IMG/VR virus record: IMGVR_UViG_3300031902_000007
Span: 1 to 62,118 of that record
Reading direction: 5' to 3' (one strand)
Source of the DNA: a virus
Length of the DNA: 62,118 bases
Below are positions 1 through 62,118 of the stretch, piece by piece (the first letter of the stretch is position 1; every line of letters begins with the position of its first letter). The notes beneath the pieces are model-generated. The model made no database searches and had not been told where the DNA came from. It saw only the letters and a program-made list of their open reading frames with translations. A program made the position numbers and the translations under genes.

Positions 1-252
1 GTACCTGAGCGGCGCGAACCTGAGCGGCGCGTACCTGAGCGGCGCGAACCTGAGCGGCGCGGACCTGGGCGGCGCGAACCTGGGCGGCGCGAACCTGAGC
101 GGCGCGTACCTGAGCGGCGCGGACCTGGGCGGCGCGAACCTGAGCGGCGCGAACCTGAGCGGCGCGGACCTGGGCGGCGCGAACCTGGGCGGCGCGAACC
201 TGAGCGGCGCGAACCTGAGCGGCGCGTACCTGAGCGGCGCGGACCTGGGCGG
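1..252 (+). repeat. 15-bp tandem repeat array of the pentapeptide gene
   Basis: The unit ggcgcgNacctgNgc recurs about every 15 bases with changes at only two or three positions per copy. The nucleotide array is therefore much more uniform than the protein requires. It continues from 61994 to the right end, so the true copy number is unknown. Confidence 0.9.
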
Positions 253-490
253 ACAATGGATCATCCAAGGTGCCACACGCAGCGATGGGTACGCATTCTT
301 TCTTCAGAAGCTGACTGGAGACACTGAGCCGATGGTGAAGGCCGGATGCCGTCATTTTACTTTGGCCCAAGCTCAGTCCCATTGGGAATCAATGCGAGCT
401 GGGACGGCGTTGCTCGTTGAAACGCGGGCCATCGTTCGATGCATGGTTGATCTTGCGCATGCGCGCGGATTGATGGAAGTTTCAAAATGA
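2..490 (+). CDS. Pentapeptide-repeat protein, 3' part (5' part is at the right end)
   Basis: This is an open frame from the left edge to a TGA at 488-490. The first 250 bases encode A(N/D/Y)L(S/G)G repeats, which fold as a right-handed quadrilateral beta-helix in known pentapeptide proteins. About 79 non-repeat residues follow ([19 protein letters not shown]..), ending in MEVSK. That C-terminal domain is often attached to such repeats in phage proteins of unknown role. The 5' end of the same gene is at 61873. The two ends differ by two bases in phase, as expected if the contig broke inside the repeat. The stop overlaps the next ATG (ATGA), so the two are translationally coupled. The target is unknown; some pentapeptide proteins mimic DNA or bind gyrase. 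Confidence 0.85.
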
Positions 491-702
491 AGGAAGTGAA
501 GAGCAGCAACATCCACGCGGTCGGCTGGACACCCGAGCACGGTCTCAAGATCACGTTCAAGGGCAAGGACGGCAAGCCGAGCGGGACGTATCACTATCCC
601 GACGCACCGGAGAGTATCCACACCGAGCTGATGGCGGCCGACAGCCACGGCAAGCACTTCCTGGCGCACATCCGCAACAGCTACAAGGGCGTGAAGCAAT
701 GA
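487..702 (+). CDS. KTSC-domain protein
   Basis: A 71-residue protein with the KTSC pattern: SSNIHAVGW near the N terminus, a central YHYPDAP, then [21 protein letters not shown] proteins are small, common in phages and of unknown biochemical role; relatives occur fused to lysyl-tRNA-synthetase-like proteins. It starts with an ATGA overlap on the pentapeptide gene and ends with an ATGA overlap into the next gene, so the block is one polycistronic unit. Confidence 0.8.
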
Positions 703-926
703 GCGATACCAGTCCTCTCGCATTCCCGCTTCAAGGGCAAGACGCCCCGGTGTCCTACGGCATGTTGCTCCGCGACTGGTTCGCGGGGCAGGCGCTGGCC
801 GGCATAGCATCAGCCATGAAGGCAGAGCGGTTTGACCTGATCTTGAGCGGTGTGCAGGCCGGCGGGCTGGAGGCTCATGTTGCCTATTGCCTCGCCGACG
901 CGATGCTGAAGGAGCGCGAGAAGTGA
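699..926 (+). CDS. Small phage protein of unknown function
   Basis: A 75-residue soluble protein. The central block MLLRDWFAGQALAGI recalls short accessory proteins that are frequent in proteobacterial phages. No catalytic motif is visible. ATGA and GTGA overlaps at its two ends show that it is read within the operon. Confidence 0.7.
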   Translation: MSDTSPLAFPLQGQDAPVSYGMLLRDWFAGQALAGIASAMKAERFDLILSGVQAGGLEAHVAYCLADAMLKEREK

Positions 927-1123
927 GGACCGTCCTGATCTGCTCGCGGTGCGGCTGCGGGTTCGGCGACATCCGAGTAAACGGCGTTCCGCATGACGGT
1001 CCGCTCTGGCAATGGCCGGGCGGCAACCAATTCGGCCCGCGATGCGGCGGGATCATCGAAGCAATCATATTCACAGGAGAGACGAATGGCCGTGAGCCCC
1101 GACAACAGCGCCTTGATTCCTAA
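923..1123 (+). CDS. Small Cys-containing protein, possible zinc ribbon
   Basis: I chose the GTG at 923, which overlaps the preceding TGA, over the longer upstream start. The 66-residue product begins VRTVLICSRCGCGF and has a later PRCGG. The CxxC pair near the N terminus is compatible with zinc binding, but the second pair is incomplete. Its 3' end overlaps the next gene by 38 bases. Function is not recognised. Confidence 0.55.
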   Translation: MRTVLICSRCGCGFGDIRVNGVPHDGPLWQWPGGNQFGPRCGGIIEAIIFTGETNGREPRQQRLDS

Positions 1124-2114
1124 CTACACGTACTGGCGCGACGCCCTCGCCGGCAAGAAGCCGAAAATGTTCGTGGATTCTCCCGAGCTGGGTTTCTACC
1201 GCAAGGGCGTGTACGTCAAGGAACCGAACGTCCGCAGCAAGCGCGTCGGCTGGACGCCGGTCGCGATCTTTCTCAACGCCAACAAGGCGCTGTGTGCGAT
1301 TATCGGGCCGAACGGAAGCGACAAGATTCTGACCGACCGGGACCAGATCAACGAGTTGTGGAGCTTCGTTGCCGCCAACCCGATCAGCGAGGAGACCTAT
1401 CGCGCGGTCGCGGAGCGCGGCGAGGGCTGGCCGGACAGCCACGACGCGGCGCCGGCCCTGCCGGATGAACCGCAGCCCGCCGCGGACCAATCCCCAGCCG
1501 AGAAGATCGCCGCAGCCCTGAAGGCCGACAAGGCGCTGGCCGTGGCCTACAAGGCGATCGACAGCGACGAACTCGCGAGCAAGGCGCGGAGCCTGCAGAA
1601 CAAGTTCCTTGAGCACCGCGGCGCGGCCGGGAAGGCATACGATGCGGCGAACCGGCCGTTGCTGGACGAGCAGAAGGCCTTGCGGGAAATCTGGTTCCCG
1701 ATCCGGGACGACGCCGACGCCGAGATCAAGGCGCTCGCCGCCGCCATGGGTCGCTGGGAGGACACCAAGCGTGCAGCCGCCAAGCTCGCCCAGGAGGCCG
1801 CCGACAAGGCCGCGCGCGAGCATGCCGAGGCCGTCCGCAAGGCCGAGGAGGCGAACAAGCCCGCCCCGCCGCCGCCCGCCGAGGTCAAGCCGAACACGCC
1901 CGCGCCGTCGGCGCAGATCAGGGGCGGTGCCGGCCGCGCCGCTTCCGTCTCCCTGCAGAAGTTCGTCACCGAGATCGACGCGGCGAAGGTGTTCGAATCG
2001 TTCAAGACGAATGCCGAGGTGATCGAACTCCTGACCGCGCTGGCGCAGAAGGCGATCCGCGCCGGCCTCGACGTGCCGGGCGCGAAATTCGAAGAGCGAT
2101 CTGTCGTTCGGTAA
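1086..2114 (+). CDS. Ala/Lys-rich coiled-coil protein, unknown function
   Basis: The start at 1086 is preceded by a good ribosome site (cacaggagagacg), better than the in-frame ATG at 993. The 342-residue product has a globular N-terminal third (NYTYWRDALAGKKP.., GWTPVAIFLNANKALCAIIG) and a long helical Ala/Lys/Glu middle (about residues 150-280) with a Pro-rich break. It lies just upstream of recT, a place where phages often carry recombination accessory proteins, but no family is recognised. Confidence 0.75.
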   Translation: MAVSPDNSALIPNYTYWRDALAGKKPKMFVDSPELGFYRKGVYVKEPNVRSKRVGWTPVAIFLNANKALCAIIGPNGSDKILTDRDQINELWSFVAANPISEETYRAVAERGEGWPDSHDAAPALPDEPQPAADQSPAEKIAAALKADKALAVAYKAIDSDELASKARSLQNKFLEHRGAAGKAYDAANRPLLDEQKALREIWFPIRDDADAEIKALAAAMGRWEDTKRAAAKLAQEAADKAAREHAEAVRKAEEANKPAPPPPAEVKPNTPAPSAQIRGGAGRAASVSLQKFVTEIDAAKVFESFKTNAEVIELLTALAQKAIRAGLDVPGAKFEERSVVR

Positions 2115-2123
2115 ATTCTACGG

Positions 2124-2158
2124 TTGACATTAACCGGCGGCGCACTCACGATGCGCCG
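2124..2158 (+). promoter_or_regulatory. TTGACA element followed by a hairpin ahead of recT
   Basis: The 58-base gap before recT has a perfect -35-like TTGACA at 2124-2129. A weak -10 (CACGAT, 2147-2152) lies 17 bases on. A 7-bp inverted repeat (CGGCGCA 2138-2144, TGCGCCG 2152-2158) overlaps the -10. This could be a promoter with an operator-like palindrome or an attenuating hairpin. The ribosome site cggaggaaaac follows directly. Confidence 0.4.
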
Positions 2159-2172
2159 TCTCGGAGGAAAAC

Positions 2173-3096
2173 ATGAACGCAATCGCCAAGATCGAAAAGC
2201 CGCAGCTCCTGCAGAGCATGGCTGACAAGTACCAGCTCGAGCCGGACCAGTTCGCCAAGACCGTCCGCGCAACGTGCGGAATGCCAACGGCGACCGCAGA
2301 GCAGTTCGCCGCATTCCTGATTGTGGCGAAGACATACAATTTGAACCCCGTGTTGCGTGAGATTTGGGCGTTCCCGTCGCGGGCCGGCGGGATCGTGCCG
2401 ATCGTGTCAATCGACGGGTGGGCCAATCTTGTGAACTCGCACCCGCAGTGCGACGGTTTCGAGTTCGAAACGGTTCATGACGGCGAGGACATGGGCATCA
2501 CCTGCAAACTGTTTCGGAAGGACCGCAGTCATCCTGTGTCGGTCACCGAATGGCTATCGGAGTGCGCGCGGCCTACTGACCCATGGAAAACGATGAGGCG
2601 CCGGATGCTGCGGCACAAAGCATTCATCCAGGCTGCGCGGCTCGCGTTCGGGCTTGCCGGGATCTACGACGAGGACGAAGGCCGGGTGATTGCCGAGGCT
2701 CCGGCACGCGACGTGACGTCGCTGCGCGTGCCGAGCCCTTCCGAGGTCGAGGTGATTGAGACGGTCGAGACCGATCACGGCACCGACAAGTACAAGCCCG
2801 GCGACGTCGTCGACATGAACCCGCCGGCCGCCGATCCCGAACCGCCGAAGGACGAGCCCAAGGCCGAGCCGGCCAAGCCGAAACTGAAGTGGCCCGATCT
2901 CAAGACCGGCTACGAGAAATGGATCACGCTTTGCTTCAAGCGGATCAACGAGCACATGGACGGCGGCGAACTCGAAACGTTCTTCGTGCAGGAGATCCAG
3001 CCGACGCTCGACAAGCTGATGCCGCCTGACCGTGATGACGTGATCGCGGCGTATGACCGCCGGCAGAAGGCATTGAAGGAGGAAGGCGATGAGTAA
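2173..3096 (+). CDS. recT: RecT/Bet-family single-strand annealing protein
   Basis: A 307-residue protein. The core (about residues 35-185) has the RecT/Bet signatures: FAAFLIVAKTYNLNPVLREI, IVPIVSIDGWANLVNSHPQ, WKTMRRRMLRHKAFIQAAR and LAFGLAGIYDEDE. Such proteins bind single-stranded DNA and anneal complementary strands during phage recombination and replication. The acidic, Pro-rich tail (about 200-250) is typical for the family. It overlaps the DnaQ-like exonuclease by 8 bases, and the pair may form an exonuclease/annealase system, although that exonuclease is not of the classical lambda or RecE type. Confidence 0.92.
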   Translation: MNAIAKIEKPQLLQSMADKYQLEPDQFAKTVRATCGMPTATAEQFAAFLIVAKTYNLNPVLREIWAFPSRAGGIVPIVSIDGWANLVNSHPQCDGFEFETVHDGEDMGITCKLFRKDRSHPVSVTEWLSECARPTDPWKTMRRRMLRHKAFIQAARLAFGLAGIYDEDEGRVIAEAPARDVTSLRVPSPSEVEVIETVETDHGTDKYKPGDVVDMNPPAADPEPPKDEPKAEPAKPKLKWPDLKTGYEKWITLCFKRINEHMDGGELETFFVQEIQPTLDKLMPPDRDDVIAAYDRRQKALKEEGDE

Positions 3097-3703
3097 GCGC
3101 GTCCTGTTCTTCGATACCGAGACGACGGGCTTCTTTGATGATCGTCTCCCGGTCGACCACGAGGCCCAGCCCTACCTCGTGCAGCTTGCGGCCATGCTAT
3201 GCGAGGATAACGGCGACGTGATTTCGTCGTTTTCCTTCATTGTTTCCTATCCCTACCCGGCCATGGAGATCCCCGAGAAGGCAGCGGCGGTGCACGGCAT
3301 CACCACCGAGAAGGCGGTTCAATTCGGCGTCTCTGCCGAGTTCGCGCTCGGTGCGTTTGCCCATCTGTACACCCGCGCCAATATGGTCTGCGCCCACAAC
3401 ATCAAGTTCGACAAGGGCATTCTTGAAGTCGCGAGTGCGCGGCACTACGGCAAGACGGTGCCGATCAAGAAGCCTCTGTTCTGCACGATGGAGGCTGCCG
3501 CGTCGGTCGTGAACTTGCCGCCGACCGAGCGCATGATCGCCGCCGGCATCAACAAGCCGAAGGCTCCGAAGCTGGAGGAGTGCGTCAAGCATTTCTTCGG
3601 CGAGACGTTGGACGGCGCGCATGACGCGATGGTCGATGTGGTCGCATGCAAGCGCGTCTATTACCATCTCAAATCGCTTGAGGCCGCCAATGATCAATCG
3701 TGA
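3089..3703 (+). CDS. DnaQ-like 3'-5' exonuclease (DEDDh)
   Basis: A 204-residue protein with the three exonuclease motifs: ExoI FDTETTG (8-14), ExoII HNIKFD (103-108) and ExoIII HDAMVDV (178-184), with the catalytic His/Asp of the DEDDh class. The fold removes nucleotides from DNA or RNA 3' ends using two metal ions. With recT directly upstream, it may produce or trim ends for annealing. It has no polymerase domain, and I see no phage polymerase for it to proofread. Confidence 0.92.
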   Translation: MSKRVLFFDTETTGFFDDRLPVDHEAQPYLVQLAAMLCEDNGDVISSFSFIVSYPYPAMEIPEKAAAVHGITTEKAVQFGVSAEFALGAFAHLYTRANMVCAHNIKFDKGILEVASARHYGKTVPIKKPLFCTMEAAASVVNLPPTERMIAAGINKPKAPKLEECVKHFFGETLDGAHDAMVDVVACKRVYYHLKSLEAANDQS

Positions 3704-3866
3704 ACTGATCGACATCGCCGGCGAGGTGCGCGGAGAGAGCGAAAAGGCGTGGCGGATCTACGACGGCAAAACGACTGAATGGGTGCCGAAGTCGCAAGTC
3801 GAGAAGAACCCGGACGGTACCTTCACAATGCCGGAATGGCTGGCACAGGACAAAGGATTCATCTGA
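3690..3866 (+). CDS. Small phage protein of unknown function
   Basis: A 58-residue protein starting MINRELIDIAGEVRGES, with the ATG inside the end of the exonuclease gene. The tail motif ..EWVPKSQVEKNPDGTFTMPEWLAQDKG resembles small conserved phage proteins of unknown role that are seen near recombination genes. TGATG coupling to the next gene supports the frame. Confidence 0.7.
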   Translation: MINRELIDIAGEVRGESEKAWRIYDGKTTEWVPKSQVEKNPDGTFTMPEWLAQDKGFI

Positions 3867-4168
3867 TGGACGATGGCAAGGTCGAGGGCATCGGCTTCAA
3901 GGGCAAGAAGAACATCTACACCTGCGAGGCCTGCAAGGGCCACGTTGTCACAGTCGACAAAGACCGAGGCGTCACCCCGTTCATGATCGAATGCAAGGCG
4001 ACAAACGGCTGCAGAGGCATGATGAAGTCGAGCATGTATCGCGTGTTCGATCAGGAGATGCGAGCCGACTACGAGTGGTATCGGCCGACGGCGCCAGAGG
4101 TCGTCAAACCGCGTCTGCAACATCACGTCGACCAAGGCGGCCTCCTGTTGCGCAAGGTCGGGCCGTGA
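3866..4168 (+). CDS. Zinc-finger-like small protein
   Basis: A 100-residue protein starting at the ATG that overlaps the preceding stop. CEAC (about 20-23) with a later CKATNGC suggests a metal site built from four cysteines. The C-terminal half is basic and rich in aromatic residues. It is probably a nucleic-acid-binding accessory protein of the recombination block, but no family is recognised. Confidence 0.65.
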   Translation: MDDGKVEGIGFKGKKNIYTCEACKGHVVTVDKDRGVTPFMIECKATNGCRGMMKSSMYRVFDQEMRADYEWYRPTAPEVVKPRLQHHVDQGGLLLRKVGP

Positions 4169-4626
4169 CCGAGATTTTCCTCCGCAAGCGCCGCGCCAAG
4201 GACGGGGAGATAGGCCTCTTCCCCGAGGGCGCCGTGTTCGAGGAGGAGTGGCAGAGCATTGCGATCGGCGCCGAAGTTGATGCCAAGCTCTCGGTCCCGG
4301 TCAACGAGAAATACCGGAAGTTCTTCCACGCGCTGTGTGGCAAGCTCGCCGAGGCGGTGGAGCTCTTCGGCGGGTCGAAGGACTTCGCGAAGGAGCAACT
4401 GCTTCTGCAGTGCCGCCACGCGACATACCACCACGACAAGCTCCGCGGCAAGACGGAGATACGAGCCAAGACCACGGCAAACCTATCGTCGGACGAATGG
4501 ATTCGGCTGCTGAAGCGCGCGAACTACGTGGCCGTGAGCGAGTACCTTCCGGGCGTGCCAGAGGGCGTGCTCCGGGACGAGATCGAGAAGATGCTTGGAA
4601 CAAATGGACCTCTAACCTCGGATTAA
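4165..4626 (+). CDS. DUF1367-like phage protein
   Basis: The GTG at 4165 (GTGA overlap) gives 153 residues. The order MTEIFLRK.., EEWQSIAIG, SVPVNEKYRKFFHALCGKL, an all-helical middle and a C-terminal LRDEIEKML follows the layout of DUF1367 proteins of phage recombination (nin-like) regions. The family has no established activity. Identification rests on the motif layout only. Confidence 0.6.
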   Translation: MTEIFLRKRRAKDGEIGLFPEGAVFEEEWQSIAIGAEVDAKLSVPVNEKYRKFFHALCGKLAEAVELFGGSKDFAKEQLLLQCRHATYHHDKLRGKTEIRAKTTANLSSDEWIRLLKRANYVAVSEYLPGVPEGVLRDEIEKMLGTNGPLTSD

Positions 4627-4631
4627 CGGAC

Positions 4632-4847
4632 ATGTTCATTAAATTCAAACTTTTGTGGGCCTTGTTTTTTGGCGGGGTTCTATATGACGTGGTTGTCAGC
4701 AGCGTGGGATGGTTTCCAGAGCGCCCACTTTCCGTCAGGCTCTCGGAGGATATCCAAGTTGCGTTTTTCATCGTTGCCGCGTGGGTCGCATCGCTGATCA
4801 TTCTGAGGTTGGAAAAATCCTTTTCAACCTCAGGGGGAAGGCATTGA
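4632..4847 (+). CDS. Small two-span membrane protein
   Basis: A 71-residue protein with hydrophobic spans at about 6-24 and 42-59 and a polar C terminus. The gene is more AT-rich than its neighbours (for example ttcaaacttttgtgggccttgttttttgg in shortened form), which hints at separate acquisition. No ribosome site is obvious beyond the short gap after the previous stop. Function unknown; superinfection exclusion would be one possibility. Confidence 0.55.
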   Translation: MFIKFKLLWALFFGGVLYDVVVSSVGWFPERPLSVRLSEDIQVAFFIVAAWVASLIILRLEKSFSTSGGRH

Positions 4848-4880
4848 CCTTTGTCATTCATCGCTAACAGGAGCCCCGTC

Positions 4881-5198
4881 ATGCAACGACCTGCCACACC
4901 GAAGAACGAGAAGCCCTCCGTCACGATCGCGAACCTCGTTCGGGAGAACGACAACCTCGCCGCCAGGATCGACGAGTTGTCGAAGATGAATATGGAGTCC
5001 GGCCGCGCCATGAACGAATGGCGGGACGAGGCCAAACGGGCCGATCGCGAGTTGGATCGACGGCAGGCGCTGATCGACGCATTGAGATATGAACTCGAAG
5101 CCGCCCAGGCCAAGATCGCAAAGCTCGAAAGCGTGCTCTGCGGCTACCGCCAGGCCATCGCCGACGTCCACGGACATCAGCACGAGATCGCGAAATGA
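4881..5198 (+). CDS. Coiled-coil protein, unknown function
   Basis: The ATG at 4881 has a good ribosome site (aacaggagccccgtc), so I preferred it over the TTG at 4851. The 105 residues are mostly heptad-like helix (VRENDNLAARIDELSKM.., ELEAAQAKIAKLESVL), so the protein is probably a rod-like dimer. It ends with an ATGA overlap into a DNA-binding protein gene. Confidence 0.7.
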   Translation: MQRPATPKNEKPSVTIANLVRENDNLAARIDELSKMNMESGRAMNEWRDEAKRADRELDRRQALIDALRYELEAAQAKIAKLESVLCGYRQAIADVHGHQHEIAK

Positions 5199-5566
5199 GG
5201 AGCCGGGAGGAGGTGCGTCGGCTCAAGCGCGAGGAACGCGTATCGATGCGGGTTGAGGCCGCAAGGGTCTTGGTCGAGATCGCCACATGTCACGGGCTCG
5301 GCATCGACGTGTTGCGCGGCGCCCATCCCGGCCGCCCGCCCCAGATCGTGACCGCGGTGCGGAAAAAGTTCATTCTCCGGATGCGCGGTAAAGTGAGCAT
5401 GTCCACCATCGCCGATCTTTTGTTCTGCGACATCTCGACGGTGCAATATCACTCCTCAGAAAAATACCGCAAGAAGAAGGAATCGAACATTGCCCGTTAC
5501 ACCGCACGATCCGGAGCAGCGGCGGGAGAAGATCCAAGGCTTGATCGACCGCTACCGCCATGGTGA
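5195..5566 (+). CDS. HTH protein resembling DnaA domain IV
   Basis: A 123-residue protein. The stretch from about 34 to 95 (VLVEIATCHGLGIDVLRG, RKKFILRMRGKVSMSTIADLLFCDISTVQYH) follows the DnaA C-terminal layout, where a basic helix and an HTH read DnaA boxes. It has no AAA+ domain. It could bind an origin or act as a regulator in the recombination and replication block. Its 3' end overlaps the next gene by 77 bases. Confidence 0.65.
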   Translation: MRSREEVRRLKREERVSMRVEAARVLVEIATCHGLGIDVLRGAHPGRPPQIVTAVRKKFILRMRGKVSMSTIADLLFCDISTVQYHSSEKYRKKKESNIARYTARSGAAAGEDPRLDRPLPPW

Positions 5567-5699
5567 ATTCTCGGAGGCTGTGTTCACCGCATCGCTCAAG
5601 GCCGCCGGGATGAGGCCTGTCAACATCGGAGCGCTGGTCATCCGCAACCGATCAGCGTTCGTCAACTCCCTGCCCCACAAACGAGGAGAAGTTTCGTGA
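5490..5699 (+). CDS. Small phage protein of unknown function
   Basis: The TTG at 5490 follows aagaagg at normal spacing. It gives 69 residues beginning MPVTPHDPEQRREKIQGLIDRY. The mostly helical layout ending in a short sheet resembles small phage regulators, but no HTH is clear. The large overlap with the upstream gene makes the start less certain. Confidence 0.5.
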   Translation: MPVTPHDPEQRREKIQGLIDRYRHGEFSEAVFTASLKAAGMRPVNIGALVIRNRSAFVNSLPHKRGEVS

Positions 5700-6187
5700 C
5701 AAACCATAGCATAACCAATGAGTTGAAATCCAAGCTCGACGATCTCCTGTTCATTGAGGATGAGCTCGAAGCCCTCAAGCTGGAGTTCGCACAGTCCCAG
5801 GCCACGATCCTCGACCTCGACAAGGACAACAACCGGCTCCGGGAGCAGCTCGAGCGCGCCCTGGTCGACCGGGACAAGCTGCAGGCCTTCGCGGTGAACC
5901 TGACGACGCGGCTGCAGGTGATCTCGGAGAACGTCGGCAGCGTGATCCGGGAATCGGGACGATCGGCGGTTGCCGAGGCCGGCAGGATCCGCGAGCAGCG
6001 GCAGGAGCGGCACAGGCTGACGGCAGAGCCCGCCCCAGCGCGTCGCGTGCGGCAGACGATATTTGACCATCCGCCGGCCGAGACTGACTTCGAACCGGCA
6101 CATCAGGATCCCACCGATTACGCGCCGGCGGCGCTGGTCGACCGGCTCCGGACCGGAACCCGGCCTCCCACCAACGAATATCGGTGA
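5696..6187 (+). CDS. Coiled-coil protein, unknown function
   Basis: The GTG at 5696 follows a ggagaag ribosome site. Residues about 10-75 form a continuous coiled coil (KLDDLLFIEDELEALKLEFAQ.., NNRLREQLERAL). The C-terminal half is Pro/Arg-rich and probably disordered. It resembles the 4881 gene in design and may be a paralogous scaffold. Function unknown. Confidence 0.65.
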   Translation: MTNHSITNELKSKLDDLLFIEDELEALKLEFAQSQATILDLDKDNNRLREQLERALVDRDKLQAFAVNLTTRLQVISENVGSVIRESGRSAVAEAGRIREQRQERHRLTAEPAPARRVRQTIFDHPPAETDFEPAHQDPTDYAPAALVDRLRTGTRPPTNEYR

Positions 6188-6190
6188 TCC

Positions 6191-6373
6191 ATGGCCATTT
6201 TCCGTTGCAAATGCGGTGCTCTCAAAACCGGCCAGCCCTATCGGTCGAATACGACCTATCCCTGGGACTGTCCGAAGTGTGCGCCGGCCAAGCAATCGCG
6301 GGAATCGGCCGACGCCGCCAAGCGCGCCAACGGCGGCCGGTCCTACCCTTCCGCTCCGGAGAGGCGCGTGTGA
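6191..6373 (+). CDS. Zinc-ribbon small protein
   Basis: A 60-residue protein with CKC (6-8) and CPKC (27-30) in a compact N-terminal half, followed by an Arg/Ser-rich tail. This suggests a single zinc-ribbon nucleic-acid-binding protein. The GTGA overlap with the next gene supports the frame. Confidence 0.6.
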   Translation: MAIFRCKCGALKTGQPYRSNTTYPWDCPKCAPAKQSRESADAAKRANGGRSYPSAPERRV

Positions 6374-6570
6374 CCGAGACGATGCTCTACCCGCGCAAGC
6401 GGCCGCGGATGTACACGAAGGAGCGAGACGCATATTTGCTGGCGAATCAAGGGGTTGACCCTGCGATCTTGGCGGATGTGCTGAAGCTTCACGTTCGATC
6501 GATCTACCGCTACCAGCGCCGGCTGGGGATTCGGCTCTGCACTTGGCACCATCACGGGACGGGAACATGA
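6370..6570 (+). CDS. Small HTH protein
   Basis: The GTG at 6370 is coupled to the preceding stop. The 66-residue product contains DAYLLANQGVDPAILADVL-KLHVRSIYRYQRRLG, a helix-turn-helix of the homeodomain-like/IS-resolvase type, with a basic C terminus. It is a likely DNA-binding regulator. Confidence 0.65.
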   Translation: MTETMLYPRKRPRMYTKERDAYLLANQGVDPAILADVLKLHVRSIYRYQRRLGIRLCTWHHHGTGT

Positions 6571-6734
6571 CGCCGGAACAGGAACTTAACGCTGCGGCTG
6601 AGATGCTGAGGCAGATCAACCCGTTCGACGTGCTGACATTCGAACACGTCCGCGACATCGGCAACGGGATGTCAGCCCATATCATTTGGCCTGCCAGCAG
6701 TCCGCCGATCGACCTGCGCCGCCGGCGGCGCTGA
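6567..6734 (+). CDS. Small phage protein of unknown function
   Basis: The ATG at 6567 overlaps the stop of the HTH gene. The 55-residue product (MTPEQELNAAAEMLRQINPFDVL..) ends in a basic RRRRR tail. It is the last gene before a 287-base intergenic region and closes this operon segment. No family is recognised. Confidence 0.55.
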   Translation: MTPEQELNAAAEMLRQINPFDVLTFEHVRDIGNGMSAHIIWPASSPPIDLRRRRR

Positions 6735-6825
6735 ACCACGACGGGCCACGGCCGGAACCGCAGCCGCGCAGGAAGCCGGCGAAGGTCTATCGCGTCGTTT
6801 GAATGAAGCTGTAACATTTCGTTAC

Positions 6826-6853
6826 TTGCTCTTGTGCAAATTAATTGTACATT
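6826..6853 (+). promoter_or_regulatory. Candidate promoter for the structured leader at 6862
   Basis: A TTGCTC (6826-6831) and TACATT (6848-6853) pair with 16-bp spacing sits in the most AT-rich part of this gap. It predicts a start near 6860, directly before the base of the long RNA stem. Just upstream is the inverted repeat GTAAC-atttc-GTTAC (6811-6825), which would suit an operator. From 6735 to 6810 nothing else is evident. Confidence 0.4.
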
Positions 6854-6861
6854 AGCGGCAA

Positions 6862-6967
6862 GAGAGTTGAGTCCGTCGAGGCGGCTGCGGACAAGCGCTG
6901 GTGCGGTTGGGGTTCGCCCCTCCAAATGGAAACAGACCTGCAAGCCCGCCTGCGGACCTCAACTCTC
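6862..6967 (+). ncRNA. Candidate structured leader RNA with long closing stem
   Basis: About 106 nt fold as nested helices. GAGAGTTGAG (6862-6871) pairs with CTCAACTCTC (6958-6967), TCCG (6872-6875) with CGGA (6953-6956), and AGGCGG (6879-6884) with CCGCCT (6946-6951). Inside is a GGGG-TTCG-CCCC hairpin (6909-6920). Two further hairpins follow before the next gene: GCGGG/CCCGC (6982-6996) and AGCC/GGCT, whose loop holds part of the ribosome site of the gene at 7022. It may be a cis-regulatory leader or a small RNA. It matches no family I can name. Confidence 0.5.
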
Positions 6968-7021
6968 CCTCTACCACCGCCGCGGGATTGGCCCGCAGCA
7001 AGAGCCGAAGGGGCTAAAATC

Positions 7022-7333
7022 ATGACCACTCAAATTAGCGTTCAAGTCTCGCAGGGCAACGCCAGCGTGACCGACGAAGATCGCGAACGCGCTGAAGCCG
7101 CAGCGCTGAAGGTTCTCGGTGCCTTTGAGTGGCGCAAAGGACAGCAGATGCAAATCGAGGCCGAGGAAGCCTACGCGGCCTATCAGCGCCACATGAGCGA
7201 TGAAGACTATCTGCGCTCCCCGCGCGATACGATCCTCATCGCGGCGTGGGAAGCCGCGCAACATGCGGCGGATATCGCCCTCACCGAGGGCTGGTATAAT
7301 CCGAACGGCGCGCACTGCGAGATTAGCGCGTGA
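7022..7333 (+). CDS. Phage protein of unknown function behind a structured leader
   Basis: The ATG at 7022 follows aagggg at 7008-7013. The 103-residue product has a short beta-rich start (MTTQISVQVSQGNASVTDED) and helical remainder (ALKVLGAFEWRKGQQMQIEAEEAYAAY..). Its leader is the most structured part of the left arm, so translation may be controlled by RNA folding. Function unknown. Confidence 0.65.
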   Translation: MTTQISVQVSQGNASVTDEDRERAEAAALKVLGAFEWRKGQQMQIEAEEAYAAYQRHMSDEDYLRSPRDTILIAAWEAAQHAADIALTEGWYNPNGAHCEISA

Positions 7334-7731
7334 AACCCCTCTACGCCCTGCTGCGCGACCGCTGCGGCCTCTCGCTCCGGGAGGCCGCGGAGTTTCACGG
7401 CACATCGGAAAATTCCGTGATGTCGTGGTCGGCGGGACGCCGTAATCCGCCCGCCGGCATCATCGCCGAGCTGCGCGCGTTGTATGCGCAAATCGAGACT
7501 GCCGCCGCCGATCTGGTGACGCTGGCCCGCGAGGCCGGGCCTGAGGTCGAGATCGAGCTCGGCCTCGCCGCCGACGACGCCGAGGCGCGGTCGATCGGCT
7601 GGCCCTGCGTCGGCGCCCACGCCGCCGCGCTTGGGCTCGCCGCCGCGCGTCTGGACAACCAGGTGCGCATCGTTGCGCGCGGGACCACGCTGGCGACGGC
7701 AGCGGCGGCCGATCTCAACGATAGACGGTAG
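7330..7731 (+). CDS. XRE-like HTH protein
   Basis: The GTG at 7330 overlaps the preceding stop. The N-terminal 50 residues (LLRDRCGLSLREAAEFHGTSENSVMSWSAGRRNPP) form a Cro/CI-type helix-turn-helix. The remainder is Ala-rich with no recognised domain. It is the last gene before the operator-bearing gap at 7732-7930 and is a candidate for binding there. Confidence 0.65.
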   Translation: MKPLYALLRDRCGLSLREAAEFHGTSENSVMSWSAGRRNPPAGIIAELRALYAQIETAAADLVTLAREAGPEVEIELGLAADDAEARSIGWPCVGAHAAALGLAAARLDNQVRIVARGTTLATAAAADLNDRR

Positions 7732-7792
7732 ATTCCGGCCCGACAAAAAGGCGGAAATTATTCCCGAAAATATTCCGGCGCGTAGCAAAGAC

Positions 7793-7826
7793 GGTGGGTT
7801 ACGGCGCGAAGGGCGCCTAACCCACC
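7793..7826. repeat. REP-like palindrome
   Basis: GGTGGGTTA (7793-7801) is complementary to TAACCCACC (7818-7826). Inside, GGCGC (7803-7807) pairs with GCGCC (7813-7817), leaving one bulged C and a GAAGG loop. Palindromes of this GGTGGGTTA..TAACCCACC(CTACG) type are, from general knowledge, dispersed in Bradyrhizobium-like chromosomes. It lies between genes and has no T-run, so it is not a simple terminator. The rest of 7732-7892 holds nothing I recognise. Confidence 0.6.
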
Positions 7827-7892
7827 CTACGGCCGCGCCTGACAAAAAAGCCCGCCGCCCGTTCCGACGGCGTGTGGGAGATGCCGGAATAG

Positions 7893-7927
7893 TTGTAGAC
7901 ACTACGCGCTGGATGTGTAGTATCTAC
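7893..7927 (+). promoter_or_regulatory. Promoter covered by two phased operators
   Basis: Two GTAG-N3-CTAC palindromes, each followed by GCG, lie at 7895-7905 and 7917-7927, exactly 22 bp apart (two helical turns). The upstream one overlaps a -35-like TTGTAG (7893-7898). The downstream one contains a -10-like TAGTAT (7918-7923). The start codon at 7931 is only three bases past the second operator with no ribosome site, which implies a leaderless message repressed by a dimeric protein bound at both sites. Confidence 0.6.
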
Positions 7928-7930
7928 GCG

Positions 7931-8410
7931 ATGAGCAAGACAGACCAGTTACGCGCGATGCGAGAGGCGAGGTTCGGCCGCAAGCCGAACGCGTTCGAGG
8001 ATGCAACGCGCGGACGTGACCCGGTCAACACAGGAGGCAGCCATGAATCCGAAGTAGCAAATCCTGCGTCTCACATTGTGCATGAGCCATTGAAGGTTGA
8101 ATCAGGCCGCAAGCGGAGATCGGCACCCGCCCCCCAAAGGCCCGGCGGGGAAATGCCCGGGCCAACCAATCCCGTAGCGAAAGAACCAGAGGCAAGCGGC
8201 CATAATCGTCGGGACGAAGCTTCGAGCCCCCGACACCGCGGTTCGAGTAGGCTAAGCGCCGGGCGGACGGCGCAGGACGCGGCCCCATCTTCGGATGGCG
8301 GTCGCGTCGCTATTCATGACTGCCCCGTGTGCGCCGCGCGCCGGATGGCTAGGGCTGCAGCACAGTTGAAGTGGCGCAAGGGCCGCCAAGCCGAGAAGCG
8401 GAGCAAGTGA
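7931..8410 (+). CDS. Regulatory-type protein with C-terminal zinc knuckle, probably leaderless
   Basis: The ATG at 7931 gives 159 residues. The N terminus MSKTDQLRAMREARFGR is basic and helical, the middle is low-complexity and probably disordered, and the C terminus has CPVCAARR followed by a basic helix. The gene is directly under the paired operators, so it may be autoregulated. Its last 21 bases (8390-8410) are repeated exactly at the end of the next gene. Confidence 0.65.
   Translation: MSKTDQLRAMREARFGRKPNAFEDATRGRDPVNTGGSHESEVANPASHIVHEPLKVESGRKRRSAPAPQRPGGEMPGPTNPVAKEPEASGHNRRDEASSPRHRGSSRLSAGRTAQDAAPSSDGGRVAIHDCPVCAARRMARAAAQLKWRKGRQAEKRSK
8390..8410 (+). repeat. 21-bp direct repeat, copy 1 (pair at 9111-9131)
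   Basis: This stretch encodes AEKRSK plus the stop and is identical, base for base, to 9111-9131 at the end of the following gene. The repeats bracket the Ala/Tyr-rich gene. Confidence 0.9.
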
Positions 8411-8456
8411 CGAGTTTACGGTGCGCCTCGGCCGATCCCAGGGGCGGAGAAAGACA

Positions 8457-9131
8457 ATGATCAACCACCCGAACCGGAGCAAGAAGACGACCGAGCCCGT
8501 GCTGACGATGACGTTAGGCGATATCCGCAGCAAGAGCCCGTGCCGGGAAGGATGGCTGAAGCTGATTCGCGCGGTCGGCGATGACCCCAAGACCGTCGTT
8601 TCGCTCGGCGACGTTGCGACGTCGAATGATGCGGCCGACGCTGCGTGGTGCTTCCGCTGTCTGGACTGGACCGATATCGCGGTGCGCCGCGCGGTGATCT
8701 CGGCTGCGGTTCTGCCGGCGGTCAAACGAGCTTCGCAGAACACGAAAGACGCTCGTGTGTTTGAGGCGATCAACATCATTGAGAAATGGTGTGCAGGTGA
8801 TGATACGGCCGATCTCAAAAATGCCAGCAAGATCGCCTACGCCGCCTACGCCGCCGCCTACGCCGCCGCCTACGCCGCCGCCGCCTCCGCCTACGCCGCC
8901 GCCGCCGCCGCCTCCGCCGCCGACGCCGCCTCCGCCGCCTCCGCCGCCGCCGCCGCCTACGCCTACGCCGCCGACGCCGCCTACGCCGCCGCCGCCGCCT
9001 CCGCCTACGCCGCCGCCGCCGCCGCCGCCGCCGCCTACGCCGACGCTCGCAAAGCAGAACGCGAGCAGCAGCGTCAGGACATCATCGCGGCGTTTCCGCC
9101 GATCGCGCTGGCCGAGAAGCGGAGCAAGTGA
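8457..9131 (+). CDS. Ala/Tyr-rich low-complexity protein
   Basis: The ATG at 8457 has a ggcggag ribosome site and is preferred to the GTG at 8421. The first ~120 residues are globular (EGWLKLIRAVGDDPKTVVSLGDVATSNDAADAAWCFRCLDW..). About 70 residues of A/Y/S repeats follow, then a charged end. The shape resembles helical-repeat proteins with AYAAY runs seen in phages and in immunity-like families, but no function is known. The gene lies between two 21-bp repeats, suggesting cassette insertion. Confidence 0.7.
   Translation: MINHPNRSKKTTEPVLTMTLGDIRSKSPCREGWLKLIRAVGDDPKTVVSLGDVATSNDAADAAWCFRCLDWTDIAVRRAVISAAVLPAVKRASQNTKDARVFEAINIIEKWCAGDDTADLKNASKIAYAAYAAAYAAAYAAAASAYAAAAAASAADAASAASAAAAAYAYAADAAYAAAAASAYAAAAAAAAAYADARKAEREQQRQDIIAAFPPIALAEKRSK
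8835..9046 (+). repeat. GCC/TAC/TCC trinucleotide low-complexity tract
   Basis: About 210 bases consist almost only of GCC, TAC, TCC and GAC codons, read as Ala, Tyr, Ser and Asp. The reverse frames are open only because of this composition. Such tracts expand and contract by slippage, so length may vary between isolates or assemblies. Confidence 0.9.
9111..9131 (+). repeat. 21-bp direct repeat, copy 2 (pair at 8390-8410)
   Basis: A perfect copy of the end of the gene that stops at 8410. It again encodes AEKRSK and stop, here closing the Ala/Tyr-rich gene. Confidence 0.9.
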
Positions 9132-9194
9132 TGGACGCGCGCCGAGCCTCGTGCTGTGGGCCGTGATCGGCGTTATCGTGTGGAGGCATTTGCC

Positions 9195-9302
9195 ATGGTG
9201 AACGGAATCGGAATTGCTCTCGGCCTCGTCGGCGCGGCGGTGCTGCTCTATTGGGGCCCGATCGTCTACTACCTGGCTCAACTGAGGAGGCACGACCCAT
9301 GA
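9195..9302 (+). CDS. Small single-span membrane protein
   Basis: A 35-residue ORF (MVNGIGIALGLVGAAVLLYW..) with one hydrophobic helix and a basic RRHDP tail, so N-out/C-in is likely. It ends in an ATGA overlap with the next gene. Such mini-membrane proteins are common in phage accessory operons; the role is unknown. Confidence 0.6.
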   Translation: MVNGIGIALGLVGAAVLLYWGPIVYYLAQLRRHDP

Positions 9303-9691
9303 GTGTCAAGGACTGGCTACCGACAGCCGATCGCGTCCGATGGGATGGCACGGGCAATGGCAACGGCGCGCGGGAGGCCCTGACCGAGATCGAGACACTG
9401 GACCATCCCGGTTCGATCTGCTGGGCCGACTGGCTGCTGCTCGAGCTGGCAGCGCGCGGGTTCAAGGTTGTGCCGATGACGATCCTGCTGTGCATCCTGC
9501 TCCTAGCCCCGTCGATCGCCAGCGCGAGAACGTGCTACATTCTCCGTCCCACCGACTATGACTGCAAGAACGCCCGACACGTTTTGATGCTTCCCACGAT
9601 CGCAGGAAGGCATATCCACAATGACCGCAGCCGCACGCAAATTCGACGCTCTCCTGCTGTCCCGCTTCCACGGCGCGACCCTCGCCGTTAG
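9299..9691 (+). CDS. Phage protein with internal secretion-signal-like segment
   Basis: A 130-residue frame. Residues 1-58 (VKDWLPTADRVRWDGTGNG.., ALTEIETLDHPGSICWADWLL) resemble a free-standing phage protein. From the in-frame ATG at 9477 the sequence becomes a classical signal peptide (MTILLCILLLAPSIASA) followed by a Cys-containing domain. The frame may be a fusion, or two products may arise from one frame by internal initiation. Its 3' end overlaps the next gene by 71 bases. Confidence 0.5.
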   Translation: MSVKDWLPTADRVRWDGTGNGNGAREALTEIETLDHPGSICWADWLLLELAARGFKVVPMTILLCILLLAPSIASARTCYILRPTDYDCKNARHVLMLPTIAGRHIHNDRSRTQIRRSPAVPLPRRDPRR

Positions 9692-9827
9692 GGCCTGCTG
9701 CGAGTATGTGCGGCTGTTCACGGTCGAGGGCGGGGACGGCCAGCCCGCGGTTGAGGCGTTCTGCTGCGCGCGGCGTCACCCGAGCGTGCTGATCAGGGAC
9801 GGCAAGGTGATAGGGACCAGCGCATGA
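9621..9827 (+). CDS. Small phage protein of unknown function
   Basis: A 68-residue protein (MTAAARKFDALLLSRFHGATLAVRACCEYVRLF..) with two CC pairs. It starts inside the previous gene and ends with an ATGA overlap. Function is not recognised. Confidence 0.55.
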   Translation: MTAAARKFDALLLSRFHGATLAVRACCEYVRLFTVEGGDGQPAVEAFCCARRHPSVLIRDGKVIGTSA

Positions 9828-10126
9828 CAGACTTCAATTCGATCGAACCATTCCCGGTGATGACGCCATATGGCCCGGCGACGTGCATCGGGCTGTATCC
9901 GAACGACGACTGCGAGTGGGCAACGTTCAACGAAAAGACGCAGGAGATGTGGTGGTGGTCGAACGTCAATCTGCGGCGGCGTTGCAATGCCACCAACGGC
10001 CGCAAGCTCTATTCGCCATTCACGATGCTGAACAAGGTGCACCTGACACACATCAAGCGATACATCGAGAACGGCTGGCTGCCGGCGGATTACGATCCGC
10101 TGAAGCCGGAGACGTGGCCTTTGTAG
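9824..10126 (+). CDS. Trp-rich phage protein of unknown function
   Basis: A 100-residue protein starting MTDFNSIEPFPVMTPYGPATCIGLYPND. The EMWWWSNVNLRRRCNATNGR block points to a compact beta-rich fold. The bases around its start (ACCAGCGCATGA) are repeated at the start of the next gene, so the gene may be a cassette. Confidence 0.6.
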   Translation: MTDFNSIEPFPVMTPYGPATCIGLYPNDDCEWATFNEKTQEMWWWSNVNLRRRCNATNGRKLYSPFTMLNKVHLTHIKRYIENGWLPADYDPLKPETWPL

Positions 10127-10136
10127 GAACCAGCGC

Positions 10137-10505
10137 ATGATCTTCTGGCTCGACCACCGCATCTTTGGCAACGGCTACGGGCTCAAGTCGCCGTATTTCG
10201 ACGACCGGTTTTACTGGCTCAACGGCCGGGTTTACACGTGGATCGGCGGGTTCGGCGCTCAGTTCCAGAGCATCCAGTGGCGTCACCCGCGTGCCGGCGA
10301 GGAGCGCACCATCCTGGGGCGCAAGTTCCGGCCGTTGCACAGCGAGCGGCAGTGGTTGTGGCTTTGGCACGACAAGATATTCTCCATCCCTCTGCCGATC
10401 GGCCGCGTCAGGGTTTCGTGGTCCTGCAGCCTGCCCGGTGATGTCCACAAGGCTGGCGCCGACCTGCGGGAGTTGCAGAGCAGGCTGCTCGATAGGACGA
10501 TGTGA
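10137..10505 (+). CDS. Aromatic-rich phage protein of unknown function
   Basis: A 122-residue protein (MIFWLDHRIFGNGYGLKSPYFDDRFYWLNGRVYTWIGG..) rich in Trp, Phe and Tyr with alternating polar residues, probably a beta-sheet protein rather than a membrane protein. No family is recognised. The start lies in a repeated ACCAGCGCATGA boundary. Confidence 0.6.
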   Translation: MIFWLDHRIFGNGYGLKSPYFDDRFYWLNGRVYTWIGGFGAQFQSIQWRHPRAGEERTILGRKFRPLHSERQWLWLWHDKIFSIPLPIGRVRVSWSCSLPGDVHKAGADLRELQSRLLDRTM

Positions 10506-10534
10506 CCGATAACGGCAAGTAAGCGAGGCGAGAT

Positions 10535-10771
10535 ATGGACGCGCAAGACATTCTCAATGTGGTTCACGATAAACAGCGCAAGGCGCTCAAGGCGATGATC
10601 CGCATCTATGGCGGGGACGTCGATGCAATCCTGAATGCCCTCCATGAGATGGCCGCGAGGATCGCTATCGCGACGGGCGTCGAGCCGGAATCATTCGCTG
10701 CTGGCGTCAAGCATCATTGGGGACATATCGCAGATGTCATCAATGCCGAGATCAAGTCGAAGCAGCATTAA
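10535..10771 (+). CDS. Small helical phage protein
   Basis: A 78-residue all-helical protein (MDAQDILNVVHDKQRKALKAMIRIYGGDVDAILNALHEM..). The ATG is preceded by aggcgag. Function unknown. Confidence 0.6.
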   Translation: MDAQDILNVVHDKQRKALKAMIRIYGGDVDAILNALHEMAARIAIATGVEPESFAAGVKHHWGHIADVINAEIKSKQH

Positions 10772-10825
10772 CGCGTCGAAAGCAAACCCGCGCGCCGCGG
10801 CTCGGCGCAACTCAAGGAGAATGAG

Positions 10826-11092
10826 ATGATCAGACCCAGCATCGGCCGCATCATGTGGTACTGGCCCGAGAAGGATGTACGAGGTGACCAGCCGTGGCCG
10901 GCGATCGTCGCCTACGTCCACAGCGACAACATGGTGAACATCAGTGTGTGGAACAGCCACGGACATGCCCAGAACGGCCGCACCTCGGTGCCTGTCGTGC
11001 AGGACGGCAGCCCCTACACCGCCGGCGACTCGCCCTATGTCGAGTGGATGCCGTATCAGGTCGGGCAGGCCAAGAAGCACGAGGAGAAGTGA
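10826..11092 (+). CDS. Conserved small phage protein of unknown function
   Basis: An 88-residue protein of a type often seen in proteobacterial phages: IGRIMWYWP.., QPWPAIVAYVHSDNMVNISVWN, SVPVVQDG, YVEWMPYQVGQA. A small beta-barrel is likely. Start supported by a ggagaatgag ribosome site. No biochemical role is known to me. Confidence 0.7.
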   Translation: MIRPSIGRIMWYWPEKDVRGDQPWPAIVAYVHSDNMVNISVWNSHGHAQNGRTSVPVVQDGSPYTAGDSPYVEWMPYQVGQAKKHEEK

Positions 11093-11093
11093 G

Positions 11094-11273
11094 ATGTGGG
11101 GGTATCGCTGGAATAAATGGCAGGAGAAGTTCTGGATGGCGCTGGCCTGGGCCGTTCCGCGCAAGCTGGCCTATTGGTGCACAATCCGCGTTGGCGCGCA
11201 CGCGACCCAAGGCCAATACGGCAATCAGATTGTGCCCGACCTCGCATTCATGGACGCGCTCAAGCGCTGGTGA
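11094..11273 (+). CDS. Small phage protein of unknown function
   Basis: A 59-residue protein (MWGYRWNKWQEKFWMALAWAVPRKLAYWCTIRVGAHATQG..). One amphipathic to weakly hydrophobic helix at about 12-30 suggests membrane-surface association. Last gene of the left + strand block. Confidence 0.55.
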   Translation: MWGYRWNKWQEKFWMALAWAVPRKLAYWCTIRVGAHATQGQYGNQIVPDLAFMDALKRW

Positions 11274-11311
11274 ATGGCCGACCCCAACACCATAGCGTCC
11301 AACAACATACG

Positions 11312-11338
11312 ACGGTGGCGGGAATCCCCCGCCACCGT
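11312..11338. terminator. Strong hairpin between convergent genes
   Basis: ACGGTGGCGGG (11312-11322) pairs perfectly with CCCGCCACCGT (11328-11338) around AATCC, an 11-bp GC-rich stem. It lies between the + strand gene ending at 11273 and the - strand gene ending at 11338. There is no long T-run on either side, so it may be a two-way terminator of modest strength or a message-end stabiliser. Confidence 0.55.
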
Positions 11339-11934
11339 TACTCGGAAGGCACATCCTCGCTCTTGGCATGGTCGATATACCGAGCCGGCCTCCCGGCCTC
11401 GTCAAGGTCTTGGAGCAAAACGCCAAGAATGCTCAACGGCGAACTGTCCGATCCTGGATTTGTCATGATGGCCGAAAGCCGCGGGTGAATGTAGGGAGCG
11501 ACCTTATAGGCGATATCGACTGCGGTGGTGAGGTTGGCCCTGACCCGGTCCTCGGCGACCGTCGCGGCCTTGAGGAAGGGTTCCTTCTCCTCGTCCGATG
11601 CGGCCGAGCCCGCCAACTCCAAATTTGCCTGCATGATCTCGACATCCTCAATCGCGGCCTCCTCGAAGAACGACATTGCCGCCAACATGACCTCTTTGGG
11701 CATCCTGAGACGTTTTCCGGTCACGATGAAATATCGTTCCATCTGGATTTGCTTGACCTCCGGCTGCATGCGGGAGTTCATGATTCGCATGACCTCCTGG
11801 CCGATCACGACCTTGGGCTTGTCCTTGGATCCCTTTCGGCTCTTATGCACCGCAGGGTCAATGAGGTGAGCATTTGAGGCAAACCGCTTGCCCTTGGCGC
11901 CTCCGCGGTGTTCCCCCTTCTTGCTTCCTGGCAT
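11338..11934 (-). CDS. Phage protein of unknown function
   Basis: A 198-residue protein with a basic Gly/Lys start (MPGSKKGEHRGGAKGKRFAS) and a helical body including FFEEAAIEDVEIMQANLELAG and AYKVAPYIHPRLSAIMTN. The N terminus has the look of proteins that touch nucleic acid. As no small terminase is recognised near the large one, this - strand block is one place it could hide, but no HTH supports that. Confidence 0.6.
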   Translation of the reverse strand: MPGSKKGEHRGGAKGKRFASNAHLIDPAVHKSRKGSKDKPKVVIGQEVMRIMNSRMQPEVKQIQMERYFIVTGKRLRMPKEVMLAAMSFFEEAAIEDVEIMQANLELAGSAASDEEKEPFLKAATVAEDRVRANLTTAVDIAYKVAPYIHPRLSAIMTNPGSDSSPLSILGVLLQDLDEAGRPARYIDHAKSEDVPSE

Positions 11935-12188
11935 CAGTCGCCCCGCTTGCGCGCATTGTCCTGCGCTCCGACCACTCGCGATCGGTAGTCCTCAAGGTTC
12001 CGCTGGATGAGTTCGAACAGCTTAAGGATTGGGGTATCGGGCGGCATGCCGACGTCGACGCGACCGGTCAGGATGCCAAAGCAGGACATAAACCCGCCGA
12101 CGAATGAGACGTCATCGGTCTGCACGCCCCGCTTACGCTGGTGCCGCTCATACGTCTCCAAGGATCGGTCAATCAGATTTTCGGCCAT
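11934..12188 (-). CDS. Small phage protein of unknown function
   Basis: An 84-residue protein (MAENLIDRSLETYERHQRKRGVQTDDVSFVGGFMSCFGIL..). It begins inside the preceding HTH gene and abuts the next one (TGATG-type junction), so the four - strand genes are one operon. No family is recognised. Confidence 0.6.
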   Translation of the reverse strand: MAENLIDRSLETYERHQRKRGVQTDDVSFVGGFMSCFGILTGRVDVGMPPDTPILKLFELIQRNLEDYRSRVVGAQDNARKRGD

Positions 12189-12384
12189 CTTGGCTCCTTT
12201 TCGGTGCAGATCGCCTCTTAGGGCGGATATGGGTTATTAGCCGGGTAGAAATGCCAAAATGTTGAGCAATCTTCGATCTCAACCCAGCGGGGTAGTATCG
12301 AGCCCCTTCCTGCTGCCGAACACGCTCGGCCAACCGGTAGATTTCTCGTATCTCTTTGACCTGCTCGGGCGATAGTTTGGTCAT
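12169..12384 (-). CDS. HTH DNA-binding protein
   Basis: A 71-residue basic protein: LSPEQVKEIREIYRLAERVRQ then RSKIAQHFGISTRLITHI, a helix-turn-helix of the resolvase/Hin type. It may act as a regulator or terminase-like DNA recogniser. It overlaps both neighbours (ATGA at its start). Confidence 0.65.
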   Translation of the reverse strand: MTKLSPEQVKEIREIYRLAERVRQQEGARYYPAGLRSKIAQHFGISTRLITHIRPKRRSAPKRSQDGRKSD

Positions 12385-13001
12385 GCGGTCACCTGGGGCT
12401 GTGTGGCCGTCTTGGCCAGTCTCGCCATCCTCGCGTCCTCCTCATCGGTGAGGGCCTGCAGGACATCCTCAGAGGCCTTGCGGACGATCGCGGCCACCGA
12501 TGGCTTGCGTTTGGTCAGGAGTTCCAGCGGTTCCGCGTTGAGCCGGCGCCATTGGGCGGCCTGTGAGACAGTTTGCGACGTTTTGAGACAGTCGATGTAT
12601 TTCTCGGCCCATGTCTCGCAACTCTCGCCCTTGCCCGGGATGGTGCGGGGCTGCGGGCCCGGATCGGTCGGGCCCGGATCGCGCGGGGGCGGTTCGCTGA
12701 AGCGGGGCGGCGGATCGCCGTCGCGGGCCTCCTCGATATCGACCTCGGTAGTGTCTACCGGCTCGCGTGGTATGGCACGGGCCAGCTGCGGCCGGCTGGC
12801 GTCGGCGCATGTCTTGCAGTAGGACAGGACACGGATCACGGCGTCCGACGTGGGGGCGTCGGGAAGCACGGCCTCGACGAGCACCTTCCATTGCAGCGCA
12901 TCAATTCCGAACCTATCATAAATCCCGGCCGGGTATGGCAGCCGCGCCGCGTCTCCGGATAGAGGTTTTGGCTTGTTCTTCGAACCGAGGGGCCTTGTCA
13001 T
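12381..13001 (-). CDS. Phage protein of unknown function
   Basis: I chose the ATG at 13001 (MTRPLGSKNKPKPLSG..), since the upstream extension runs through the opposite gene. The 206 residues have a basic start, a Cys pair (YCKTCADAS), a Pro-rich middle (RFSEPPPRDPGPTDPGPQPR) and a helical end. MTRPLGSKNKP is a start often seen in nucleic-acid-binding phage proteins. It fires divergently from the packaging operon with a 46-base gap. Confidence 0.6.
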   Translation of the reverse strand: MTRPLGSKNKPKPLSGDAARLPYPAGIYDRFGIDALQWKVLVEAVLPDAPTSDAVIRVLSYCKTCADASRPQLARAIPREPVDTTEVDIEEARDGDPPPRFSEPPPRDPGPTDPGPQPRTIPGKGESCETWAEKYIDCLKTSQTVSQAAQWRRLNAEPLELLTKRKPSVAAIVRKASEDVLQALTDEEDARMARLAKTATQPQVTA

Positions 13002-13047
13002 TCTCTCTACCTTGGCTAAGATACGATAGAAATAAGGGAAACTATTG

Positions 13048-13395
13048 ATGAAAAGCAAGACCAAACCGGAACCAACACTTCGCGAGAAAGCCGCAGCGCT
13101 CGCCGTGATGGCCAGCGAAGTGCTTCTGATGGTGCTGGAGGATCCGGTGGCGGCTGCTGCGCCTGCGGCCAAGCCCAAGGTTACGGTGCCCAAGCCCGCC
13201 GCCAAGCCCAAGGGTCGCCCTCCGATGACCGAGGATCAACGCGCCGCGGCGAAGGCAGCGCGAGAGGTGGTCGCCGCGCCGCCGGTCAAGCCCCAGCCGA
13301 TCACCCGCGCCAGCCTCGCCGCTCAGAACGCCGCGCCTGCTGCGATCGGCCGAGAGGCGGTTGAGCCCGCGTCCTACTTCACCAAGGCCAATTGA
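13048..13395 (+). CDS. Ala/Pro/Lys-rich protein, first gene of the packaging block
   Basis: The ATG at 13048 follows ataaggga. The 115 residues are strongly Ala/Pro/Lys-rich (AAPAAKPKVTVPKPAAKPKGRPPMTEDQRAAAK), which suggests a disordered DNA-binding protein with an AT-hook-like KPKGRPP. The stop overlaps the next ATG. Confidence 0.6.
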   Translation: MKSKTKPEPTLREKAAALAVMASEVLLMVLEDPVAAAAPAAKPKVTVPKPAAKPKGRPPMTEDQRAAAKAAREVVAAPPVKPQPITRASLAAQNAAPAAIGREAVEPASYFTKAN

Positions 13396-13656
13396 TGGGC
13401 ACCGTCCTTCCCAATCAACGATGTTGCCGCGCGCGAGATCAAGACACGAGATCCAAATCTTGATGTTATTGCTGAGCTGGAAAAGTTGCTGGATATGGCC
13501 AAGAGCGGGGAAATCGTCGGGTTTGCTCATGCTGCTGTCTACCAAGGCGACCTGACCTGCTATGGTCGATCCGGCCGCAATACGCGCGGAATGATCGGTG
13601 CTCTCGTTCTGCTGCAGGGCGAAATCGTGAAATGCGAACTATCGGAGACCGTCTGA
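13395..13656 (+). pseudogene. Small phage gene with an apparent one-base frameshift
   Basis: From 13408 to a TGA at 13654-13656 the frame reads FPINDVAAREIKTRDPNLDV.., LEKLLDMAKSGEIVGFAHAAVYQGD.., a pattern I associate with small conserved phage proteins. The only ATG in place, at 13395 and coupled to the preceding stop, is in another phase; skipping C13407 joins them (MGTV-FPINDV..). It could be an assembly or sequencing error, a real lesion, or initiation from an internal codon. Confidence 0.5.
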
Positions 13657-13823
13657 TGCCCAGCAAGACGCCCAAGCAGCGCCGTTTTATGGCCGCAGCA
13701 GCGCACAACCCATCCTTCGCGCGCAAGGCTGGGATCCCCGTCAAGGTCGCGAAAGAGTTCCACAACTCCGATCGCGGCAAGTATGGTGCTCTGACGAAGT
13801 CCGGGAAGAAGAAGGATCGGTAA
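13656..13823 (+). CDS. Small basic phage protein
   Basis: A 55-residue protein (MPSKTPKQRRFMAAAAHNPSFARKAGIPVKVAKEFHNSDRGK..) coupled by TGATG to the previous frame. The S-K-x-Q-x-RFM-x-A start is common in small phage proteins found close to packaging genes. The role is unknown. Confidence 0.7.
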   Translation: MPSKTPKQRRFMAAAAHNPSFARKAGIPVKVAKEFHNSDRGKYGALTKSGKKKDR

Positions 13824-14180
13824 ATGGCAAACGTTCGGATCATCGCCTACAGCGGCATCGTCCAGATTGAGCAGCGGTTGCTGAAGTTCGCCAACGCCGA
13901 CTCTGTGTTCATGAGACAAGAGCCTTACCAATGGTCTCAGAAGCTCACGCTCAACGGCGCAACGCCAGTAGCGAGCACGGTCCAGCCGAACGACACGGCG
14001 ACCATGGTCGTTATCGAGGTCGATGACGGCTCCGCGATCCGGTACGAGATCAACCCGAATGGCCCGCTGGCGACGGGCGCCCGGTCGGCCTCGACGCTAT
14101 CGCCACGCCTTGCCGGCGAGAACGTCTTCCAATGGTTCACCGGGGCCACGATCAGCGTCGTTGACGCATCGGCTGTTTGA
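13824..14180 (+). CDS. Phage protein of unknown function, beta-rich
   Basis: A 118-residue protein with alternating beta patterns (ATMVVIEVDDGSAIRYEINPNGP) and ENVFQWFTGATISVVDAS at the end. Probably virion-associated or a structural accessory given its position before the terminase, but no direct evidence. Confidence 0.65.
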   Translation: MANVRIIAYSGIVQIEQRLLKFANADSVFMRQEPYQWSQKLTLNGATPVASTVQPNDTATMVVIEVDDGSAIRYEINPNGPLATGARSASTLSPRLAGENVFQWFTGATISVVDASAV

Positions 14181-14213
14181 ATGGCGTAGATTATCAAGGA
14201 TTACCTGCCGTGG

Positions 14214-14435
14214 TTGCTCTCAGCCATTACGATTTGGATGACGCTACTCGCGGGCAACAAGCACCCGAAAGCATGGCTGATCGGTCTCGGCAATCAGGCC
14301 TTATGGCTGATCTGGATTGCGTGTGCTGGTGCATGGGGCTTGCTCCCGATGAACGCTGCCCTGTGGATTGTCTACGCAAGAAACCATTGGAAGTGGAATG
14401 GCCATGAGCGTGCAGGAACTTCGTCTGGAAGATAG
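14214..14435 (+). CDS. Small membrane protein with an in-frame TAG after its likely start
   Basis: The frame encodes two or three hydrophobic spans (WLLSAITIWMTLLAGN, WLIGLGNQALWLIWIACAG, GLLPMNAALWIVYARN). The natural start appears to be the ATG at 14181, directly after the previous stop, but its third codon (14187-14189) is TAG, after which IIKDYLPWLL.. continues. I list the TTG at 14214 as the fallback start. The protein resembles small conserved phage membrane proteins; function unknown. Confidence 0.55.
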   Translation: MLSAITIWMTLLAGNKHPKAWLIGLGNQALWLIWIACAGAWGLLPMNAALWIVYARNHWKWNGHERAGTSSGR

Positions 14436-14583
14436 CTACGGCCGCAAGATCCACGTCGGCAAGTTTGCTGGGCAGATTATTGTAACGCCAACCCTGCTCA
14501 ATGACGGTCACGGCGACGCGATCGCGCTCAGCGATCATCAGTCCAAGTTGCTGATCCTCTATCTCCAAGAGCATCTGAAATGA
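14404..14583 (+). CDS. Small phage protein of unknown function
   Basis: A 59-residue protein (MSVQELRLEDSYGRKIHVGKFAGQIIVTPTLLND..) starting within the end of the membrane-protein gene and overlapping the next ATG (ATGA). Beta-rich start and helical end (SDHQSKLLILYLQEHL). Unknown role. Confidence 0.6.
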   Translation: MSVQELRLEDSYGRKIHVGKFAGQIIVTPTLLNDGHGDAIALSDHQSKLLILYLQEHLK

Positions 14584-14894
14584 ACGAGCTGAAGCTGAGC
14601 GACGAACAGTGGTTGGTGCTCGATCTGCTCTTGCGCGCCAAGGAGCGCGGAATCTCTCGTCTCACCAAAGAGGAATTGCTATCATCCTCGAAGCTTCCAC
14701 AGGCGGTCGCCATAAGGCTGGTATGGGCCGCGCTGACAATGCCGGCCAACTTGATTGTCTGGCACGGCAACGAGTTCTCAATCACTGATAGCGGCCTATC
14801 AGCGTTCAAGCTCAGGTTTGGACAGAAGATCAAGCCCACCGAGATCGCGGACGCTGTGATTTGTCTTCCTGGGCCCGATCATTATCGGAACTAA
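14580..14894 (+). CDS. Winged-helix-like protein, possible small-terminase candidate
   Basis: A 104-residue protein. LSDEQWLVLDLLLRAKERGISRLTKEELLSSSKLPQAVAIRLVWAAL followed by a beta-hairpin (LIVWHGNEFSITDSGLSAF) matches a winged helix. It ends four bases before the large terminase gene, the usual place for the DNA-recognition subunit, but it is shorter than most small terminases. The packaging role is inferred from position only. Confidence 0.5.
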   Translation: MNELKLSDEQWLVLDLLLRAKERGISRLTKEELLSSSKLPQAVAIRLVWAALTMPANLIVWHGNEFSITDSGLSAFKLRFGQKIKPTEIADAVICLPGPDHYRN

Positions 14895-14898
14895 CCCC

Positions 14899-16464
14899 AT
14901 GGGCGATGCAGCCATCTCGCTAGAGGCCGTCCGCCAATCTCCGCAGTACCAGGCGGCGAAGGAAAAGCTCGCCGATCGCGAGTGGCGGCTCGACAACCTC
15001 TACTGGATCAAGAACGAAGACGGCATAGCGATCCCGTTCAAGCGGAACGAGGCCCAACTTTATTACTCCAAGCGAGAATGGTACCGCGATACGATCCTGA
15101 AATCACGGAAGGTTGGGTTTTCCACCCTGATCGCGATCGAGATGCTGGACGCCTGCCTATTCGCGTCGAACACGATCGCCGGCATCATTGACAGGACAGT
15201 AGACGACGCGACGAGCAAGCTATCGCTGTGCAAGTTCGCCTATGACCGGCTACCGCAGACGCTCAAGGACGCCAACCCGCTGGTTCGGGACAATCAGAGC
15301 GAACTCGCCTGGGCGAATGGGTCCAAGATCATCGCCGGCACGTCCTACCGCGGCGACACGCCCCAATACCTATGGGTGTCGGAATATGGTATCATCAGCG
15401 CGAAGAATCCGGACGCCGCCAAGGAAATCAAGACGGGCTCGTTCAAGTCGGTGCCCAAGCGAGGGAAGATCTGGGTTGAGAGCACGCCCATGGGGACGTC
15501 GGGCGAGTTCTACGATCTGGTGAAGGCCGGCGAGCAGCTTGCGGCGACGGGCCAGCAACTGACCGAGTACGACTTCAAGCTCCACTTCTTCGGCTGGCAT
15601 CAGAAGGCCGGCAACCGTCTCCCGATCAACCTCGTACATATTCCGGCCGAGATGCGCGAGTATTTCGAGGAACTGCGGATCAAGCATGGGATCGTGACGG
15701 ACGGCCTGCAGCAGGCTTGGTACGTCAAGCAGCGGGAAATCCTGGGCCCGGACGACATCAAGTCGGAAGAACCGAGCACGATTGATGAGTGTTTCTTCGC
15801 CAGCCTTGAGGGCGCCTATTTCAAGACCGAAATGAACCAGGCGCGGCGCGACGGCCGGATCGGCAAGCCGGTCCCCTACGACGACACGCGGCCGGTCCAC
15901 ACGTTCTGGGACCTCGGCATGGACGGGAATATGGCGATCGGCTTTCTTCAGAGCGATGGCGTTCGGCACCGGGCCATAGATTTCGCCCGGGGAGAAGGTT
16001 CGGGCCTGTCCGATGGCATCCGCATTCTGAGGGAAAAGAGCACGACCAGGGGTTTCAAGTACGGCAAGCACTATGGGCCACACGATCTGCAAACGCGCGA
16101 CTGGTCGAATATGAGCGGCGTCACGGCCCAAACCCGCAAGGAGGTCGCCGCGGAGCACGGGGTAGACTTCATCGTGATCGAGCGCGTGGGCGACAAGGCC
16201 GATTCGATCGAGGCCGGGCGCCGGCTGATCAACTCGACATGGTTTTGCTCGGAGTATGCTGGTGACCTCGTGGAGTGTCTGGATAACTACAGCAAGGCCT
16301 GGAACAAAATCCTTTCCCAATGGATGGCGACGCCAGCCAAGAACGGTTTCGACCACGGCGCCGACGCTTGGCAGCAGATCGCGATGGGAATTATTCCAGA
16401 TGTAATTCACAGAAAGGACATGCTAGGCTCTGGCAAGCGCAAGGGTAGCCACTGGAGCACATAA
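14899..16464 (+). CDS. terL: Terminase large subunit
   Basis: A 521-residue packaging motor. A Walker-A-like KSRKVGFST (about 69-76) lies after the adenine-binding region, the Walker-B-like QYLWVSEYG is at 157-164, and the coupling motif IWVESTPMG at 191-199. The C-terminal RNase-H-like nuclease begins at HTFWDLGMDGN (about 335-344) and has a late acidic FDHGADAW (about 486-493). The protein pumps DNA into the prohead through the portal and cuts concatemers. The stop overlaps an HNH homing endonuclease gene. Confidence 0.95.
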   Translation: MGDAAISLEAVRQSPQYQAAKEKLADREWRLDNLYWIKNEDGIAIPFKRNEAQLYYSKREWYRDTILKSRKVGFSTLIAIEMLDACLFASNTIAGIIDRTVDDATSKLSLCKFAYDRLPQTLKDANPLVRDNQSELAWANGSKIIAGTSYRGDTPQYLWVSEYGIISAKNPDAAKEIKTGSFKSVPKRGKIWVESTPMGTSGEFYDLVKAGEQLAATGQQLTEYDFKLHFFGWHQKAGNRLPINLVHIPAEMREYFEELRIKHGIVTDGLQQAWYVKQREILGPDDIKSEEPSTIDECFFASLEGAYFKTEMNQARRDGRIGKPVPYDDTRPVHTFWDLGMDGNMAIGFLQSDGVRHRAIDFARGEGSGLSDGIRILREKSTTRGFKYGKHYGPHDLQTRDWSNMSGVTAQTRKEVAAEHGVDFIVIERVGDKADSIEAGRRLINSTWFCSEYAGDLVECLDNYSKAWNKILSQWMATPAKNGFDHGADAWQQIAMGIIPDVIHRKDMLGSGKRKGSHWST

Positions 16465-17105
16465 TGCCTGGACGAATTGAAATGCTTGGTCTCAAAGTTG
16501 GGAGGCTTATAGTTATTGAGGCTGGGCCTAAAAATGAAGCTGGCAATCTATCGTGGGTATGCCGATGTGAATGCGGATCTGAAACGACTGTGCGGGGCCA
16601 GTTGCTTCGCGCTGGTGTGACCAAATCTTGTGGATGTTTAGCGATTGAGAAGAGCAAGCTTCGCATTACGCATGGCCAATCGCGCTGCGGCAGTCACTCT
16701 CCCGAATATCGATCTTGGCGGGCGATGCGTAAGCGCTGCGAAAATCCAAATTACCCTCAATTTCATCTCTATGGTGGGAGAGGCATCGGGGTTTGCGAGC
16801 GATGGCGTAAATTCCAGAATTTCTTGGCCGATATGGGCAAGCAGCCATCTCCCGCGCATTCCTCGATCGACCGATGGCCTGATAACGACGGCAATTATGA
16901 GCCGGGTAATTGTCGGTGGGCGAGCAAAGAGCAGCAGGGTAGAAATAAGAGCAATAACAGGATGGTATCCTTTAAGGGTAGAGAGATGACGTTCATTGAG
17001 GCGACAGAACTTGCTGGGTTGCCATGCGAAACCGTTAGAAAGCGCATAGATAAATATGGATGGACCGTAGCAAGAGCGCTTACTCAGCCGGTTCGTGGTA
17101 GCTGA
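16464..17105 (+). CDS. HNH homing endonuclease (free-standing)
   Basis: A 213-residue protein. It has an N-terminal zinc-ribbon-like part (CRCECGSET.., KSCGCLAIEKS), then the homing pattern SPEYRSWRAMRKRCENPNY, LYGGRGIGVCERW, SIDRWPDNDGNYEPGNCRWA and EQQGRN, and finally a DNA-binding repeat (FIEATELAGLPCETVRKRI). The gene is clearly lower in GC than the terminase before it. It is a selfish element inserted exactly after the terminase stop; such nucleases cut alleles lacking the insertion. Confidence 0.88.
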   Translation: MPGRIEMLGLKVGRLIVIEAGPKNEAGNLSWVCRCECGSETTVRGQLLRAGVTKSCGCLAIEKSKLRITHGQSRCGSHSPEYRSWRAMRKRCENPNYPQFHLYGGRGIGVCERWRKFQNFLADMGKQPSPAHSSIDRWPDNDGNYEPGNCRWASKEQQGRNKSNNRMVSFKGREMTFIEATELAGLPCETVRKRIDKYGWTVARALTQPVRGS

Positions 17106-17125
17106 TGGCCAAGGATATCTGACGA

Positions 17126-17305
17126 ATGAGCGAATCCCGCTACCGCAAGCTTCATGCCCGGATGGTCCGCGAGAAGGCAGAGCGGGATGCTGAGGCGCTC
17201 GGGGCTGAGGAATGCCGGCGGCTGCTGGCGGAATGGGCGGCACAGCCCGGGCGGACCAAGGAAGAGATCGACATGCTCAACGCGGCCAACAAGATGGATT
17301 CGTGA
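17126..17305 (+). CDS. Small helical phage protein
   Basis: A 59-residue protein (MSESRYRKLHARMVREKAERDAEALGAEECRRLLAEW..) starting 20 bases after the HNH gene. TGATG coupling to the next gene supports it. It is highly charged and helical; function unknown. Confidence 0.6.
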   Translation: MSESRYRKLHARMVREKAERDAEALGAEECRRLLAEWAAQPGRTKEEIDMLNAANKMDS

Positions 17306-17547
17306 TGATGGGCACCAAGGAACTCCGGGAAACCTTCAACTCGGTCACCGGCCCGCTGGCGACTTGTACCGCGGCGAGGCTGACCTATGAGCGGCCGGAC
17401 GGAAAAGAGGTGCAAATCCTGACATTTGAGGGCATATTGCCTGACGGGATGCCGTTTTCGATCCGATCTGAGCCGATCCCGCCGCGCGGCGTGGTTGAGT
17501 TGGCGGCTCGGGAGACGGCGCAGAGGCTCTTGGAGCAGAAGCGGTGA
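17305..17547 (+). CDS. Small phage protein of unknown function
   Basis: An 80-residue protein (MMGTKELRETFNSVTGPLATCTAARLTYERPDGKEVQI..), beta-rich with a helical end. It has two adjacent ATGs at 17305 and 17308; the first overlaps the preceding stop. Confidence 0.6.
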   Translation: MMGTKELRETFNSVTGPLATCTAARLTYERPDGKEVQILTFEGILPDGMPFSIRSEPIPPRGVVELAARETAQRLLEQKR

Positions 17548-17645
17548 TTAGCTGCTCACATTGGGGTGTGTTTTGGCTTCAGTGCCCAGATTGGCCGCCG
17601 TCGGCGGTTAATGATTGGGCTCGCAAAATGATGATTGGAGCTTAA
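17544..17645 (+). CDS. Possible 33-residue ORF
   Basis: The GTG at 17544 overlaps the preceding stop and leads to 33 Trp-rich residues (MISCSHWGVFWLQCPDWPP..) ending just before the next ribosome site. Only position and overlap support it; otherwise 17548-17647 is a short gap. Confidence 0.3.
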   Translation: MISCSHWGVFWLQCPDWPPSAVNDWARKMMIGA

Positions 17646-17647
17646 TT

Positions 17648-17827
17648 ATGAGCCTTTTTGCAAGCCGAGGACTTGCTAAGGAGCCTATCCCACCTGATGA
17701 AAATGATGTGCTGGTCAACGAGATCAGGGACGGTTATCCCTTCGGCCAGGAAGCTGTTGGGCTCCGAGCATTTATCCGCGTCGCGGTTTATGTGGTTCTG
17801 GAAATGAAGAAGAGGGGCCTGATATGA
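17648..17827 (+). CDS. Small phage protein of unknown function
   Basis: The ATG at 17648 follows ttggagc. 59 residues (MSLFASRGLAKEPIPPDENDVLVNEIRDGYPFG..), with a C-terminal weakly hydrophobic helix (AFIRVAVYVVLEMKKRG). ATGA overlap to the secreted-protein gene. Confidence 0.55.
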   Translation: MSLFASRGLAKEPIPPDENDVLVNEIRDGYPFGQEAVGLRAFIRVAVYVVLEMKKRGLI

Positions 17828-18207
17828 ATCGACTGTTACTGGCGGCTGCGGCCGTTCTCGCGCTGGCCTCTCCGGCCGCGGCGCAGATTTCATCGTCTAC
17901 GACGGCCTTGGCGGCCAATCAGGTCATCAAGGCAGGTCCAGGCGGGCTCTGGAGCTTTCAGGTCTCCGCAATTGGTCTTGTCGGTGCTGCATGGTACGTC
18001 ATGATATTCGACGCTACGGCAGCTCCTGCCGATGGGGCGGTCACGCCGCGCAAGTGTTATGTGGTCGCGTCAGGAACTCCCGGTCTTTCCATCAACTTTG
18101 ATGCGCCCGTGGTGTTTGGGACGGGCATCACGATCAGCGTCTCGACGACCGGGTGTTTCACCAAGACCGCGTCGACCAGCGCCTTCATCTCCGGCGATTT
18201 CCAATAG
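17824..18207 (+). CDS. Predicted secreted protein, unknown function
   Basis: A 127-residue protein with a textbook Sec signal (MNRLLLAAAAVLALASPAAA, cleavage before QISS) and a beta-rich, low-charge mature domain with two Cys. Its place in the head module suggests a virion-surface or periplasmic accessory protein. It is one of several signal-bearing genes in the virion module. Confidence 0.65.
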   Translation: MNRLLLAAAAVLALASPAAAQISSSTTALAANQVIKAGPGGLWSFQVSAIGLVGAAWYVMIFDATAAPADGAVTPRKCYVVASGTPGLSINFDAPVVFGTGITISVSTTGCFTKTASTSAFISGDFQ

Positions 18208-18237
18208 GAGGCTCCCATCTCTCATCTTCTCGCGTCC

Positions 18238-18699
18238 GTGAATCCTGAAGCTGTTGCCCTGATCCATCCTGAGGCGGCCAAGCCGCGGCTGCCCGGGGTC
18301 GGCGAAATCGTTGTCTACCATATGCGCCCGGGCCACGGCCGGAACGGAAAGACGTTCTTCCCGGCGATCGTGCAGGGGCAAGGTGACCGCGGCACGTTGA
18401 TGTTGACGGTGATCATCGACGCTGGCGACTTCAACGACGAATCTCTTGTCGAGGAGCGCCGGGTCGGGACCGAGTTTCACTGCTGGGAGCGGGTTGATCG
18501 GCCGTTTGCGGCGCCTTCTGAGATTGTTGATGTCGAGGCGCGCGATCGGCTGATGGACTTGGAGGCGGCGGTATTCGGCGAGTTCGCCCGGCCTCCGGTT
18601 TCGCTCGCGGCGATCTTGGCTGATTTCGAGCAGCGCCTTTCCTCTCTCAAGACCGAGAGCGCGGATCTGTTGGCCAAGCTGAGGAAGATGGGCAAATGA
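18238..18699 (+). CDS. Phage protein of unknown function with ambiguous start
   Basis: From the GTG at 18238 the product is 153 residues (VNPEAVALIHPEAAKPRLPGVGEIVVYHMRPGHGR.., ending in a coiled coil). A strong ribosome site AGGAGG (18206-18211) instead points to ATC at 18217, which would add ISHLLAS in frame. The C-terminal helix (LADFEQRLSSLKTESADLLAKLRKM) suggests oligomerisation. Function unknown. Confidence 0.6.
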   Translation: MNPEAVALIHPEAAKPRLPGVGEIVVYHMRPGHGRNGKTFFPAIVQGQGDRGTLMLTVIIDAGDFNDESLVEERRVGTEFHCWERVDRPFAAPSEIVDVEARDRLMDLEAAVFGEFARPPVSLAAILADFEQRLSSLKTESADLLAKLRKMGK

Positions 18700-18899
18700 C
18701 ATTCCCCCGGGACTACACGCTGGCCGAGATCGACGCGATGCGGGACGCTTTGGTGAGCCGATTGACAGTCGAAGGCAACTTCCCGACTGCTACGTATATT
18801 GAAGAACGCCTCCGCACCTACATGATGGCTGGGGTCACCTTGGCCGATCTGCGCGGCGGGGTGGTGAAAGAGCCGGACATGTTCGGGGATGAGGGCTGA
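18696..18899 (+). CDS. Small phage protein of unknown function
   Basis: A 67-residue protein (MTFPRDYTLAEIDAMRDALVSRLTVEGNFPTATYIEERLRTYM..) coupled by ATGA and followed closely by the portal gene. Helical; unknown role. Confidence 0.6.
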   Translation: MTFPRDYTLAEIDAMRDALVSRLTVEGNFPTATYIEERLRTYMMAGVTLADLRGGVVKEPDMFGDEG

Positions 18900-18902
18900 T
18901 AC

Positions 18903-21299
18903 ATGGCGGGTCGCGGCGAGGTCTTGGACGACGTAGAATACTCCGACGTGACCCAGCCGGACGCGGACGACTTCTTTACGAAGGACGGCACGAGCATCGA
19001 CAAGGACGATGACGACTGGAACTCGGAAAGCGACACGGCGACCGACGCCGACGATATCCAGGCTCGCCCAGTCTCCTCGCTCGGCCCGAAGGATCAATTC
19101 GCTATCTTGCAGCGCTGGTGGTATTCGGACGCGGACGCCTCGGCCACATGGCGCTCACAGGCAACGGACGACCTTGGGTTTATTGCCGGCGAGCAGTTGA
19201 CCGATGAGGACAAGGCGATCTTGGACGCGGCCCAGCGCCCGCACGTCGTGTTCAATCGCGTCCTGACGATCATCAAGGCCATCGCCGGCATGGAGATCAA
19301 CGGCCGGCACGAGATCGTATTCCTCCCAGAAGAGAACGACGACACGGTGACCAGCGAGGTTCTGTCTGGCGCTTCGAAATGGATGGGCCAGCGCTGCGAC
19401 GCGGAGGACGAGCAGAGCGAGGCGTTCCAGCAGTGCTGCATTACCGGAGTGGGGACGACGGAAAGCCGGTGGAGCTATAAGAAGAGTTCTAAGGGTGAGT
19501 ACATCGAGGAGATGTTCGATTGCCGGGAACTGTTCTGGGACCGGACCACGAAGAAAAAGAACATGGTGGACTCGCGGCGTAGGGCCAGAGTCCGCCGGAT
19601 GCCTCTTTCCGACGCGCTCCAGATGTTTCCCGGCAAGTCTCGCCGGCAACTCGATGCGAGCTGGGCCGATGCCGGGATCTATTACGACACCGGGCCGCGG
19701 TCGATCGAAGAGAAGCGCATTCGCGACGGCAAAAACTCGTATCTCGATTGGGACGACACCAACGAGGTTACGATCGTCTGCATGCAGTGGATCGAGAACG
19801 AGCCTTACTGGCTGGTCGCGGATGAGCAGACCCAGACCAAGGTCGAGATGACGGCGCGGGAATTTCGGCTTCTGAAGCGGCTGCGGAAGATGCAGGGCAA
19901 AGAGCCGCTGGACGGCGTCAGGATGACGCGCGAGGTGTTCAAGCAGGCCTTCCTTGGAAATGAGGTGCTTGGGCCAGTGAGCAAAGCGCCGCTCGGAAAT
20001 CAGTTTTCTTGGGCCGTGATCACGGGCGAGTTCGACGCCAAGAAGCGGCAATGGTACGGACTGACCCGGGTTGTTCGCGATCCGCAGATGTGGGCCAACA
20101 AGTTCATGGCTCAGGTCATGCACATCATGAATACGACGGCGAAGGGCGGCATCCTAGCCGAGCGCGATGCCTTCGACGACGAGCTTGAGGCGGAAGAGGG
20201 GTATGCTCTCCCCGATCAGATCACATGGCTCAAGAACGGCGCGCTGAGCGGGCATGCCCCGAAGCTGATGCCGAAACCTGGTGCCGGCGATGCGTCGGCC
20301 TATGTCGCGCTCCTGCAATATGCGGTGCAGGCTATCCCGCAGGTGACCGGGGTCAACTTCGAGCTGCTCGGACAGCAGGACGTGCAGAACCCGGGCGTGG
20401 TCGAGGCGATGCGCAAGCAGGCCGGCATGACGGTGCTTGCCACGATGTTCGATGCACTGCGGCGATATCGCAAGCTGCTGGGCCGGATCAGGCTGTGGGT
20501 CATCCAGAACCGGCTGAGCGATGGCCGTATCATCCGGATCGTCGGGCAGCAGTATACCGGTGCGGTGCGACTGGCCAAGGATCAGGTTGCCGGCGAATAT
20601 GACGTGGCGGTGGATGACGCGCCGACCTCGCCGAACCAGAAGGAAGCGAATTGGGCGATCATCGCTCAGGTCCTCCCGATGTTCAAAGACCAGCTTGTCC
20701 AGAATCCTGATTTGCTGGTGATGTGCCTCGAATATTCGCCGCTGCCGAGCCCGCTGATTGCCGGGTTCAAGCGAATCATGGCGCAAAAGACCAATGATCC
20801 GCAGGCGCAGAAGGACCAGCAGCAGGCGAAGGAATTGGCCGTCGCGAAGCTGTTGGCCGAGATCAGCAAGGACGATTCGATTGCGAACATGAACAACGCC
20901 AAGGCCGGGTCACAGCAGGGGACCGCGGCTTATGACTTGGCGATTGCTCAGAACATGCAGCATGACAATGCACTGCAGCGCGGTAAGCTCCTGATCGACG
21001 CCAAGAAAGCCGACGCGGATACGGTGCTGACGCATGCCAAGGCGGCTCGGGAGCTCGCTGGTATCCACCATGATGCGAGCGGTGCGGCGAACGATCGGGC
21101 CGGAACGGCGATTGATGCACTGAATGCGCGGACCAAGCACATCGAGGCGCAAGACAACATGCACACGAACCGGGTCGGCGCGCTGGCCGGTGCGCACCAT
21201 GATCTGGCCGCGGCGTTTCAGAAGCGGGTGGCCGGGATGATGCAGGCAAGGATGCCGATCGTGGACCCGAATCAGCAGCTGGGATCTGGCAATGGGTGA
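18903..21299 (+). CDS. Portal protein, P22-like
   Basis: A 798-residue protein with a very acidic N terminus followed by the P22-type podovirus portal layout: RWWYSDADASATWRSQATDDLGFIAGEQ, VFNRVLTIIKAIAGME, GASKWM.., GITGVG-like segments, DCRELFWD and PQVTGVNFELLGQQD. A long helical barrel and tail end the protein. Twelve copies form the vertex channel through which the terminase pumps DNA. It is the right size for P22-like portals and lies in the expected order after terL. Confidence 0.88.
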   Translation: MAGRGEVLDDVEYSDVTQPDADDFFTKDGTSIDKDDDDWNSESDTATDADDIQARPVSSLGPKDQFAILQRWWYSDADASATWRSQATDDLGFIAGEQLTDEDKAILDAAQRPHVVFNRVLTIIKAIAGMEINGRHEIVFLPEENDDTVTSEVLSGASKWMGQRCDAEDEQSEAFQQCCITGVGTTESRWSYKKSSKGEYIEEMFDCRELFWDRTTKKKNMVDSRRRARVRRMPLSDALQMFPGKSRRQLDASWADAGIYYDTGPRSIEEKRIRDGKNSYLDWDDTNEVTIVCMQWIENEPYWLVADEQTQTKVEMTAREFRLLKRLRKMQGKEPLDGVRMTREVFKQAFLGNEVLGPVSKAPLGNQFSWAVITGEFDAKKRQWYGLTRVVRDPQMWANKFMAQVMHIMNTTAKGGILAERDAFDDELEAEEGYALPDQITWLKNGALSGHAPKLMPKPGAGDASAYVALLQYAVQAIPQVTGVNFELLGQQDVQNPGVVEAMRKQAGMTVLATMFDALRRYRKLLGRIRLWVIQNRLSDGRIIRIVGQQYTGAVRLAKDQVAGEYDVAVDDAPTSPNQKEANWAIIAQVLPMFKDQLVQNPDLLVMCLEYSPLPSPLIAGFKRIMAQKTNDPQAQKDQQQAKELAVAKLLAEISKDDSIANMNNAKAGSQQGTAAYDLAIAQNMQHDNALQRGKLLIDAKKADADTVLTHAKAARELAGIHHDASGAANDRAGTAIDALNARTKHIEAQDNMHTNRVGALAGAHHDLAAAFQKRVAGMMQARMPIVDPNQQLGSGNG

Positions 21300-21480
21300 A
21301 CATGATCGATATCAAACGAGGCTTCGCAGCGCTGGTTTTAAAGAAGATGAGCCAATCGATGTGGATGCCTTATGGTTCGGTTCTACGGGAGTATGGGATA
21401 CCGTAGATAAATGCTGGGTGAGGCGTGTTCCAGATGGAAGGTGGGAGATGGAGCAAGTGAATAGGCCACCGCAAGAATGA
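21292..21480 (+). CDS. Small phage protein of unknown function
   Basis: A 62-residue protein (MGEHDRYQTRLRSAGFKEDEPIDVDALWFGSTGVWDTVDKCWVRR..), starting inside the portal gene end and overlapping the next ATG. AT-richer than the portal. Unknown role. Confidence 0.55.
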   Translation: MGEHDRYQTRLRSAGFKEDEPIDVDALWFGSTGVWDTVDKCWVRRVPDGRWEMEQVNRPPQE

Positions 21481-21857
21481 TCCATCCTCATTCCGCACTG
21501 CTGCGCCACGCGCAAGACTTCTTTCGCTCCGACCTCTTGGGGCTCTACAGCTGGGATCGAGTGCAGATCACCAGCCCTGAGCTCGCCCCTCCGATCGCGG
21601 CGGAAGCCTCGTTGCGGGACCGGCGGGCGGCGCGAGACCGGCGCGAGGGGCGGTATCTCGGACAGGCGCGGCTGATCTTCGGCAATTGGGAAATCCTGAT
21701 CTACTCGCCGAACGAGAGGCCGCCTCTCGGGGAAGTCGTGCTGCGGCCGAATGAGATCGGCGGCGCGGTGCTGGTGTCGGGCCCGATCGACGCCGCGACA
21801 TGGGCCGAGATCGGGCAGAAGATCAGGAAAGAGGCCAAGATGAGGTTTTTGGGCTGA
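21477..21857 (+). CDS. Phage protein of unknown function
   Basis: A 126-residue protein (MIHPHSALLRHAQDFFRSDLLGLYSWDRVQI..). Arg-rich middle (DRRAARDRREGRYLGQARLIFGN) and acidic-neutral end. It is coupled to both neighbours by overlaps. No family is recognised. Confidence 0.55.
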   Translation: MIHPHSALLRHAQDFFRSDLLGLYSWDRVQITSPELAPPIAAEASLRDRRAARDRREGRYLGQARLIFGNWEILIYSPNERPPLGEVVLRPNEIGGAVLVSGPIDAATWAEIGQKIRKEAKMRFLG

Positions 21858-22963
21858 TGTTCTGGCTCGGCCTCCTCCTGCCGCTCGCATTCATTCCCGG
21901 CTACACCGGGGTATCGATCCCTACGCAATGGGCGGTGCTATCGGTGGCGCTGCTGCCGGCGCTGTGGCACCATTCCGACCTGAGGGCCGTCCACTGGCTC
22001 GGGTTGGCGTTCCTGGGGTTCGCTGCGGTCAGCCTATTGTGGTCGCCGGATTTCGGGTTCGGCCTCTGGATTGCTGCGATCTGGGGCCTATCGTTCTGGT
22101 ACGGCTGGACGTCATATGGCTTTCTACCGCTGTGGAAGGGGCTCGCGGTCGGGCTCTGGATCAATTCCGCCGTCGCGATATTCCAAGCCATGGGCTATGC
22201 GCCGGTGCTGATCAACGGCCCGATGCCGGCCGGGCTGATGTTCAATTCCGCGGTGCTGTCGGCCTGTGGCGCGCTGGTCGCGGTGGCCCTGATCTGCCAT
22301 GCCCAATGGCACTATCTGCCGGGGCTTTATCCGGCCCTGTGGCTGGGACACTCCCGCGGCGCATGGGCCGTGATTATGCTGGCCGTCGTCGCGAAATACC
22401 TGCATTGGTCGGCCGCGGTCGGCCTGATGGCGGTCGGCGGGGTGGTGCTCTATCTCGACCATGGACAATCGGATTTCGTCCGGCTGCAATTCTGGGATAT
22501 GGCGCTGCACAACCTCACATGGTTCGGGAACGGGGCGGGATCGTTCAATTCGATCTATACGTGGTATAACGGGGCCGCGTTCCACCCGGAGAACGTCCAC
22601 AATGACTACCTCCAGCTTATTTACGAATTTGGCGTCGTCGGGCTGGTGCCGATCGGGATTGTCTTGGCTGCGCTCATGGGGACCAAAGCCAAGGACTGGC
22701 CGGTCCTCTTCGCCTTCGGAGCGACGGGGTTGTTTTACTTCCCGCTCTGGACCGCGATACCGTCATTCATGGGCTGCGCTGTTGCGGGCCATATTCTGCG
22801 CTATTATGGTCCTGACTTCAGTGTGTTGCGTCGCTGGGGATCTTATCTCGTACCGCGGGGCGATGACTGGGAATGGATCACTTGTGCGGCTTGGGGCCGC
22901 GATATTCCCGATTTCGAGGGAATTACGGACAAGGCAATGAAGGAAAAGGCATCACATGGTTAA
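21857..22963 (+). CDS. O-antigen ligase/polymerase-like membrane protein (Wzy_C type)
   Basis: A 368-residue polytopic membrane protein with about ten hydrophobic spans. It keeps the family landmarks in order: GHSRGAW (about 164-170), FWDMALHNLTWFGNGAGSF (212-230) and the periplasmic VHNDYLQLIYEFGVVGLVPI (247-266). Wzy_C enzymes polymerise O-antigen or ligate it to lipid A core in the inner membrane. In a phage this suggests alteration of host surface sugars, either for superinfection exclusion or to aid release. It is unusual to find it between the portal and scaffold genes, coupled by TGATG. Confidence 0.8.
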   Translation: MFWLGLLLPLAFIPGYTGVSIPTQWAVLSVALLPALWHHSDLRAVHWLGLAFLGFAAVSLLWSPDFGFGLWIAAIWGLSFWYGWTSYGFLPLWKGLAVGLWINSAVAIFQAMGYAPVLINGPMPAGLMFNSAVLSACGALVAVALICHAQWHYLPGLYPALWLGHSRGAWAVIMLAVVAKYLHWSAAVGLMAVGGVVLYLDHGQSDFVRLQFWDMALHNLTWFGNGAGSFNSIYTWYNGAAFHPENVHNDYLQLIYEFGVVGLVPIGIVLAALMGTKAKDWPVLFAFGATGLFYFPLWTAIPSFMGCAVAGHILRYYGPDFSVLRRWGSYLVPRGDDWEWITCAAWGRDIPDFEGITDKAMKEKASHG

Positions 22964-24176
22964 CCCTGAAGCGGTTGGCGACGTCGACGAGGGCACGCAG
23001 TCCGATCTTGACATTGGCGGGATGACTGCCGAGGAGCAAGCGACGTGGGACGCGATGAAAGCGGGGCGAGACGTTCCGCAACCGGATGGGGGCGGCGATG
23101 CTGACACTGGCGAAGGCGATGGGGATAGCGGCGGCGATTCTGCTGGCGACGGCGATGGCGGTGACCCTGACCCTCTGGTGGCTGGCGGCGATCACAAGGA
23201 TGACGCTGCAGGCGGCGAAAAGCGCGTCCCGCCCAAGACCATAAGTTACGGGAAATACCAGCGCGAGCGGAAGAAGCAGGAGGAGGCGGCCGCGGCGCTA
23301 CAAGCCCGGCTTGATGGTGCCCTGGCTGAAACCGCGAAGGAGCGGGAGCAGCGGACGCGGCTCGACGAACGCACGAAGATGCTGCTCGACGCCATTTCGG
23401 TGAAGCAGCCGGCTGCGGTTGAAAAGCCGGCTACTGAGACCGACCCGGAGCCTGACGGCGAAGACGACCCGATCGCGCATGCGGCGTGGACCTCGCGCGA
23501 GCTGAAGCGGACGCAACAAACCATCAAGGCCATTCAGGACGGCACGCAGAAGCGAGAAACGCAGACCGCTGCGGAGCAGGAAGAACGGCAGGTTTACGAC
23601 ACATACGAAAACGACCTGAAGCGTGAGGCGACGGCCGATCCCGCATTTGCTCAGGCCTTCGTGCATCTTCGGGAATCCCGCTATACCGAGCTGGGCTATA
23701 TCTATGCTGGTATCGACATCAACGATAAGGCGGCGGTCGATGCGGCGTTGACGCCTGAGCAGCAGGGCCAGCTTGCGCAGAACATTCAGCGGTCGTTCCA
23801 CCAAGAGCAGATGCTTGTTGCCCGGGAAGCGCTGAGCAAGGGCAAGTCACCGGCCAAGGTGGTTGCCAATCTGGCGCGGGCCCGGGGCTGGAAGCCTGAG
23901 GTGGCCGTGGTCCCGGCCAAGACCAACGGGAATGGGAACGGTGCAGCGCCGCCGGCCCGGCAGGCTGCTCCGGGCAAGCCAACGGTGAGCGAGGAGCTTG
24001 CGGCCATCCGCGAGGGGCAGGCCAATTCCAAGTCACTGTCGGATGCCGGCGGCTCGCCTGGCGGGGACATCACGCCGGAGCGGCTGGCGACGATGAGCGA
24101 TGACGAGTTCGAGGAGTTCTACAACTCCATGCCGAAAAACAAGCTCGACAAGATGATGGGCAAGACGCTGCAATAA
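22956..24176 (+). CDS. Scaffolding protein (putative)
   Basis: A 406-residue protein that is acidic, Gly/Asp-rich at the N terminus (about 45-80), then long charged helices (about 90-260) and a helical C terminus (MSDDEFEEFYNSMPKNKLDKMMGKTLQ). Size, charge, coiled-coil content and its position between portal and capsid match podovirus scaffolds that direct procapsid assembly and then leave. Motif-level identity is not available, so the call is by character and order. Confidence 0.72.
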   Translation: MVNPEAVGDVDEGTQSDLDIGGMTAEEQATWDAMKAGRDVPQPDGGGDADTGEGDGDSGGDSAGDGDGGDPDPLVAGGDHKDDAAGGEKRVPPKTISYGKYQRERKKQEEAAAALQARLDGALAETAKEREQRTRLDERTKMLLDAISVKQPAAVEKPATETDPEPDGEDDPIAHAAWTSRELKRTQQTIKAIQDGTQKRETQTAAEQEERQVYDTYENDLKREATADPAFAQAFVHLRESRYTELGYIYAGIDINDKAAVDAALTPEQQGQLAQNIQRSFHQEQMLVAREALSKGKSPAKVVANLARARGWKPEVAVVPAKTNGNGNGAAPPARQAAPGKPTVSEELAAIREGQANSKSLSDAGGSPGGDITPERLATMSDDEFEEFYNSMPKNKLDKMMGKTLQ

Positions 24177-24241
24177 TTTCGAGTTACCGGGGCGGAGATC
24201 CTCGGTCGGTGAGCAAGGGCGTCGATCGCGCGCAGAAGAAA

Positions 24242-24355
24242 GATTGCCTCCAGGTTCCGCTAACCCGGTTCGGTCATATCGCTGGTCAAGGCAATCGACC
24301 CTTGCATTGGAACATAAGATCAGGCTTACCGTTGTGAGATGAGCCTAGATGGCTC
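24242..24355 (+). promoter_or_regulatory. Structured intergenic region upstream of 24377
   Basis: The 200-base gap 24177-24376 contains GATTGCCT-CCAG (24242-24253) facing CTGG-tca-AGGCAATC (24282-24296), a 12-bp interrupted stem that encloses small hairpins. A GAGCC-TAGAT-GGCTC hairpin (24341-24355) lies just ahead of the ribosome site ggagggg. It may regulate scaffold/next-gene expression or mark RNA processing. No terminator T-run is present. Confidence 0.4.
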
Positions 24356-24376
24356 TTGAACCCGGAGGGGAAAGTT

Positions 24377-25003
24377 ATGAGCGAGCAGAAAGCAGACCCG
24401 CGACCGATGGATGACGCGAAGCTGGCGCTGATCGCGCGGCTTTCTCCGGATATGGCGCCAGTCGTGGCCGCGCTGTCCTATCCGCCGGAGGACGATATCC
24501 CGGCTGAGTTTCCGCCTCATTCCTCGGCCTTCGAGACACTGAGCGCGACGCATCCGGTTCTGGCGTCGGCGATCAGCGTTTATGTCAATTCCGAGGTGCA
24601 TCACGGGGAATCGCTGATGAAGCTGGTCGAGGACGCGAGCCGAGCGATGTTCGGGCTGGCGCCGATGACCGATGCGGAGGAACGGGCGTGGATGCACCGT
24701 CACGACGCCAAGCCGGCGCCAGTGGCTCAGGACCCGAAGAACGGACCGACGATCGCGGAATGGGTTGGCCAAGGTTATACGGCGAGTTCGTATCCACCGG
24801 CGGGCTACGAGCCCCGAAGCACGCCAGCCGAGATTGAAGCGGCGGTGAATGCTGAGAAAGAGCACGACGACAAGGTGAAAGCCGCGAAGGATCGCGAATT
24901 CAAGCTGGCCAACGAGCCGATCGCTGACCCGGTGCTTTCCGATCCGTCTCCATCGGAAATTTACGCCAACCCGGAACACGATCCGGCTGAGCATCAGTTC
25001 TGA
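24377..25003 (+). CDS. Head-module protein of unknown function
   Basis: The ATG at 24377 has a strong ribosome site. The 208-residue product is acidic and helical (MDDAKLALIARLSPDMAPVVAAL.., SVYVNSEVHHGESLMKLVEDASRAMFG) with Pro-rich linkers, placed between scaffold and capsid genes. It could be a second assembly or decoration factor, but no motif decides. A strong terminator follows. Confidence 0.6.
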   Translation: MSEQKADPRPMDDAKLALIARLSPDMAPVVAALSYPPEDDIPAEFPPHSSAFETLSATHPVLASAISVYVNSEVHHGESLMKLVEDASRAMFGLAPMTDAEERAWMHRHDAKPAPVAQDPKNGPTIAEWVGQGYTASSYPPAGYEPRSTPAEIEAAVNAEKEHDDKVKAAKDREFKLANEPIADPVLSDPSPSEIYANPEHDPAEHQF

Positions 25004-25089
25004 ACCGTCGCCGATCCTTCAAGCTTGCGGTTCCGGTCGAACTCAGCTACGGCTGGTTCCGTTGAAGTGTTTCCTCCCTGCTGTAGACT

Positions 25090-25116
25090 GCCCGGGCTTG
25101 TCCCGGGCGTTTTTTT
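25090..25116 (+). terminator. Rho-independent terminator before tRNA and capsid gene
   Basis: GCCCGGG (25090-25096), loop CTTGT, CCCGGGC (25102-25108), then GTTTTTTT to 25116. This is the clearest intrinsic terminator in the window. It isolates the scaffold-side operon from the tRNA and capsid operon. Confidence 0.9.
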
Positions 25117-25122
25117 GACCAT

Positions 25123-25198
25123 CGCGGGATAGCCAAGTGGTTAAGGCATCCGGCCCATAACCGGAAGATCAGCGGTTCGATTCCGCTTCCCGCAACCA
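25123..25198 (+). tRNA. tRNA-Met (anticodon CAU), atypical
   Basis: 76 nt form a full cloverleaf. The acceptor CGCGGGA/TCCCGCA has only the first pair unmatched (C1-A72). The D stem is GCC/GGC, the anticodon stem TCCGG/CCGGA with loop CCCATAA (CAT at 25156-25158), and the T stem AGCGG/CCGCT with TTCGATT; A73 and CCA are encoded. C1-A72 is a hallmark of bacterial initiator tRNA, but the D stem looks elongator-like and position 33 is C, not the near-universal U. It could be elongator Met, Ile2 (modified CAU) or an initiator-like molecule. It sits between a terminator and a promoter. Confidence 0.9.
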
Positions 25199-25201
25199 CT
25201 C

Positions 25202-25230
25202 TTGACGACACAATATTTCGCCTCTATAGG
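25202..25230 (+). promoter_or_regulatory. Sigma70-like promoter of the capsid operon
   Basis: TTGACG (25202-25207), 17-bp spacer, TATAGG (25225-25230). It is the best host-type promoter match in the head region, placed directly after the tRNA and about 185 bases before the capsid start. It would give the major capsid gene its own strong transcription. Confidence 0.65.
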
Positions 25231-25231
25231 T

Positions 25232-25391
25232 GGAACACGGTCGCTGTTCCCCGATAAGCGGACAGCACCGAGGCCAACCCTCGTAAAGTGGTTGGATGTT
25301 TGCCGGGTCAGCAAAACCCGGTCTAGCCGCCCCGGCTGAAACAATCGGCGCACCCCCAAACCGTTGAAACCCGGCGACCTCCTTCGAGGTC
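25232..25391 (+). promoter_or_regulatory. Multi-hairpin leader of the major capsid gene
   Basis: The capsid 5' untranslated region can form at least three perfect hairpins: GGAACA/TGTTCC (25232-25250), CCGGGT/ACCCGG (25303-25321) and GACCTC-CTTC-GAGGTC (25376-25391). The first starts at the predicted transcription start. They may stabilise the abundant capsid message. The ribosome site before 25414 is weak (cagggt). Confidence 0.5.
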
Positions 25392-25413
25392 CCCCGATTC
25401 GCAGGGTGTAGCA

Positions 25414-26532
25414 ATGTCCACCACTAGCTATCCGCAAAATGACGCCCTTGCGGTAAAACTCTGGGCCCGGGTTCTTGAGACGGAGGCGTTGAAGTATACC
25501 GCCATCCGCCCCCTCATCGGCAGCGACGAAAATTCGGTCATCCATCTGCAGACGGCCCTCTCCAAGGGGCCAGGTGACCAGATCACCTATGCGATCGTGA
25601 TGCAGTTGGCTCAGGCCGGTTTCACCGAGAACCAGCTCGCCGAGGGCAACGGCGAAACGCTGACGACCTATTCCGACGCCCTCCTGATCAACGAGCTGAT
25701 GGGTGTCGTTGGCGTCAAATCGCGCCGCACGATCGATCAGCAGCGCATTCCCTGGGATCTGCGCGACACGGCCAAGGGCCGGCTGCGCGACTGGTACGCC
25801 AAGCGCTACTCGACCGCATTCTTCAATCAGGTCTGCGGCTACACCCCGGCAACGGATGTGCGCCTGACGGGACTGAACGGCGTCCTGGCGCCAAGCTCGA
25901 CGCGGGTCATTCGCCAGTCGGGCCGCGCCTCCGACGACCTGCTGACCTCGGCCGACACCTTCACGCTCGGCCTGATCGACGCTGCGAAGGAAGCCGCGAT
26001 CACCGCAACCCCGCAAATCCGCCCGGTCCAGTACAAGGGCCAGTCGATGCGCGAAGGCGGCCGGTCTGACTTCAACAACACGCTGGAGGACATGTACTGC
26101 ATGTACCTCCATCCGTATCAGGTCACCTCGATGCGGCGCAACACTTCCACCGGTCAGTGGCAGGACCTGCAGAAGGCCGCATACATGGGCCTGCGGCAGA
26201 CCGGAAACCCGATTTTCTCGGGCGCGATCGGCATCTACAACGGCGTGATCATGCGCTCGGCCTTCGACGTCACCAACGGCGTTTCCGCGGTGGACGGCTC
26301 GGCGGTGACCACGGTCAAGCGCGCGGTACTGTTGGGCGCTCAGGCGGCCATGATGGGCTTCGGGCAGGACAACGGCCCGACCAAGCTGACGTGGAACGAG
26401 GAGCTGTTTGATCACAAGCGGCGGCTCGAAATCTCGGCTCTGACCATTCATGGTCTCAAAAAGACCCGGTACAACTCGGTTGATTACGGCACGATCGTCG
26501 TCTCGACCTATGCCGCCGCGTCGGCGTTCTAA
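25414..26532 (+). CDS. Major capsid protein, N4gp56 family
   Basis: A 372-residue protein. N4gp56/DUF4043 landmarks include an N-terminal LWARVLETEALKYTAIRPLIG, GDQITYAIVMQL, AEGNGETLTTYSDALLINEL, the central YLHPYQVTSMRRN, and a C terminus with GFGQDNGP.., FDHKRRLEISALTIHGLKKTRYNSVDYGTIVVSTYAA. The HK97-like fold forms the icosahedral shell. It is the highest-demand gene of the genome and, fittingly, has its own terminator-promoter boundary and a long leader. Confidence 0.9.
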   Translation: MSTTSYPQNDALAVKLWARVLETEALKYTAIRPLIGSDENSVIHLQTALSKGPGDQITYAIVMQLAQAGFTENQLAEGNGETLTTYSDALLINELMGVVGVKSRRTIDQQRIPWDLRDTAKGRLRDWYAKRYSTAFFNQVCGYTPATDVRLTGLNGVLAPSSTRVIRQSGRASDDLLTSADTFTLGLIDAAKEAAITATPQIRPVQYKGQSMREGGRSDFNNTLEDMYCMYLHPYQVTSMRRNTSTGQWQDLQKAAYMGLRQTGNPIFSGAIGIYNGVIMRSAFDVTNGVSAVDGSAVTTVKRAVLLGAQAAMMGFGQDNGPTKLTWNEELFDHKRRLEISALTIHGLKKTRYNSVDYGTIVVSTYAAASAF

Positions 26533-26546
26533 GGGGAGATGGACCA

Positions 26547-26969
26547 ATGACCACTGGCACTCTCGGAACCAATGCGCGGCAAGATCCGCGTCAGGTATCG
26601 AACACCCTCAAGAAGACGGTGAACTTCAACGATACCGGCATCGCGGCCGGCGTCGCCTTCGATAACCCGCTACCGCAGGGTGCGTTCATCCTGGGGGTGT
26701 GGGTCGAAATCGTGACCGCGTTCAACGCGGTGACGACCAACGTTCTGACGGTCGGGACCATCAACACGCCACCGTACAACAACATCGTCGCGGCGGCGGA
26801 TGTCAATGAGGCGGTTACCGGCGTCACGACCGTGCCGCGCGCGCTCGGCCGGTCCCTGACCGCTGCCGGCGATGTCCTTCCTGTTGCCCAATATACTCAG
26901 ACCGGTACGGCTGCCACGACGGGGCAGGCCATCATCGTGATCGAGTATGAAGGCGGCTGGGCCAGCTAA
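26547..26969 (+). CDS. Probable capsid decoration protein
   Basis: A 140-residue beta-rich, low-Cys protein (NFNDTGIAAGVAFDNPLPQGAFILGVWVEIVTAFN.., ending IIVIEYEGGWAS). Genes of this size directly downstream of an N4gp56-type capsid gene usually encode head decoration or stabilising proteins. Assigned by character and position. Confidence 0.6.
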   Translation: MTTGTLGTNARQDPRQVSNTLKKTVNFNDTGIAAGVAFDNPLPQGAFILGVWVEIVTAFNAVTTNVLTVGTINTPPYNNIVAAADVNEAVTGVTTVPRALGRSLTAAGDVLPVAQYTQTGTAATTGQAIIVIEYEGGWAS

Positions 26970-26981
26970 GGGAGAATGAAC

Positions 26982-27347
26982 ATGAATATCGGAAAGAAGC
27001 TCCTCGCCGGCGTCGGCATTCTCTCTCTGCTCGCGGGGGCTGCAAGCGCGTTCACGACCACGATCGATCGCATCAACCCCGGCACGTCCATCCCGGTCGT
27101 TACGTCGTGCGGCACCTCGCCTGCCATCACCGGCGCCGACCTAGCCGGTAGCGTCACGGTTGGCACAGCGTCGCCGACGTCTTGCACGCTGACGTTCAGC
27201 GCGGCCTTCTCGGCCACGCCGTTCTGCGTGGTGGGGTCGAACCCTCAGCTAGCCGCGTTCTCATGGACGATCTCGACGACGGCGATCGTGATTACCCAGA
27301 CCGGAACGGCGAGCAACAAAATAACTTGGGTGTGCATGGGCTCGTGA
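26982..27347 (+). CDS. Predicted secreted protein of the head module
   Basis: The ATG at 26982 is preferred because the ribosome site (taagggag) is correctly spaced for it rather than for the ATG at 26976. A Sec signal (MNIGKKLLAGVGILSLLAGAASA) precedes a 98-residue beta-domain with four Cys (CTLTFSAAFSATPFCVVGSN.., ITWVCMGS), suggesting disulfides and periplasmic export. Its role in or beside the virion is unknown. Confidence 0.65.
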   Translation: MNIGKKLLAGVGILSLLAGAASAFTTTIDRINPGTSIPVVTSCGTSPAITGADLAGSVTVGTASPTSCTLTFSAAFSATPFCVVGSNPQLAAFSWTISTTAIVITQTGTASNKITWVCMGS

Positions 27348-27397
27348 TTTGTGGCGGCGGCCTTCGGGCCGTCGTTTCCTCTTCTGGGAGATTGAGA

Positions 27398-27598
27398 ATG
27401 AGCAAGGGGACGATCAGAACCCGCCGCTACGGCCAAGGCGACATGAACGGAGTTTCTCGCGGCGTGAGCACGATGGGAAGCGCTGCAATGCGAAGCTCGC
27501 GCAACAACGATTATGATTCCGACGACATGCCGGCGCGGCGCGTCGCAACGCCTCAGAAGCCGATGCGAAAGCCGATGCGGCCATTGAAGGACAGGTGA
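27398..27598 (+). CDS. Small basic protein of unknown function
   Basis: The ATG at 27398 follows tctgggagattgag. The 66 residues are rich in Arg, Ser and Met (MSKGTIRTRRYGQGDMNGVSRGVS.., PMRKPMRPLKDR) and are probably disordered. It may bind DNA in the head. Confidence 0.55.
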   Translation: MSKGTIRTRRYGQGDMNGVSRGVSTMGSAAMRSSRNNDYDSDDMPARRVATPQKPMRKPMRPLKDR

Positions 27599-27599
27599 C

Positions 27600-28091
27600 A
27601 TGAAGCGGTTCATTCTTGCGGCGATCGGCCTCATCGGCCTTTTTGGTCTCGCCCATGCCGTCAATCTGACCGGCACGAACAACGCCAGCGAGTCGCAGGT
27701 CCTCAAGGGCGGCTTCTTCCGGATGTCGAACGCGAATGCTATCACGGCGCTTGCGGGTGGGGCTCAGGCCGGGGCGACGCCTCTGGTCAACGGTTACAAC
27801 CGGATCGTCACGGTGGCGAGCGCGAACGATAGCGTGCTGCTGCCGCCCTGCGTGAACGGGGTTGCTGGGGACGTCGGTGCCGGCGGCTACGGCAACACTG
27901 ACGGCATGTTCGTGATCGTCACCAACTCGCATGCGACGAACGCGGTCAACGTCTATGCTCAGGGCGCCACGCAGTCGATCAATGCAGTTGCGGCGTCATC
28001 GGCGTTTTCGCTGGCGGCGACCAAGACCGCGATGTTCATCTGTTCGGCCGCCGCAACCGGCATCTGGCATACGCTCCCGACGATTCCGTAA
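27600..28091 (+). CDS. Predicted secreted protein of the head module
   Basis: A 163-residue protein with a Sec signal (MKRFILAAIGLIGLFGLAHA) and a beta-sandwich-like mature part (NRIVTVASANDSVLLPPC.., MFVIVTNSHATNAVNVYAQGATQSINAVA). That segment resembles decoration or fibre beta domains. The signal peptide is unexpected for a virion protein. Confidence 0.6.
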   Translation: MKRFILAAIGLIGLFGLAHAVNLTGTNNASESQVLKGGFFRMSNANAITALAGGAQAGATPLVNGYNRIVTVASANDSVLLPPCVNGVAGDVGAGGYGNTDGMFVIVTNSHATNAVNVYAQGATQSINAVAASSAFSLAATKTAMFICSAAATGIWHTLPTIP

Positions 28092-28114
28092 CTTCGTGAA
28101 GGTGGCGCTGCATC

Positions 28115-28819
28115 ATGGCCACTGGAGCAAGTGCGAATACGATGATCGCTCGGATCGCGTCCGAGCTCGGTCAGAGAACCGATCTAGCCCCGGGCGGGTC
28201 TAACCCGACCGTCATTACCAACGCGATCTCAGACGCTATCCAGATCTACCAGAAGGAGCGTTTTCGGTTCAACGAAAACCTCCCGCTGACGCCGTTCACG
28301 TTCATGACGGTGGCCGGGCAGCCGTATTATGACGTGACGCTGGTCCCGAACATCAAACTGCTCTACAAGATCGATTACCTCAACTACCTGCTTGGCCAGA
28401 CAACGCAGAAGATGGAGCGGCTGTTCCCTGAGGAAATCTACCTCGCGCTTTTGCAGGGCGCGACGGCCGGGCCGCCCTCCACGTTCGCATGGGATGGGCA
28501 ATCGATCATCATGTACCCAAATCCGAACATCCCGTACCTGATCACGGTGGGCGGCTATATGGCGCTGGCCGGTCCGGACCTGTCGATGCCGGCCGGGCTC
28601 ACCGACACAACCAATCCATGGATGAACGAGGCCGAGCGGTTGATCCGGTCGCGGGCGAAATATGAGATCGCGTTGCACTTCACCCGCAATGACAAGATGA
28701 TGTCGGCGATGTCCCCTGAGACTGGAAGCGGTGGCGCCAGTGAGCGGTATCTGAACGAGCTGGTCGGGGAGGCCAACAAGATCAGGGGGACGAGCCGCAT
28801 CAGAGGAATGAAATTCTGA
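28115..28819 (+). CDS. Head-tail adaptor, P22 gp4-like
   Basis: A 234-residue protein: MIARIASELGQRTD.., ISDAIQIYQKERFRFNE and a late helical segment (NPWMNEAERLIRSRAKYEIALHFTRN). This layout is typical of gp4-like adaptors, which form the ring under the portal of short-tailed phages. The position before the gp10-like gene agrees. Confidence 0.7.
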   Translation: MATGASANTMIARIASELGQRTDLAPGGSNPTVITNAISDAIQIYQKERFRFNENLPLTPFTFMTVAGQPYYDVTLVPNIKLLYKIDYLNYLLGQTTQKMERLFPEEIYLALLQGATAGPPSTFAWDGQSIIMYPNPNIPYLITVGGYMALAGPDLSMPAGLTDTTNPWMNEAERLIRSRAKYEIALHFTRNDKMMSAMSPETGSGGASERYLNELVGEANKIRGTSRIRGMKF

Positions 28820-30528
28820 TGGCATCAAACTTCGTGCCGTTCACAGCGTTCAAGCCTGATCTGACGACGCTCGGAACGGATTCGTCGTCGGTTGTCAGTG
28901 GCGTTGTGCCGCGCGGTGACGGATTCGGACCTTTCAAATCGTTCCAGGCATTCACGCAGGCTCTGCCGGCGGCATGTCGCGGGTTCTTCTTCGCGCGCAA
29001 CACTGACGGATCGATCGCGGTTTTCGCCGGCACGTCCACGGACCTCTATAAGCTCGACAATACCAGCTTTATCTGGGTGAGGGTATCGAAGGGCGGGGTT
29101 TCCTATGGCACGCTGGTAGCCAGCGACAACTGGAGGTTTGCGCAGTTCGAAACCTTCGTGATCGCGGTGCAGCTCAACACGGTTCCGCAGAAATTCGTGC
29201 TTGGCTCAAGCAGTGCGTTCGGGGACCTCGGAGGGAGCCCGCCGCAGGCCTCGCATATCGCGATCGTCAACGGGTTCGTGCTGCTGACCGGGCTGCTGTC
29301 CAATCCACAGAGGGCGCAATGGTCGGACCTGTTCGGGCCCGAGACGTGGGCGGCCGGAACCGGGCTCGCGGACTTCCAGGATTTTCCGGACGGCGGCATC
29401 TGCCACCAATGCTCGGGCGGCGATGCTTACGGCGTGGTGTTCCAAGACGATGCGATCAGGACCTTGACCTATGCGCCTGGGTCGGCCGTGGTGTTCCAGA
29501 TCGCGCGGATATCAACTCAGGATACCCTGTTCGCTCAGTATTCCGTCATCAATGCGGGAACGCGAACGTTCTTCATCTCGGCGCAGGGGTTCAAGGTCAT
29601 CGTCGCGGGGGGCGAGCCGATTTCGATCGGGAAAGAACAGGTTGACAGGTTCTTTTTCGGGGATGTCGACGCGAACAATCTGCAGCTGATCATTGGCGCG
29701 GCCGATCCCACGGCGACGCGGGTTTATTGGGCCTATAAGTCGCAGCAGGGCAGCGCGGGGCTGTTCGACAAGCTGCTGTGCTTTGACTGGTCGGTGAAGG
29801 ATAGGCCTTGGACCTTGATCCCGATGTCAGGGCAATATCTCGGTTATCTGGCAAAGCCGGGGCTGACGCTGGAGGGGCTGGACGCAATCGCACCTGGCGG
29901 CCTCACGGTGCTCGGTGCGGCGTCGGGCACGGCGGGGCGGATCAGGTTGCAACTTGATGCGGTTTCGAATGCCAACTTCACGATTGCGGGGCAGAACTTC
30001 ATTGAGTTGCAGGGGGTAACGCCGTCTTACATGAACGGGTCTTGGCCACCGATCGCGGTCGATTCCACCCATATCGAATTGGGTGGGTCGACGTTCGCGG
30101 CGGCATGGGTGAGCGGCGGCCGGATCGGCGGTTCGCTTGACGCTCTGACGTTCTCGCTAGACAGCATATCGACGTCGGCTGTCTCGGCGCTATCGATGGT
30201 TGGTCCGAGTTCAACGCTCGGATTTTTCACCGGGCCGAATATCGAGGCGATCCTTGAGACGCCGGAGATCAACGAAGATTCGTTCGTGTTCATCGACGGA
30301 ATGACGCCGTTTACGGATTCGCCGGATGCGCTGGGTTCGATCGGTCATAGGAATCAGGCGCAAGGTGCGATCACCTACACGGGGGAGACCGCGGTCAACA
30401 GCCGTGGCGACTGTCCTCAAAATGTCGAGGCTCAATTCCTGAAGGCAAGGCTGCGGGTGCCGGCCGGGTCGGTGTGGACCTATGCGCGGGGGATTGAGCC
30501 GAACATTCAGGCGGCGGGGGATACCTGA
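28819..30528 (+). CDS. Tail hub / DNA-stabilisation protein, P22 gp10-like
   Basis: A 569-residue beta-propeller-like protein starting with a short extended arm (FVPFTAFKPDLTTLGTDSSSVVSG). Repeated blades include FFFARNTDGSIAVFAGTSTDLYKLDN, HIAIVNGFVLLTGL and GVVFQDDAIRTLTYAPG. In P22-like virions this hexameric hub closes the portal and holds the DNA. It overlaps the neighbouring gene by one base and directly follows the adaptor gene, as in related genomes. Confidence 0.75.
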   Translation: MASNFVPFTAFKPDLTTLGTDSSSVVSGVVPRGDGFGPFKSFQAFTQALPAACRGFFFARNTDGSIAVFAGTSTDLYKLDNTSFIWVRVSKGGVSYGTLVASDNWRFAQFETFVIAVQLNTVPQKFVLGSSSAFGDLGGSPPQASHIAIVNGFVLLTGLLSNPQRAQWSDLFGPETWAAGTGLADFQDFPDGGICHQCSGGDAYGVVFQDDAIRTLTYAPGSAVVFQIARISTQDTLFAQYSVINAGTRTFFISAQGFKVIVAGGEPISIGKEQVDRFFFGDVDANNLQLIIGAADPTATRVYWAYKSQQGSAGLFDKLLCFDWSVKDRPWTLIPMSGQYLGYLAKPGLTLEGLDAIAPGGLTVLGAASGTAGRIRLQLDAVSNANFTIAGQNFIELQGVTPSYMNGSWPPIAVDSTHIELGGSTFAAAWVSGGRIGGSLDALTFSLDSISTSAVSALSMVGPSSTLGFFTGPNIEAILETPEINEDSFVFIDGMTPFTDSPDALGSIGHRNQAQGAITYTGETAVNSRGDCPQNVEAQFLKARLRVPAGSVWTYARGIEPNIQAAGDT

Positions 30529-31388
30529 TGGCTGGATACGCTCCGTTCGGCATTCCTCCTGCTGCGCCTGATCCCGATGCCGCGCCGGCTCAATCTCCGT
30601 TTCCGCCCGAAGTCATGGCTATGCTGCTCGACCGCGCCAAATCTCTGATCCAACAGCCGGCGGCGCCTCAGCCATCGGCTGCGGATCAGGCTGCGATGTC
30701 TCCGGAGACCTATGCCAATCCGATGGTTTCACAGATGATCGGGAGCCTCGCCACCTTGCCCAAGCGCGCGATCGACGCCGCCGGGCATGACTTCGCTAAC
30801 CGTGGCACCGGAGCCGAGCCGCAATTGACCGGGCCTGCGCTGGAGGCCGGCATGCTGCCGATGGGGACAGGGGTGGTTACTGGCGTTCCAGTGCGCGCTG
30901 GAGAGACGGTGCTGAGTGCGGGTGCGGCACGTTCGCTAAAATTAGTTGATGATGGCGCGAAGATAAATATATCCCCTGAGGGGATGAAAATTCCTGATTA
31001 TGGCAAGGGAATGAGCTGGGGGCTTACGGCATACAGAACTACCCCGCAAGCGGGAGTACATGCCGGAACTCCAGCGCTAAAGATCAGGGATGTTCGGTTG
31101 CCGGAAGAGCTACAGGGCCAAGGAAATGGCCTCGCATTATATGAACAGGCCGCGAGATTAGCCGCAGATGAAGGGCGCGCTTTTCATAGCGATAGCACCG
31201 TCACTAAATCTGCTGTTGGACCATGGGCGGCTTTGAAGCGCAGGGGATATGATGTGCAGACTTCCCCGAATGTCATAGACCGCCAAGGGCCGCCAGAGGC
31301 CCCCCACTTGAGCAGATATGAGACCGCGAACGGAGACCCGGTTTTTTACATCTCCCCGCGCGGGATTGTGCGCGAGGACAAAACCTGA
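30528..31388 (+). CDS. Ejection-type N terminus fused to a GNAT-like domain
   Basis: A 286-residue protein. Residues 1-135 are Pro/Ala-rich, like phage ejection proteins (FPPEVMAMLLDRAKSLIQQPAAPQPSAADQAAM). From about residue 137 codon use turns AT-rich and the protein looks like an N-acetyltransferase: IRDVRLPEELQGQGNGLALYEQAARLAADEG with the acetyl-CoA loop QGQGNG, then WAALKRRGYDVQ. The junction is sharp, so the second half was probably gained recently. The substrate is unknown. Confidence 0.65.
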   Translation: MAGYAPFGIPPAAPDPDAAPAQSPFPPEVMAMLLDRAKSLIQQPAAPQPSAADQAAMSPETYANPMVSQMIGSLATLPKRAIDAAGHDFANRGTGAEPQLTGPALEAGMLPMGTGVVTGVPVRAGETVLSAGAARSLKLVDDGAKINISPEGMKIPDYGKGMSWGLTAYRTTPQAGVHAGTPALKIRDVRLPEELQGQGNGLALYEQAARLAADEGRAFHSDSTVTKSAVGPWAALKRRGYDVQTSPNVIDRQGPPEAPHLSRYETANGDPVFYISPRGIVREDKT

Positions 31389-31699
31389 TGGCCATCCAGC
31401 TTCAGCCAACCGAGAAGAACCTCTACACCATCGTGCAGGCGATCATACAGCTTGTGACGGGGAGGCACAACGCGGGCGGCACAGTCACGCTGCGAGCAAA
31501 CCAGACGACAACGACCGTTACGCATCCCAATTGCAGCCGTGATTCCTACGTGACACTCGGTGCGCCGCAGACGGCCAATGCTGCGGCGGCGCTGGCGACG
31601 AGCTACGTATCCTCCGTGCTTCAAGGATCGTTTGTGATCACCCATGCATCGAATGCCCAGGTGGATAAAACGCTATTTTACATGGTGACCGGCGGATGA
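31388..31699 (+). CDS. Tail-module protein of unknown function
   Basis: A 103-residue protein starting MAIQLQPTEKNLYTIVQAIIQLVTGRHNAGGTVTLRAN, followed by a beta-rich part. This start is typical of small virion-associated proteins in podovirus tail regions. Function unknown. Confidence 0.6.
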   Translation: MAIQLQPTEKNLYTIVQAIIQLVTGRHNAGGTVTLRANQTTTTVTHPNCSRDSYVTLGAPQTANAAAALATSYVSSVLQGSFVITHASNAQVDKTLFYMVTGG

Positions 31700-32109
31700 G
31701 CACCCTAGTAGTCACCGCGATCGAACCTCATATGGCCAGCAACCTATGGCCGCGCGTCCGCGACCTGATCGACGTCGGATATGCGGCCGGCGACAACTTC
31801 ATGCCGGAAAATATCCTTGAGCAAATCCGCTACGGGACGATCCTGCTTTGGATCGCGATCGACGAGGAAACCGGCCATATCCACGCCGCGATGACGACGG
31901 AGCTCGTACCGATGCGGTGCGGGCTGGTGTGCTGGATGGGACAGTGCGGCGGGGATCGGATGCAGGACTGGTCCCGATTCCATGTTCAAATTGAGGAATA
32001 CGCGAAAGCCGAAGGATGTGTTAAAACCGTGATTAAGGGGCGTCGGGGCTGGGAAAAAGTCCTAGACGGATACCGGATCAAATCCGTTCAACTGGAAAAA
32101 GTGCTCTAG
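31696..32109 (+). CDS. GNAT-like virion-module protein
   Basis: A 137-residue protein. NFMPENILEQIRYGTILLWIAIDEETGHIHAAMTTEL, DWSRFHVQIEEYAKAEGCVKTVIKGRRGWEKVLDGYRIKSVQLEK matches the short GNAT-fold proteins found beside ejection genes in T7- and SP6-like phages. Acetyltransferase activity is not shown; the family in phages has no settled role. Confidence 0.68.
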   Translation: MSTLVVTAIEPHMASNLWPRVRDLIDVGYAAGDNFMPENILEQIRYGTILLWIAIDEETGHIHAAMTTELVPMRCGLVCWMGQCGGDRMQDWSRFHVQIEEYAKAEGCVKTVIKGRRGWEKVLDGYRIKSVQLEKVL

Positions 32110-32111
32110 AG

Positions 32112-33227
32112 ATGTCCGAAAGCAGCAAAACAACCGACCAGTCGCAGCAGAGCCAAACCTCTCCTTGGTCTGCGGCGCAGCCATTGCTGGATAAGGTACT
32201 GGGGCAATATGGCAGTCAGAGCACGGCTGTCACGCCTGGGCAATCCGATGCGCTGGCGAACCTGACGCAGGCGACGGCTGGACTTCCGAACTTCGGTTCG
32301 CAGGGCACTGGTGCGATCAACAACCTGTTTTCGAGCTCGACGGCGCCGCAAGTCGGGATGCTCAATCAGGCCTATGGCGACCTGAGGACCAATCTCGGCA
32401 GCACGGCGAGCGGCGCAAATCTGGACCCATATTCGACACCGGGCTTCGGCGACGCGCTGAAGACGATGACCAGCGATATCACCAACGCAACAAAGGGGGT
32501 GTATGCAGGGTCCGGCCGCGATCCCTCGGGAGCGGGATCGTTCGCCGGCACGCTTAGTCGCGGCCTGACACAGGGCCTCGCCCCGGTCATCCAGAGCCAG
32601 TACAATCAGAACTATCAGAACATGGCGAACGCCAACAATACGCTGTTCGGCGGGGCCGGGACGACGGCGAGCGGGATCAACAATCTCAACCAGACACAGC
32701 TGCAGAATGGGCTGGCCGGGATTGGGGCGGCCGGGTCGGTGCAAGGGCTCTACACCTCGCCGGCACAGGCTCAACTTGCCGCGGCGAACGCGCAGTATTC
32801 GCAGCCATATTCGAACCTTGCCGCGCTGTTGCAGCCCTCGACGGCGCTGGCCGGGCTCGGTTCGCAGTCGAGCGGGTCGGGAACGTCGACGTCCACATCG
32901 ACGCCGTCCACCATGGATTCGATCGGCGCTGGGATGAAACTGGCCGGGACGGGGGCGAGTTCGCTTGGGTCCCTGTTTGCATTGTCGGATGAGCGTGCGA
33001 AGGAAAACAAGGCAAAAGTCGGTGCTCTCCATGACGGTACACCGGTTTATTCCTTCAATTATATTGGGGACAAAAAACCTCAGATCGGCTTGATGGCACA
33101 GGAAACGCTTAAGCATACCCCGGAGGCTGTTCACAGTATTGGAGGAGTTCTGCACGTAGATTATGGAAAAGCTGCTGAGAGGTCGCGTCGAATGGCGCAT
33201 TCCAAAGTTGGGAAACTGGCGGCATGA
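32112..33227 (+). CDS. Tail protein with C-terminal intramolecular chaperone (S74-like) domain
   Basis: A 371-residue protein. The first ~285 residues are Gly/Ser/Asn/Gln-rich and fibrous. From 292, SDERAKENKAKVG.., VYSFNYIGDKKPQIGLMAQE, HVDYGKAA match the peptidase S74/endosialidase chaperone that trimerises fibres and cleaves itself; Ser292 and Lys297 have the dyad spacing. It lies among ejection genes rather than beside the fibre genes, so it may be a fibre or a trimeric core protein. Confidence 0.72.
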   Translation: MSESSKTTDQSQQSQTSPWSAAQPLLDKVLGQYGSQSTAVTPGQSDALANLTQATAGLPNFGSQGTGAINNLFSSSTAPQVGMLNQAYGDLRTNLGSTASGANLDPYSTPGFGDALKTMTSDITNATKGVYAGSGRDPSGAGSFAGTLSRGLTQGLAPVIQSQYNQNYQNMANANNTLFGGAGTTASGINNLNQTQLQNGLAGIGAAGSVQGLYTSPAQAQLAAANAQYSQPYSNLAALLQPSTALAGLGSQSSGSGTSTSTSTPSTMDSIGAGMKLAGTGASSLGSLFALSDERAKENKAKVGALHDGTPVYSFNYIGDKKPQIGLMAQETLKHTPEAVHSIGGVLHVDYGKAAERSRRMAHSKVGKLAA

Positions 33228-33337
33228 GTAGTCATCCAGATGCAGTAACCGTGGCAATTGAAGCCGCAGAGGCTCGCACCATTGCTGGGAAAAAGTATTA
33301 TGGAGAATTTGATCCCAGTCAGAGAAACATAGTATGA
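33224..33337 (+). CDS. 37-residue phage ORF
   Basis: An ORF reading MSSHPDAVTVAIEAAEARTIAGKKYYGEFDPSQ.., with ATGA overlaps at both ends, exactly filling the gap between two larger genes. Function unknown. Confidence 0.55.
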   Translation: MSSHPDAVTVAIEAAEARTIAGKKYYGEFDPSQRNIV

Positions 33338-35127
33338 GCAGTTACCTGGACGAAATGTTGGCTAGTTTGAGGGACATGGCGCCGACGAATCCTGCTGCCT
33401 ATCCAACGTCGCAGCCAACAGAGCAATACACCGACTATTCGCAGGGCTGGCCGCAAGAAATGACGCGGCCGAAAGCGCAGTTCGGTGATATCCCGCAAGC
33501 CGCGCCGGCCGCCGCTCCGCAGATGCAAGCTCAAGCGCCGTTGCTCGGGCTTGAGGGCACGCTAGGAGCCAATCCGGCACCATTCTCGCTGGCTGGTCCG
33601 TCTGTGACGCCATCGCTTGCCGCGGCGCGTGAGATGACGGCGCAGCCTCCCATCCAGCCCGGCGGCGGATTGCCGATGCCGCCTCAAGCGGTGCCGCCTG
33701 CTGGGGAGGACGCTGGCTCAGGTGGGTCGCCTCCTGACGTTCCGCGGTCGGCGCCGATGGGGATTGCCGGACCTCCTGCAGCTCCCGCGGCTCCTCCTGC
33801 GGTCGCCGCCCCTGCTGATGAGCCCTCGTTCCTCGATAGCCTCAAGAGCGGCGCAAAGAGCATGGCACCGGCTTTGCTCGGCATGGGTGCTGCGCTGCAA
33901 GGCGATCAGGGCCATATGACGGCCGCGCTGATGAATCAGCAACAGGGTCTTGCCGAGCAGGCGCAGACCCAAAATCTGACGGCCAAGGCGCTGCTGGCAA
34001 AGGGCGTTGATCCGGCTACGGTCATGGCTGCGGTGCGCCAGCCTGATTTGCTGAAGGCCCTTGTCGGCGAGCACTTTGGCAAGTCCAAATACAAGATCCA
34101 AGTCGTCGGCGAGGACCAGTTCGGCGGCAAGACCTATGCGGCCGTCAACGAGAGTGACCCGACCGACGTCAAGACCTATGTCCCGGGCAAGGGGTTTGTC
34201 AGCGCTCCTATCGGCGAGGGCGGTGCCGGCGGTGAAGGCGAGGGCGCGTCTGGCCCTGGACCGGGCGGATATTTTGGCCCGGGTGTAAAAGAGCTAGACC
34301 CGGGCAAGACCGGAGACGACTATCTGTCTCAGTTCTCGCCGGAGGCTCAGGCCGCGGTCAAGAGCTATATCAATGGAGATTCCCAGCCGACCAGCAACCC
34401 GCGCAAGGGCTGGGCCGAAAACATCAAGAAGATAGCGCAGAAGTACGGCGGGGATATGGGAATCCCGGTCAACGATCAGCTTTTCAATCAAAAGAACAAC
34501 TTTATCAAAAGCTTGGGGAATACGAACAGCGGCGTCGGTATGCAGGTCAAGGGGTTCCAGCAAGGCTTGCACCACCTCGGAAGCGCGGCCGATGCGCTCG
34601 AAAAGATGGGTAATTGGGGTGGGTTCGGGTTCGGGCCGCTGGCCGAATGGGAAAACCGCGCTCGCCAACTCGGTACCGCTCAGGCGGGGCAGGCCGCGAA
34701 GGCCGCGGGTGAGATTCAGGCGCTGGCCGGCGAAACCGGAAAGCTGTTCTCGGGTTCGGCTGGCGGCGGCGTCGGCGAGCGCGCGGAGACCCGGGCCCGG
34801 TTCGATACGCGGAAATCGCCCATGGAGATCGCGGGCGCGCTGGAGGGCCAGCTCGAGCTGATGATGGGTGGCCTGCAGTCGCTTGAGCAACGCCGCGACG
34901 ACATTTTCGGGCCGAATGGCAAGGATGTGCGCGGGGCGAACTTCCTGGGACCGAAGGAGCAGGCCGAAGTTGCGCGCGTGCGGGGTATCATTGAGAAGCT
35001 TCGGGGTGGGAGTGAAGCGCCGGCCACAGCCGCACCGGTGCCGGTTGCGAGCAAGGCCGATTACGACAAGCTCCCAGCCGGAAGCCCGTATATCGCTCCT
35101 GATGGGTCGCACAGGGTCAAGAAGTGA
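33334..35127 (+). CDS. Internal virion / DNA-ejection protein (putative)
   Basis: A 597-residue protein with a Pro/Ala-rich first ~160 residues, then SFLDSLKSGAKSMAPALLGMGAALQGD and long helices with many Gln and Ala (QQQGLAEQAQTQNLTAKALLAKGVDPATVMAAVRQP). The last 20 residues (YDKLPAGSPYIAPDG..) are a common end of such proteins. These travel in the capsid and form a trans-envelope channel at infection. Called from composition, size and order. Confidence 0.65.
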   Translation: MSSYLDEMLASLRDMAPTNPAAYPTSQPTEQYTDYSQGWPQEMTRPKAQFGDIPQAAPAAAPQMQAQAPLLGLEGTLGANPAPFSLAGPSVTPSLAAAREMTAQPPIQPGGGLPMPPQAVPPAGEDAGSGGSPPDVPRSAPMGIAGPPAAPAAPPAVAAPADEPSFLDSLKSGAKSMAPALLGMGAALQGDQGHMTAALMNQQQGLAEQAQTQNLTAKALLAKGVDPATVMAAVRQPDLLKALVGEHFGKSKYKIQVVGEDQFGGKTYAAVNESDPTDVKTYVPGKGFVSAPIGEGGAGGEGEGASGPGPGGYFGPGVKELDPGKTGDDYLSQFSPEAQAAVKSYINGDSQPTSNPRKGWAENIKKIAQKYGGDMGIPVNDQLFNQKNNFIKSLGNTNSGVGMQVKGFQQGLHHLGSAADALEKMGNWGGFGFGPLAEWENRARQLGTAQAGQAAKAAGEIQALAGETGKLFSGSAGGGVGERAETRARFDTRKSPMEIAGALEGQLELMMGGLQSLEQRRDDIFGPNGKDVRGANFLGPKEQAEVARVRGIIEKLRGGSEAPATAAPVPVASKADYDKLPAGSPYIAPDGSHRVKK

Positions 35128-37835
35128 GCAACTTTTGGGAAGGTGACACGGTCGTTGCGGCTCCAAAAGGCGGTAACTTTTGGGATAGTGATCCCGTGAC
35201 TGCCGCTCCTGATCCGGTCACGGTGAACAAAGTGGCGCGGTCGGCTGCGTCTGGTGTCCCGATCGTTGGCGGGCTGCTGAACAAGCTTGACGCGGCGACG
35301 AACGCGACGCTTGCGCCCGTTGTTGAACCTTTCCTGACGCCCAGCAAGGAAGATATCAGCCGGCACGGCGAAACGTGGTCGCAGCGCTACGCCAAATCCA
35401 AGGCGATGCAGGACGCGGCTGATGCCCAGATGGCGGCTGAACATCCGATCGTCGATACTGCGGCCAAGATAGCGGGCGGCGTCGCCGGGACAATCCCGGC
35501 CATGACGGCGGCACCGGCGGCGTTCGGACTGACCGGGACGTTGCCGCAGATGGTTGTCCGAGGTGCAGCATCAAACGCGGCGCTAGGCGGAGTTGACGCG
35601 GCGGTCCGAGGTGAGAACCCGACGACGGCGGCGGCTATCGGCGGCGCTGTCGGAGCCGCCGCTCCCCTAGTTGCGCGCGGTGTCGGCGCTCTGGCGCGCG
35701 GGATCAAGGACTACCGCAATCCTCCTCCGGTCGTACCGCAGAACGTCGAACGGGTGGCTGGCGTCGATGTGCCGCTAACGACCGGGCAGGCCACGCTTGA
35801 CCCCCGTATCCAGTCCGAAGAGGAAGTGATGCGCCGCGGCGGCCGCGGGACGTCTGCGGAGGATATCGCGCGGCAGGCCGACCAGCAGGCGCAGCAGGCC
35901 GTGGCTGAGGCGAGCGGCAACATCTCCAAGTCGATGGACCCGACCGGCACGAGCGCCACCACGGCGCCGCAGGCGGCCGGCGGGGCGGTGCAGACCGAGT
36001 TGGCTGCTCAGGAGCAGGCGCGGCAGGCTGCGGCACAGGCGGAAGCTCTCCGGGTCCAGAATGAAGGTCAAAGCGTCGCTCAGGGGCTCGGTGGGGGCGC
36101 GGCTCCGGTATCCACGCTTGACGCTGCGGAGGGGACCGGGGCCGCTGTCGCCGCGAAAGCTGCGCAGGCCAAGGCCGACGCTCAGGCTGCCTATAAGGCG
36201 CGCGATGCCGTTCCTGGCGCGTTTGACGAGAGCGTACCGAAGGGGCTCGCGGAGGATATCCGCGGCCGGCTCAATCAGGGCGAAAACCCGCTCTGGGTTG
36301 ACCCGACGAACGAGTCGACGGCGAATAATGCGCTGAAGTTGATTGATCAGACATTGGGCAAGGATAGTGGGGTATTTGCTAATTCGGCCGCACCGATCGC
36401 GAAGGATACCGGCTCTGTCGCGGCTGCCGCCGAAGATGAGACCACGGCCGCACTGCGAAAGAAGTTCGGCGATGAGGTGGCGAACGCCTACGCAAAGCAA
36501 AATCCAGCACCGGTAACAGCCGTGCCGGTGGCTACTGCTTCGCCTGCCAAGCCGGTCGACCTCAAGACCATAGACGAGGCCCGTAAGCGGCTATCGACGA
36601 TGTTCGGCGATGCGAAGGCTGCAGCTATCCGCTCTGGCGACCGCTCCGACATGCGCGCCATGGGCAAAATCCTGCATGAGTTCGATAACTCGATCAGCGA
36701 CGCGCTGGAAAGCGGGAAGTTCTCGGGCGACGCGAAGCTTGCCAAGAAGTTGCAGGACGAGGCGCGGGCCGCGCATGCCGAGTATCGGCAGACGTTCTCT
36801 AGCCGCGGGCCGGGGGATGAAACCGGGCGGGCTGTCGAGAAAATCCTCGGAAAATACACGGACACGGCGGCGACGCCCGACGAAATCGCGGCCATGTCCT
36901 ACGGGCCAAAGGGCGAGCCGGGAGGCGGAAAAGCTGAACGGGTAGCCATTCGGCTGAAGAAAATCCTCGGCGATCAGTCCCCGGAATGGGGTCGGTACAA
37001 GCAAGGTCTATTCGCCCATGTCGTCGGGGATGATTCGCTATCTTCGGCTGAGAAGGCCGCACGAATTGACAAATTCCTGACTGGCCGCGGTCGAGGTCTG
37101 GCCAATGTCGCGCTCGAGCCGGCAGAAAAGCGGGCATTGGCGAGTTATTCGACCAGTCTCAAGGGCATTGAGCCGGCCGGCAAGCCTACTGATCGGGTCG
37201 GGAAGGCATTGCAGCGGATCACGGGAGCCGATGGTCATCCGCCGGCAACGAGTAACGAGGTCGTCAATACGCTGTTTTCGCGGAGCGCCAAGGGCGACGG
37301 TCTGTCAACCGAGCTCGCGGCCTATCTCAAGAAAAACCTGTCTCCGGCCAGTTGGTCGGCGCTGAAACAGGGCGCATTCGAGCACTTGGTGGCCACGCCG
37401 GAGGGCGCGAAGGACCTGACCAGCAACGGCATTGCGAAGCGGCTGAGCGCGTATCTCGATGGCGATCTGTCCAAGGTGCTGAACACGCCGGAAGAACTCG
37501 CCGAAATGCGGAAGCTGATGCTGGTGCATAACAAGCTGACGCCGTTGCCCGGCACCACGAACCCCTCGGGGAGCGCGTTCTTCGGGCAGAAGATGCTCAA
37601 GACTGCTGGCAAAAACTTGATGACGATGCTGGGTTTCGCCCATGGCGGGATCGGTGGCGCCGTGGTCGGGCACGGGCTTGACGCGGTCGGCGGCATGGTC
37701 AAGGACGCGCGGGCCGGCAAGCAGGCGACGCAATTGTTCTTCGGGAAGCAGGCGCGATCGCCAGTCGTACAGAGCCGGATACCGCAATTGCTTGCCCCGA
37801 CTATTTCGCAGCGGGCTCAAGGTAGCGCGCAATAA
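35124..37835 (+). CDS. Large DNA-ejection protein (putative)
   Basis: The GTG at 35124 gives 903 residues. The N-terminal repeat NFWEGD../NFWDSD.. precedes hydrophobic Gly/Ala segments (GGVAGTIPAMTAAPAAFGLTGT, AAIGGAVGAAAPLV) that could cross membranes, then long Ala-rich helices. Size and placement after the 597-residue protein match the big injectosome components of podoviruses. No enzymatic motif is seen. Confidence 0.65.
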   Translation: MSNFWEGDTVVAAPKGGNFWDSDPVTAAPDPVTVNKVARSAASGVPIVGGLLNKLDAATNATLAPVVEPFLTPSKEDISRHGETWSQRYAKSKAMQDAADAQMAAEHPIVDTAAKIAGGVAGTIPAMTAAPAAFGLTGTLPQMVVRGAASNAALGGVDAAVRGENPTTAAAIGGAVGAAAPLVARGVGALARGIKDYRNPPPVVPQNVERVAGVDVPLTTGQATLDPRIQSEEEVMRRGGRGTSAEDIARQADQQAQQAVAEASGNISKSMDPTGTSATTAPQAAGGAVQTELAAQEQARQAAAQAEALRVQNEGQSVAQGLGGGAAPVSTLDAAEGTGAAVAAKAAQAKADAQAAYKARDAVPGAFDESVPKGLAEDIRGRLNQGENPLWVDPTNESTANNALKLIDQTLGKDSGVFANSAAPIAKDTGSVAAAAEDETTAALRKKFGDEVANAYAKQNPAPVTAVPVATASPAKPVDLKTIDEARKRLSTMFGDAKAAAIRSGDRSDMRAMGKILHEFDNSISDALESGKFSGDAKLAKKLQDEARAAHAEYRQTFSSRGPGDETGRAVEKILGKYTDTAATPDEIAAMSYGPKGEPGGGKAERVAIRLKKILGDQSPEWGRYKQGLFAHVVGDDSLSSAEKAARIDKFLTGRGRGLANVALEPAEKRALASYSTSLKGIEPAGKPTDRVGKALQRITGADGHPPATSNEVVNTLFSRSAKGDGLSTELAAYLKKNLSPASWSALKQGAFEHLVATPEGAKDLTSNGIAKRLSAYLDGDLSKVLNTPEELAEMRKLMLVHNKLTPLPGTTNPSGSAFFGQKMLKTAGKNLMTMLGFAHGGIGGAVVGHGLDAVGGMVKDARAGKQATQLFFGKQARSPVVQSRIPQLLAPTISQRAQGSAQ

Positions 37836-37949
37836 AATAACAAGATAGGATGACGACGACGCTGGCCCACGGCCCAAATAGATAGACGAGTTCGATAGCG
37901 GCGAGTTTCAGGCCGAACAGGATCAGGAAGAGAGAGACTAGCAGCACCA

Positions 37950-38687
37950 ATGGCCTCAATGAATCCAGAGCTGGCGTCGGCGATCATAGCATCTGCAAAG
38001 AGGCTTGGCGTCAATCCGTTGGATGTCGGGACGGCTATTTCCTATGAAACTGGCGGTAAATTCGATCCAAACCTCTGGGGAGGCAAAGATCGGAACTACC
38101 TAGGGTACATCCAATTCGGTCCGGAGGAGCGCGCCAAATATGGCGTGAAAGAGGGCCAGTCTCCGACCGAGCAGATGGGCGCGGTGGAGAATTTCCTGCG
38201 CGATCGTGGCGTCAAGCCGGGCATGGGCTTGAAGGACATCTATTCGACGATCAATGCGGGGGCGCCCGGGCTCTACAATCGCAGCGATGCGGCAAACGGT
38301 GGCATGCCTGGTACCGTGGCGGACAAAGTCGACAAACAGATGGGGCCACACATGGAAAATGCCGCTACGCTTCTCGATATGGCGCCGGTCGGCGCGCTCG
38401 CGCAAGACCCGACCAGCCCGGTAGACCCGACACAGACGGCCGCCGGTGCCGCGGCCGCGCCCCTCTCGCTGGCGCCCGACGCGGTGGGGGCGTTGGCACC
38501 GCCAACCACGGCGCAGACGCTGGCGAAGCTCGGCGCGACGCTCAACCCCGCTCAGGCTGGTCAACCCGCCGCCCCGCAAGGATCGCAATTCCTCGCGCCG
38601 CAGCAAATCCAGATGCCTCAGATCAATCCGCAGGCGCAGCAGATCGCGGCGCTGATCGCGAAGCAGTACGGCATGGGTGGGGCCTGA
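37950..38687 (+). CDS. Virion-associated lytic transglycosylase (putative)
   Basis: A 245-residue protein. Its first ~110 residues (LASAIIASAKRLGVNPLDVGTAISYETGGKFDPNLWGG.., YLGYIQFGPEERAKYGV) follow the SLT/lysozyme-like pattern, with Glu at the YETGG turn as the likely catalytic acid. The C-terminal half is Pro/Ala/Gln-rich. It would open peptidoglycan during DNA entry. The 114-base gap before it holds no gene I can support. Confidence 0.72.
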   Translation: MASMNPELASAIIASAKRLGVNPLDVGTAISYETGGKFDPNLWGGKDRNYLGYIQFGPEERAKYGVKEGQSPTEQMGAVENFLRDRGVKPGMGLKDIYSTINAGAPGLYNRSDAANGGMPGTVADKVDKQMGPHMENAATLLDMAPVGALAQDPTSPVDPTQTAAGAAAAPLSLAPDAVGALAPPTTAQTLAKLGATLNPAQAGQPAAPQGSQFLAPQQIQMPQINPQAQQIAALIAKQYGMGGA

Positions 38688-38688
38688 C

Positions 38689-39708
38689 ATGGCGTTCTGG
38701 CAATGGTCGCGAACCGCATCGAATGACGCTACGGCGGACCCGACCATAGGGTGGTCTGAGGGCATGGCCCCGTCTGCCGTCAATGATTCGGCCCGTGCCA
38801 TGATGGCTAGACTTGCCGAAAACCGTGACGACATTTCAGGGCTCCTCACCACGGGAGGAACATCGACGTCTTACACCCTTTCGACTTTTCAACTTGCCGG
38901 TGGGAATGGCTTAGCGGCAACGCCGAACGATGGCCAGCTGATCGCGTTCTCTCCGCATGCCGTGAATGGCATCGCCCCGACACTGACGGTTGACGGCGGC
39001 ACGACTTACCCAATTCAGTCGTCTCCTGGTGTCGCGATTTCTGCGGCTTCTCTCGTTACTGGCTCGCCGTACTCGGCGAAGTTCTCGCTGAGCAACCTCT
39101 CATGGATTTTGTTCGGGTTCTACGCCAATCCGTTTAACATTCCGCTGGCGTGCGGCATGGATTTTTGGGGTCCGTCGATCCCGAACAGCAACTTTGCTTT
39201 TCCCGCCGGCCAAGCAATTTCGAGAACTACATATTCCACGCTGTTCGGGTTGATTGGTACAACCTACGGCACAGGCGACGGCATAAACACGTTCAATCTT
39301 CCGGACAAGACCGGTCGCGTATCCGCGATGCGTGAGACGGTGATAAGCCGGCTTACCGCAGCGTATTTCGGCGGGACATCCTCCAACTTGGGAGCGGTCG
39401 GAGGATTTGAATCCGAAACCCTGACATTGGCACAATTGCCAACTAACATCACGGTCACCGGGACAGTGACAGTGAACCCTAGCGGTAATAATGGGCTGTT
39501 CGTTCCGGTCAATAATACATTCTGGACCAGCATTAACGCCACTTCCGGCGGCACGACTGCTGTCGCTGCTTCCGGAGGAAATGCTGCTGTGAGCGGGGTG
39601 AATCAGTTTTCGGGGACGAATACCCTGACATCCAACAACACCAGCGGCAATCCTCATGCGAACGTCCAGCCCACGATCATTTGCAATTACATCATGAGGA
39701 TCATCTGA
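38689..39708 (+). CDS. Tail fibre protein with tail-collar domain
   Basis: The ATG at 38689 gives 343 residues. The N terminus (MAFWQWSRTASNDATADPTIGWSEGMAPSAVNDSARAMMA) is the common short-tail attachment sequence. The middle has a collar domain: MDFWGPSIPNSNFAFPAGQAISRTTYSTLFGLIGTTYGTGDGINTFNLPDKTGRV. The C-terminal part is Thr/Asn/Gly-rich and beta-structured. It is a receptor-contact fibre or a connector for the next fibres. Confidence 0.85.
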   Translation: MAFWQWSRTASNDATADPTIGWSEGMAPSAVNDSARAMMARLAENRDDISGLLTTGGTSTSYTLSTFQLAGGNGLAATPNDGQLIAFSPHAVNGIAPTLTVDGGTTYPIQSSPGVAISAASLVTGSPYSAKFSLSNLSWILFGFYANPFNIPLACGMDFWGPSIPNSNFAFPAGQAISRTTYSTLFGLIGTTYGTGDGINTFNLPDKTGRVSAMRETVISRLTAAYFGGTSSNLGAVGGFESETLTLAQLPTNITVTGTVTVNPSGNNGLFVPVNNTFWTSINATSGGTTAVAASGGNAAVSGVNQFSGTNTLTSNNTSGNPHANVQPTIICNYIMRII

Positions 39709-40164
39709 ATGAGCGTGGTGCAGACCGATCTTCGGCAGACCCGACCGAGCGCGCGGGAGACCAGCTATTCGCCGGTCGCGCCGTTGACGGCGTACAACGT
39801 TCAATTCGCAATTGAGCAGGTGCAAGCCGAGATCGTCGCGAACGCCTCGAAGCCTCCGGCTATCGTTGCAACATCCATCGCCTTTGCGAATTCGCCTTAT
39901 ACAGTTCTGGCAACAGATTATTTGATCGATGTCGATACAGTCGGCGGCGCTGTAACCATCAATCTTCCGTTAGCGGCGTCCCGTAATAATCTTGACGTGA
40001 CGATCAAGGATTCAACGGGTCATTCGTCGACGCCCGGAAACGCTATCAGCGTTGTTCGCGCTGGCGCTGAGACGATCGATGGGCTGACTACATACCCGAT
40101 AGCGAGCGATTTCGGAGCCTACAAGTTCAAGCCGATAACTGGCGGCTGGGTGGTGATCCCATGA
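39709..40164 (+). CDS. Tail fibre accessory protein
   Basis: A 151-residue protein. It starts MSVVQTDLRQTRPSARETSYSPVAPLTAYNVQFAIEQVQ, the kind of adaptor seen between collar fibre and distal fibre, and has beta-rich segments (VTINLPLAASRNNLDVTIKDSTG) similar to fibre shaft modules. Abuts the previous stop and overlaps the next start. Confidence 0.6.
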   Translation: MSVVQTDLRQTRPSARETSYSPVAPLTAYNVQFAIEQVQAEIVANASKPPAIVATSIAFANSPYTVLATDYLIDVDTVGGAVTINLPLAASRNNLDVTIKDSTGHSSTPGNAISVVRAGAETIDGLTTYPIASDFGAYKFKPITGGWVVIP

Positions 40165-41477
40165 TGAAGCGAATCTTTGGCGCGTTGATGGGATGTCTGA
40201 TCGCCTCGGCGGCGATGGGGCAAGCTCAGGTTGGGCCCGGCAATGTGCTCGGGAATACGACCGCGGCTCGCGCGCCGGCTGCGGATTCGTCCGTCACGCT
40301 CTTGCTGGATAGAGCTCTAGGCTCGACGCGGGGCTCCATCATTGAGCGTGGGGCATCGGGCTGGGCAATCGTCGGTCCCGGCACCACGGGCAAGCCTTGG
40401 GTCAGCGGGGGGGCTGGCGCCGATCCGTCCTACGCCACGCTTGGCATCGTGGGCGGCGGCACAAATTGCGCCGCAGCCTCTGGAACGTGTCTCGACAACA
40501 TCACGGGGTTCGCTTCGAACGGATACATCAAGCGGACTGGTGCTGGCACATATTCGCAGGTTGCAACCGTCCCGATCGCCGACGGCGGCACTGGGCAAGG
40601 TAGCGCTGCAACTGCGATATCAGCCCTGATGCCGACGCCGACGCGCGCTGGCGACGTGGCTTATTGGAACGGATCGAATTGGGTCACACTTGCTGGCAAT
40701 AATTCGGGGACGCAATTTTTCTCGGAGAATAGCTCTGGAGTTCCTGCATGGGCAGCGGGGTCAGGAGTTACGAGCGTTGTATGCGGAACTGGTCTTGATG
40801 GGGGCACCATCACCTCGACCGGAACGTGTTCGCTGTCTGCGGCACGCCGCACCCTTCCAACACGACAGATCTTTACGTCAGGCACTGCTGCGACCTATAC
40901 GGCTCCCGCCAACGTATTATGGCTGCGCATTCGCATGGTTGGCGGCGGCGGCGGCGGCTGTGGATCTGGAACAAGCCCTGGATCGGCTACCGCGGGGACT
41001 TCGAGCACCTTTACCGGATCGGGGACGACGAACACCACGTTGACCGGAACCGCAGGCACTAACTGCTCGGCCAATGCTGCTGGTACTGGGGCGATTGCGA
41101 CTGGAAGCGCTTCGGATGTACTTTTGACAGGTGCCAACGGAGGGCCCGGTGCGGGCACAGCGCAAACCAACGGCGGCGCTGGCGGGATATCCTGCTACGG
41201 TAGCGGTGGCATTGGCGGCGTTGCTGGCGGCGGTGGCGGATCGGTAGCCGGTCCTAATTCCGGATCAGGCGGCGGCGGAGGCGGCGTCAACGCTACTGTT
41301 CTCGGAGGCGGCGGCGGTGCGTCTGGCGCATGCGCTGAGCGTTTCCAACTATCACCCTCGGCTACTTATACCTACACGGTTGGAGCTGGCGGGAGTGCCG
41401 GCACGGCTGGCACCGGTGGTGCTGGCGGCGGTAACGGGGCGGCTGGGTTGATTATCGTTGAGGAATTTTACAACTGA
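40161..41477 (+). CDS. Glycine-rich tail fibre / adhesin
   Basis: A 438-residue protein. A secretion-signal-like start (MMKRIFGALMGCLIASAAMGQA) precedes a shaft with the fibre motif PIADGGTGQGSAATAI (about residue 138). Residues about 255-430 contain many GGGGG and GAGG runs, as in glycine-rich receptor-binding tips that pack as polyglycine helices. It probably recognises the host surface. The signal peptide is hard to reconcile with cytoplasmic virion assembly. Confidence 0.72.
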   Translation: MMKRIFGALMGCLIASAAMGQAQVGPGNVLGNTTAARAPAADSSVTLLLDRALGSTRGSIIERGASGWAIVGPGTTGKPWVSGGAGADPSYATLGIVGGGTNCAAASGTCLDNITGFASNGYIKRTGAGTYSQVATVPIADGGTGQGSAATAISALMPTPTRAGDVAYWNGSNWVTLAGNNSGTQFFSENSSGVPAWAAGSGVTSVVCGTGLDGGTITSTGTCSLSAARRTLPTRQIFTSGTAATYTAPANVLWLRIRMVGGGGGGCGSGTSPGSATAGTSSTFTGSGTTNTTLTGTAGTNCSANAAGTGAIATGSASDVLLTGANGGPGAGTAQTNGGAGGISCYGSGGIGGVAGGGGGSVAGPNSGSGGGGGGVNATVLGGGGGASGACAERFQLSPSATYTYTVGAGGSAGTAGTGGAGGGNGAAGLIIVEEFYN

Positions 41478-41493
41478 TGAAGGGCAACTTCCG

Positions 41494-42624
41494 ATGAAGC
41501 GCTTATTGATGATCGCCTTGGGGGTATTCTTGGCCGTCGCTGTGTCGAGTCGATCCGATGCACAGACGACCACCACTGAGACCTGCAGTTTTGCGGCAAT
41601 CCCTGTGCTGCAAGGCGACCATGTCATTTGCAGCTACACGGCTGCATTCAGCGGACCGTGCAATGGCTCTGACCTCTACAATCAGTGGACGGTATCGTCC
41701 AGTCCTCAGTCAGATCGGACCTGGGCGATCACTCCTTGGGAAAATCACTGGATCAAGATCATCGGGCATTCGATCGTCGACAAGTCTGGGAACATCAATC
41801 GAAGCGCTTGGGAGATCGGGTCAGGCTATATCGCCGATATGCAAGGGTATCTTGGCGCCGACAGGAAAGAGACCACTGTGTTCTACCCGGCTGGGTACGT
41901 CTGGATGTACCCGCCGCGGGGGTATCTGCATGGTCCGGGCGATCCGGTGAAGGACGTTCACGGCTCATGCACCGGCGGCGGTACCGCAACCGTGCAAGTC
42001 ACGTTCTACTACGTAAGCGCTGAAGGGCTTGTGCCACCGGCACCGCCGCCGCCATTGTGCACGACATACGCCACGCTCAATCCTGCAGATAAAGCCCCGG
42101 GCATTGCTTTGTCGAATGGCAATCTGACGGCAACCAGCAACGGGGCCAACAGCCATCAGATGGTGCGAGCGACGACGGGTATCGCACCGAACACATACCG
42201 AGTGCATTACGAATTTACGATTTCAGGCATGGGCGGCGCGGGGACGCCGATCAACGTGTTCGGCCTTCAAGACGCGAGCGCTCCGACGAATACGCAGCTC
42301 GGCTACACCGGAACGTCGTTCGGCGTTGGTTACAACGCGGGGAATGGATACACCTATGCGGCCAACTTCTCGCCGGCTGGGGGTCCATCGTTTCCGATGC
42401 CAAATGGGACGTATGCCGTTGACTACGACAGCTTCTCAGGTGTCGCGTCGATCACCGGACCAGGGATCATCTTCTATACGTCGCGGACGATGACGACCAC
42501 TGCAACGTTATTTCCCGGATACTCGGCTTATGGATCGACATCCGGCAGCGTGACATTCAATTTCGGAGCGTCCACATTCTACTATGGCACGCCGGCTGGA
42601 TATCAATCGGGGCTCTGTCAATAA
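41494..42624 (+). CDS. Secreted SPRY-like fibre-type protein
   Basis: The ATG at 41494 starts a Sec signal (MKRLLMIALGVFLAVAVSSRSDA, cut before QTTT). Residues 25-170 hold a Cys-containing domain. From about 190 (LNPADKAPGIALSNGNLTATSNG.., GTSFGVGYNAGNGYTY.., FPGYSAYGSTSGSVTFNFGASTFYYGTPAGY) it resembles the phage SPRY/B30.2-like lectin-type domain. It may be an exported cell-surface protein or a fibre tip. Confidence 0.65.
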   Translation: MKRLLMIALGVFLAVAVSSRSDAQTTTTETCSFAAIPVLQGDHVICSYTAAFSGPCNGSDLYNQWTVSSSPQSDRTWAITPWENHWIKIIGHSIVDKSGNINRSAWEIGSGYIADMQGYLGADRKETTVFYPAGYVWMYPPRGYLHGPGDPVKDVHGSCTGGGTATVQVTFYYVSAEGLVPPAPPPPLCTTYATLNPADKAPGIALSNGNLTATSNGANSHQMVRATTGIAPNTYRVHYEFTISGMGGAGTPINVFGLQDASAPTNTQLGYTGTSFGVGYNAGNGYTYAANFSPAGGPSFPMPNGTYAVDYDSFSGVASITGPGIIFYTSRTMTTTATLFPGYSAYGSTSGSVTFNFGASTFYYGTPAGYQSGLCQ

Positions 42625-42650
42625 TCGAAATCGTGAATTAAGGTTCAATC

Positions 42651-43226
42651 ATGGCAAACATAGCTGCTTTGACCGCGAAAAACTCAGCCCGTTGGCAGGC
42701 CTGCCACGTCAGGTCAGACCTGGCCGCCACGATCAACCGCGTGGCGAGCCGACTTGTCAGCGCTAAACCGCGCTATCAGGCGGTTGAGGCATCCACCAAG
42801 GTTCCGTGGTCGATCATCGCGGTAATCCACGAGCGCGAATCATCGCAGAGCTGGCTGGCGTCCATCGCGCAGGGCGATCCTTGGAACAAGGTGTCCATCC
42901 ATGTCCCGAAGGGCCGCGGACCGTTCAAGAGCTGGGAAGAGGCTGCGGTTGACGCGCTCGTTCACTGCGCTCCCTACGCGGCCCGCTGGATGGACTGGAC
43001 CATGGGGGGCGCTCTGACCCTGCTTGAGCAATACAACGGCCTCGGCTACGCCGCGCGCGGGCTGCCATCGCCCTACATCTGGGCATCGACGGACCAGTAC
43101 CACGCCGGCAAATACATCGCCGATGGCCATTTCGACCCGAACGCGGTTGACCATCAGATCGGGTGCGCGGCGCTGCTGAAGGCCATGATGGCTCTGGATT
43201 CCTCGATCGCGGAGGCCGCGGTATGA
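42651..43226 (+). CDS. Endolysin, lysozyme-family
   Basis: A 191-residue protein. VPWSIIAVIHERESSQSW (51-68) carries the likely catalytic Glu61. KGRGPFKSWEEAAVDAL and LLEQYNGLGYAARGLPSPYIWASTDQY complete a pattern I know from phage lysozyme-family proteins. It has no signal peptide, so it should need a holin. First gene of the lysis cassette (42651-45696). Confidence 0.85.
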   Translation: MANIAALTAKNSARWQACHVRSDLAATINRVASRLVSAKPRYQAVEASTKVPWSIIAVIHERESSQSWLASIAQGDPWNKVSIHVPKGRGPFKSWEEAAVDALVHCAPYAARWMDWTMGGALTLLEQYNGLGYAARGLPSPYIWASTDQYHAGKYIADGHFDPNAVDHQIGCAALLKAMMALDSSIAEAAV

Positions 43227-43330
43227 GGTTCTGGTTCGCCGTCGCCATTTGTATCGGAGTGCTTATCGTCTGTGCCTACGGCCTTTATGCGGCCTCGCAT
43301 ATCATCACCATCTCATCGCTCTGGAGCTAG
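43223..43330 (+). CDS. 35-residue membrane protein of the lysis cassette
   Basis: An ORF reading MRFWFAVAICIGVLIVCAYGLYAASHIITIS.., one hydrophobic helix, coupled to the endolysin stop by ATGA. It may be a pinholin- or spanin-like factor, but this rests on place and topology only. Confidence 0.55.
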   Translation: MRFWFAVAICIGVLIVCAYGLYAASHIITISSLWS

Positions 43331-43332
43331 CA

Positions 43333-43695
43333 ATGAACCTGACACCTCTGCAGATCATCGGAATCGTCTTGGCCATCAACGGCGCGCTCACGGGCGCCAC
43401 CGCGCAGCTCACCGACCTATTCGGCGCCCTTGTGGCTAAGGACATTGTCTCGGTCGCCAGCCTTGGCAGCGCGATCCTGGGCGGCATCATCACGGCCATC
43501 TCTGGGCAGGCATCGCAGATTCGGAACGTCGCGGCTATCCAGGGCGATGACGGCAGGCCAGCCGTTCGGATCAACGTCAACGCCAACGCGACGCCGGACC
43601 TAGCTGCCATGGCTGTGGATCCCAAGCAGCCAAACGTCGGCGCGACGACGCCAGCGGTTCGTGAAGTCCTCAAAGACACCGCCAGGAGCGCTTGA
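43333..43695 (+). CDS. Holin candidate
   Basis: A 120-residue protein. Two hydrophobic segments (about 6-24 and 40-57, Gly/Ala-rich) are followed by a polar tail. Two spans and location after the endolysin fit a class II holin, though the tail is longer than usual. Confidence 0.5.
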   Translation: MNLTPLQIIGIVLAINGALTGATAQLTDLFGALVAKDIVSVASLGSAILGGIITAISGQASQIRNVAAIQGDDGRPAVRINVNANATPDLAAMAVDPKQPNVGATTPAVREVLKDTARSA

Positions 43696-43696
43696 T

Positions 43697-44203
43697 ATGA
43701 AGTGGATCGTCCGCCTTCTCTTCGTCTCGTTCGCCATTTCCTTTTGCAGTTTCGGTCCTGCGGCAGCGCAGACGAAGCTGAAGCTTCCGATCGATCCGCT
43801 CGGGCTGAATGACCGGGCCGCTAAGAGCAGCGGCAGCCCGCTGGAGGACATCATCGGAGCACTCGACGCCAAGTTGCTGCCCGACTTGGAATACGCGCTC
43901 AAACTCGCCACGGCGTCGAACAGCAAGGTCACCGCGCCATGCTATCAGGCGTGGATCGATATCATCAATGTGCGGCAGAAGGCCGTGCAGGATGCCAACG
44001 GCGCGGACCTCCCGATGCCTGATCCTGCGATCATCACCAAGTTCGAGAAGCTAGTCGAGATCAGGGAGTCGCTGCGGCCCGATTCCAACTTCATGATCAA
44101 GTGCTCGCCGGTCGCCAGCATGATCAAGAAGGACATCGTCAGCTTCATCGCGACCGTGCTTTCCGGCGGGGCCGGGCTTGCGGCGCTGGGTGTTGGTCTC
44201 TGA
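43697..44203 (+). CDS. Predicted exported protein of the lysis region
   Basis: A 168-residue protein with a Sec signal (MKWIVRLLFVSFAISFCSFGPAAA), then a helical periplasmic domain with three Cys and a hydrophobic C-terminal segment (IVSFIATVLSGGAGLAALGVGL). It may be periplasmic but anchored at its C terminus. The role could be spanin-like, but no lipobox is present. Confidence 0.55.
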   Translation: MKWIVRLLFVSFAISFCSFGPAAAQTKLKLPIDPLGLNDRAAKSSGSPLEDIIGALDAKLLPDLEYALKLATASNSKVTAPCYQAWIDIINVRQKAVQDANGADLPMPDPAIITKFEKLVEIRESLRPDSNFMIKCSPVASMIKKDIVSFIATVLSGGAGLAALGVGL

Positions 44204-44451
44204 TGGAATACCTCCCCGACATTGAGCGCTTTCTGACCATGGGAGTGGCGCTAATCGCCGCCATCGGCAGCATACATAACGCGCGCAAGATCAAGGAGGT
44301 TCACATCTCGATCAATAGCCGGATGGATCAGTTGCTGACGGCCACCGGTCAGGTATCAGAGGCCAAGGGATTGGCCGAGGGTCGCGCCGAGACGCGCGAA
44401 CTTCCGGACGATCGAGATGGCAACGGGCTGCTGGACAAGCTGAAACGGTAG
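44203..44451 (+). CDS. Membrane-anchored coiled-coil protein
   Basis: An 82-residue protein with one span (about 9-25, FLTMGVALIAAIGSIHNA) then a charged helical tail. This topology matches inner-membrane spanin (Rz-like) or small holin-associated proteins. TGATG coupling to the previous gene. Confidence 0.5.
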   Translation: MEYLPDIERFLTMGVALIAAIGSIHNARKIKEVHISINSRMDQLLTATGQVSEAKGLAEGRAETRELPDDRDGNGLLDKLKR

Positions 44452-44464
44452 AAGAAACGCGACC

Positions 44465-45010
44465 ATGGGCGTGATCATTCTACGCTTTGTCCACAACCCG
44501 TCCGGCTCTTGGCTGTCGCGCCTTCTGGTGCGGCTCATCCTGTTTCAGATGAGGTCGCCGACCGGGTATTCTCATGTCGAGGCCCTGACGCCTGACGGAT
44601 TCTACATAGGAGCGCATTCGACTGGGGTTGAGAAACGATGGATGGATTATGATGCCGGGACGCCGGGACTGCGTGAGAAGTTCCTGGCTATAACCGTCAC
44701 CGCGGAGCAGGCAAGGATCTTCTATCACTATCTGAATGCGCCGCAGGTGTTGGGCGAGCGCTACGGCTTCTGGGATATCGTGGGTTTCACCTTCTATTTC
44801 AACATCCACAAGCGTCACACGGTCGTGTGCTCGGCGCTGCAGGCGCTGGCATTACGTGCCTGTGGGGTGTTTCCGGTCCCGTTGCCGATGTTCGCGCACC
44901 TGATATCCGTGTCCATGCTCCTGATGATGCTTACCGAGCGTCCGGATGTCCGTGTCGTGGAACGGACCGACCCCGCATTCGTTGCCCACATAGCGGGAGC
45001 CCATGGCTGA
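44465..45010 (+). CDS. Permuted papain-fold (YiiX/NlpC-like) protein
   Basis: A 181-residue protein. His37 in GYSHVEAL and, much later, Cys122 in HTVVCSALQALAL give the His-before-Cys order of circularly permuted papain-fold enzymes of the YiiX/YaeF type, which act on lipids or peptides. GFWDIVGF between them is also typical. In a lysis cassette it may cleave envelope peptide or lipid bonds. Confidence 0.7.
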   Translation: MGVIILRFVHNPSGSWLSRLLVRLILFQMRSPTGYSHVEALTPDGFYIGAHSTGVEKRWMDYDAGTPGLREKFLAITVTAEQARIFYHYLNAPQVLGERYGFWDIVGFTFYFNIHKRHTVVCSALQALALRACGVFPVPLPMFAHLISVSMLLMMLTERPDVRVVERTDPAFVAHIAGAHG

Positions 45011-45299
45011 CAGCTTCCTCGGTCTGGACTTCAAGCTGATGATTGCCGGCGCCGGCGGCGGGCTATCGATCATCTACGCCTTGAAAAAACCGGAGGCGTG
45101 GGAACTTATTGCCGGTCTTGTGATCGGCAGCTTCACTGCCAATTATCTGACCATTCCGGTGTCTAAAATCTTCCCTTTCTCGTTCATACCGGCGGACTAC
45201 ATTCTATCGATCGCGTTCATGGTCGGCATCGGAGGGAAGTTCATATGCAGGCGCGGCCTGGACTACTGGAAGTCAAAAACCAAATTCAAGAGACAGTAG
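45003..45299 (+). CDS. Holin-like membrane protein
   Basis: A 98-residue protein with about three hydrophobic segments (MIAGAGGGLSIIYALKK, ELIAGLVIGSFTANYLTI, YILSIAFMVGIGGKFI) and a Lys/Arg-rich C terminus. Size, topology and position fit a phage holin better than the 43333 gene does; the two may work together. Confidence 0.6.
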   Translation: MADSFLGLDFKLMIAGAGGGLSIIYALKKPEAWELIAGLVIGSFTANYLTIPVSKIFPFSFIPADYILSIAFMVGIGGKFICRRGLDYWKSKTKFKRQ

Positions 45300-45300
45300 C

Positions 45301-45696
45301 ATGACCTATGAAGCCACACCCCCGATCCTGATCTACCTCATCCGCACCGTGCTATGCATTTCGGCGCTCCTCGTGATCGTCCTGATGCAGAAGGCAGAGC
45401 ACGACAAATCCATCAACCGGCTCGATTCCAGATCACTGCGATCGTCGCGGCGGATGTTCTTCATCGCCATTGCCGGTGCCGTCGTGATTCTGCTGCTCAC
45501 CGATATGGATGGGATACCGCAGCCGATCGCTATTGCGATGCTGCTGCTGTTCACGGCGACGTCCGGGGTGCTCGCCGTCGATATCGTGGCCCTGAGCCAC
45601 CGGCCTCCCGCCACCGGGCACAAGGCGGCATCGGAGCAGCCTGAGAGCTATAGCGCAGCGCCGTCACGAATGGCTAGGGTCTGGCGGCGACTCTGA
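45301..45696 (+). CDS. Three-span membrane protein
   Basis: A 131-residue protein with spans at about 9-26, 51-67 and 74-93 and a basic, Ser-rich cytoplasmic tail. It is the last gene of the late + strand operon. Possible lysis regulator (antiholin) or unrelated small membrane protein. The 125 bases after it lie between convergent operons and hold only weak hairpins (for example GCGCC/GGCGC, 45760-45775). Confidence 0.5.
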   Translation: MTYEATPPILIYLIRTVLCISALLVIVLMQKAEHDKSINRLDSRSLRSSRRMFFIAIAGAVVILLLTDMDGIPQPIAIAMLLLFTATSGVLAVDIVALSHRPPATGHKAASEQPESYSAAPSRMARVWRRL

Positions 45697-45821
45697 TAGC
45701 TCATGCGACCCGGTCGTGACGTGCTTCCTACCGGGGCCGATGACATGATCGGGGTCGCGGCGCCGGATGAGGCGCTTGCGGGCCGACGATCTTGAAGCGC
45801 AGATCGTATCTTGGCTTTCCA

Positions 45822-46241
45822 TCATTTCGAATCCTCTCGATAAGTAGAAGTTAGTGCTTCCTTGCCCGCTGCTGTCAGCGTCACAAAGCTTTCATCGGTC
45901 CTGTCGTCGTGCGAGCTGACGAGCCATCCAGCGTCATGGCATTGATTGAAAATGTCAGGGTGCGTCAACGTCGATCCGTCGTCACAGAACGGTGCTAGGC
46001 ATTGGCTTGAGTGCCCGGTCCGGCCGCCAGCGGCTTCGATAGCCTTGAGGCAAGACAGCCGCTCTGGTGTCATCTCATCGTATCGGATCATAACTCGACT
46101 CGCTGTTTCGTCATTAGCGCCGCGTTGAATCGTCCAACACTTCACCGGCTCGTCATATTCATCTTCGCGTAGGTTCTGGAACGGCGGGGTCGGCTTCTTC
46201 CCGCAGAACGGACACGGCAGCAGCGCGCTCGGCTCGGTCAT
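45822..46241 (-). CDS. Lar-like zinc-ribbon protein
   Basis: A 139-residue protein. The start SALLPCPFCGKKPTPPF matches the zinc knuckle of Lar-type restriction-alleviation proteins, which help phage DNA escape type I restriction. The rest is a winged-helix-like domain ending LTAAGKEAL. Only the first 25 residues support the Lar link. Confidence 0.6.
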   Translation of the reverse strand: MTEPSALLPCPFCGKKPTPPFQNLREDEYDEPVKCWTIQRGANDETASRVMIRYDEMTPERLSCLKAIEAAGGRTGHSSQCLAPFCDDGSTLTHPDIFNQCHDAGWLVSSHDDRTDESFVTLTAAGKEALTSTYREDSK

Positions 46242-46244
46242 GGC

Positions 46245-46448
46245 TCAGCCCTCCGTTGTGTTTATGGCCTTGCGCAGCCATTCATGTGCCTTGCGCTCAT
46301 CCTCGCTCTTGCTCAGCGGATTGAGCCGGCCCATAGCCCATGCAATGTAAGACCGCATGCGCCCGATATCCGTCTCCAGATCCATGATCCTCGCCTGCAC
46401 CAGACCGAGCTGGTAGCTGTGCGACGTGCGGTCGATGTCGTCGGCCAT
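46245..46448 (-). CDS. Small coiled-coil protein
   Basis: The ATG at 46448 follows aaggggaggcgttgac. 67 residues (MADDIDRTSHSYQLGLVQARIMDLETDIGRMRSYIAW..) with a helical core. The stop and next start share a boundary sequence (GGAGGGCTGAGCCATG) nearly repeated at 50285-50300. Confidence 0.6.
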   Translation of the reverse strand: MADDIDRTSHSYQLGLVQARIMDLETDIGRMRSYIAWAMGRLNPLSKSEDERKAHEWLRKAINTTEG

Positions 46449-46449
46449 G

Positions 46450-46590
46450 TCAACGCCTCCCCTTGCGGATGTTCTCAAGCCGGCGAGCGCGATCGTTCCA
46501 CGGCGGTTGCTGCAGGCTGGCCGTCGGTCCGCCCTGGTTGCGGAGGATGAGCAGCAGCAGAGCGAGGCCAGCGATCCCGATGATCAGCAT
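46450..46590 (-). CDS. 46-residue membrane protein
   Basis: An ORF reading MLIIGIAGLALLLLILRNQGG.., one span then a polar, basic tail. It ends directly before the ATG of the coiled-coil gene and begins within the end of the upstream gene, as expected in this operon. Confidence 0.5.
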   Translation of the reverse strand: MLIIGIAGLALLLLILRNQGGPTASLQQPPWNDRARRLENIRKGRR

Positions 46591-46805
46591 GGGTCAGAAC
46601 TCATCCATTCCGGACGAGCCCCGATTTCATCGGGAGATTCATTCACGCATATGTATGCTGCCTCGTCTTGGATGACGGCGGGAAACGTGATGACAGAACC
46701 AGTCGCACCATCGGTAGTGATGTAGCAAACCTGATTCATGTTGACGATAACGGTGCGCTCTGCAGCGCCCTTACCCTGTCGAAATCTCATCATTAATGGC
46801 TTCAT
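46584..46805 (-). CDS. Small phage protein of unknown function
   Basis: A 73-residue protein (MKPLMMRFRQGKGAAERTVIVNMNQVCYITTDGATGSVITF..), with beta strands like FlbD/LytTR-type short domains. The leader contains TTGACATGGCACCGAAAAGGA-type sequence close to the start, similar to part of the 50524 leader. Confidence 0.55.
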   Translation of the reverse strand: MKPLMMRFRQGKGAAERTVIVNMNQVCYITTDGATGSVITFPAVIQDEAAYICVNESPDEIGARPEWMSSDPC

Positions 46806-46852
46806 GTCTCAGTCCTTTTCGGTGCCATGTCAATTCCCTCGTTAATCCCCAA

Positions 46853-47134
46853 CTATCGGTTCACGTCTTCGTCCGGAACCTCGGACAGCTTCGCCTCAAG
46901 TTCCGGCGGCCAGGAATCCGGCAGGCCGTGGATGTCGAACATGTACGCCAGCTTCGCGATCCTGAGCGGGATAGGCTTTCGGCCGTCCTCGTATGATCGG
47001 ATGGTGTTGTTGTTGGTTCGGCGGCTGCCTTCATAGCCGAGCTCGATCGCGAACTCGTCGAGGGACAGGCCGAGTTTCTGGCGAATCCGCCGGAACTCAG
47101 CCTTTGACATGGTCTCTCGACTGTCGTGGTTCAT
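46853..47134 (-). CDS. XRE-family HTH regulator
   Basis: The ATG at 47134 overlaps the preceding stop. The 93 residues include FRRIRQKLGLSLDEFAIELGYEGSRRTNNNTIRSYEDGRKPIP, a Cro/CI-type HTH with an unusual insertion before the recognition helix. It is a likely repressor. Its neighbours encode the HerA-like ATPase and small proteins. Confidence 0.75.
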   Translation of the reverse strand: MNHDSRETMSKAEFRRIRQKLGLSLDEFAIELGYEGSRRTNNNTIRSYEDGRKPIPLRIAKLAYMFDIHGLPDSWPPELEAKLSEVPDEDVNR

Positions 47135-48819
47135 CGCAGCACCTCGCGCGCCCAATCTGATAAGCCAAGCCGTCCGGTTCCTGTCCGATGCAGGACATCC
47201 ATGCTGCTGAGTGACCCGGCAATGTTGTTGAAGTTGCCAGACCCGGGAGAATATCCGGCGTTCGTAGCAAGATCGTCGCGCGCCAGATCGCCGGATGCCT
47301 GCAATGCCGCCTCAACAAGGCGTTTTTGTGGGTTCTCAAAAACAGACCAAAGCTTGTCTTTGGCCTCGCTCAGCGAGATCCCCTCAAACTCGACATTGAG
47401 CGCCAGCCGGCCGGGGCTTGGAACGATGGTCTGCCCCATCGTACCAAGGCCGCCGATGATGTTGTTGAAGTTGCCGGAACCTGGCCGATAGCCGGCGACC
47501 GCGGCGACCTGCTCGCGCGTCGGTGCCTCGTGACCGATCGATTTCCAGAAGGCCAGAGAGTTCATCACCCGCCGCTGTGGCATCGTCAGGCCATCCGCTG
47601 GCGCTTCGGCCGGCGCCCGCACAGGATGGGCCGCAGGAGGCCGCACAGGCGTCACGGCGCGAGCGGCGGCGAAGGCTGGCGGCGCCTGCTTGGACCAATG
47701 CTCGAGTTGGGCAGCCGCGCCCCTGGCGTTCTCCAGCGCCTTAATGACCGTCGCCGATTCCGTTGTCACCGCGCGGATTGCGTCGGCATAGCCGTCCGTC
47801 TTGCCGCGCGCATAGGCCGCCGCTTCGGCCTGCCGAACGGCATCCTGATCCACGCCGTTTGCCTTCGGCTTCGCTGCAATCTCACGCTTGAGACTGGCGA
47901 TCTCGGCTTTGAGAGCATTCGGATCGTTGGCCTTGGTCTCGGCTTCGATCGTCGAAAGCCGCTCCTTCAGCTTGCCGAGGTCAAGCGGTTTGAGTTCCGC
48001 CGTCCGCTTGGACTCGCCGCGCCTCGGCGTGCGCGAGGAATCGAAAGTCTGCTTTTCCGGAAACGACGCCGTCTCCAAGATGCCGCGGCCGGGCACCCAA
48101 ACCACGCCCTGGCCACGCTGCATCGATGGTAGGGACGCGAGGATGGCCTTGCCCTCCTGCTGGTCGGCCTGCCCCTCGATCCATGCACCGATCGCCGCGC
48201 GGTCCTGAGAGGCCGTCAGCTTGAACGCGATCATGCCGTCAGCCTGACTGAGGACGTCCTTCGAAAGCACTGCCGGCCGCTGGGTAATGAGCCACGGGAT
48301 GAAGCCGCGCACCCGGCCCCGCCGAACCACGGTCTCCATCATACCGAGCAACTTCGCGGCCTCGCCGTCCTTGTCAAGCAGGCGTTGCGGAGCGAACATA
48401 TCGGCCTCATCGACGACCAGATGCAGCGGCTCGCCGGCCGACTTGCGATAGAGCGCGGTCAGGAACGCCAGCATGAACCGGCGCTCGCCGGCTTTGGTCC
48501 CGATCTGGCTCAGGTCGATGATGCAGCTCTCGGCCATCGCGGCGACGGTCTCACCGATCAGTGATCCAGCGTGCTCGTTGATGGCGATGTCGCCATGCGG
48601 TCCGCCGAAGATCACGACGTTGAACGGCGACTCCGTTTTGCCATCCGGCCGCAGCCGCAGCCCCCACCACACGCCGAGCGGATCGGTAATGACCACACGC
48701 GCCTTGCGTGCCAAAAGCATTTCGACGCCGCTGCCAGCATTGTATGTCTTGCCGCTGCCGGCTGTGCCGACAAATGCGAGCCGGTCGTCAAGAGCAGCTT
48801 TCGGTATCGGATAGGTCAT
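47131..48819 (-). CDS. HerA-like ATPase with tandem winged-helix C terminus
   Basis: A 562-residue protein. Walker A GTAGSGKT (18-25) and Walker B LHLVVDEADMF (132-142) lie in a HerA/FtsK-type core (VITDPLGVWWGLRLRP, IIDLSQIGT, WLITQRP). A coiled coil (about 275-330) is followed by two near-identical winged-helix units, each with GYxPGSGNFNNI (about 433-467 and 515-549). HerA relatives translocate DNA in end processing, packaging or defence. The double recognition domain suggests site-specific loading. Partner nuclease not seen next to it. Confidence 0.75.
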   Translation of the reverse strand: MTYPIPKAALDDRLAFVGTAGSGKTYNAGSGVEMLLARKARVVITDPLGVWWGLRLRPDGKTESPFNVVIFGGPHGDIAINEHAGSLIGETVAAMAESCIIDLSQIGTKAGERRFMLAFLTALYRKSAGEPLHLVVDEADMFAPQRLLDKDGEAAKLLGMMETVVRRGRVRGFIPWLITQRPAVLSKDVLSQADGMIAFKLTASQDRAAIGAWIEGQADQQEGKAILASLPSMQRGQGVVWVPGRGILETASFPEKQTFDSSRTPRRGESKRTAELKPLDLGKLKERLSTIEAETKANDPNALKAEIASLKREIAAKPKANGVDQDAVRQAEAAAYARGKTDGYADAIRAVTTESATVIKALENARGAAAQLEHWSKQAPPAFAAARAVTPVRPPAAHPVRAPAEAPADGLTMPQRRVMNSLAFWKSIGHEAPTREQVAAVAGYRPGSGNFNNIIGGLGTMGQTIVPSPGRLALNVEFEGISLSEAKDKLWSVFENPQKRLVEAALQASGDLARDDLATNAGYSPGSGNFNNIAGSLSSMDVLHRTGTGRLGLSDWAREVLR

Positions 48820-49055
48820 GACTTCCTCATCTCATCAATCCACCCGTCCGGCCCCCAGATGCTGGGTTTGGTCTGTGGATTCGATCGGACCGGCCACACC
48901 TCGGCCGGCATCGGGTCAAGGGCCATGTTGTAGACTTCGGCCAGCACGTCGCAGGCGCGATCATAGCATTCCTTGGGCGGGTGTCTGAGTGCGCGGGCGG
49001 CTTCCAGCTCTTGGTGGAAGCACCGGCGGGAGACTTCGGCGGCTATGAGGTTCAT
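48816..49055 (-). CDS. Small phage protein of unknown function
   Basis: The ATG at 49055 gives 79 residues (MNLIAAEVSRRCFHQELEAARALRHPPKECYDRACDVLAEVY..); a TTG two codons earlier overlaps the upstream stop. ATGA overlap with the HerA-like gene suggests coupled expression. Confidence 0.55.
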   Translation of the reverse strand: MNLIAAEVSRRCFHQELEAARALRHPPKECYDRACDVLAEVYNMALDPMPAEVWPVRSNPQTKPSIWGPDGWIDEMRKS

Positions 49056-49057
49056 GG

Positions 49058-49405
49058 TCAAAACGGGATCTCCTCGTCATGAAGAACGCTGCAGGCTTTG
49101 CGCGGCCAGATGCGCGACAACACGCGATGCAGGAACATCCGGATCGGATAGGTCAGGCCGCGCCAGAACTCGCGGCGCTCTTGCTGGCGGCACCACGTAT
49201 CGTATTCGGCTTGCTGTTCGCGCTGGCGGTCGATCTCGATCCGATCGGCCCACCACGTCGCCGAGCATGCCTCGCAATGCGCGCGGCCTTCCATGTCGAT
49301 CTCGAAAACCTCGTGGTCGCATTCGTCCTCGGTCCCATCGTCATCCGGCGACCGGAGCTTCCACTCGTCGTAACTGTCGCGCCAGCTGTCGTCGTTCCAA
49401 GGCAT
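49058..49405 (-). CDS. Phage protein with Cys/His zinc-like site
   Basis: The ATG at 49405 follows cgggaggcggtg. The 115 residues begin MPWNDDSWRDSYDEWKL, a start I know from small conserved phage proteins. The middle CDHEVFEID..AHCEACSATW (three Cys and His) suggests a metal site; the C terminus is basic and helical. Role unknown. Confidence 0.6.
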   Translation of the reverse strand: MPWNDDSWRDSYDEWKLRSPDDDGTEDECDHEVFEIDMEGRAHCEACSATWWADRIEIDRQREQQAEYDTWCRQQERREFWRGLTYPIRMFLHRVLSRIWPRKACSVLHDEEIPF

Positions 49406-49448
49406 CACCGCCTCCCGATCACGACCGGCTCGACCAGAGCGCGGCGAA

Positions 49449-49682
49449 TCACTTGCCTGCCTCAAGATCAGCAAGCCGCTTCATGTCGGCCAAGGCATCC
49501 TCGTTTGTATCGAAGAATTTAACCGGAGAGATTGTCTCTATGCATGAACTCGCATCGTAGATCTTCATTGCGGCGACCGTGGTATCGAAGAAGGACTCCA
49601 GCGCCTTTCCGGCCTCGCCTGCCAGCGTAACGACCCAGCCAGCGCGGCAGTGGGTTTTCTCGCAAGTATGCCAATCGGTCAT
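49449..49682 (-). CDS. C-terminal domain of an interrupted Cys-repeat protein
   Basis: A 77-residue protein (MTDWHTCEKTHCRAGWVVTLAGEAGKALESFF..). The same frame is open upstream through IENIHQTVYAAASQPKALA, a Pro-rich linker and CSDCSGCSRC repeats to a TAG at 49938-49940, beyond which lies the N-terminal 46-residue piece. The complete frame from 50078 would make a 209-residue protein. As written, this domain may be made from the internal ATG. Confidence 0.6.
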   Translation of the reverse strand: MTDWHTCEKTHCRAGWVVTLAGEAGKALESFFDTTVAAMKIYDASSCIETISPVKFFDTNEDALADMKRLADLEAGK

Positions 49683-49820
49683 GGCGAGCGCCTTCGGCTG
49701 CGAGGCGGCGGCGTATACTGTCTGGTGGATATTTTCGATAACGGGGACGGGCGGCGGCCCGGCCGGAATCTTGCTCGGTTCTGCTTGGAGGTTTTGTTTG
49801 TAGTCGAGTTTGGCAATATG

Positions 49821-49966
49821 CGAGCAGCCCGAGCAGTCCGAGCAGCGCGAGCAGCCCGAGCAGTCCGAGCAGCGCGAGCAGCCCGAGCAGTCCGAGCAGC
49901 GCGAGCAGCCCGAGCAGTCCGAGCAGTCCGAGCAGCGCTAGCAGCCCGAGCAGACCGAGCAGTTGA
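49821..49966 (-). repeat. Cys-rich 27-bp tandem repeat
   Basis: The unit encoding RCSDCSGCS is repeated about four times with partial units at each end; sub-periodicity is 9 bases (one Cys every three residues). It is a coding repeat on the - strand. The TAG interrupting the frame lies inside it, where TCG would be expected. Confidence 0.85.
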
Positions 49967-50078
49967 CGCAGTTTTTGCAGTGCTCAAGGCTGTCCAATGC
50001 CTTTTGCGCCGCCTCATTTGTCCCAAAATATTCGATGGAACATTTGTTGCCTTTATCGTCATAAAGCCAAGTTGTCAT
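49938..50078 (-). CDS. N-terminal piece of the interrupted Cys-repeat protein
   Basis: MTTWLYDDKGNKCSIEYFGTNEAAQKALDSLEHCKNCVNCSVCSGC, described in parts: a beta-helix start to residue 32, then Cys repeats, ending at TAG after 46 residues. Changing that TAG to the TCG of the surrounding repeat would fuse it in frame to the piece at 49449. Readthrough, a recent nonsense mutation or a sequence error would each explain it. Confidence 0.6.
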   Translation of the reverse strand: MTTWLYDDKGNKCSIEYFGTNEAAQKALDSLEHCKNCVNCSVCSGC

Positions 50079-50089
50079 GTGACAGTCTC

Positions 50090-50287
50090 CTATGCTGGTT
50101 CGTGGAGTGCGCGGCGAAGTGCTTCCATCACTGCGGTTTCGTCGTAGCGGCTGGTGTAGGTGTGCCAGCGCCAAGCCTGCATGTGAGCGTCATGCTGTCG
50201 ATCACCAAAGAGCGCCTCGACCAGAACCTCAATAGGACCGGTGACCATCGTGTTAGCGGGGAGGGTAGTGAAGGGACTGCGGCGCAT
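50090..50287 (-). CDS. Small phage protein of unknown function
   Basis: A 65-residue protein (MRRSPFTTLPANTMVTGPIEVLVEALFGDRQHDAHMQAWRWHTY..). The start is within the boundary GGAGGCCTGAGCCATG, almost the same as that before 46241. Unknown role. Confidence 0.55.
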   Translation of the reverse strand: MRRSPFTTLPANTMVTGPIEVLVEALFGDRQHDAHMQAWRWHTYTSRYDETAVMEALRRALHEPA

Positions 50288-50290
50288 GGC

Positions 50291-50524
50291 TCAGGCCTCC
50301 ACGCGGTTGTCGTAGACCAGCACGCCGTCATTCCAAATACGTCCGTTGTAGGAAAACTTGCCGATGTACCCGCGCGGTCCGTCGCAGCCTCCGCGAACCG
50401 TAGGCTTGGGAAACGTCGAATTGCCCTCGCCGCTCTCGTCGCGAGCCTTGCAATACAGCGCGGACAGCTCGCCCATTGTGGCGGCGGTGAAGGTCTGATT
50501 TCGCATTTTGAAGGAGTAGGGCAT
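50291..50524 (-). CDS. Small phage protein behind the conserved promoter/leader
   Basis: A 77-residue protein (MPYSFKMRNQTFTAATMGELSALYCKARDESGEGNS.., YIGKFSYNGRIWNDGVLVYDN). Its leader (50525-50609) is shared with the gene at 59984, so it is probably expressed in the same phase. Function not recognised. Confidence 0.65.
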   Translation of the reverse strand: MPYSFKMRNQTFTAATMGELSALYCKARDESGEGNSTFPKPTVRGGCDGPRGYIGKFSYNGRIWNDGVLVYDNRVEA

Positions 50525-50609
50525 CTCGTTTCCTTTCGGCGTGCCAGTTTGGCCACGTCCTCAACCTAATCCCTCCATGGGCCATGTCAACTATTATTTT
50601 TACAGAAAC
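50525..50609 (-). promoter_or_regulatory. Conserved promoter and hairpin leader, copy 1
   Basis: On the - strand: an AT-rich box (GTAAAAATAATAG), TTGACA (complement of 50585-50590), 28 bases, then GTGGCCAAACTGGCAC (50541-50556), GCCGAAAGGAAACGA and ATG. The GTG-g-CCA-AAC-TGG-CAC part forms a small hairpin. The + strand copy at 59904-59983 keeps all distances and changes one pair of the stem compensatorily. Confidence 0.65.
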
Positions 50610-51148
50610 GTGGATTGCTGCGGCGGGCGGGGACCGAGGAACCCGGGCGATTCGGGAGATGGTCCGTAGGCCGGATTCCAGTTGCTGGTCCGCTGGTAAA
50701 TCGCGAGGATCGGCCGCCATTCCTCCGGGGTCAGCTTCCGGGGATCGACGCCAGAGGCTCCGGACGGGCTGGGCGGCCGTGGCGCGGCCCCCAGGCGATC
50801 CGCCGTCGACCGCACCCAGTTGCGCCAGGTGGCGGGCCAGTCCGCCTTGACGCCGTCCTTACCGGCCTTCGCCGACCAGAAATCCCGGAACCGCTCGGCC
50901 TCGCGCACGGCCTGCTTTGAGTTGAGGCCCTGGACCAGAGCATAGGCGAGATCGCAAACGAAATCCGCCGGGAGCCGCGTGGCTCGGTTCGGCGGATCGG
51001 GGACCAGATCCAATTGCTTCGGCTTCCGTTTCGCCGGGCCGGTCGATGCCGCCCCGGCTGCGAACGCCTTGGCGACCACGTCGCTTGCATCCGATATCGA
51101 AACCCCAAGCCCTACCAGCCGCTCGACCAGCCCGCCGATGTCGCTCAT
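50600..51148 (-). CDS. Helicase-loader/DnaT-like replication protein (candidate)
   Basis: A 182-residue protein. The middle (ADFVCDLAYALVQGLNSKQAVREAERFRDFWSAKAGKDGVKADWPATWRNWVRSTADRLG) has the F..FW....GK...K.DW..TW.NW signature found in C-terminal parts of phage replication initiators and DnaT-like loaders. The rest is Pro-rich. It may bring the DnaB-type helicase (52287-53699) to DNA. Confidence 0.6.
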   Translation of the reverse strand: MSDIGGLVERLVGLGVSISDASDVVAKAFAAGAASTGPAKRKPKQLDLVPDPPNRATRLPADFVCDLAYALVQGLNSKQAVREAERFRDFWSAKAGKDGVKADWPATWRNWVRSTADRLGAAPRPPSPSGASGVDPRKLTPEEWRPILAIYQRTSNWNPAYGPSPESPGFLGPRPPQQSTFL

Positions 51149-51170
51149 GTGGTGCTCCTTGGTTGATTGT

Positions 51171-52001
51171 TCATTCTGCGGCCTCTGCGATCTTGGGCCG
51201 ATAGGTCGCCGCGATCCATCTCGACAGCGGCAGCGGAATCTTCGCGATCATGGCGCTGGCCATCTTACGCTTTGGCGATCCCTTGTCGTGCATGCGGCCA
51301 GGTGAAATTGACCCGCGCGCCTTTTGCTCGGCATAGGAGCCAAACCAACCTCCGCTCACTTTGACGCCCCGATCATCATCGCGCGTGATATGCTCGCCCG
51401 GGTTGGTCAGGTGTCGCGTATGGGCCACTGCTGCGCTCTGGAAGCTTCCGCCATTTCCATCGAAGCTAAAGCCCTTGACCTTCGTTGCCTTGTAGACCGA
51501 TGGCATCAGCGCCGGCACGTCGCCCCACAGATAGAAGCTGCCGAACGACCAGCGAGCTCGCCCAACCCACGGCTGCGCGCCCTTAACGTTCTCGACCACC
51601 ATCGGGATATGCCGGCCGGCCGCCTCGCAGGCCTCGCGCTGGATGCGGAAGCATGCGTTAAACAGCGCATTGAGTTCGGCGAGTTCGGTCCCGGTCTCGT
51701 CGGCGCGGATCGCCGCGGCCTTCGCCTTCGCGCGGCTCCACGGCATCGCCATCCACGAATATTTCTGGCACGGCGGCGAGGCCACGATCAGATCAGCGTT
51801 ACGAAACTGCGAGCCGTGCAGCGTCAGCACGTTCTGAATGACAAGCTGCACGTGCTCCGGCCGCGGCTGCCCGAATTGACCGCACATGTCCTCAAGGTCG
51901 AACCCGACGACGCGCCAGCCTTCAGCAACCAATCCTTCGGACCAGCCGTGCAAACCCGTGAACAGGTCAATCGCCAGCGGCCTAGAATGCGAGTTGTTCA
52001 T
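51171..52001 (-). CDS. C5-cytosine DNA methyltransferase
   Basis: The ATG at 52001 gives 276 residues. Motif I is LFTGLHGWSEGL (13-24), motif IV SPPCQ (75-79) with the catalytic Cys78, and motif VI ENV (137-139). It is shorter than typical bacterial C5 enzymes. It would methylate cytosine in the phage DNA and protect against host restriction. The first bases (MNNSHSR) lie in a 21-bp repeat shared with the upstream gene start. Confidence 0.85.
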   Translation of the reverse strand: MNNSHSRPLAIDLFTGLHGWSEGLVAEGWRVVGFDLEDMCGQFGQPRPEHVQLVIQNVLTLHGSQFRNADLIVASPPCQKYSWMAMPWSRAKAKAAAIRADETGTELAELNALFNACFRIQREACEAAGRHIPMVVENVKGAQPWVGRARWSFGSFYLWGDVPALMPSVYKATKVKGFSFDGNGGSFQSAAVAHTRHLTNPGEHITRDDDRGVKVSGGWFGSYAEQKARGSISPGRMHDKGSPKRKMASAMIAKIPLPLSRWIAATYRPKIAEAAE

Positions 52002-52002
52002 G
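51982..52002. repeat. 21-bp direct repeat, copy 1 (pair at 52287-52307)
   Basis: The stretch beginning ctagaatgcgagttg is identical to 52287-52307. On the - strand it covers the start of the cytosine methyltransferase gene. The two copies are 305 bp apart and bracket one small gene. Confidence 0.9.
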
Positions 52003-52306
52003 AAATCCCCGCCGCGCTTTCGATCGCCTGATGCTTGTATCGTTCCCATAACCGGTCAAGGATGCGCGCCAATCGCACGCCCTCCAACCGCAGCGGCGAT
52101 CCCCCCGGATGATCCCAATATTCCAACCCACCAAGGTTTCGGCGGTACCGACGGAAAAGGCGGCGATAGCGCAGGCGGAGTGTTTTGGAGGCCATCCGCC
52201 CATGCTTCCCGCAGATGATCTCGCTGCACCCGGGAAACTTGTCTCGCGGAGCGGTGCGCCGGCAGAACGGGACGCAACATCGGATTCTAGAATGCGAGTT
52301 GTTCAT
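51998..52306 (-). CDS. Small Cys/Arg-rich protein in a repeat-flanked cassette
   Basis: The ATG at 52306 gives 102 residues. It starts with the same MNNSHSR as the methyltransferase because both starts lie in the 21-bp repeat. IRCCVPFCRRTAPRDKFPGCSEIICGKHGRM provides a Cys4/His metal site like small HNH or zinc-finger proteins; the rest is very Arg-rich (RLRYRRLFRRYRRN). It probably binds nucleic acid. Confidence 0.6.
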   Translation of the reverse strand: MNNSHSRIRCCVPFCRRTAPRDKFPGCSEIICGKHGRMASKTLRLRYRRLFRRYRRNLGGLEYWDHPGGSPLRLEGVRLARILDRLWERYKHQAIESAAGIS

Positions 52307-52307
52307 G
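52287..52307. repeat. 21-bp direct repeat, copy 2 (pair at 51982-52002)
   Basis: Perfect copy of 51982-52002. It spans the last codons and stop of the DnaB-type gene and the start codon of the small Cys/Arg-rich gene on the - strand. Confidence 0.9.
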
Positions 52308-53699
52308 CATCGCCTCACTGCGCTGCTCGATCTCGTAATCGCTGTTCCGCACTGCGTTCGACGCGATGTCACAGTAAACCTCGATTGTCCCGATGGGACC
52401 CATGCGGTTTTTCTCAACGATCAGCATCAGCTTATTGAAGCACCGCGTCATGGCCTCCTGCCACACGACATGCTCGGCGGTGCCGATCGGCGGTTCTTTC
52501 CGCTCGAGGTAATAGGCCTCGCGGTAAACCATGATAATCACGTCCGCGTCTTGCTCGATGTTTCCCGAATCTCGAAGGTCTCCCATGTTCGGCCGCTTGT
52601 CCTCCCGGCCCTCAACGCCGCGCGAGAGCTGCGAGAGCACGAGGGCGGCGCAATCCAGTTCCTTGGCCAGCGCGCGGAGCCCCGATGTCAGGTCGCCGAT
52701 CTCCAAATTCCGGTTTCCTTTGTACCGGGCCGGCGCTTCCATCAGCCCCAGGTAATCGACGATGAAGAAATCCAGCCCGCGCCGCCGCTTCTCCTGCCGG
52801 GCCCGGGCGCCAAGCATAGCCAGAGTCATCTTGGGCTGCTGCTCGATCCGGAGCGGCAGGCCGCGCAGCCGCAGCGCCGCGTCGCGGATCGCGGTGAAGT
52901 CTGCCTCGGTGAACCGGCCCGACCGCAGCTTGGTGTACTGGACCTTGGCCCGATCGTAGGCCTCATCCGTAATCATGCGCTGCGACAGCGCCACGTCGCC
53001 CATCTCAAGCGAGTAGAAAATCCCCTTGTGCCCGGCCGAGGCCATGGCGCGGGAAATTCCAAGCGCGACCCCGGATTTTCCACTCCCGGGGCGCCCTGCG
53101 AGGATGGCGAGTTCCCCCCGTTGCAGGCCGAGCAGCTTCCGGTCAAGATCCCGCAGCCCGGTCGTCAGACCTGACAGCATCCCATCGCGCTGGTAGGCAT
53201 GGGCCGCAGCATCGACCGCTCGAGCAATGGACTGGTCCAAGGTGAGGGACGGAACCGCCGAACCGACGCGCGCCGCCGCGATCTTGTCCAGCTCGTCGAT
53301 GCCCCAAGACGCCAGTTCGGCAGGGTCCGGAGCTTTCGCGGTCAGGAGCTGGTTTCCCACGGCGGAAACGGCCCGCCGGTGCGCCAGGTCGCGGACCATG
53401 GCGGCAAGGTCCGCCGCCTCCCCCACCGTACAGGCGGCCGCGGCAAGCCGCGCGAGGTACTGTTTTAGGTTCACCCCCGGCGCGATCTCCATTTCGGACG
53501 GCAGGAACGGAACCACGGTCAACGGGCTGGCCAGCTTCCCCATCGAGATCAGAGATTCGCAGACCTCGAAAATCTCACCGTGCACGGGCTCGAAGAAATC
53601 ATCCCGACCCATCCGCGCCGAGATAAGGGCGAATAGGTCGTTCTTTATCAGCACGGCGCCGAGGATCGCCTGTTCTGCCTCTGTCGAATCGGTCCTCAT
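52287..53699 (-). CDS. dnaB: Replicative DNA helicase, DnaB type
   Basis: A 470-residue protein. The N-terminal helical domain (EAEQAILGAVLIKNDLF.., FFEPVHGEIFEVCESL) joins a RecA-like core with Walker A GRPGSGKS (202-209), FYSLEMGDVALSQRM, Walker B LDFFIVDYLGLM (309-320) and LSQLSRGVEGR. It unwinds DNA at the fork as a hexamer. With no phage polymerase in view, it probably recruits the host replisome. Its last codons lie in the 21-bp repeat. Confidence 0.95.
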   Translation of the reverse strand: MRTDSTEAEQAILGAVLIKNDLFALISARMGRDDFFEPVHGEIFEVCESLISMGKLASPLTVVPFLPSEMEIAPGVNLKQYLARLAAAACTVGEAADLAAMVRDLAHRRAVSAVGNQLLTAKAPDPAELASWGIDELDKIAAARVGSAVPSLTLDQSIARAVDAAAHAYQRDGMLSGLTTGLRDLDRKLLGLQRGELAILAGRPGSGKSGVALGISRAMASAGHKGIFYSLEMGDVALSQRMITDEAYDRAKVQYTKLRSGRFTEADFTAIRDAALRLRGLPLRIEQQPKMTLAMLGARARQEKRRRGLDFFIVDYLGLMEAPARYKGNRNLEIGDLTSGLRALAKELDCAALVLSQLSRGVEGREDKRPNMGDLRDSGNIEQDADVIIMVYREAYYLERKEPPIGTAEHVVWQEAMTRCFNKLMLIVEKNRMGPIGTIEVYCDIASNAVRNSDYEIEQRSEAMHEQLAF

Positions 53700-54055
53700 G
53701 GCTTGTTCGCCAGTTCGAGGAGCACGGCGGCGTGACAGGGCTTATCCAGATGGCAGAAACACGCCAGATTCTTGCCGCGCAGGAAGCTCAAACCCTCCAT
53801 GATGCCGGCCCGCCTCTTGTCGCTCTCCGGTCCCTGCCACCAATCCCGGCCGCTCTGTGACGGGCCCAGCCAATCCCGAAAGCAGTCGACCACAAATTGC
53901 TGCGCCGTCTCGGCAGTGGCAAACCCGCTTTCGATCGCGGTCTCGATATCGAACGGGTTTCCGAACCGCCCCGGCCGGCAGACGTTGATCGTGTTCGGCG
54001 GCATCTTCCAACCCTTTGTGCGTTTGCGCTGGATGCGCTGTGGCTGGGTGCTCAT
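53696..54055 (-). CDS. DUF4326-domain protein
   Basis: A 119-residue protein. RIQRKRTKGWKMPPNTINVCRPGRFGNPF, FLRGKNLACFCHLDKPCHAAVLLELAN matches DUF4326, a small domain common in phages, with conserved Cys-x-Cys and Cys-His near the C terminus. The role is unknown. It overlaps DnaB and the Gp37/Gp68 gene by 4 bases each. Confidence 0.85.
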   Translation of the reverse strand: MSTQPQRIQRKRTKGWKMPPNTINVCRPGRFGNPFDIETAIESGFATAETAQQFVVDCFRDWLGPSQSGRDWWQGPESDKRRAGIMEGLSFLRGKNLACFCHLDKPCHAAVLLELANKP

Positions 54056-54783
54056 GCCGCCACCGGGAATTGGCGGACCACCAGAAAGTTAGGAGGGATC
54101 GGCCGTTTTCCGGCAAACTGCTTGAAGAAATACGCCACTCCGGCCTGCTCGCAGTCCCAGCGGATATCCTGTTCCCAAACCGCTTTCATTGGACGATATC
54201 CCGAGCCGCTCTCGCCGCCGCATATCAGCCAATCCGGGTAAGGACCACTCAATGGTAAACGCAGCGGCCCGATCGCCGGCTCATAGCTGATGAAGTGGAC
54301 TGCGGCCGGGATATCGCGCAGGATCGGCCAGCGGCGATCGTAAGCCTCTTGATCCTCGCATGTCGTGCCGAGCCACACGTTCTCGCGGCCATCCCCCCAA
54401 TTCGTCGGGAGCATCTTAGCGACGTTCTCCGGCCGCTTCGTCAGGATCAGCCAATCAAGTTCCTCCGTCGCATCAATCAAATCGAACAGATCGATTCGCC
54501 ACGATTGTTCGACGTGGTTGTCGAATACGTCGCCGAGGCTGGCGCAGAACACGCGCGGCCGCCGCCCGGTGCCACGAGCCGCTTTGGCCCAGCGTAACGG
54601 CTGTTTCCAATTCGCCTCACTAGTGCGCTTCCGCTCGCCATGCGGTCCCCACTCAACCTTGTGATAGCGTTTGTCCATCAGCGTCTCGGCATAGCAATTA
54701 TCGCACCCAGCCGAGACTTTCTGACACCCAATCCAGGGATTGAACGTCGAATCACACCAAGCAATTTCGGTCTTTTCGGCCAT
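54052..54783 (-). CDS. Phage Gp37/Gp68 family protein (DUF5131)
   Basis: A 243-residue protein. TEIAWCDSTFNPWIGCQKVSAGCDNCYAE has Cys20-x6-Cys27-x2-Cys30, resembling a radical-SAM cluster site. VFCASLGDVFDN, LDWLILTKRPENV, WLGTTCEDQ and FISYEPAIGPL follow the family order. These proteins are widespread in phages, and their reaction has not been established as far as I know. Confidence 0.9.
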   Translation of the reverse strand: MAEKTEIAWCDSTFNPWIGCQKVSAGCDNCYAETLMDKRYHKVEWGPHGERKRTSEANWKQPLRWAKAARGTGRRPRVFCASLGDVFDNHVEQSWRIDLFDLIDATEELDWLILTKRPENVAKMLPTNWGDGRENVWLGTTCEDQEAYDRRWPILRDIPAAVHFISYEPAIGPLRLPLSGPYPDWLICGGESGSGYRPMKAVWEQDIRWDCEQAGVAYFFKQFAGKRPIPPNFLVVRQFPVAA

Positions 54784-54813
54784 CTGGTTCTCTCCATACG
54801 GATGGTCTAGAGT

Positions 54814-55824
54814 TTATTCGGCAGCTTGGAGGTCAGGAAACGGATCGGCGTCAGACCCCCCAAGTTCGAGGGACCCTTGTTCTTCCTCTTTGCGGCCCTC
54901 GTAGGCGACCTGAATGTTCTTGATGGCCTGCCGATAGTAGGAGGGCTTCAACTCAATGCCGATGCCGCGGCGCCCATTCTGCAGAGCGCCGTAGACCTCC
55001 GACCCCACGCCCATAAATGGCGTAAGCACGGTTTCTCCCGGGCTGCTCCAAAGCGTGATGACCCGATCGATGACATCAAGCTGCAGCGCGTGGACATGCT
55101 TCTCGTCCTCGTCATCCTTGGCCTGACGGAACGGCAGCACGCGACCAATGCGAACGTCATCCCAAAATGCAGAGGCGTACTGTCGCCAGATCCAATGAGA
55201 ATACCTGTTCTCGATCTGGTTTCCAGTCCAACCGCGGTACTTCAAGAGTTCGGCTGGGATCTTGCGTTCGCCGGCATATTCCAAAAGCCCGACCGGGTGA
55301 GTGATCGGAATTTTGTTCTCGCCGTTGCGGCGGAACACCAGCAAGTAATCGGCAGACGCAACGCCACACCGCGAACTATCCTCGACCAAGGACCGATGTG
55401 CCAGGTTCTTCGCCATCGTTCGATTTCGAACCGCCAGAGGCTCTTTCCAAACCGCATAGCGCGCCTTGAACTTCCACCCATGCTTTTCGTGCAGCCGGAT
55501 GATATCACCCGGGAAGTCTGTCAGGGTGTCGTCTCCGGTGTTGCCAGATGGAACATCCATGCAATGAACGGCCGTCATCCGCCCTGGATGGGTGACGCGG
55601 GCGAGTTCCTTCACCACGAAGGAATAGTGCTCGAAAAACTGATCGTAGTCCGTGCAGTTGGAAAGGTCTCGTTCCGAGCTGCTGTAGCAGAACAATCCGC
55701 CGAACGGCGGCGAATAAACGGACAGATGGATCGACTTGGACGGCAGCGCCGTCATGACCTCGATGCAATCGGCATTGTAAGCCGCGTACCTGTCGGTCAA
55801 CTTCTGTTCGACGATTAAAGCCAT
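54814..55824 (-). CDS. Site-specific DNA methyltransferase, beta class
   Basis: The ATG at 55824 gives 336 residues. Catalytic motif IV SPPF (38-41) comes first and the SAM-binding motif (VLTPFMGVGSEVYGAL, about 268-283) last, the order of beta-class N4-cytosine or N6-adenine enzymes. It overlaps the SNF2-like helicase gene by 10 bases. I see no nuclease, so it protects phage DNA or forms part of a modification-plus-helicase pair. Confidence 0.85.
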   Translation of the reverse strand: MALIVEQKLTDRYAAYNADCIEVMTALPSKSIHLSVYSPPFGGLFCYSSSERDLSNCTDYDQFFEHYSFVVKELARVTHPGRMTAVHCMDVPSGNTGDDTLTDFPGDIIRLHEKHGWKFKARYAVWKEPLAVRNRTMAKNLAHRSLVEDSSRCGVASADYLLVFRRNGENKIPITHPVGLLEYAGERKIPAELLKYRGWTGNQIENRYSHWIWRQYASAFWDDVRIGRVLPFRQAKDDEDEKHVHALQLDVIDRVITLWSSPGETVLTPFMGVGSEVYGALQNGRRGIGIELKPSYYRQAIKNIQVAYEGRKEEEQGSLELGGSDADPFPDLQAAE

Positions 55825-57212
55825 GATGGGATGCCTTCTTGGTTGGTAAACTTCATGCTGCGTTCGATGTTGAGTCCGCCGTTCATATGGCGGATGAGGT
55901 CCGAGAACATCTTGTCCGCGGCAACTCCCTTGCGTTGCAGGTTGACAAGAACGTCCTTCTCGCCCTCGGTCGTGACGATGTCCGAAATCACTTGGCGCGT
56001 CTGACCAAACCGCCAGCACCTACGGATGCTCTGATAGTAACCCTCATAGCTGTGCGTCGGGAAGGAAACCGAATGGGCGCAGTGCTGGAAATTGAGGCCC
56101 CATGCACCAATTTTTTCCTTAGTGATTAGCCCGCGCTTCTGACCGCGGATAAAGGCCAAAAACTTCGCCTCTTTGGTATCGTCCTCATCCTTTCCGCTGA
56201 CCTGGACAGCATCAGGGATAAGCTTTTCAAGCAGATCGCCCTCGTCATTGAGAGAGCACCACACGATGAAGGGCTGGCCCGTGCCGTTGACCAGTTCTGC
56301 CGCCTTCTCGCACCGCTCTCGCAAGGTCCGGCGCCGCTCCTCTCGCTGCTCGCTCAACCCAAACGCAGGAAGAGCGAACAACATTCCATCGGGATTGGTC
56401 GTAGCCTCAACCAGATGCTGCCGCTCGATCAGCGGAGGCAAATCATAGTCCCCGTTGTCGAACCCCAGATCGGAAGGCTTCCGAACCGCACGAGCCCACG
56501 AGCAAACCCATTTCCAGAACGGTTCCTCCGCATGGCCCTTGAAGCGCCACTTGGCGCTGTCGTCCAACTGATCAAATTTCGCGCCCTTGTGCCGGAAGAT
56601 CGCCGGCTTGATCGAATTCCCTTGGTTGTTTTTGAAGAACCTCGCCAGCATATCCATGTAGCCAAGATAGCCCAAGGCCTCGCTGCTGGTGCCGAGTTCG
56701 ATATATTCGTTGGGGCTCGGGGTCGCCGTGCAGAGCAGCCGGTATTTCATCTTCCGCATGAATTCGGTGATCTGCTGCCGGCGAACGCCGTCAAAGGATT
56801 TCAAGATTGCCGATTCGTCGCAGACCATTCCGGCAAAGTCGTGCGGGCTGAACAGATGGAGTTTTTCGTAGTTGGCGATATTGATGCCGGGGTGCGGCAT
56901 CCCTGTCTTGGATATCGAACATTCAATCCCGAACTTTTTGCCCTCCCGCATCGTCTGGCTCCCGACAGCCAGCGGCGTGAGGATCAGCACAGGCCTGTTC
57001 TCGTGCCGAACGATGTTCTCGGCCCAGGTCAATTGCATCAACGTTTTGCCGAGGCCGGTATCTGCGAACAGTGCCCCGCGGCCTTTGAGTAACGCCCACT
57101 CGACCAAGGATCTTTGAAAATCAAACATTCCGGGCGGGAAAAACTTCCCCTCGAATCCATCGTAGCTGCCGAGTTGCGTTTTCTTGCCTAGAAAATCCTC
57201 GTATTTACCCAT
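55815..57212 (-). CDS. SF2 (SNF2-like) helicase
   Basis: The ATG at 57212 gives 465 residues. Walker A ADTGLGKT (50-57), DESA (132-135) in place of DEAH, CTATPSPN (161-168) and an arginine-finger motif SIRRCWRFGQ near residue 410 are in SNF2/SF2 order. Such phage helicases are often next to a methyltransferase. Possible roles are replication start, fork remodelling or translocation for the methylase. Confidence 0.88.
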   Translation of the reverse strand: MGKYEDFLGKKTQLGSYDGFEGKFFPPGMFDFQRSLVEWALLKGRGALFADTGLGKTLMQLTWAENIVRHENRPVLILTPLAVGSQTMREGKKFGIECSISKTGMPHPGINIANYEKLHLFSPHDFAGMVCDESAILKSFDGVRRQQITEFMRKMKYRLLCTATPSPNEYIELGTSSEALGYLGYMDMLARFFKNNQGNSIKPAIFRHKGAKFDQLDDSAKWRFKGHAEEPFWKWVCSWARAVRKPSDLGFDNGDYDLPPLIERQHLVEATTNPDGMLFALPAFGLSEQREERRRTLRERCEKAAELVNGTGQPFIVWCSLNDEGDLLEKLIPDAVQVSGKDEDDTKEAKFLAFIRGQKRGLITKEKIGAWGLNFQHCAHSVSFPTHSYEGYYQSIRRCWRFGQTRQVISDIVTTEGEKDVLVNLQRKGVAADKMFSDLIRHMNGGLNIERSMKFTNQEGIPSWL

Positions 57213-57537
57213 GGGATGCGACCTTCTCGACATGGTATCCATGTCCTGTTGCATCGACCGTCCATTCCCGCGAGCGGTTGATTGCCATTTTGCGGTCGAC
57301 CTCAGCCATCAGGCTGTAACCCATCCGCGATGCTAGAACGAAGAGTAGGATAACCACATCGGCCGCCTCTTGGATCGCGTGGGCACTCTTGTCGTTCTCT
57401 GCAAGATCGCGGAGCAATTCGCTCATTTCTTGGTTGGCACGCACCGCCGTGCTCATGTTTGAGGGTTGTGCAGTCCCGAAAGTCTGCACCGCCCATCGGC
57501 TTATCGTCGCTTGTGTTTCGATCATCTGTTTTTCCAT
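57205..57537 (-). CDS. MazG-like nucleotide pyrophosphohydrolase
   Basis: A 110-residue protein. NQEMSELLRDLAENDKSAHAIQEAADVVILLFVLA.. has the ExxE..12..ExxD metal pattern of all-alpha NTP pyrophosphohydrolases, close to the dATP/dGTP diphosphohydrolase (DUF550) group. It could adjust the dNTP pool or (p)ppGpp. Relatives called MazZ occur in 2-aminoadenine phages, but no PurZ-like gene is present here. Confidence 0.78.
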   Translation of the reverse strand: MEKQMIETQATISRWAVQTFGTAQPSNMSTAVRANQEMSELLRDLAENDKSAHAIQEAADVVILLFVLASRMGYSLMAEVDRKMAINRSREWTVDATGHGYHVEKVASHG

Positions 57538-57642
57538 CTGGTTGCCTCGCGCGTAACCCTAACCCTTACTTTCTTCCTTGTTGGCAGACCTCTTATGTCC
57601 TTCTTTCTTAAAGACAAAAAAAGTCCTGTAGAGCCCTCCGCA

Positions 57643-57659
57643 GCGCAAAATTGTTGCGC
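57643..57659. promoter_or_regulatory. Palindrome in the 57538-57899 intergenic region
   Basis: GCGCAA (57643-57648) and TTGCGC (57654-57659) with a 5-base centre could be an operator or initiator-binding site. The same gap has TAACCCTAACCC (57554-57565) near the MazG-like start and is AT-richer than neighbouring genes. No gene in 57538-57899 can be supported on either strand; a regulatory region or origin is possible. Confidence 0.35.
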
Positions 57660-57899
57660 GTCGGAACCTACATCAGGGCAGTCGGAATAGGCGCGTTTAC
57701 ACATCAGACCCGGTTATCGCGGCAGAAACCGGAAAACTGCCATTCCATATTCGTAGAGCTCATCCTGATGCTTATCGCAGTCTGCCGACCTCAGATTTTG
57801 CTAGGGCTAGGACTACGTGAGACCATCCCACGCCAAAAATACCCCGCGCCGTCGTTGCGCTGAAACCGATGAGGATTTGGCTGGTTGAGGTCAGGAGGG

Positions 57900-57928
57900 T
57901 TGACGAAAGAGCGATATCGGCCTAAATC
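57900..57928 (+). promoter_or_regulatory. Promoter of the candidate small RNA
   Basis: TTGACG (57900-57905), 17-bp spacer, TAAATC (57923-57928) on the + strand, opposite to all genes around it. The predicted start (about 57934) coincides with the first hairpin of the RNA. Confidence 0.5.
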
Positions 57929-57933
57929 AATAA

Positions 57934-58024
57934 CACGCCTTTGGCGTGCCCCCTGTCCGACCTCTGCCAAGATCATCGGACTTAGTTTTCGGCCCCGGCT
58001 TCAGCACCCGGGGCCGTTCTATTT
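57934..58024 (+). ncRNA. Candidate three-hairpin small RNA with intrinsic terminator
   Basis: Hairpin 1: CACGCC-TTT-GGCGTG (57934-57948). Hairpin 2: GTCCGA (57955-57960) with TCGGAC (57976-57981) around a 15-nt loop. Hairpin 3: CGGCCCCGG (57990-57998) with CCGGGGCCG (58008-58016) followed by TTCTATTT, an intrinsic terminator. All stems are perfect. It is about 91 nt, transcribed away from the flanking - strand genes, and has its own promoter. It resembles no RNA family I can name. Confidence 0.6.
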
Positions 58025-58110
58025 GTGGCTCAACGTCGTAAAATCGTCAAGGCCGAATAAAATCAACGGGTAGTGGTGCGACAGAGAAGCCAGTCTAGGG
58101 ATTGATCCTG

Positions 58111-58608
58111 TCACAGGAACCCGCGCCGCTCTTGCCCATACAGCCCCAACAAAACCGACTCGGCTCGGTTGTGATCGCGCTTCCGTCCCAGCCACGGCGC
58201 GGCGGCCGGAACCAGTTCCAGTGCCTTCTGTCGCGATTGTTCCTTGTCCGGCCCCTTGAGGCCATAGTACCGTTTCCAGACTTGGGGATGGATCAGCTTC
58301 ACCTGAAGCCCGTAGCAGACTGCAATGGCACGGATCTGCCCGACCGCGAACCCGAACCGGAACGAGCTCGCCGCCCCCATGCCGCGCCGGACGCCGTTGG
58401 CACCGGGAATAGACGGCATCGGCTGGACGTTCTCGATGATGGCGATCCGCGGCTTCCACTTGTCGATCCGCCTACAGATTGCCATCACGTCAAGCTGACG
58501 ATTCGATCCATCAGCAATCGTGGGGGTATCCAAGACCTCGACGATAACCCCGGCCCTCATGAAGCATAGGGCACCAGAAAGGCCGGGGTCACATGCCAGA
58601 AGGTCCAT
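58111..58608 (-). CDS. RuvC-like Holliday junction resolvase
   Basis: A 165-residue protein. Acidic residues are where RuvC needs them: Asp7 in CDPGLSGAL, Glu59 in AIIENVQPMP, and the late DHNRAES (about 145-151). GAASSFRFGFAVGQIRAIAVCYGLQVKLIHPQVWKR follows the RuvC/phage-resolvase order. It resolves branched DNA from RecT recombination before packaging. Confidence 0.88.
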   Translation of the reverse strand: MDLLACDPGLSGALCFMRAGVIVEVLDTPTIADGSNRQLDVMAICRRIDKWKPRIAIIENVQPMPSIPGANGVRRGMGAASSFRFGFAVGQIRAIAVCYGLQVKLIHPQVWKRYYGLKGPDKEQSRQKALELVPAAAPWLGRKRDHNRAESVLLGLYGQERRGFL

Positions 58609-59285
58609 CAGTTCATCTTGTCCGGAGAGGGGACGCCGTTCGCCTCGCGCGCGGACTGCAGGGTTGACATGCGATCGGCCGGCGCGTCGTCCTCGACCAG
58701 TTGCTTGATCCCGGCCTTGAGGCGCCGCTCGGTCTCCGCGTGGTAGCCCTCCATGTATTGGGCATGCTGGGGGGTGGACGGATCATAGGACGGATGCGCG
58801 GTTTTTCCGTCCATGCTGTCTTGCGTGCCCTCGTCATAGGCGCGATCGACCGCCGGGGTGCGGTCCGGCTCGAGGAACAGTGCCAACTGCTGGCCGATCG
58901 CCGCGCCGACATACTGAGCGGCGATAAGCTGGTTCGCCGTCTTCATCCTGAACTCGGCCTCGCCTTCCGGCGTTTCGAGCTTGTCGCCGAGCTTGATCTG
59001 TTCCAGGTGGAAGCCATCGGATTTGATGACCTTCTCGTGGGCACGCCGTTTTGCCGATGCGCTCTTGGCGGCCTTGTCCAAGGCTTGCCACTTGCGGAGG
59101 TCGGACAGGAACAGCGCCCGCTTCTCGGGATCAATGCCGAGGTTGTGGCCGACGTCGACCGGCGCGGCGGCCTTCGGGGCGGCGCCGGGCATCTCGTCGG
59201 CGAGCTTCTTGGCTTCCTTCGCCTGCTTCTTGATCTTCGGGCCGAGGTTTTCCTTCTTCGGCTTCGCGGCTGGTTTCTTCGTCAT
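58608..59285 (-). CDS. Phage protein with RMF-like C-terminal segment
   Basis: The ATG at 59285 gives 225 residues. It has a basic start (MTKKPAAKPKKENLGPKIKKQAK), a helical middle and AYDEGTQDSMDGKTAHPSYDPSTPQHAQYMEGYHAETERRLKAG, which resembles the ribosome-modulation-factor-like segment found in phage proteins. The middle may bind DNA. It overlaps RuvC by one base. Confidence 0.6.
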   Translation of the reverse strand: MTKKPAAKPKKENLGPKIKKQAKEAKKLADEMPGAAPKAAAPVDVGHNLGIDPEKRALFLSDLRKWQALDKAAKSASAKRRAHEKVIKSDGFHLEQIKLGDKLETPEGEAEFRMKTANQLIAAQYVGAAIGQQLALFLEPDRTPAVDRAYDEGTQDSMDGKTAHPSYDPSTPQHAQYMEGYHAETERRLKAGIKQLVEDDAPADRMSTLQSAREANGVPSPDKMN

Positions 59286-59286
59286 G

Positions 59287-59646
59287 TTAAGATTCTCCAC
59301 CTGAGTTGAGGCCGATCTGGACCAATTCCACAACGATCTCGGGAGGCGATCGGGAGGCCTTCCGAGCCCGTTTCTTGACTAAATCCCACGTTTCGGTCGG
59401 GAGGTTGACCTCAATCGTGACGCCAGGCCAGATGTCATCCTCGGTCAACCCGGTGATTTTGACCAGCTTGGCGGCGAAGCGGCGGGGGAAGCCCTTCCGC
59501 ATTCCATAATTGTTGATGCTCTGCCTCGTGACGCCGAGCTTGTCGGCGAGCCACGTATCGGCCCCGCGCTCGGAGCCGGTTCGATCCTTGTGCGCGGCCC
59601 TGACCACAGCCATGACCCGCGCGTGTCCGGTGAGAAAATCTGCCAT
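59287..59646 (-). CDS. HTH regulator at the divergent early promoter
   Basis: The ATG at 59646 gives 119 residues. ADTWLADKLGVTRQSINNYGMRKGFPRRFAAKLVKITGL is a Cro/CI-type HTH. The C-terminal part (VTIEVNLPTETWDLVKKRARKASRSPPEIVVELVQIGL) looks like a ribbon-helix-helix unit. It is the second gene from the divergent region and a prime candidate for controlling it. Confidence 0.75.
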   Translation of the reverse strand: MADFLTGHARVMAVVRAAHKDRTGSERGADTWLADKLGVTRQSINNYGMRKGFPRRFAAKLVKITGLTEDDIWPGVTIEVNLPTETWDLVKKRARKASRSPPEIVVELVQIGLNSGGES

Positions 59647-59647
59647 C

Positions 59648-59833
59648 TCAGTCCATCGGTACGACGACTTCGCCGTGTTCCTGGCACCACCACATGGGTG
59701 TGTGGTGCGGCTCGGCACAAGTGCATTTCGCCCCGAACTCTCTGGCGCTGGCGGAATGGCCGCATTTGATGCAGTCGATGCCATTGTTGCTATAGCGGCC
59801 TACGTTGTCAGAGCTGCACTCTGGACACTTCAT
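59648..59833 (-). CDS. Zinc-ribbon small protein
   Basis: The ATG at 59833 follows cgggagaaacc. The 61 residues hold CPEC (3-6), CIKC (21-24) and a Cys/His cluster (CTCAEPHHTPMWWCQEH), giving two possible zinc sites. It is the first gene leftward from the divergent promoter, so it is probably early. Confidence 0.7.
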   Translation of the reverse strand: MKCPECSSDNVGRYSNNGIDCIKCGHSASAREFGAKCTCAEPHHTPMWWCQEHGEVVVPMD

Positions 59834-59903
59834 GGTTTCTCCCGTTTTCTGAGGCCTAAGATTGCCTCGCCATGGCAGCGGCTTAGCAGAAAGTTCGGCC
59901 TGT

Positions 59904-59983
59904 GTAAAATAAATAGTTGACAACAACGTGGGGACTATTAAGGTGCGCTTGTGGCCGAACCGGCACGCCGAAAGGAAACGAAG
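59904..59983 (+). promoter_or_regulatory. Divergent early promoter and hairpin leader, copy 2
   Basis: GTAAAATAAATAG is followed by TTGACA (59917-59922), 28 bases, GTGGCCGAACCGGCAC (59951-59966) and GCCGAAAGGAAACGA. The hairpin stem is GTG-g-CCG-AAC-CGG-CAC; compared with copy 1 at 50525-50609, the loop-closing A-T pair is G-C here. The -10 is not clear (ATTAAGGTG at 59937-59945 is the conserved part). The same gap serves the - strand genes starting at 59833. Confidence 0.65.
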
Positions 59984-60169
59984 ATGATCATCGAAACCTC
60001 CGCTAACCGCTTCTACGAAGTCACCGAGACCGGCAACCCGGACCTAGCTCATGTTTGGAACGGCATTGAGGTCAAGCTCGTCAGTGGCCGTAAAGGCACT
60101 TGGGCACCCAAGAAGAATGCTCGCCCCGAACTGGTCCGCAAGGCCGCCACTCGCATCGTGCAGGCCTGA
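59984..60169 (+). CDS. First early gene, small basic protein
   Basis: The ATG at 59984, behind aaaggaaacgaag, gives 61 residues (MIIETSANRFYEVTETGNPDLAHVWNGIEVKLVSGRKG..). The GTG at 59951 would add the conserved leader to the protein and is less likely. The basic C terminus suggests RNA or DNA contact. Unknown function; expected to be expressed immediately after infection. Confidence 0.7.
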   Translation: MIIETSANRFYEVTETGNPDLAHVWNGIEVKLVSGRKGTWAPKKNARPELVRKAATRIVQA

Positions 60170-60172
60170 ACC

Positions 60173-60394
60173 ATGGCCGACAAAATCCAAATTCAAATCT
60201 GGGTCGTGATGAACGAGGACGGCGAGTATGCGGTCAGCCCAGACCGTGACGGCGCGATAGAAAGTTTCGACGAGAACTTTTCCGGCGACGCGCGGCGGGT
60301 GGTCAAGCTCAACGTCTGGATTGCGCCGCCTGAAGTGATCGAAGCCAAGGTGACCGTCGCCGATGACGCCGGCACCGTGACGACGGAGCCCTGA
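60173..60394 (+). CDS. Small phage protein of unknown function
   Basis: A 73-residue protein (MADKIQIQIWVVMNEDGEYAVSPDRDGAIESFDENFSG..), three beta strands and a helix. Second gene of the early + strand unit. Confidence 0.65.
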   Translation: MADKIQIQIWVVMNEDGEYAVSPDRDGAIESFDENFSGDARRVVKLNVWIAPPEVIEAKVTVADDAGTVTTEP

Positions 60395-60395
60395 C

Positions 60396-60497
60396 ATGCT
60401 GCGGATTGTTCTGGAGCTATCGGGCGAGCTGCTTGCGGTCTCGTTCTTCGTGGCGGTGCTCGGGCTGTGCCTCGGGCTCGCGGTTGGGATCATCTGA
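60396..60497 (+). CDS. 33-residue membrane protein
   Basis: An ORF reading MLRIVLELSGELLAVSFFVAVLGLCLG.., one hydrophobic helix. Its last 18 bases (60480-60497) are repeated exactly at 61072-61089, just after the next gene. Confidence 0.55.
   Translation: MLRIVLELSGELLAVSFFVAVLGLCLGLAVGII
60480..60497 (+). repeat. 18-bp direct repeat, copy 1 (pair at 61072-61089)
   Basis: gcggttgggatcatctga, coding for the end of the mini-membrane protein. Identical at 61072-61089. The pair brackets the methyltransferase-like gene. Confidence 0.9.
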
Positions 60498-60498
60498 C

Positions 60499-61071
60499 AT
60501 GAGCATCATTGAGCGGGTTTGCTTGCCTGAAGGGCAACGCGGGAAATGGACGGTGAAGCGATTCACCGTCTCCAAAGAAGAAGCAAAGTTCACCGCATTG
60601 CGCGCGGCCATGAAAGGCCGTGGCTACGTTCCGGCAGGGACATACACGCAACTGCATTGCCAAGGGCGCGGGATCGTCATGTCTGACACGCCGGACGAAC
60701 AGCGGGACCACTATATAGCTGTTCGGTATGCGCGCGGCCACGTTCTGATCAACGGGCTTGGCATCGGCATGGTGCTTGCCGCCGTACTCAAGAAGAGCGA
60801 AGTTACCAAGGTCACGGTGGTTGAGTTAGACCCCGACGTCGTCGCGTTGGTTGGACCGTCCTACACGGATAGCCGCGTCCAGATCGTGACGGCGAGCGCC
60901 TACGACTACCAGCCGCCTAAGGGCGAGCGTTACGGCGCTGTGTGGCACGACATCTGGGATGACATCTGCGCAGGTAATTTGCCAGAGATGACGAAACTGA
61001 AACGCAAGTACGGCCGCCGCACAGACTGGCAGGGATGCTGGTGCGAATTTGAATGCAAGCGCCGCCGTTGA
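60499..61071 (+). CDS. SAM-dependent methyltransferase-like protein in a repeat-flanked cassette
   Basis: A 190-residue protein. HVLINGLGIGMVLAAVL (81-97) is a class I SAM-binding loop and VTVVELDPDVV (105-115) supplies the acidic residue that contacts ribose, in a manner close to the spermidine-synthase branch. The catalytic half is short, so the substrate is unknown. The gene is bracketed by 18-bp repeats. Confidence 0.75.
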   Translation: MSIIERVCLPEGQRGKWTVKRFTVSKEEAKFTALRAAMKGRGYVPAGTYTQLHCQGRGIVMSDTPDEQRDHYIAVRYARGHVLINGLGIGMVLAAVLKKSEVTKVTVVELDPDVVALVGPSYTDSRVQIVTASAYDYQPPKGERYGAVWHDIWDDICAGNLPEMTKLKRKYGRRTDWQGCWCEFECKRRR

Positions 61072-61089
61072 GCGGTTGGGATCATCTGA
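61072..61089 (+). repeat. 18-bp direct repeat, copy 2 (pair at 60480-60497)
   Basis: Perfect copy starting directly after the methyltransferase stop. Here it no longer codes for the mini-membrane protein end, which suggests it is the leftover of an insertion. Confidence 0.9.
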
Positions 61090-61103
61090 AACAGGAGAAG
61101 GCA

Positions 61104-61472
61104 ATGACTGAGCTACGCAAGGGCGACAAGGTGTCTGTCACGGGCACTGTCAAGTACACGCCGGACGCAGGCGAACGGGTGTTCGTCGCAGTGAAAGGAG
61201 GGACCGTAGACCTGTGGGTCGATCAGTCCGAGGTCAAGCTCGTGCAGGCCAAGTTCGAGGTCGGCGACAAGATCGCGTTTGTCGCTCGCCAGAACGAGCA
61301 CGGCGGCGACGTCCAGATGAAGGGCGAAATCCTCGCGATCAGCGGCGAACACGCGTGGATCGAATATGCGAACGGCGAATACTACACGCGCACGTTCTCG
61401 TCCATCGAACGCCTGCCGGACGAAGAGCCGGAAGCGGTTGAGCCCGGCACGGCGGCGGGAAGCCTCGACTGA
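61104..61472 (+). CDS. Tandem SH3-like barrel protein of unknown function
   Basis: The ATG at 61104 follows acaggagaaggca. The 122-residue product has two KOW/SH3-like units (RKGDKVSVTGTVKYTPD.., EVGDKIAFVARQNEHGGDVQMKGEILAISGEHAWIEYANG). Such small barrels bind proteins or nucleic acid. Unknown role. Confidence 0.65.
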   Translation: MTELRKGDKVSVTGTVKYTPDAGERVFVAVKGGTVDLWVDQSEVKLVQAKFEVGDKIAFVARQNEHGGDVQMKGEILAISGEHAWIEYANGEYYTRTFSSIERLPDEEPEAVEPGTAAGSLD

Positions 61473-61876
61473 TGAAGCGCCCGGCCCGCAAGAACATCCC
61501 GCGCGCCGTCAAGGATGCGGTGTTGGTCCGCCAGCACCACCGATGCGCGGAATGCGGCAAGCGGTTCGACTTCAACGAGGACAAGATCGAATACGATCAC
61601 CGGCCCGCGATCATCATGCGATCCGTGAACGTGGAAGGCACCGACTATCACCCGCCGCAGAACGATCCGGAGCATATTGACGCCTTGCACAAGGGCTGTC
61701 ATCTGCGGCGGACGGTCGGGCGGCTTCCCGGCGCGGAGAAAACCGCGACGACGAAGGGCAGTGACGCATGGCTTGCTGCGAAGTTCCGCAAGATCGAAGG
61801 CAAGAACAAGCCGAAGCGGAGGCAATCTATCCCGAGCAGACCATTCCCCACAACCAAGAGGAAATTTGGACAATGA
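61472..61876 (+). CDS. HNH endonuclease-like protein
   Basis: A 134-residue protein. CAEC (25-28), [10 protein letters not shown] (39-48) with the catalytic His43, [18 protein letters not shown] (64-81) form an HNH metal finger. The protein is short and basic, as in phage HNH proteins that act with packaging or on host DNA. It ends with an ATGA overlap into the pentapeptide gene. Confidence 0.82.
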
Positions 61877-62118
61877 AATTCAATATCTTGAATAGGTTTA
61901 GCGGTGCCGTTCAATTCACCGCTGAAATCGAATGCGCAGGTAGTGATCAGACCAGCACCAAAATCGGCCTGTCTGTTAGGTGGGCGATCAAAAACGGCGC
62001 GAACCTGATCGGCGCGGACCTGAGCGGCGCGTACCTGAGGGGCGCGTACCTGAGGGGCGCGAACCTGATCGGCGCGAACCTGAGGGGCGCGTACCTGAGG
62101 GGCGCGAACCTGATCGGC
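61873..62118 (+). CDS. Pentapeptide-repeat protein, 5' part (continues at 2-490)
   Basis: The ATG at 61873 starts a 40-residue globular head ([20 protein letters not shown].., [11 protein letters not shown]) followed by the repeats A(N/D/Y)L(I/S/R)G to the contig end, 82 codons in all. The left end begins in the same repeat two bases out of phase. The head domain is often found in front of such repeats in phage proteins. Confidence 0.85.
61994..62118 (+). repeat. 15-bp tandem repeat array, right-end part
   Basis: The same unit as at 1-252 (ggcgcgNacctgNNc). The contig stops in the middle of the array. Confidence 0.9.

Follow-up and report, generated by a model that had tools for sequence, protein, structure and literature searches.

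A replication operon in the viral DNA analysed here is probably throttled by an antisense RNA together with promoter interference. The stretch analysed (62,118 nucleotides, hereafter the window) covers positions 1 to 62,118 of the IMG/VR virus record IMGVR_UViG_3300031902_000007, and all coordinates refer to it. The preliminary description of this DNA had claimed a non-coding, phage-encoded small RNA (sRNA) with its own promoter and terminator, and our sequence analysis supported this claim. The sRNA had also been called free-standing, which was not supported. It is one half of a face-to-face promoter pair, and the opposing promoter, P2, abuts its terminator on the minus strand (58022-58050). 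Since the sRNA is fully complementary to the leader of the transcript predicted from P2, it would most simply be a cis-encoded countertranscript and not an independent regulator.

As far as sequence can tell, the sRNA promoter P1, the hairpin, the terminator and P2 are conserved, the complementarity is complete, the arrangement stands at the head of replication genes, and the group to which the window belongs (group A) can form a long leader stem-loop. We infer the firing of both promoters, the negative sign of the control and the shares that RNA pairing and promoter interference would have in it.

The sRNA and the two facing promoters

The gap that carries the sRNA was measured as 573 bp (57538-58110, about 570 bases in the earlier account), with minus-strand genes on both sides and no iteron-like repeats in it. 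The TTGACG-17-TAAATC promoter reported there was found on the plus strand (Table 1). P1-like sites (TTG[AC]C-17-TA) were rare, with just 2 in 62 kb on both strands, and the sRNA site alone was paired with P2. A generic sigma-70 scan did not list P1 in this region because its -10 box is poor by E. coli standards. The consensus of Caulobacter RpoD is TTGaCgS / GCtANAWC (PMC8144410), and P1 resembles it, although the host itself is not proven. The P1 -35 box lies within a TGTCA-N7-TGACA palindrome in L214, and partly so in L245, L133 and the window. This palindrome is a possible repressor operator, kept in some members only.

All three stems that had been described were present on the plus strand (57934-57948, 57955-57981 and 57990-58016), and the tail TTCTATTT followed the last one. 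The fold of 57930-58024 reached -40.1 kcal/mol versus -24.8 kcal/mol for dinucleotide shuffles (z -5.0, 0/200 as good). As the -10 box ends at 57928, the expected start of transcription falls near 57934-57936, within the 5' arm of hairpin 1, so this hairpin may be incompletely transcribed. Read on the minus strand, hairpin 1 looks like a weak terminator.

P2 was noticed when the cassettes of the relatives were aligned, as an opposite-strand TTGAC beyond the terminator. It was defined as TTGAC or TTGCC, a spacer of 16-18 nt and a -10 box with A at position 2. By this definition P2 was present in 14/14 non-redundant cassettes, whereas shuffling the 3' flank gave a mean of 0.17 and a maximum of 3 of 14 (2000 trials). 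The end of its -35 box lies 132-151 bp from where the P1 -35 box starts. In the window the transcript T2 was predicted to start at about 58014-58016 on the minus strand and to read through the sRNA, antisense to it, into the leftward operon. Judged by E. coli promoters, the -10 boxes of P2 are weak, which counts against the countertranscript reading.

Table 1. Positions of the RNA elements, promoters and flanking genes in the window.
Feature	Position	Strand	Basis
P1, sRNA promoter: TTGACG 57900-57905, 17 nt, TAAATC 57923-57928	57900..57928	+	sequence; TTGAC-17-TA in 14/14 cassettes
Predicted sRNA (countertranscript T1), about 75-90 nt	57935..58024	+	P1 plus terminator; CM R1
Hairpin 1, CACGCC-TTT-GGCGTG; lineage-specific insertion at predicted transcription start	57934..57948	+	no copy in relatives
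Conserved hairpin GTCCGA / TCGGAC, CCAAG-containing loop	57955..57981	+	7-sequence alignment
Intrinsic terminator CGGCCCCGG/CCGGGGCCG plus TTCTATTT	57990..58024	+	relatives: stem sequence varies, pairing kept
P2: TTGACG 58045-58050, 17 nt, CACAAA 58022-58027; overlaps end of sRNA terminator	58022..58050	-	14/14 cassettes
Leader region I, complement of sRNA hairpin	57946..57986	-	sequence
Leader region II, sRNA-like arm pairing with region I	57866..57895	-	window p 0.008
Candidate attenuator: hairpin, GGAC, T7; ~80 nt before MazG-like gene	57615..57672	-	fold, window only
RuvC-like Holliday junction resolvase, convergent neighbour	58111..58608	-	phrog_1770 E 2e-26
MazG-like pyrophosphohydrolase, first gene after P2	57205..57537	-	PF12643
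SNF2/DEAD-type helicase	55815..57254	-	phrog_62; PF00176 just under cut-off
DnaB-like replicative helicase	52287..53699	-	phrog_19 E 3e-87
Primosomal / replication initiation protein, end of run	50600..51148	-	phrog_3992 E 3e-14

Recurrence of the cassette in viral contigs

The cassette (P1, the 57955-57981 hairpin and the terminator) recurred in 13 other non-redundant viral contigs, which makes 14 cassettes in all, and the P1 spacer was exactly 17 nt in 14/14. Viral contigs were first fetched through their RuvC-like and helicase neighbours, and positions 57890-58040 were used as the nhmmer query. This query matched L001 (E 1e-4) and L026 (E 0.05), and a profile made from these first matches added L002 and L133. 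The model CM R1 was built without L002, with the linkers and loops of its training rows trimmed to equal length. It recovered the held-out L002 with 29.2 bits (E 3e-5; E-values of such purpose-built models are rough), found new copies in L246, L250 and, weakly, L248, and gave 90.7 bits for the window sRNA, which is itself a member of the model. These copies were mostly located directly downstream of a shared methyltransferase gene. A loose hairpin pattern run on the viral contigs gave matches that were mostly due to chance, but L133 was obtained with it. A strict pattern run on genome contigs gave 17 matches that resembled chance matches in coding sequence, with 0 followed by a terminator, and was discarded.

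Conservation of the stems in relatives had been set beforehand as a test, and the sRNA passed it, since the 57955-57981 hairpin and the terminator were kept. Hairpin 1 was missing from every relative, so the conserved RNA begins near 57950, with hairpin 1 inserted locally at the start site, and the name "three-hairpin" RNA was not supported. In the alignment of 7 sequences, the CCGA/TCGG stem showed double changes at 2 terminal pairs, with 95% of cells paired, and its covariation score was matched by 5/500 shuffles. The loop part GCCAAG was conserved in group A. A detector requiring P1, P2 and the terminator had no match in reversed sequence (2.9 Mb). When run on real sequence, its distinct matches with a terminator all belonged to the cassette set. 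The conserved block upstream was also considered as the C-terminus of a coding region and rejected, because no consistent reading frame was found across relatives.

A second group of cassettes (group B) was found by scanning both strands downstream of the methyltransferase gene at 53 loci for TTGAC-type promoters with spacers of 16-18 nt. The scan gave 9 matches, 9/9 antisense and 0 sense, all with a 17-nt spacer. Group B cassettes were chosen by position and P1, and P2 was no part of the selection. The contigs of this group among the matches (L294, L296/L297, L300 and L302) have another hairpin, CCAATCG-N6-CGATTGG, and behind it a GGCC-rich terminator. The models of the two groups matched each other weakly, and the position and promoter layout are the same; shared ancestry is not proven. 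A GC-rich hairpin was observed beside the start codon of the gene after P2 in L294, L297, L300, L302, L349 and L425, and this gene is dnaB in L294, L297, L300 and L349. In group B such a hairpin suggests control at the ribosome site.

Both CM R1 and CM R2 were run on 385 genomes of one alphaproteobacterial class, where no copy was recognised and there were terminator-like matches only; the inspected ones were without P1 and the core hairpin. No cassette was found in the regions examined of phages 16-3, PPF1, phi2LM21, phiLM21, DMCA, Ssp-JY42 and P12026. These named phages have related DnaB or methyltransferase genes, and the lack of a cassette in the examined regions counts against the countertranscript reading. 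Caulobacter or rhizobia are the hosts of several named phages that have related proteins. Together with the likeness of P1 to the Caulobacter RpoD consensus, this makes an alphaproteobacterial host likely, not proven.

The P2 leader and the genes behind it

Over its first ~80 nt, the predicted P2 transcript is exactly complementary to the sRNA. Pairing of leader regions I and II would close a long stem-loop that encloses the antisense of P1. Such a stem-loop, with 22-33 pairs across, was found in group A including the window. The region I/II pairing was better than that of shuffles in every group A member (p 0.002-0.03, Fisher 4e-10), and a member's own pairs were on average better than cross-species pairs (Wilcoxon p 0.004, indicative only as the sequences are related). 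In group B the stem-loop was absent, and own pairs did not surpass cross pairs (Wilcoxon p 0.95). One leader mechanism therefore does not cover all members. Farther along the leader, the terminator-like hairpin at 57615-57672 had a fold z of -2.6, with 3/200 shuffles as good, in the window only.

The adjacency to replication genes reported earlier was confirmed. The leftward run is nearly gap-free from 57537 to 50600 and contains the DnaB and MazG-like genes. Its order is MazG-like protein, SNF2/DEAD helicase, N6/N4 methyltransferase, two proteins, DnaB, methyltransferase and primosomal protein. In most relatives, as in the window, the predicted P2 operon encodes a DnaB helicase. Measured from the P1 -35 box, DnaB starts at +17 nt in L297, +30 in L300 and +31 in L294; it also lies after P2, farther on, in L226, L245, L133 and L302. 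An independent search by DnaB alignment gave two new cassettes, L349 and L425, before dnaB. A primase-like gene in L248 and a helicase in L214 take the place of DnaB after P2. In L250 no DnaB was found within the stretch examined, which counts against the countertranscript reading. In the window the distance from the P1 -35 box to the MazG start is 363 nt, so another promoter could serve the operon.

Some further genes were observed. The gene downstream of the cassette in L225 (666-3140, plus strand) encodes a DEAD-type helicase, and the same protein is found in L214. This helicase appears to carry an intein, as the motif GAGK is interrupted and resumes as ...TVTHNTKI. In the window, two ORFs, 14899-16464 (plus strand) and 47131-48819 (minus strand), gave matches to families of the terminase large subunit (phrog_2 and phrog_2666); the protein of the second may be of another kind. 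A tRNA-Met (CAT) gene (25123-25198, plus strand) lies alone in the structural gene region.

Proposed control of replication and known systems

In the mechanism that we consider probable, P1 would make a stable sRNA of ~75-90 nt ending at the intrinsic terminator, and P2 would initiate the leftward replication operon transcript. Pairing of the sRNA with the leader would keep the region I / region II stem-loop from closing and would favour RNase III cleavage, attenuation or blocked translation. At the same time, RNA polymerases from P1 and P2 would obstruct each other. In this way the synthesis of replication proteins would be under a self-limiting brake, or under a switch. More tentatively, and with somewhat more doubt than belief, we suggest that the cassettes, as compact pairs of facing promoters, may form an undescribed class of phage countertranscript elements. 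In these, sRNA and leader would change together with complementarity kept, and uncultivated phages would have their replicative helicase under copy control of the plasmid type or under a bistable early switch.

Regulation by convergent polymerases alone, as with lambda pO, with the RNA as a by-product, would also account for the face-to-face promoters, their conserved spacing and a terminator abutting the P2 -10 box, and activity of lambda pO is known to lower pR transcription (PMC3985674). We regard it as unlikely, since the hairpin kept by compensatory changes and the leader stem-loop kept in group A would not be needed for interference alone. An sRNA acting in trans, with P2 incidental, might use its CCAAG loop or unpaired stretches to pair with other host or phage mRNAs. 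That it has its own promoter and terminator, and that the loop is partly conserved in group A (GCCAAG), is compatible with this; yet all members have P2, and the different hairpin at the same place in group B better fits a cis RNA drifting with its target. Action in trans thus seems quite improbable.

It is very unlikely that the cassette works as DNA, with the inverted repeat flanking P1 as an origin or a protein-binding site that transcription primes or opens. Such an element would suit the location at replication genes, the inverted repeat conserved in group A and the palindrome at the P1 -35 box of some members. However, the gap is free of iteron-like repeats, L246, L250, L248 and L002 have not kept the palindrome, group B is without the inverted repeat, and the conservation of stem and terminator is RNA-like. 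We give hardly any credence to a mere insulator, in which back-to-back terminators and promoters part two operons without RNA regulation, for although a terminator does lie between RuvC and the next operon, its orientation is that of the antisense strand, and the conservation of P1 equals that of the terminator.

The cassette is recurrent and diverse in sequence, an antisense RNA and an opposing promoter heading helicase operons; it is small (about 150 bp) and predicts exact transcript ends. If the countertranscript reading is true, phages have adopted a plasmid-style RNA control of replication-protein dosage. The novelty, proposed earlier on condition that the RNA is in no known family, agreed with the Rfam search, in which no family reached its threshold: cmscan with 4227 families gave nothing convincing in the gap of the window at E values up to 5, and no ctRNA model. 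The cassettes of 7 relatives gave no match except a weak full-length one to anti-hemB RNA (RF02837) in L349 only (29.1 versus a gathering threshold of 49.5 bits), an RNA that likewise has a hairpin plus terminator shape. The phage C4 antisense RNA gave no Rfam model match in the window, if its model is among the families scanned. No earlier description of the cassette was found in the literature searched, which was open-access only; subscription journals may hold one.

For plasmids, control of replication by antisense RNA is a classical theme, and among phages lambda pO is the textbook example. In ColE1 RNAI, CopA/CopT, pT181 and pIP501 RNAIII, an antisense RNA has full complementarity with the leader or primer of replication, and the leader has competing folds. 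Unlike in these systems, whose homology with the cassette was examined through Rfam, the helicase operon of a phage would be controlled here.

The geometry of a countertranscript has experimental precedents. Activity of lambda pO/oop reduces transcription from pR and has an effect on replication (PMC3985674), and the repABC ctRNA makes a large stem-loop of the leader switch to a terminator (PMC3155836). The proposed function would resemble that of both. We claim membership in neither system, since an overlap with cII, neighbours as in repABC and Rfam matches were looked for and not found. As in lambda OOP/pO (PMC3985674, PMC12197685), a short terminated antisense RNA is predicted here, with its promoter just before a replication gene of the phage and directed away from that gene, toward the 3' end of the preceding one. 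The lambda RNA opposes the rightward replication transcript. Here, in contrast, a dedicated P2 abuts the sRNA terminator, so the target would be the 5' leader. There is also no cII overlap, as the sRNA is predicted to end at ~58024 and the RuvC stop (58111-58113) lies 87 nt beyond, with no cII identified, and the gene downstream is usually DnaB, not an O-type initiator.

Like the repABC ctRNA (p42d / pTi RepE; PMC3155836), the sRNA would be antisense to a replication-gene leader with a large stem-loop (here in group A and in silico), in a probably alphaproteobacterial setting. Unlike in repABC, the flanking genes include no repA, repB or repC, the neighbours of the sRNA being RuvC and MazG-like instead of repB/repC, and the operon is a phage replication operon with a conserved face-to-face P2. 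The RNA-based prophage origins of mycobacteriophages (PMC7157519) are another case of a non-coding phage RNA tied to replication. Those origins lie beside parABS and are needed for extrachromosomal replication, whereas the RNA described here would be antisense to the leader of a helicase operon.
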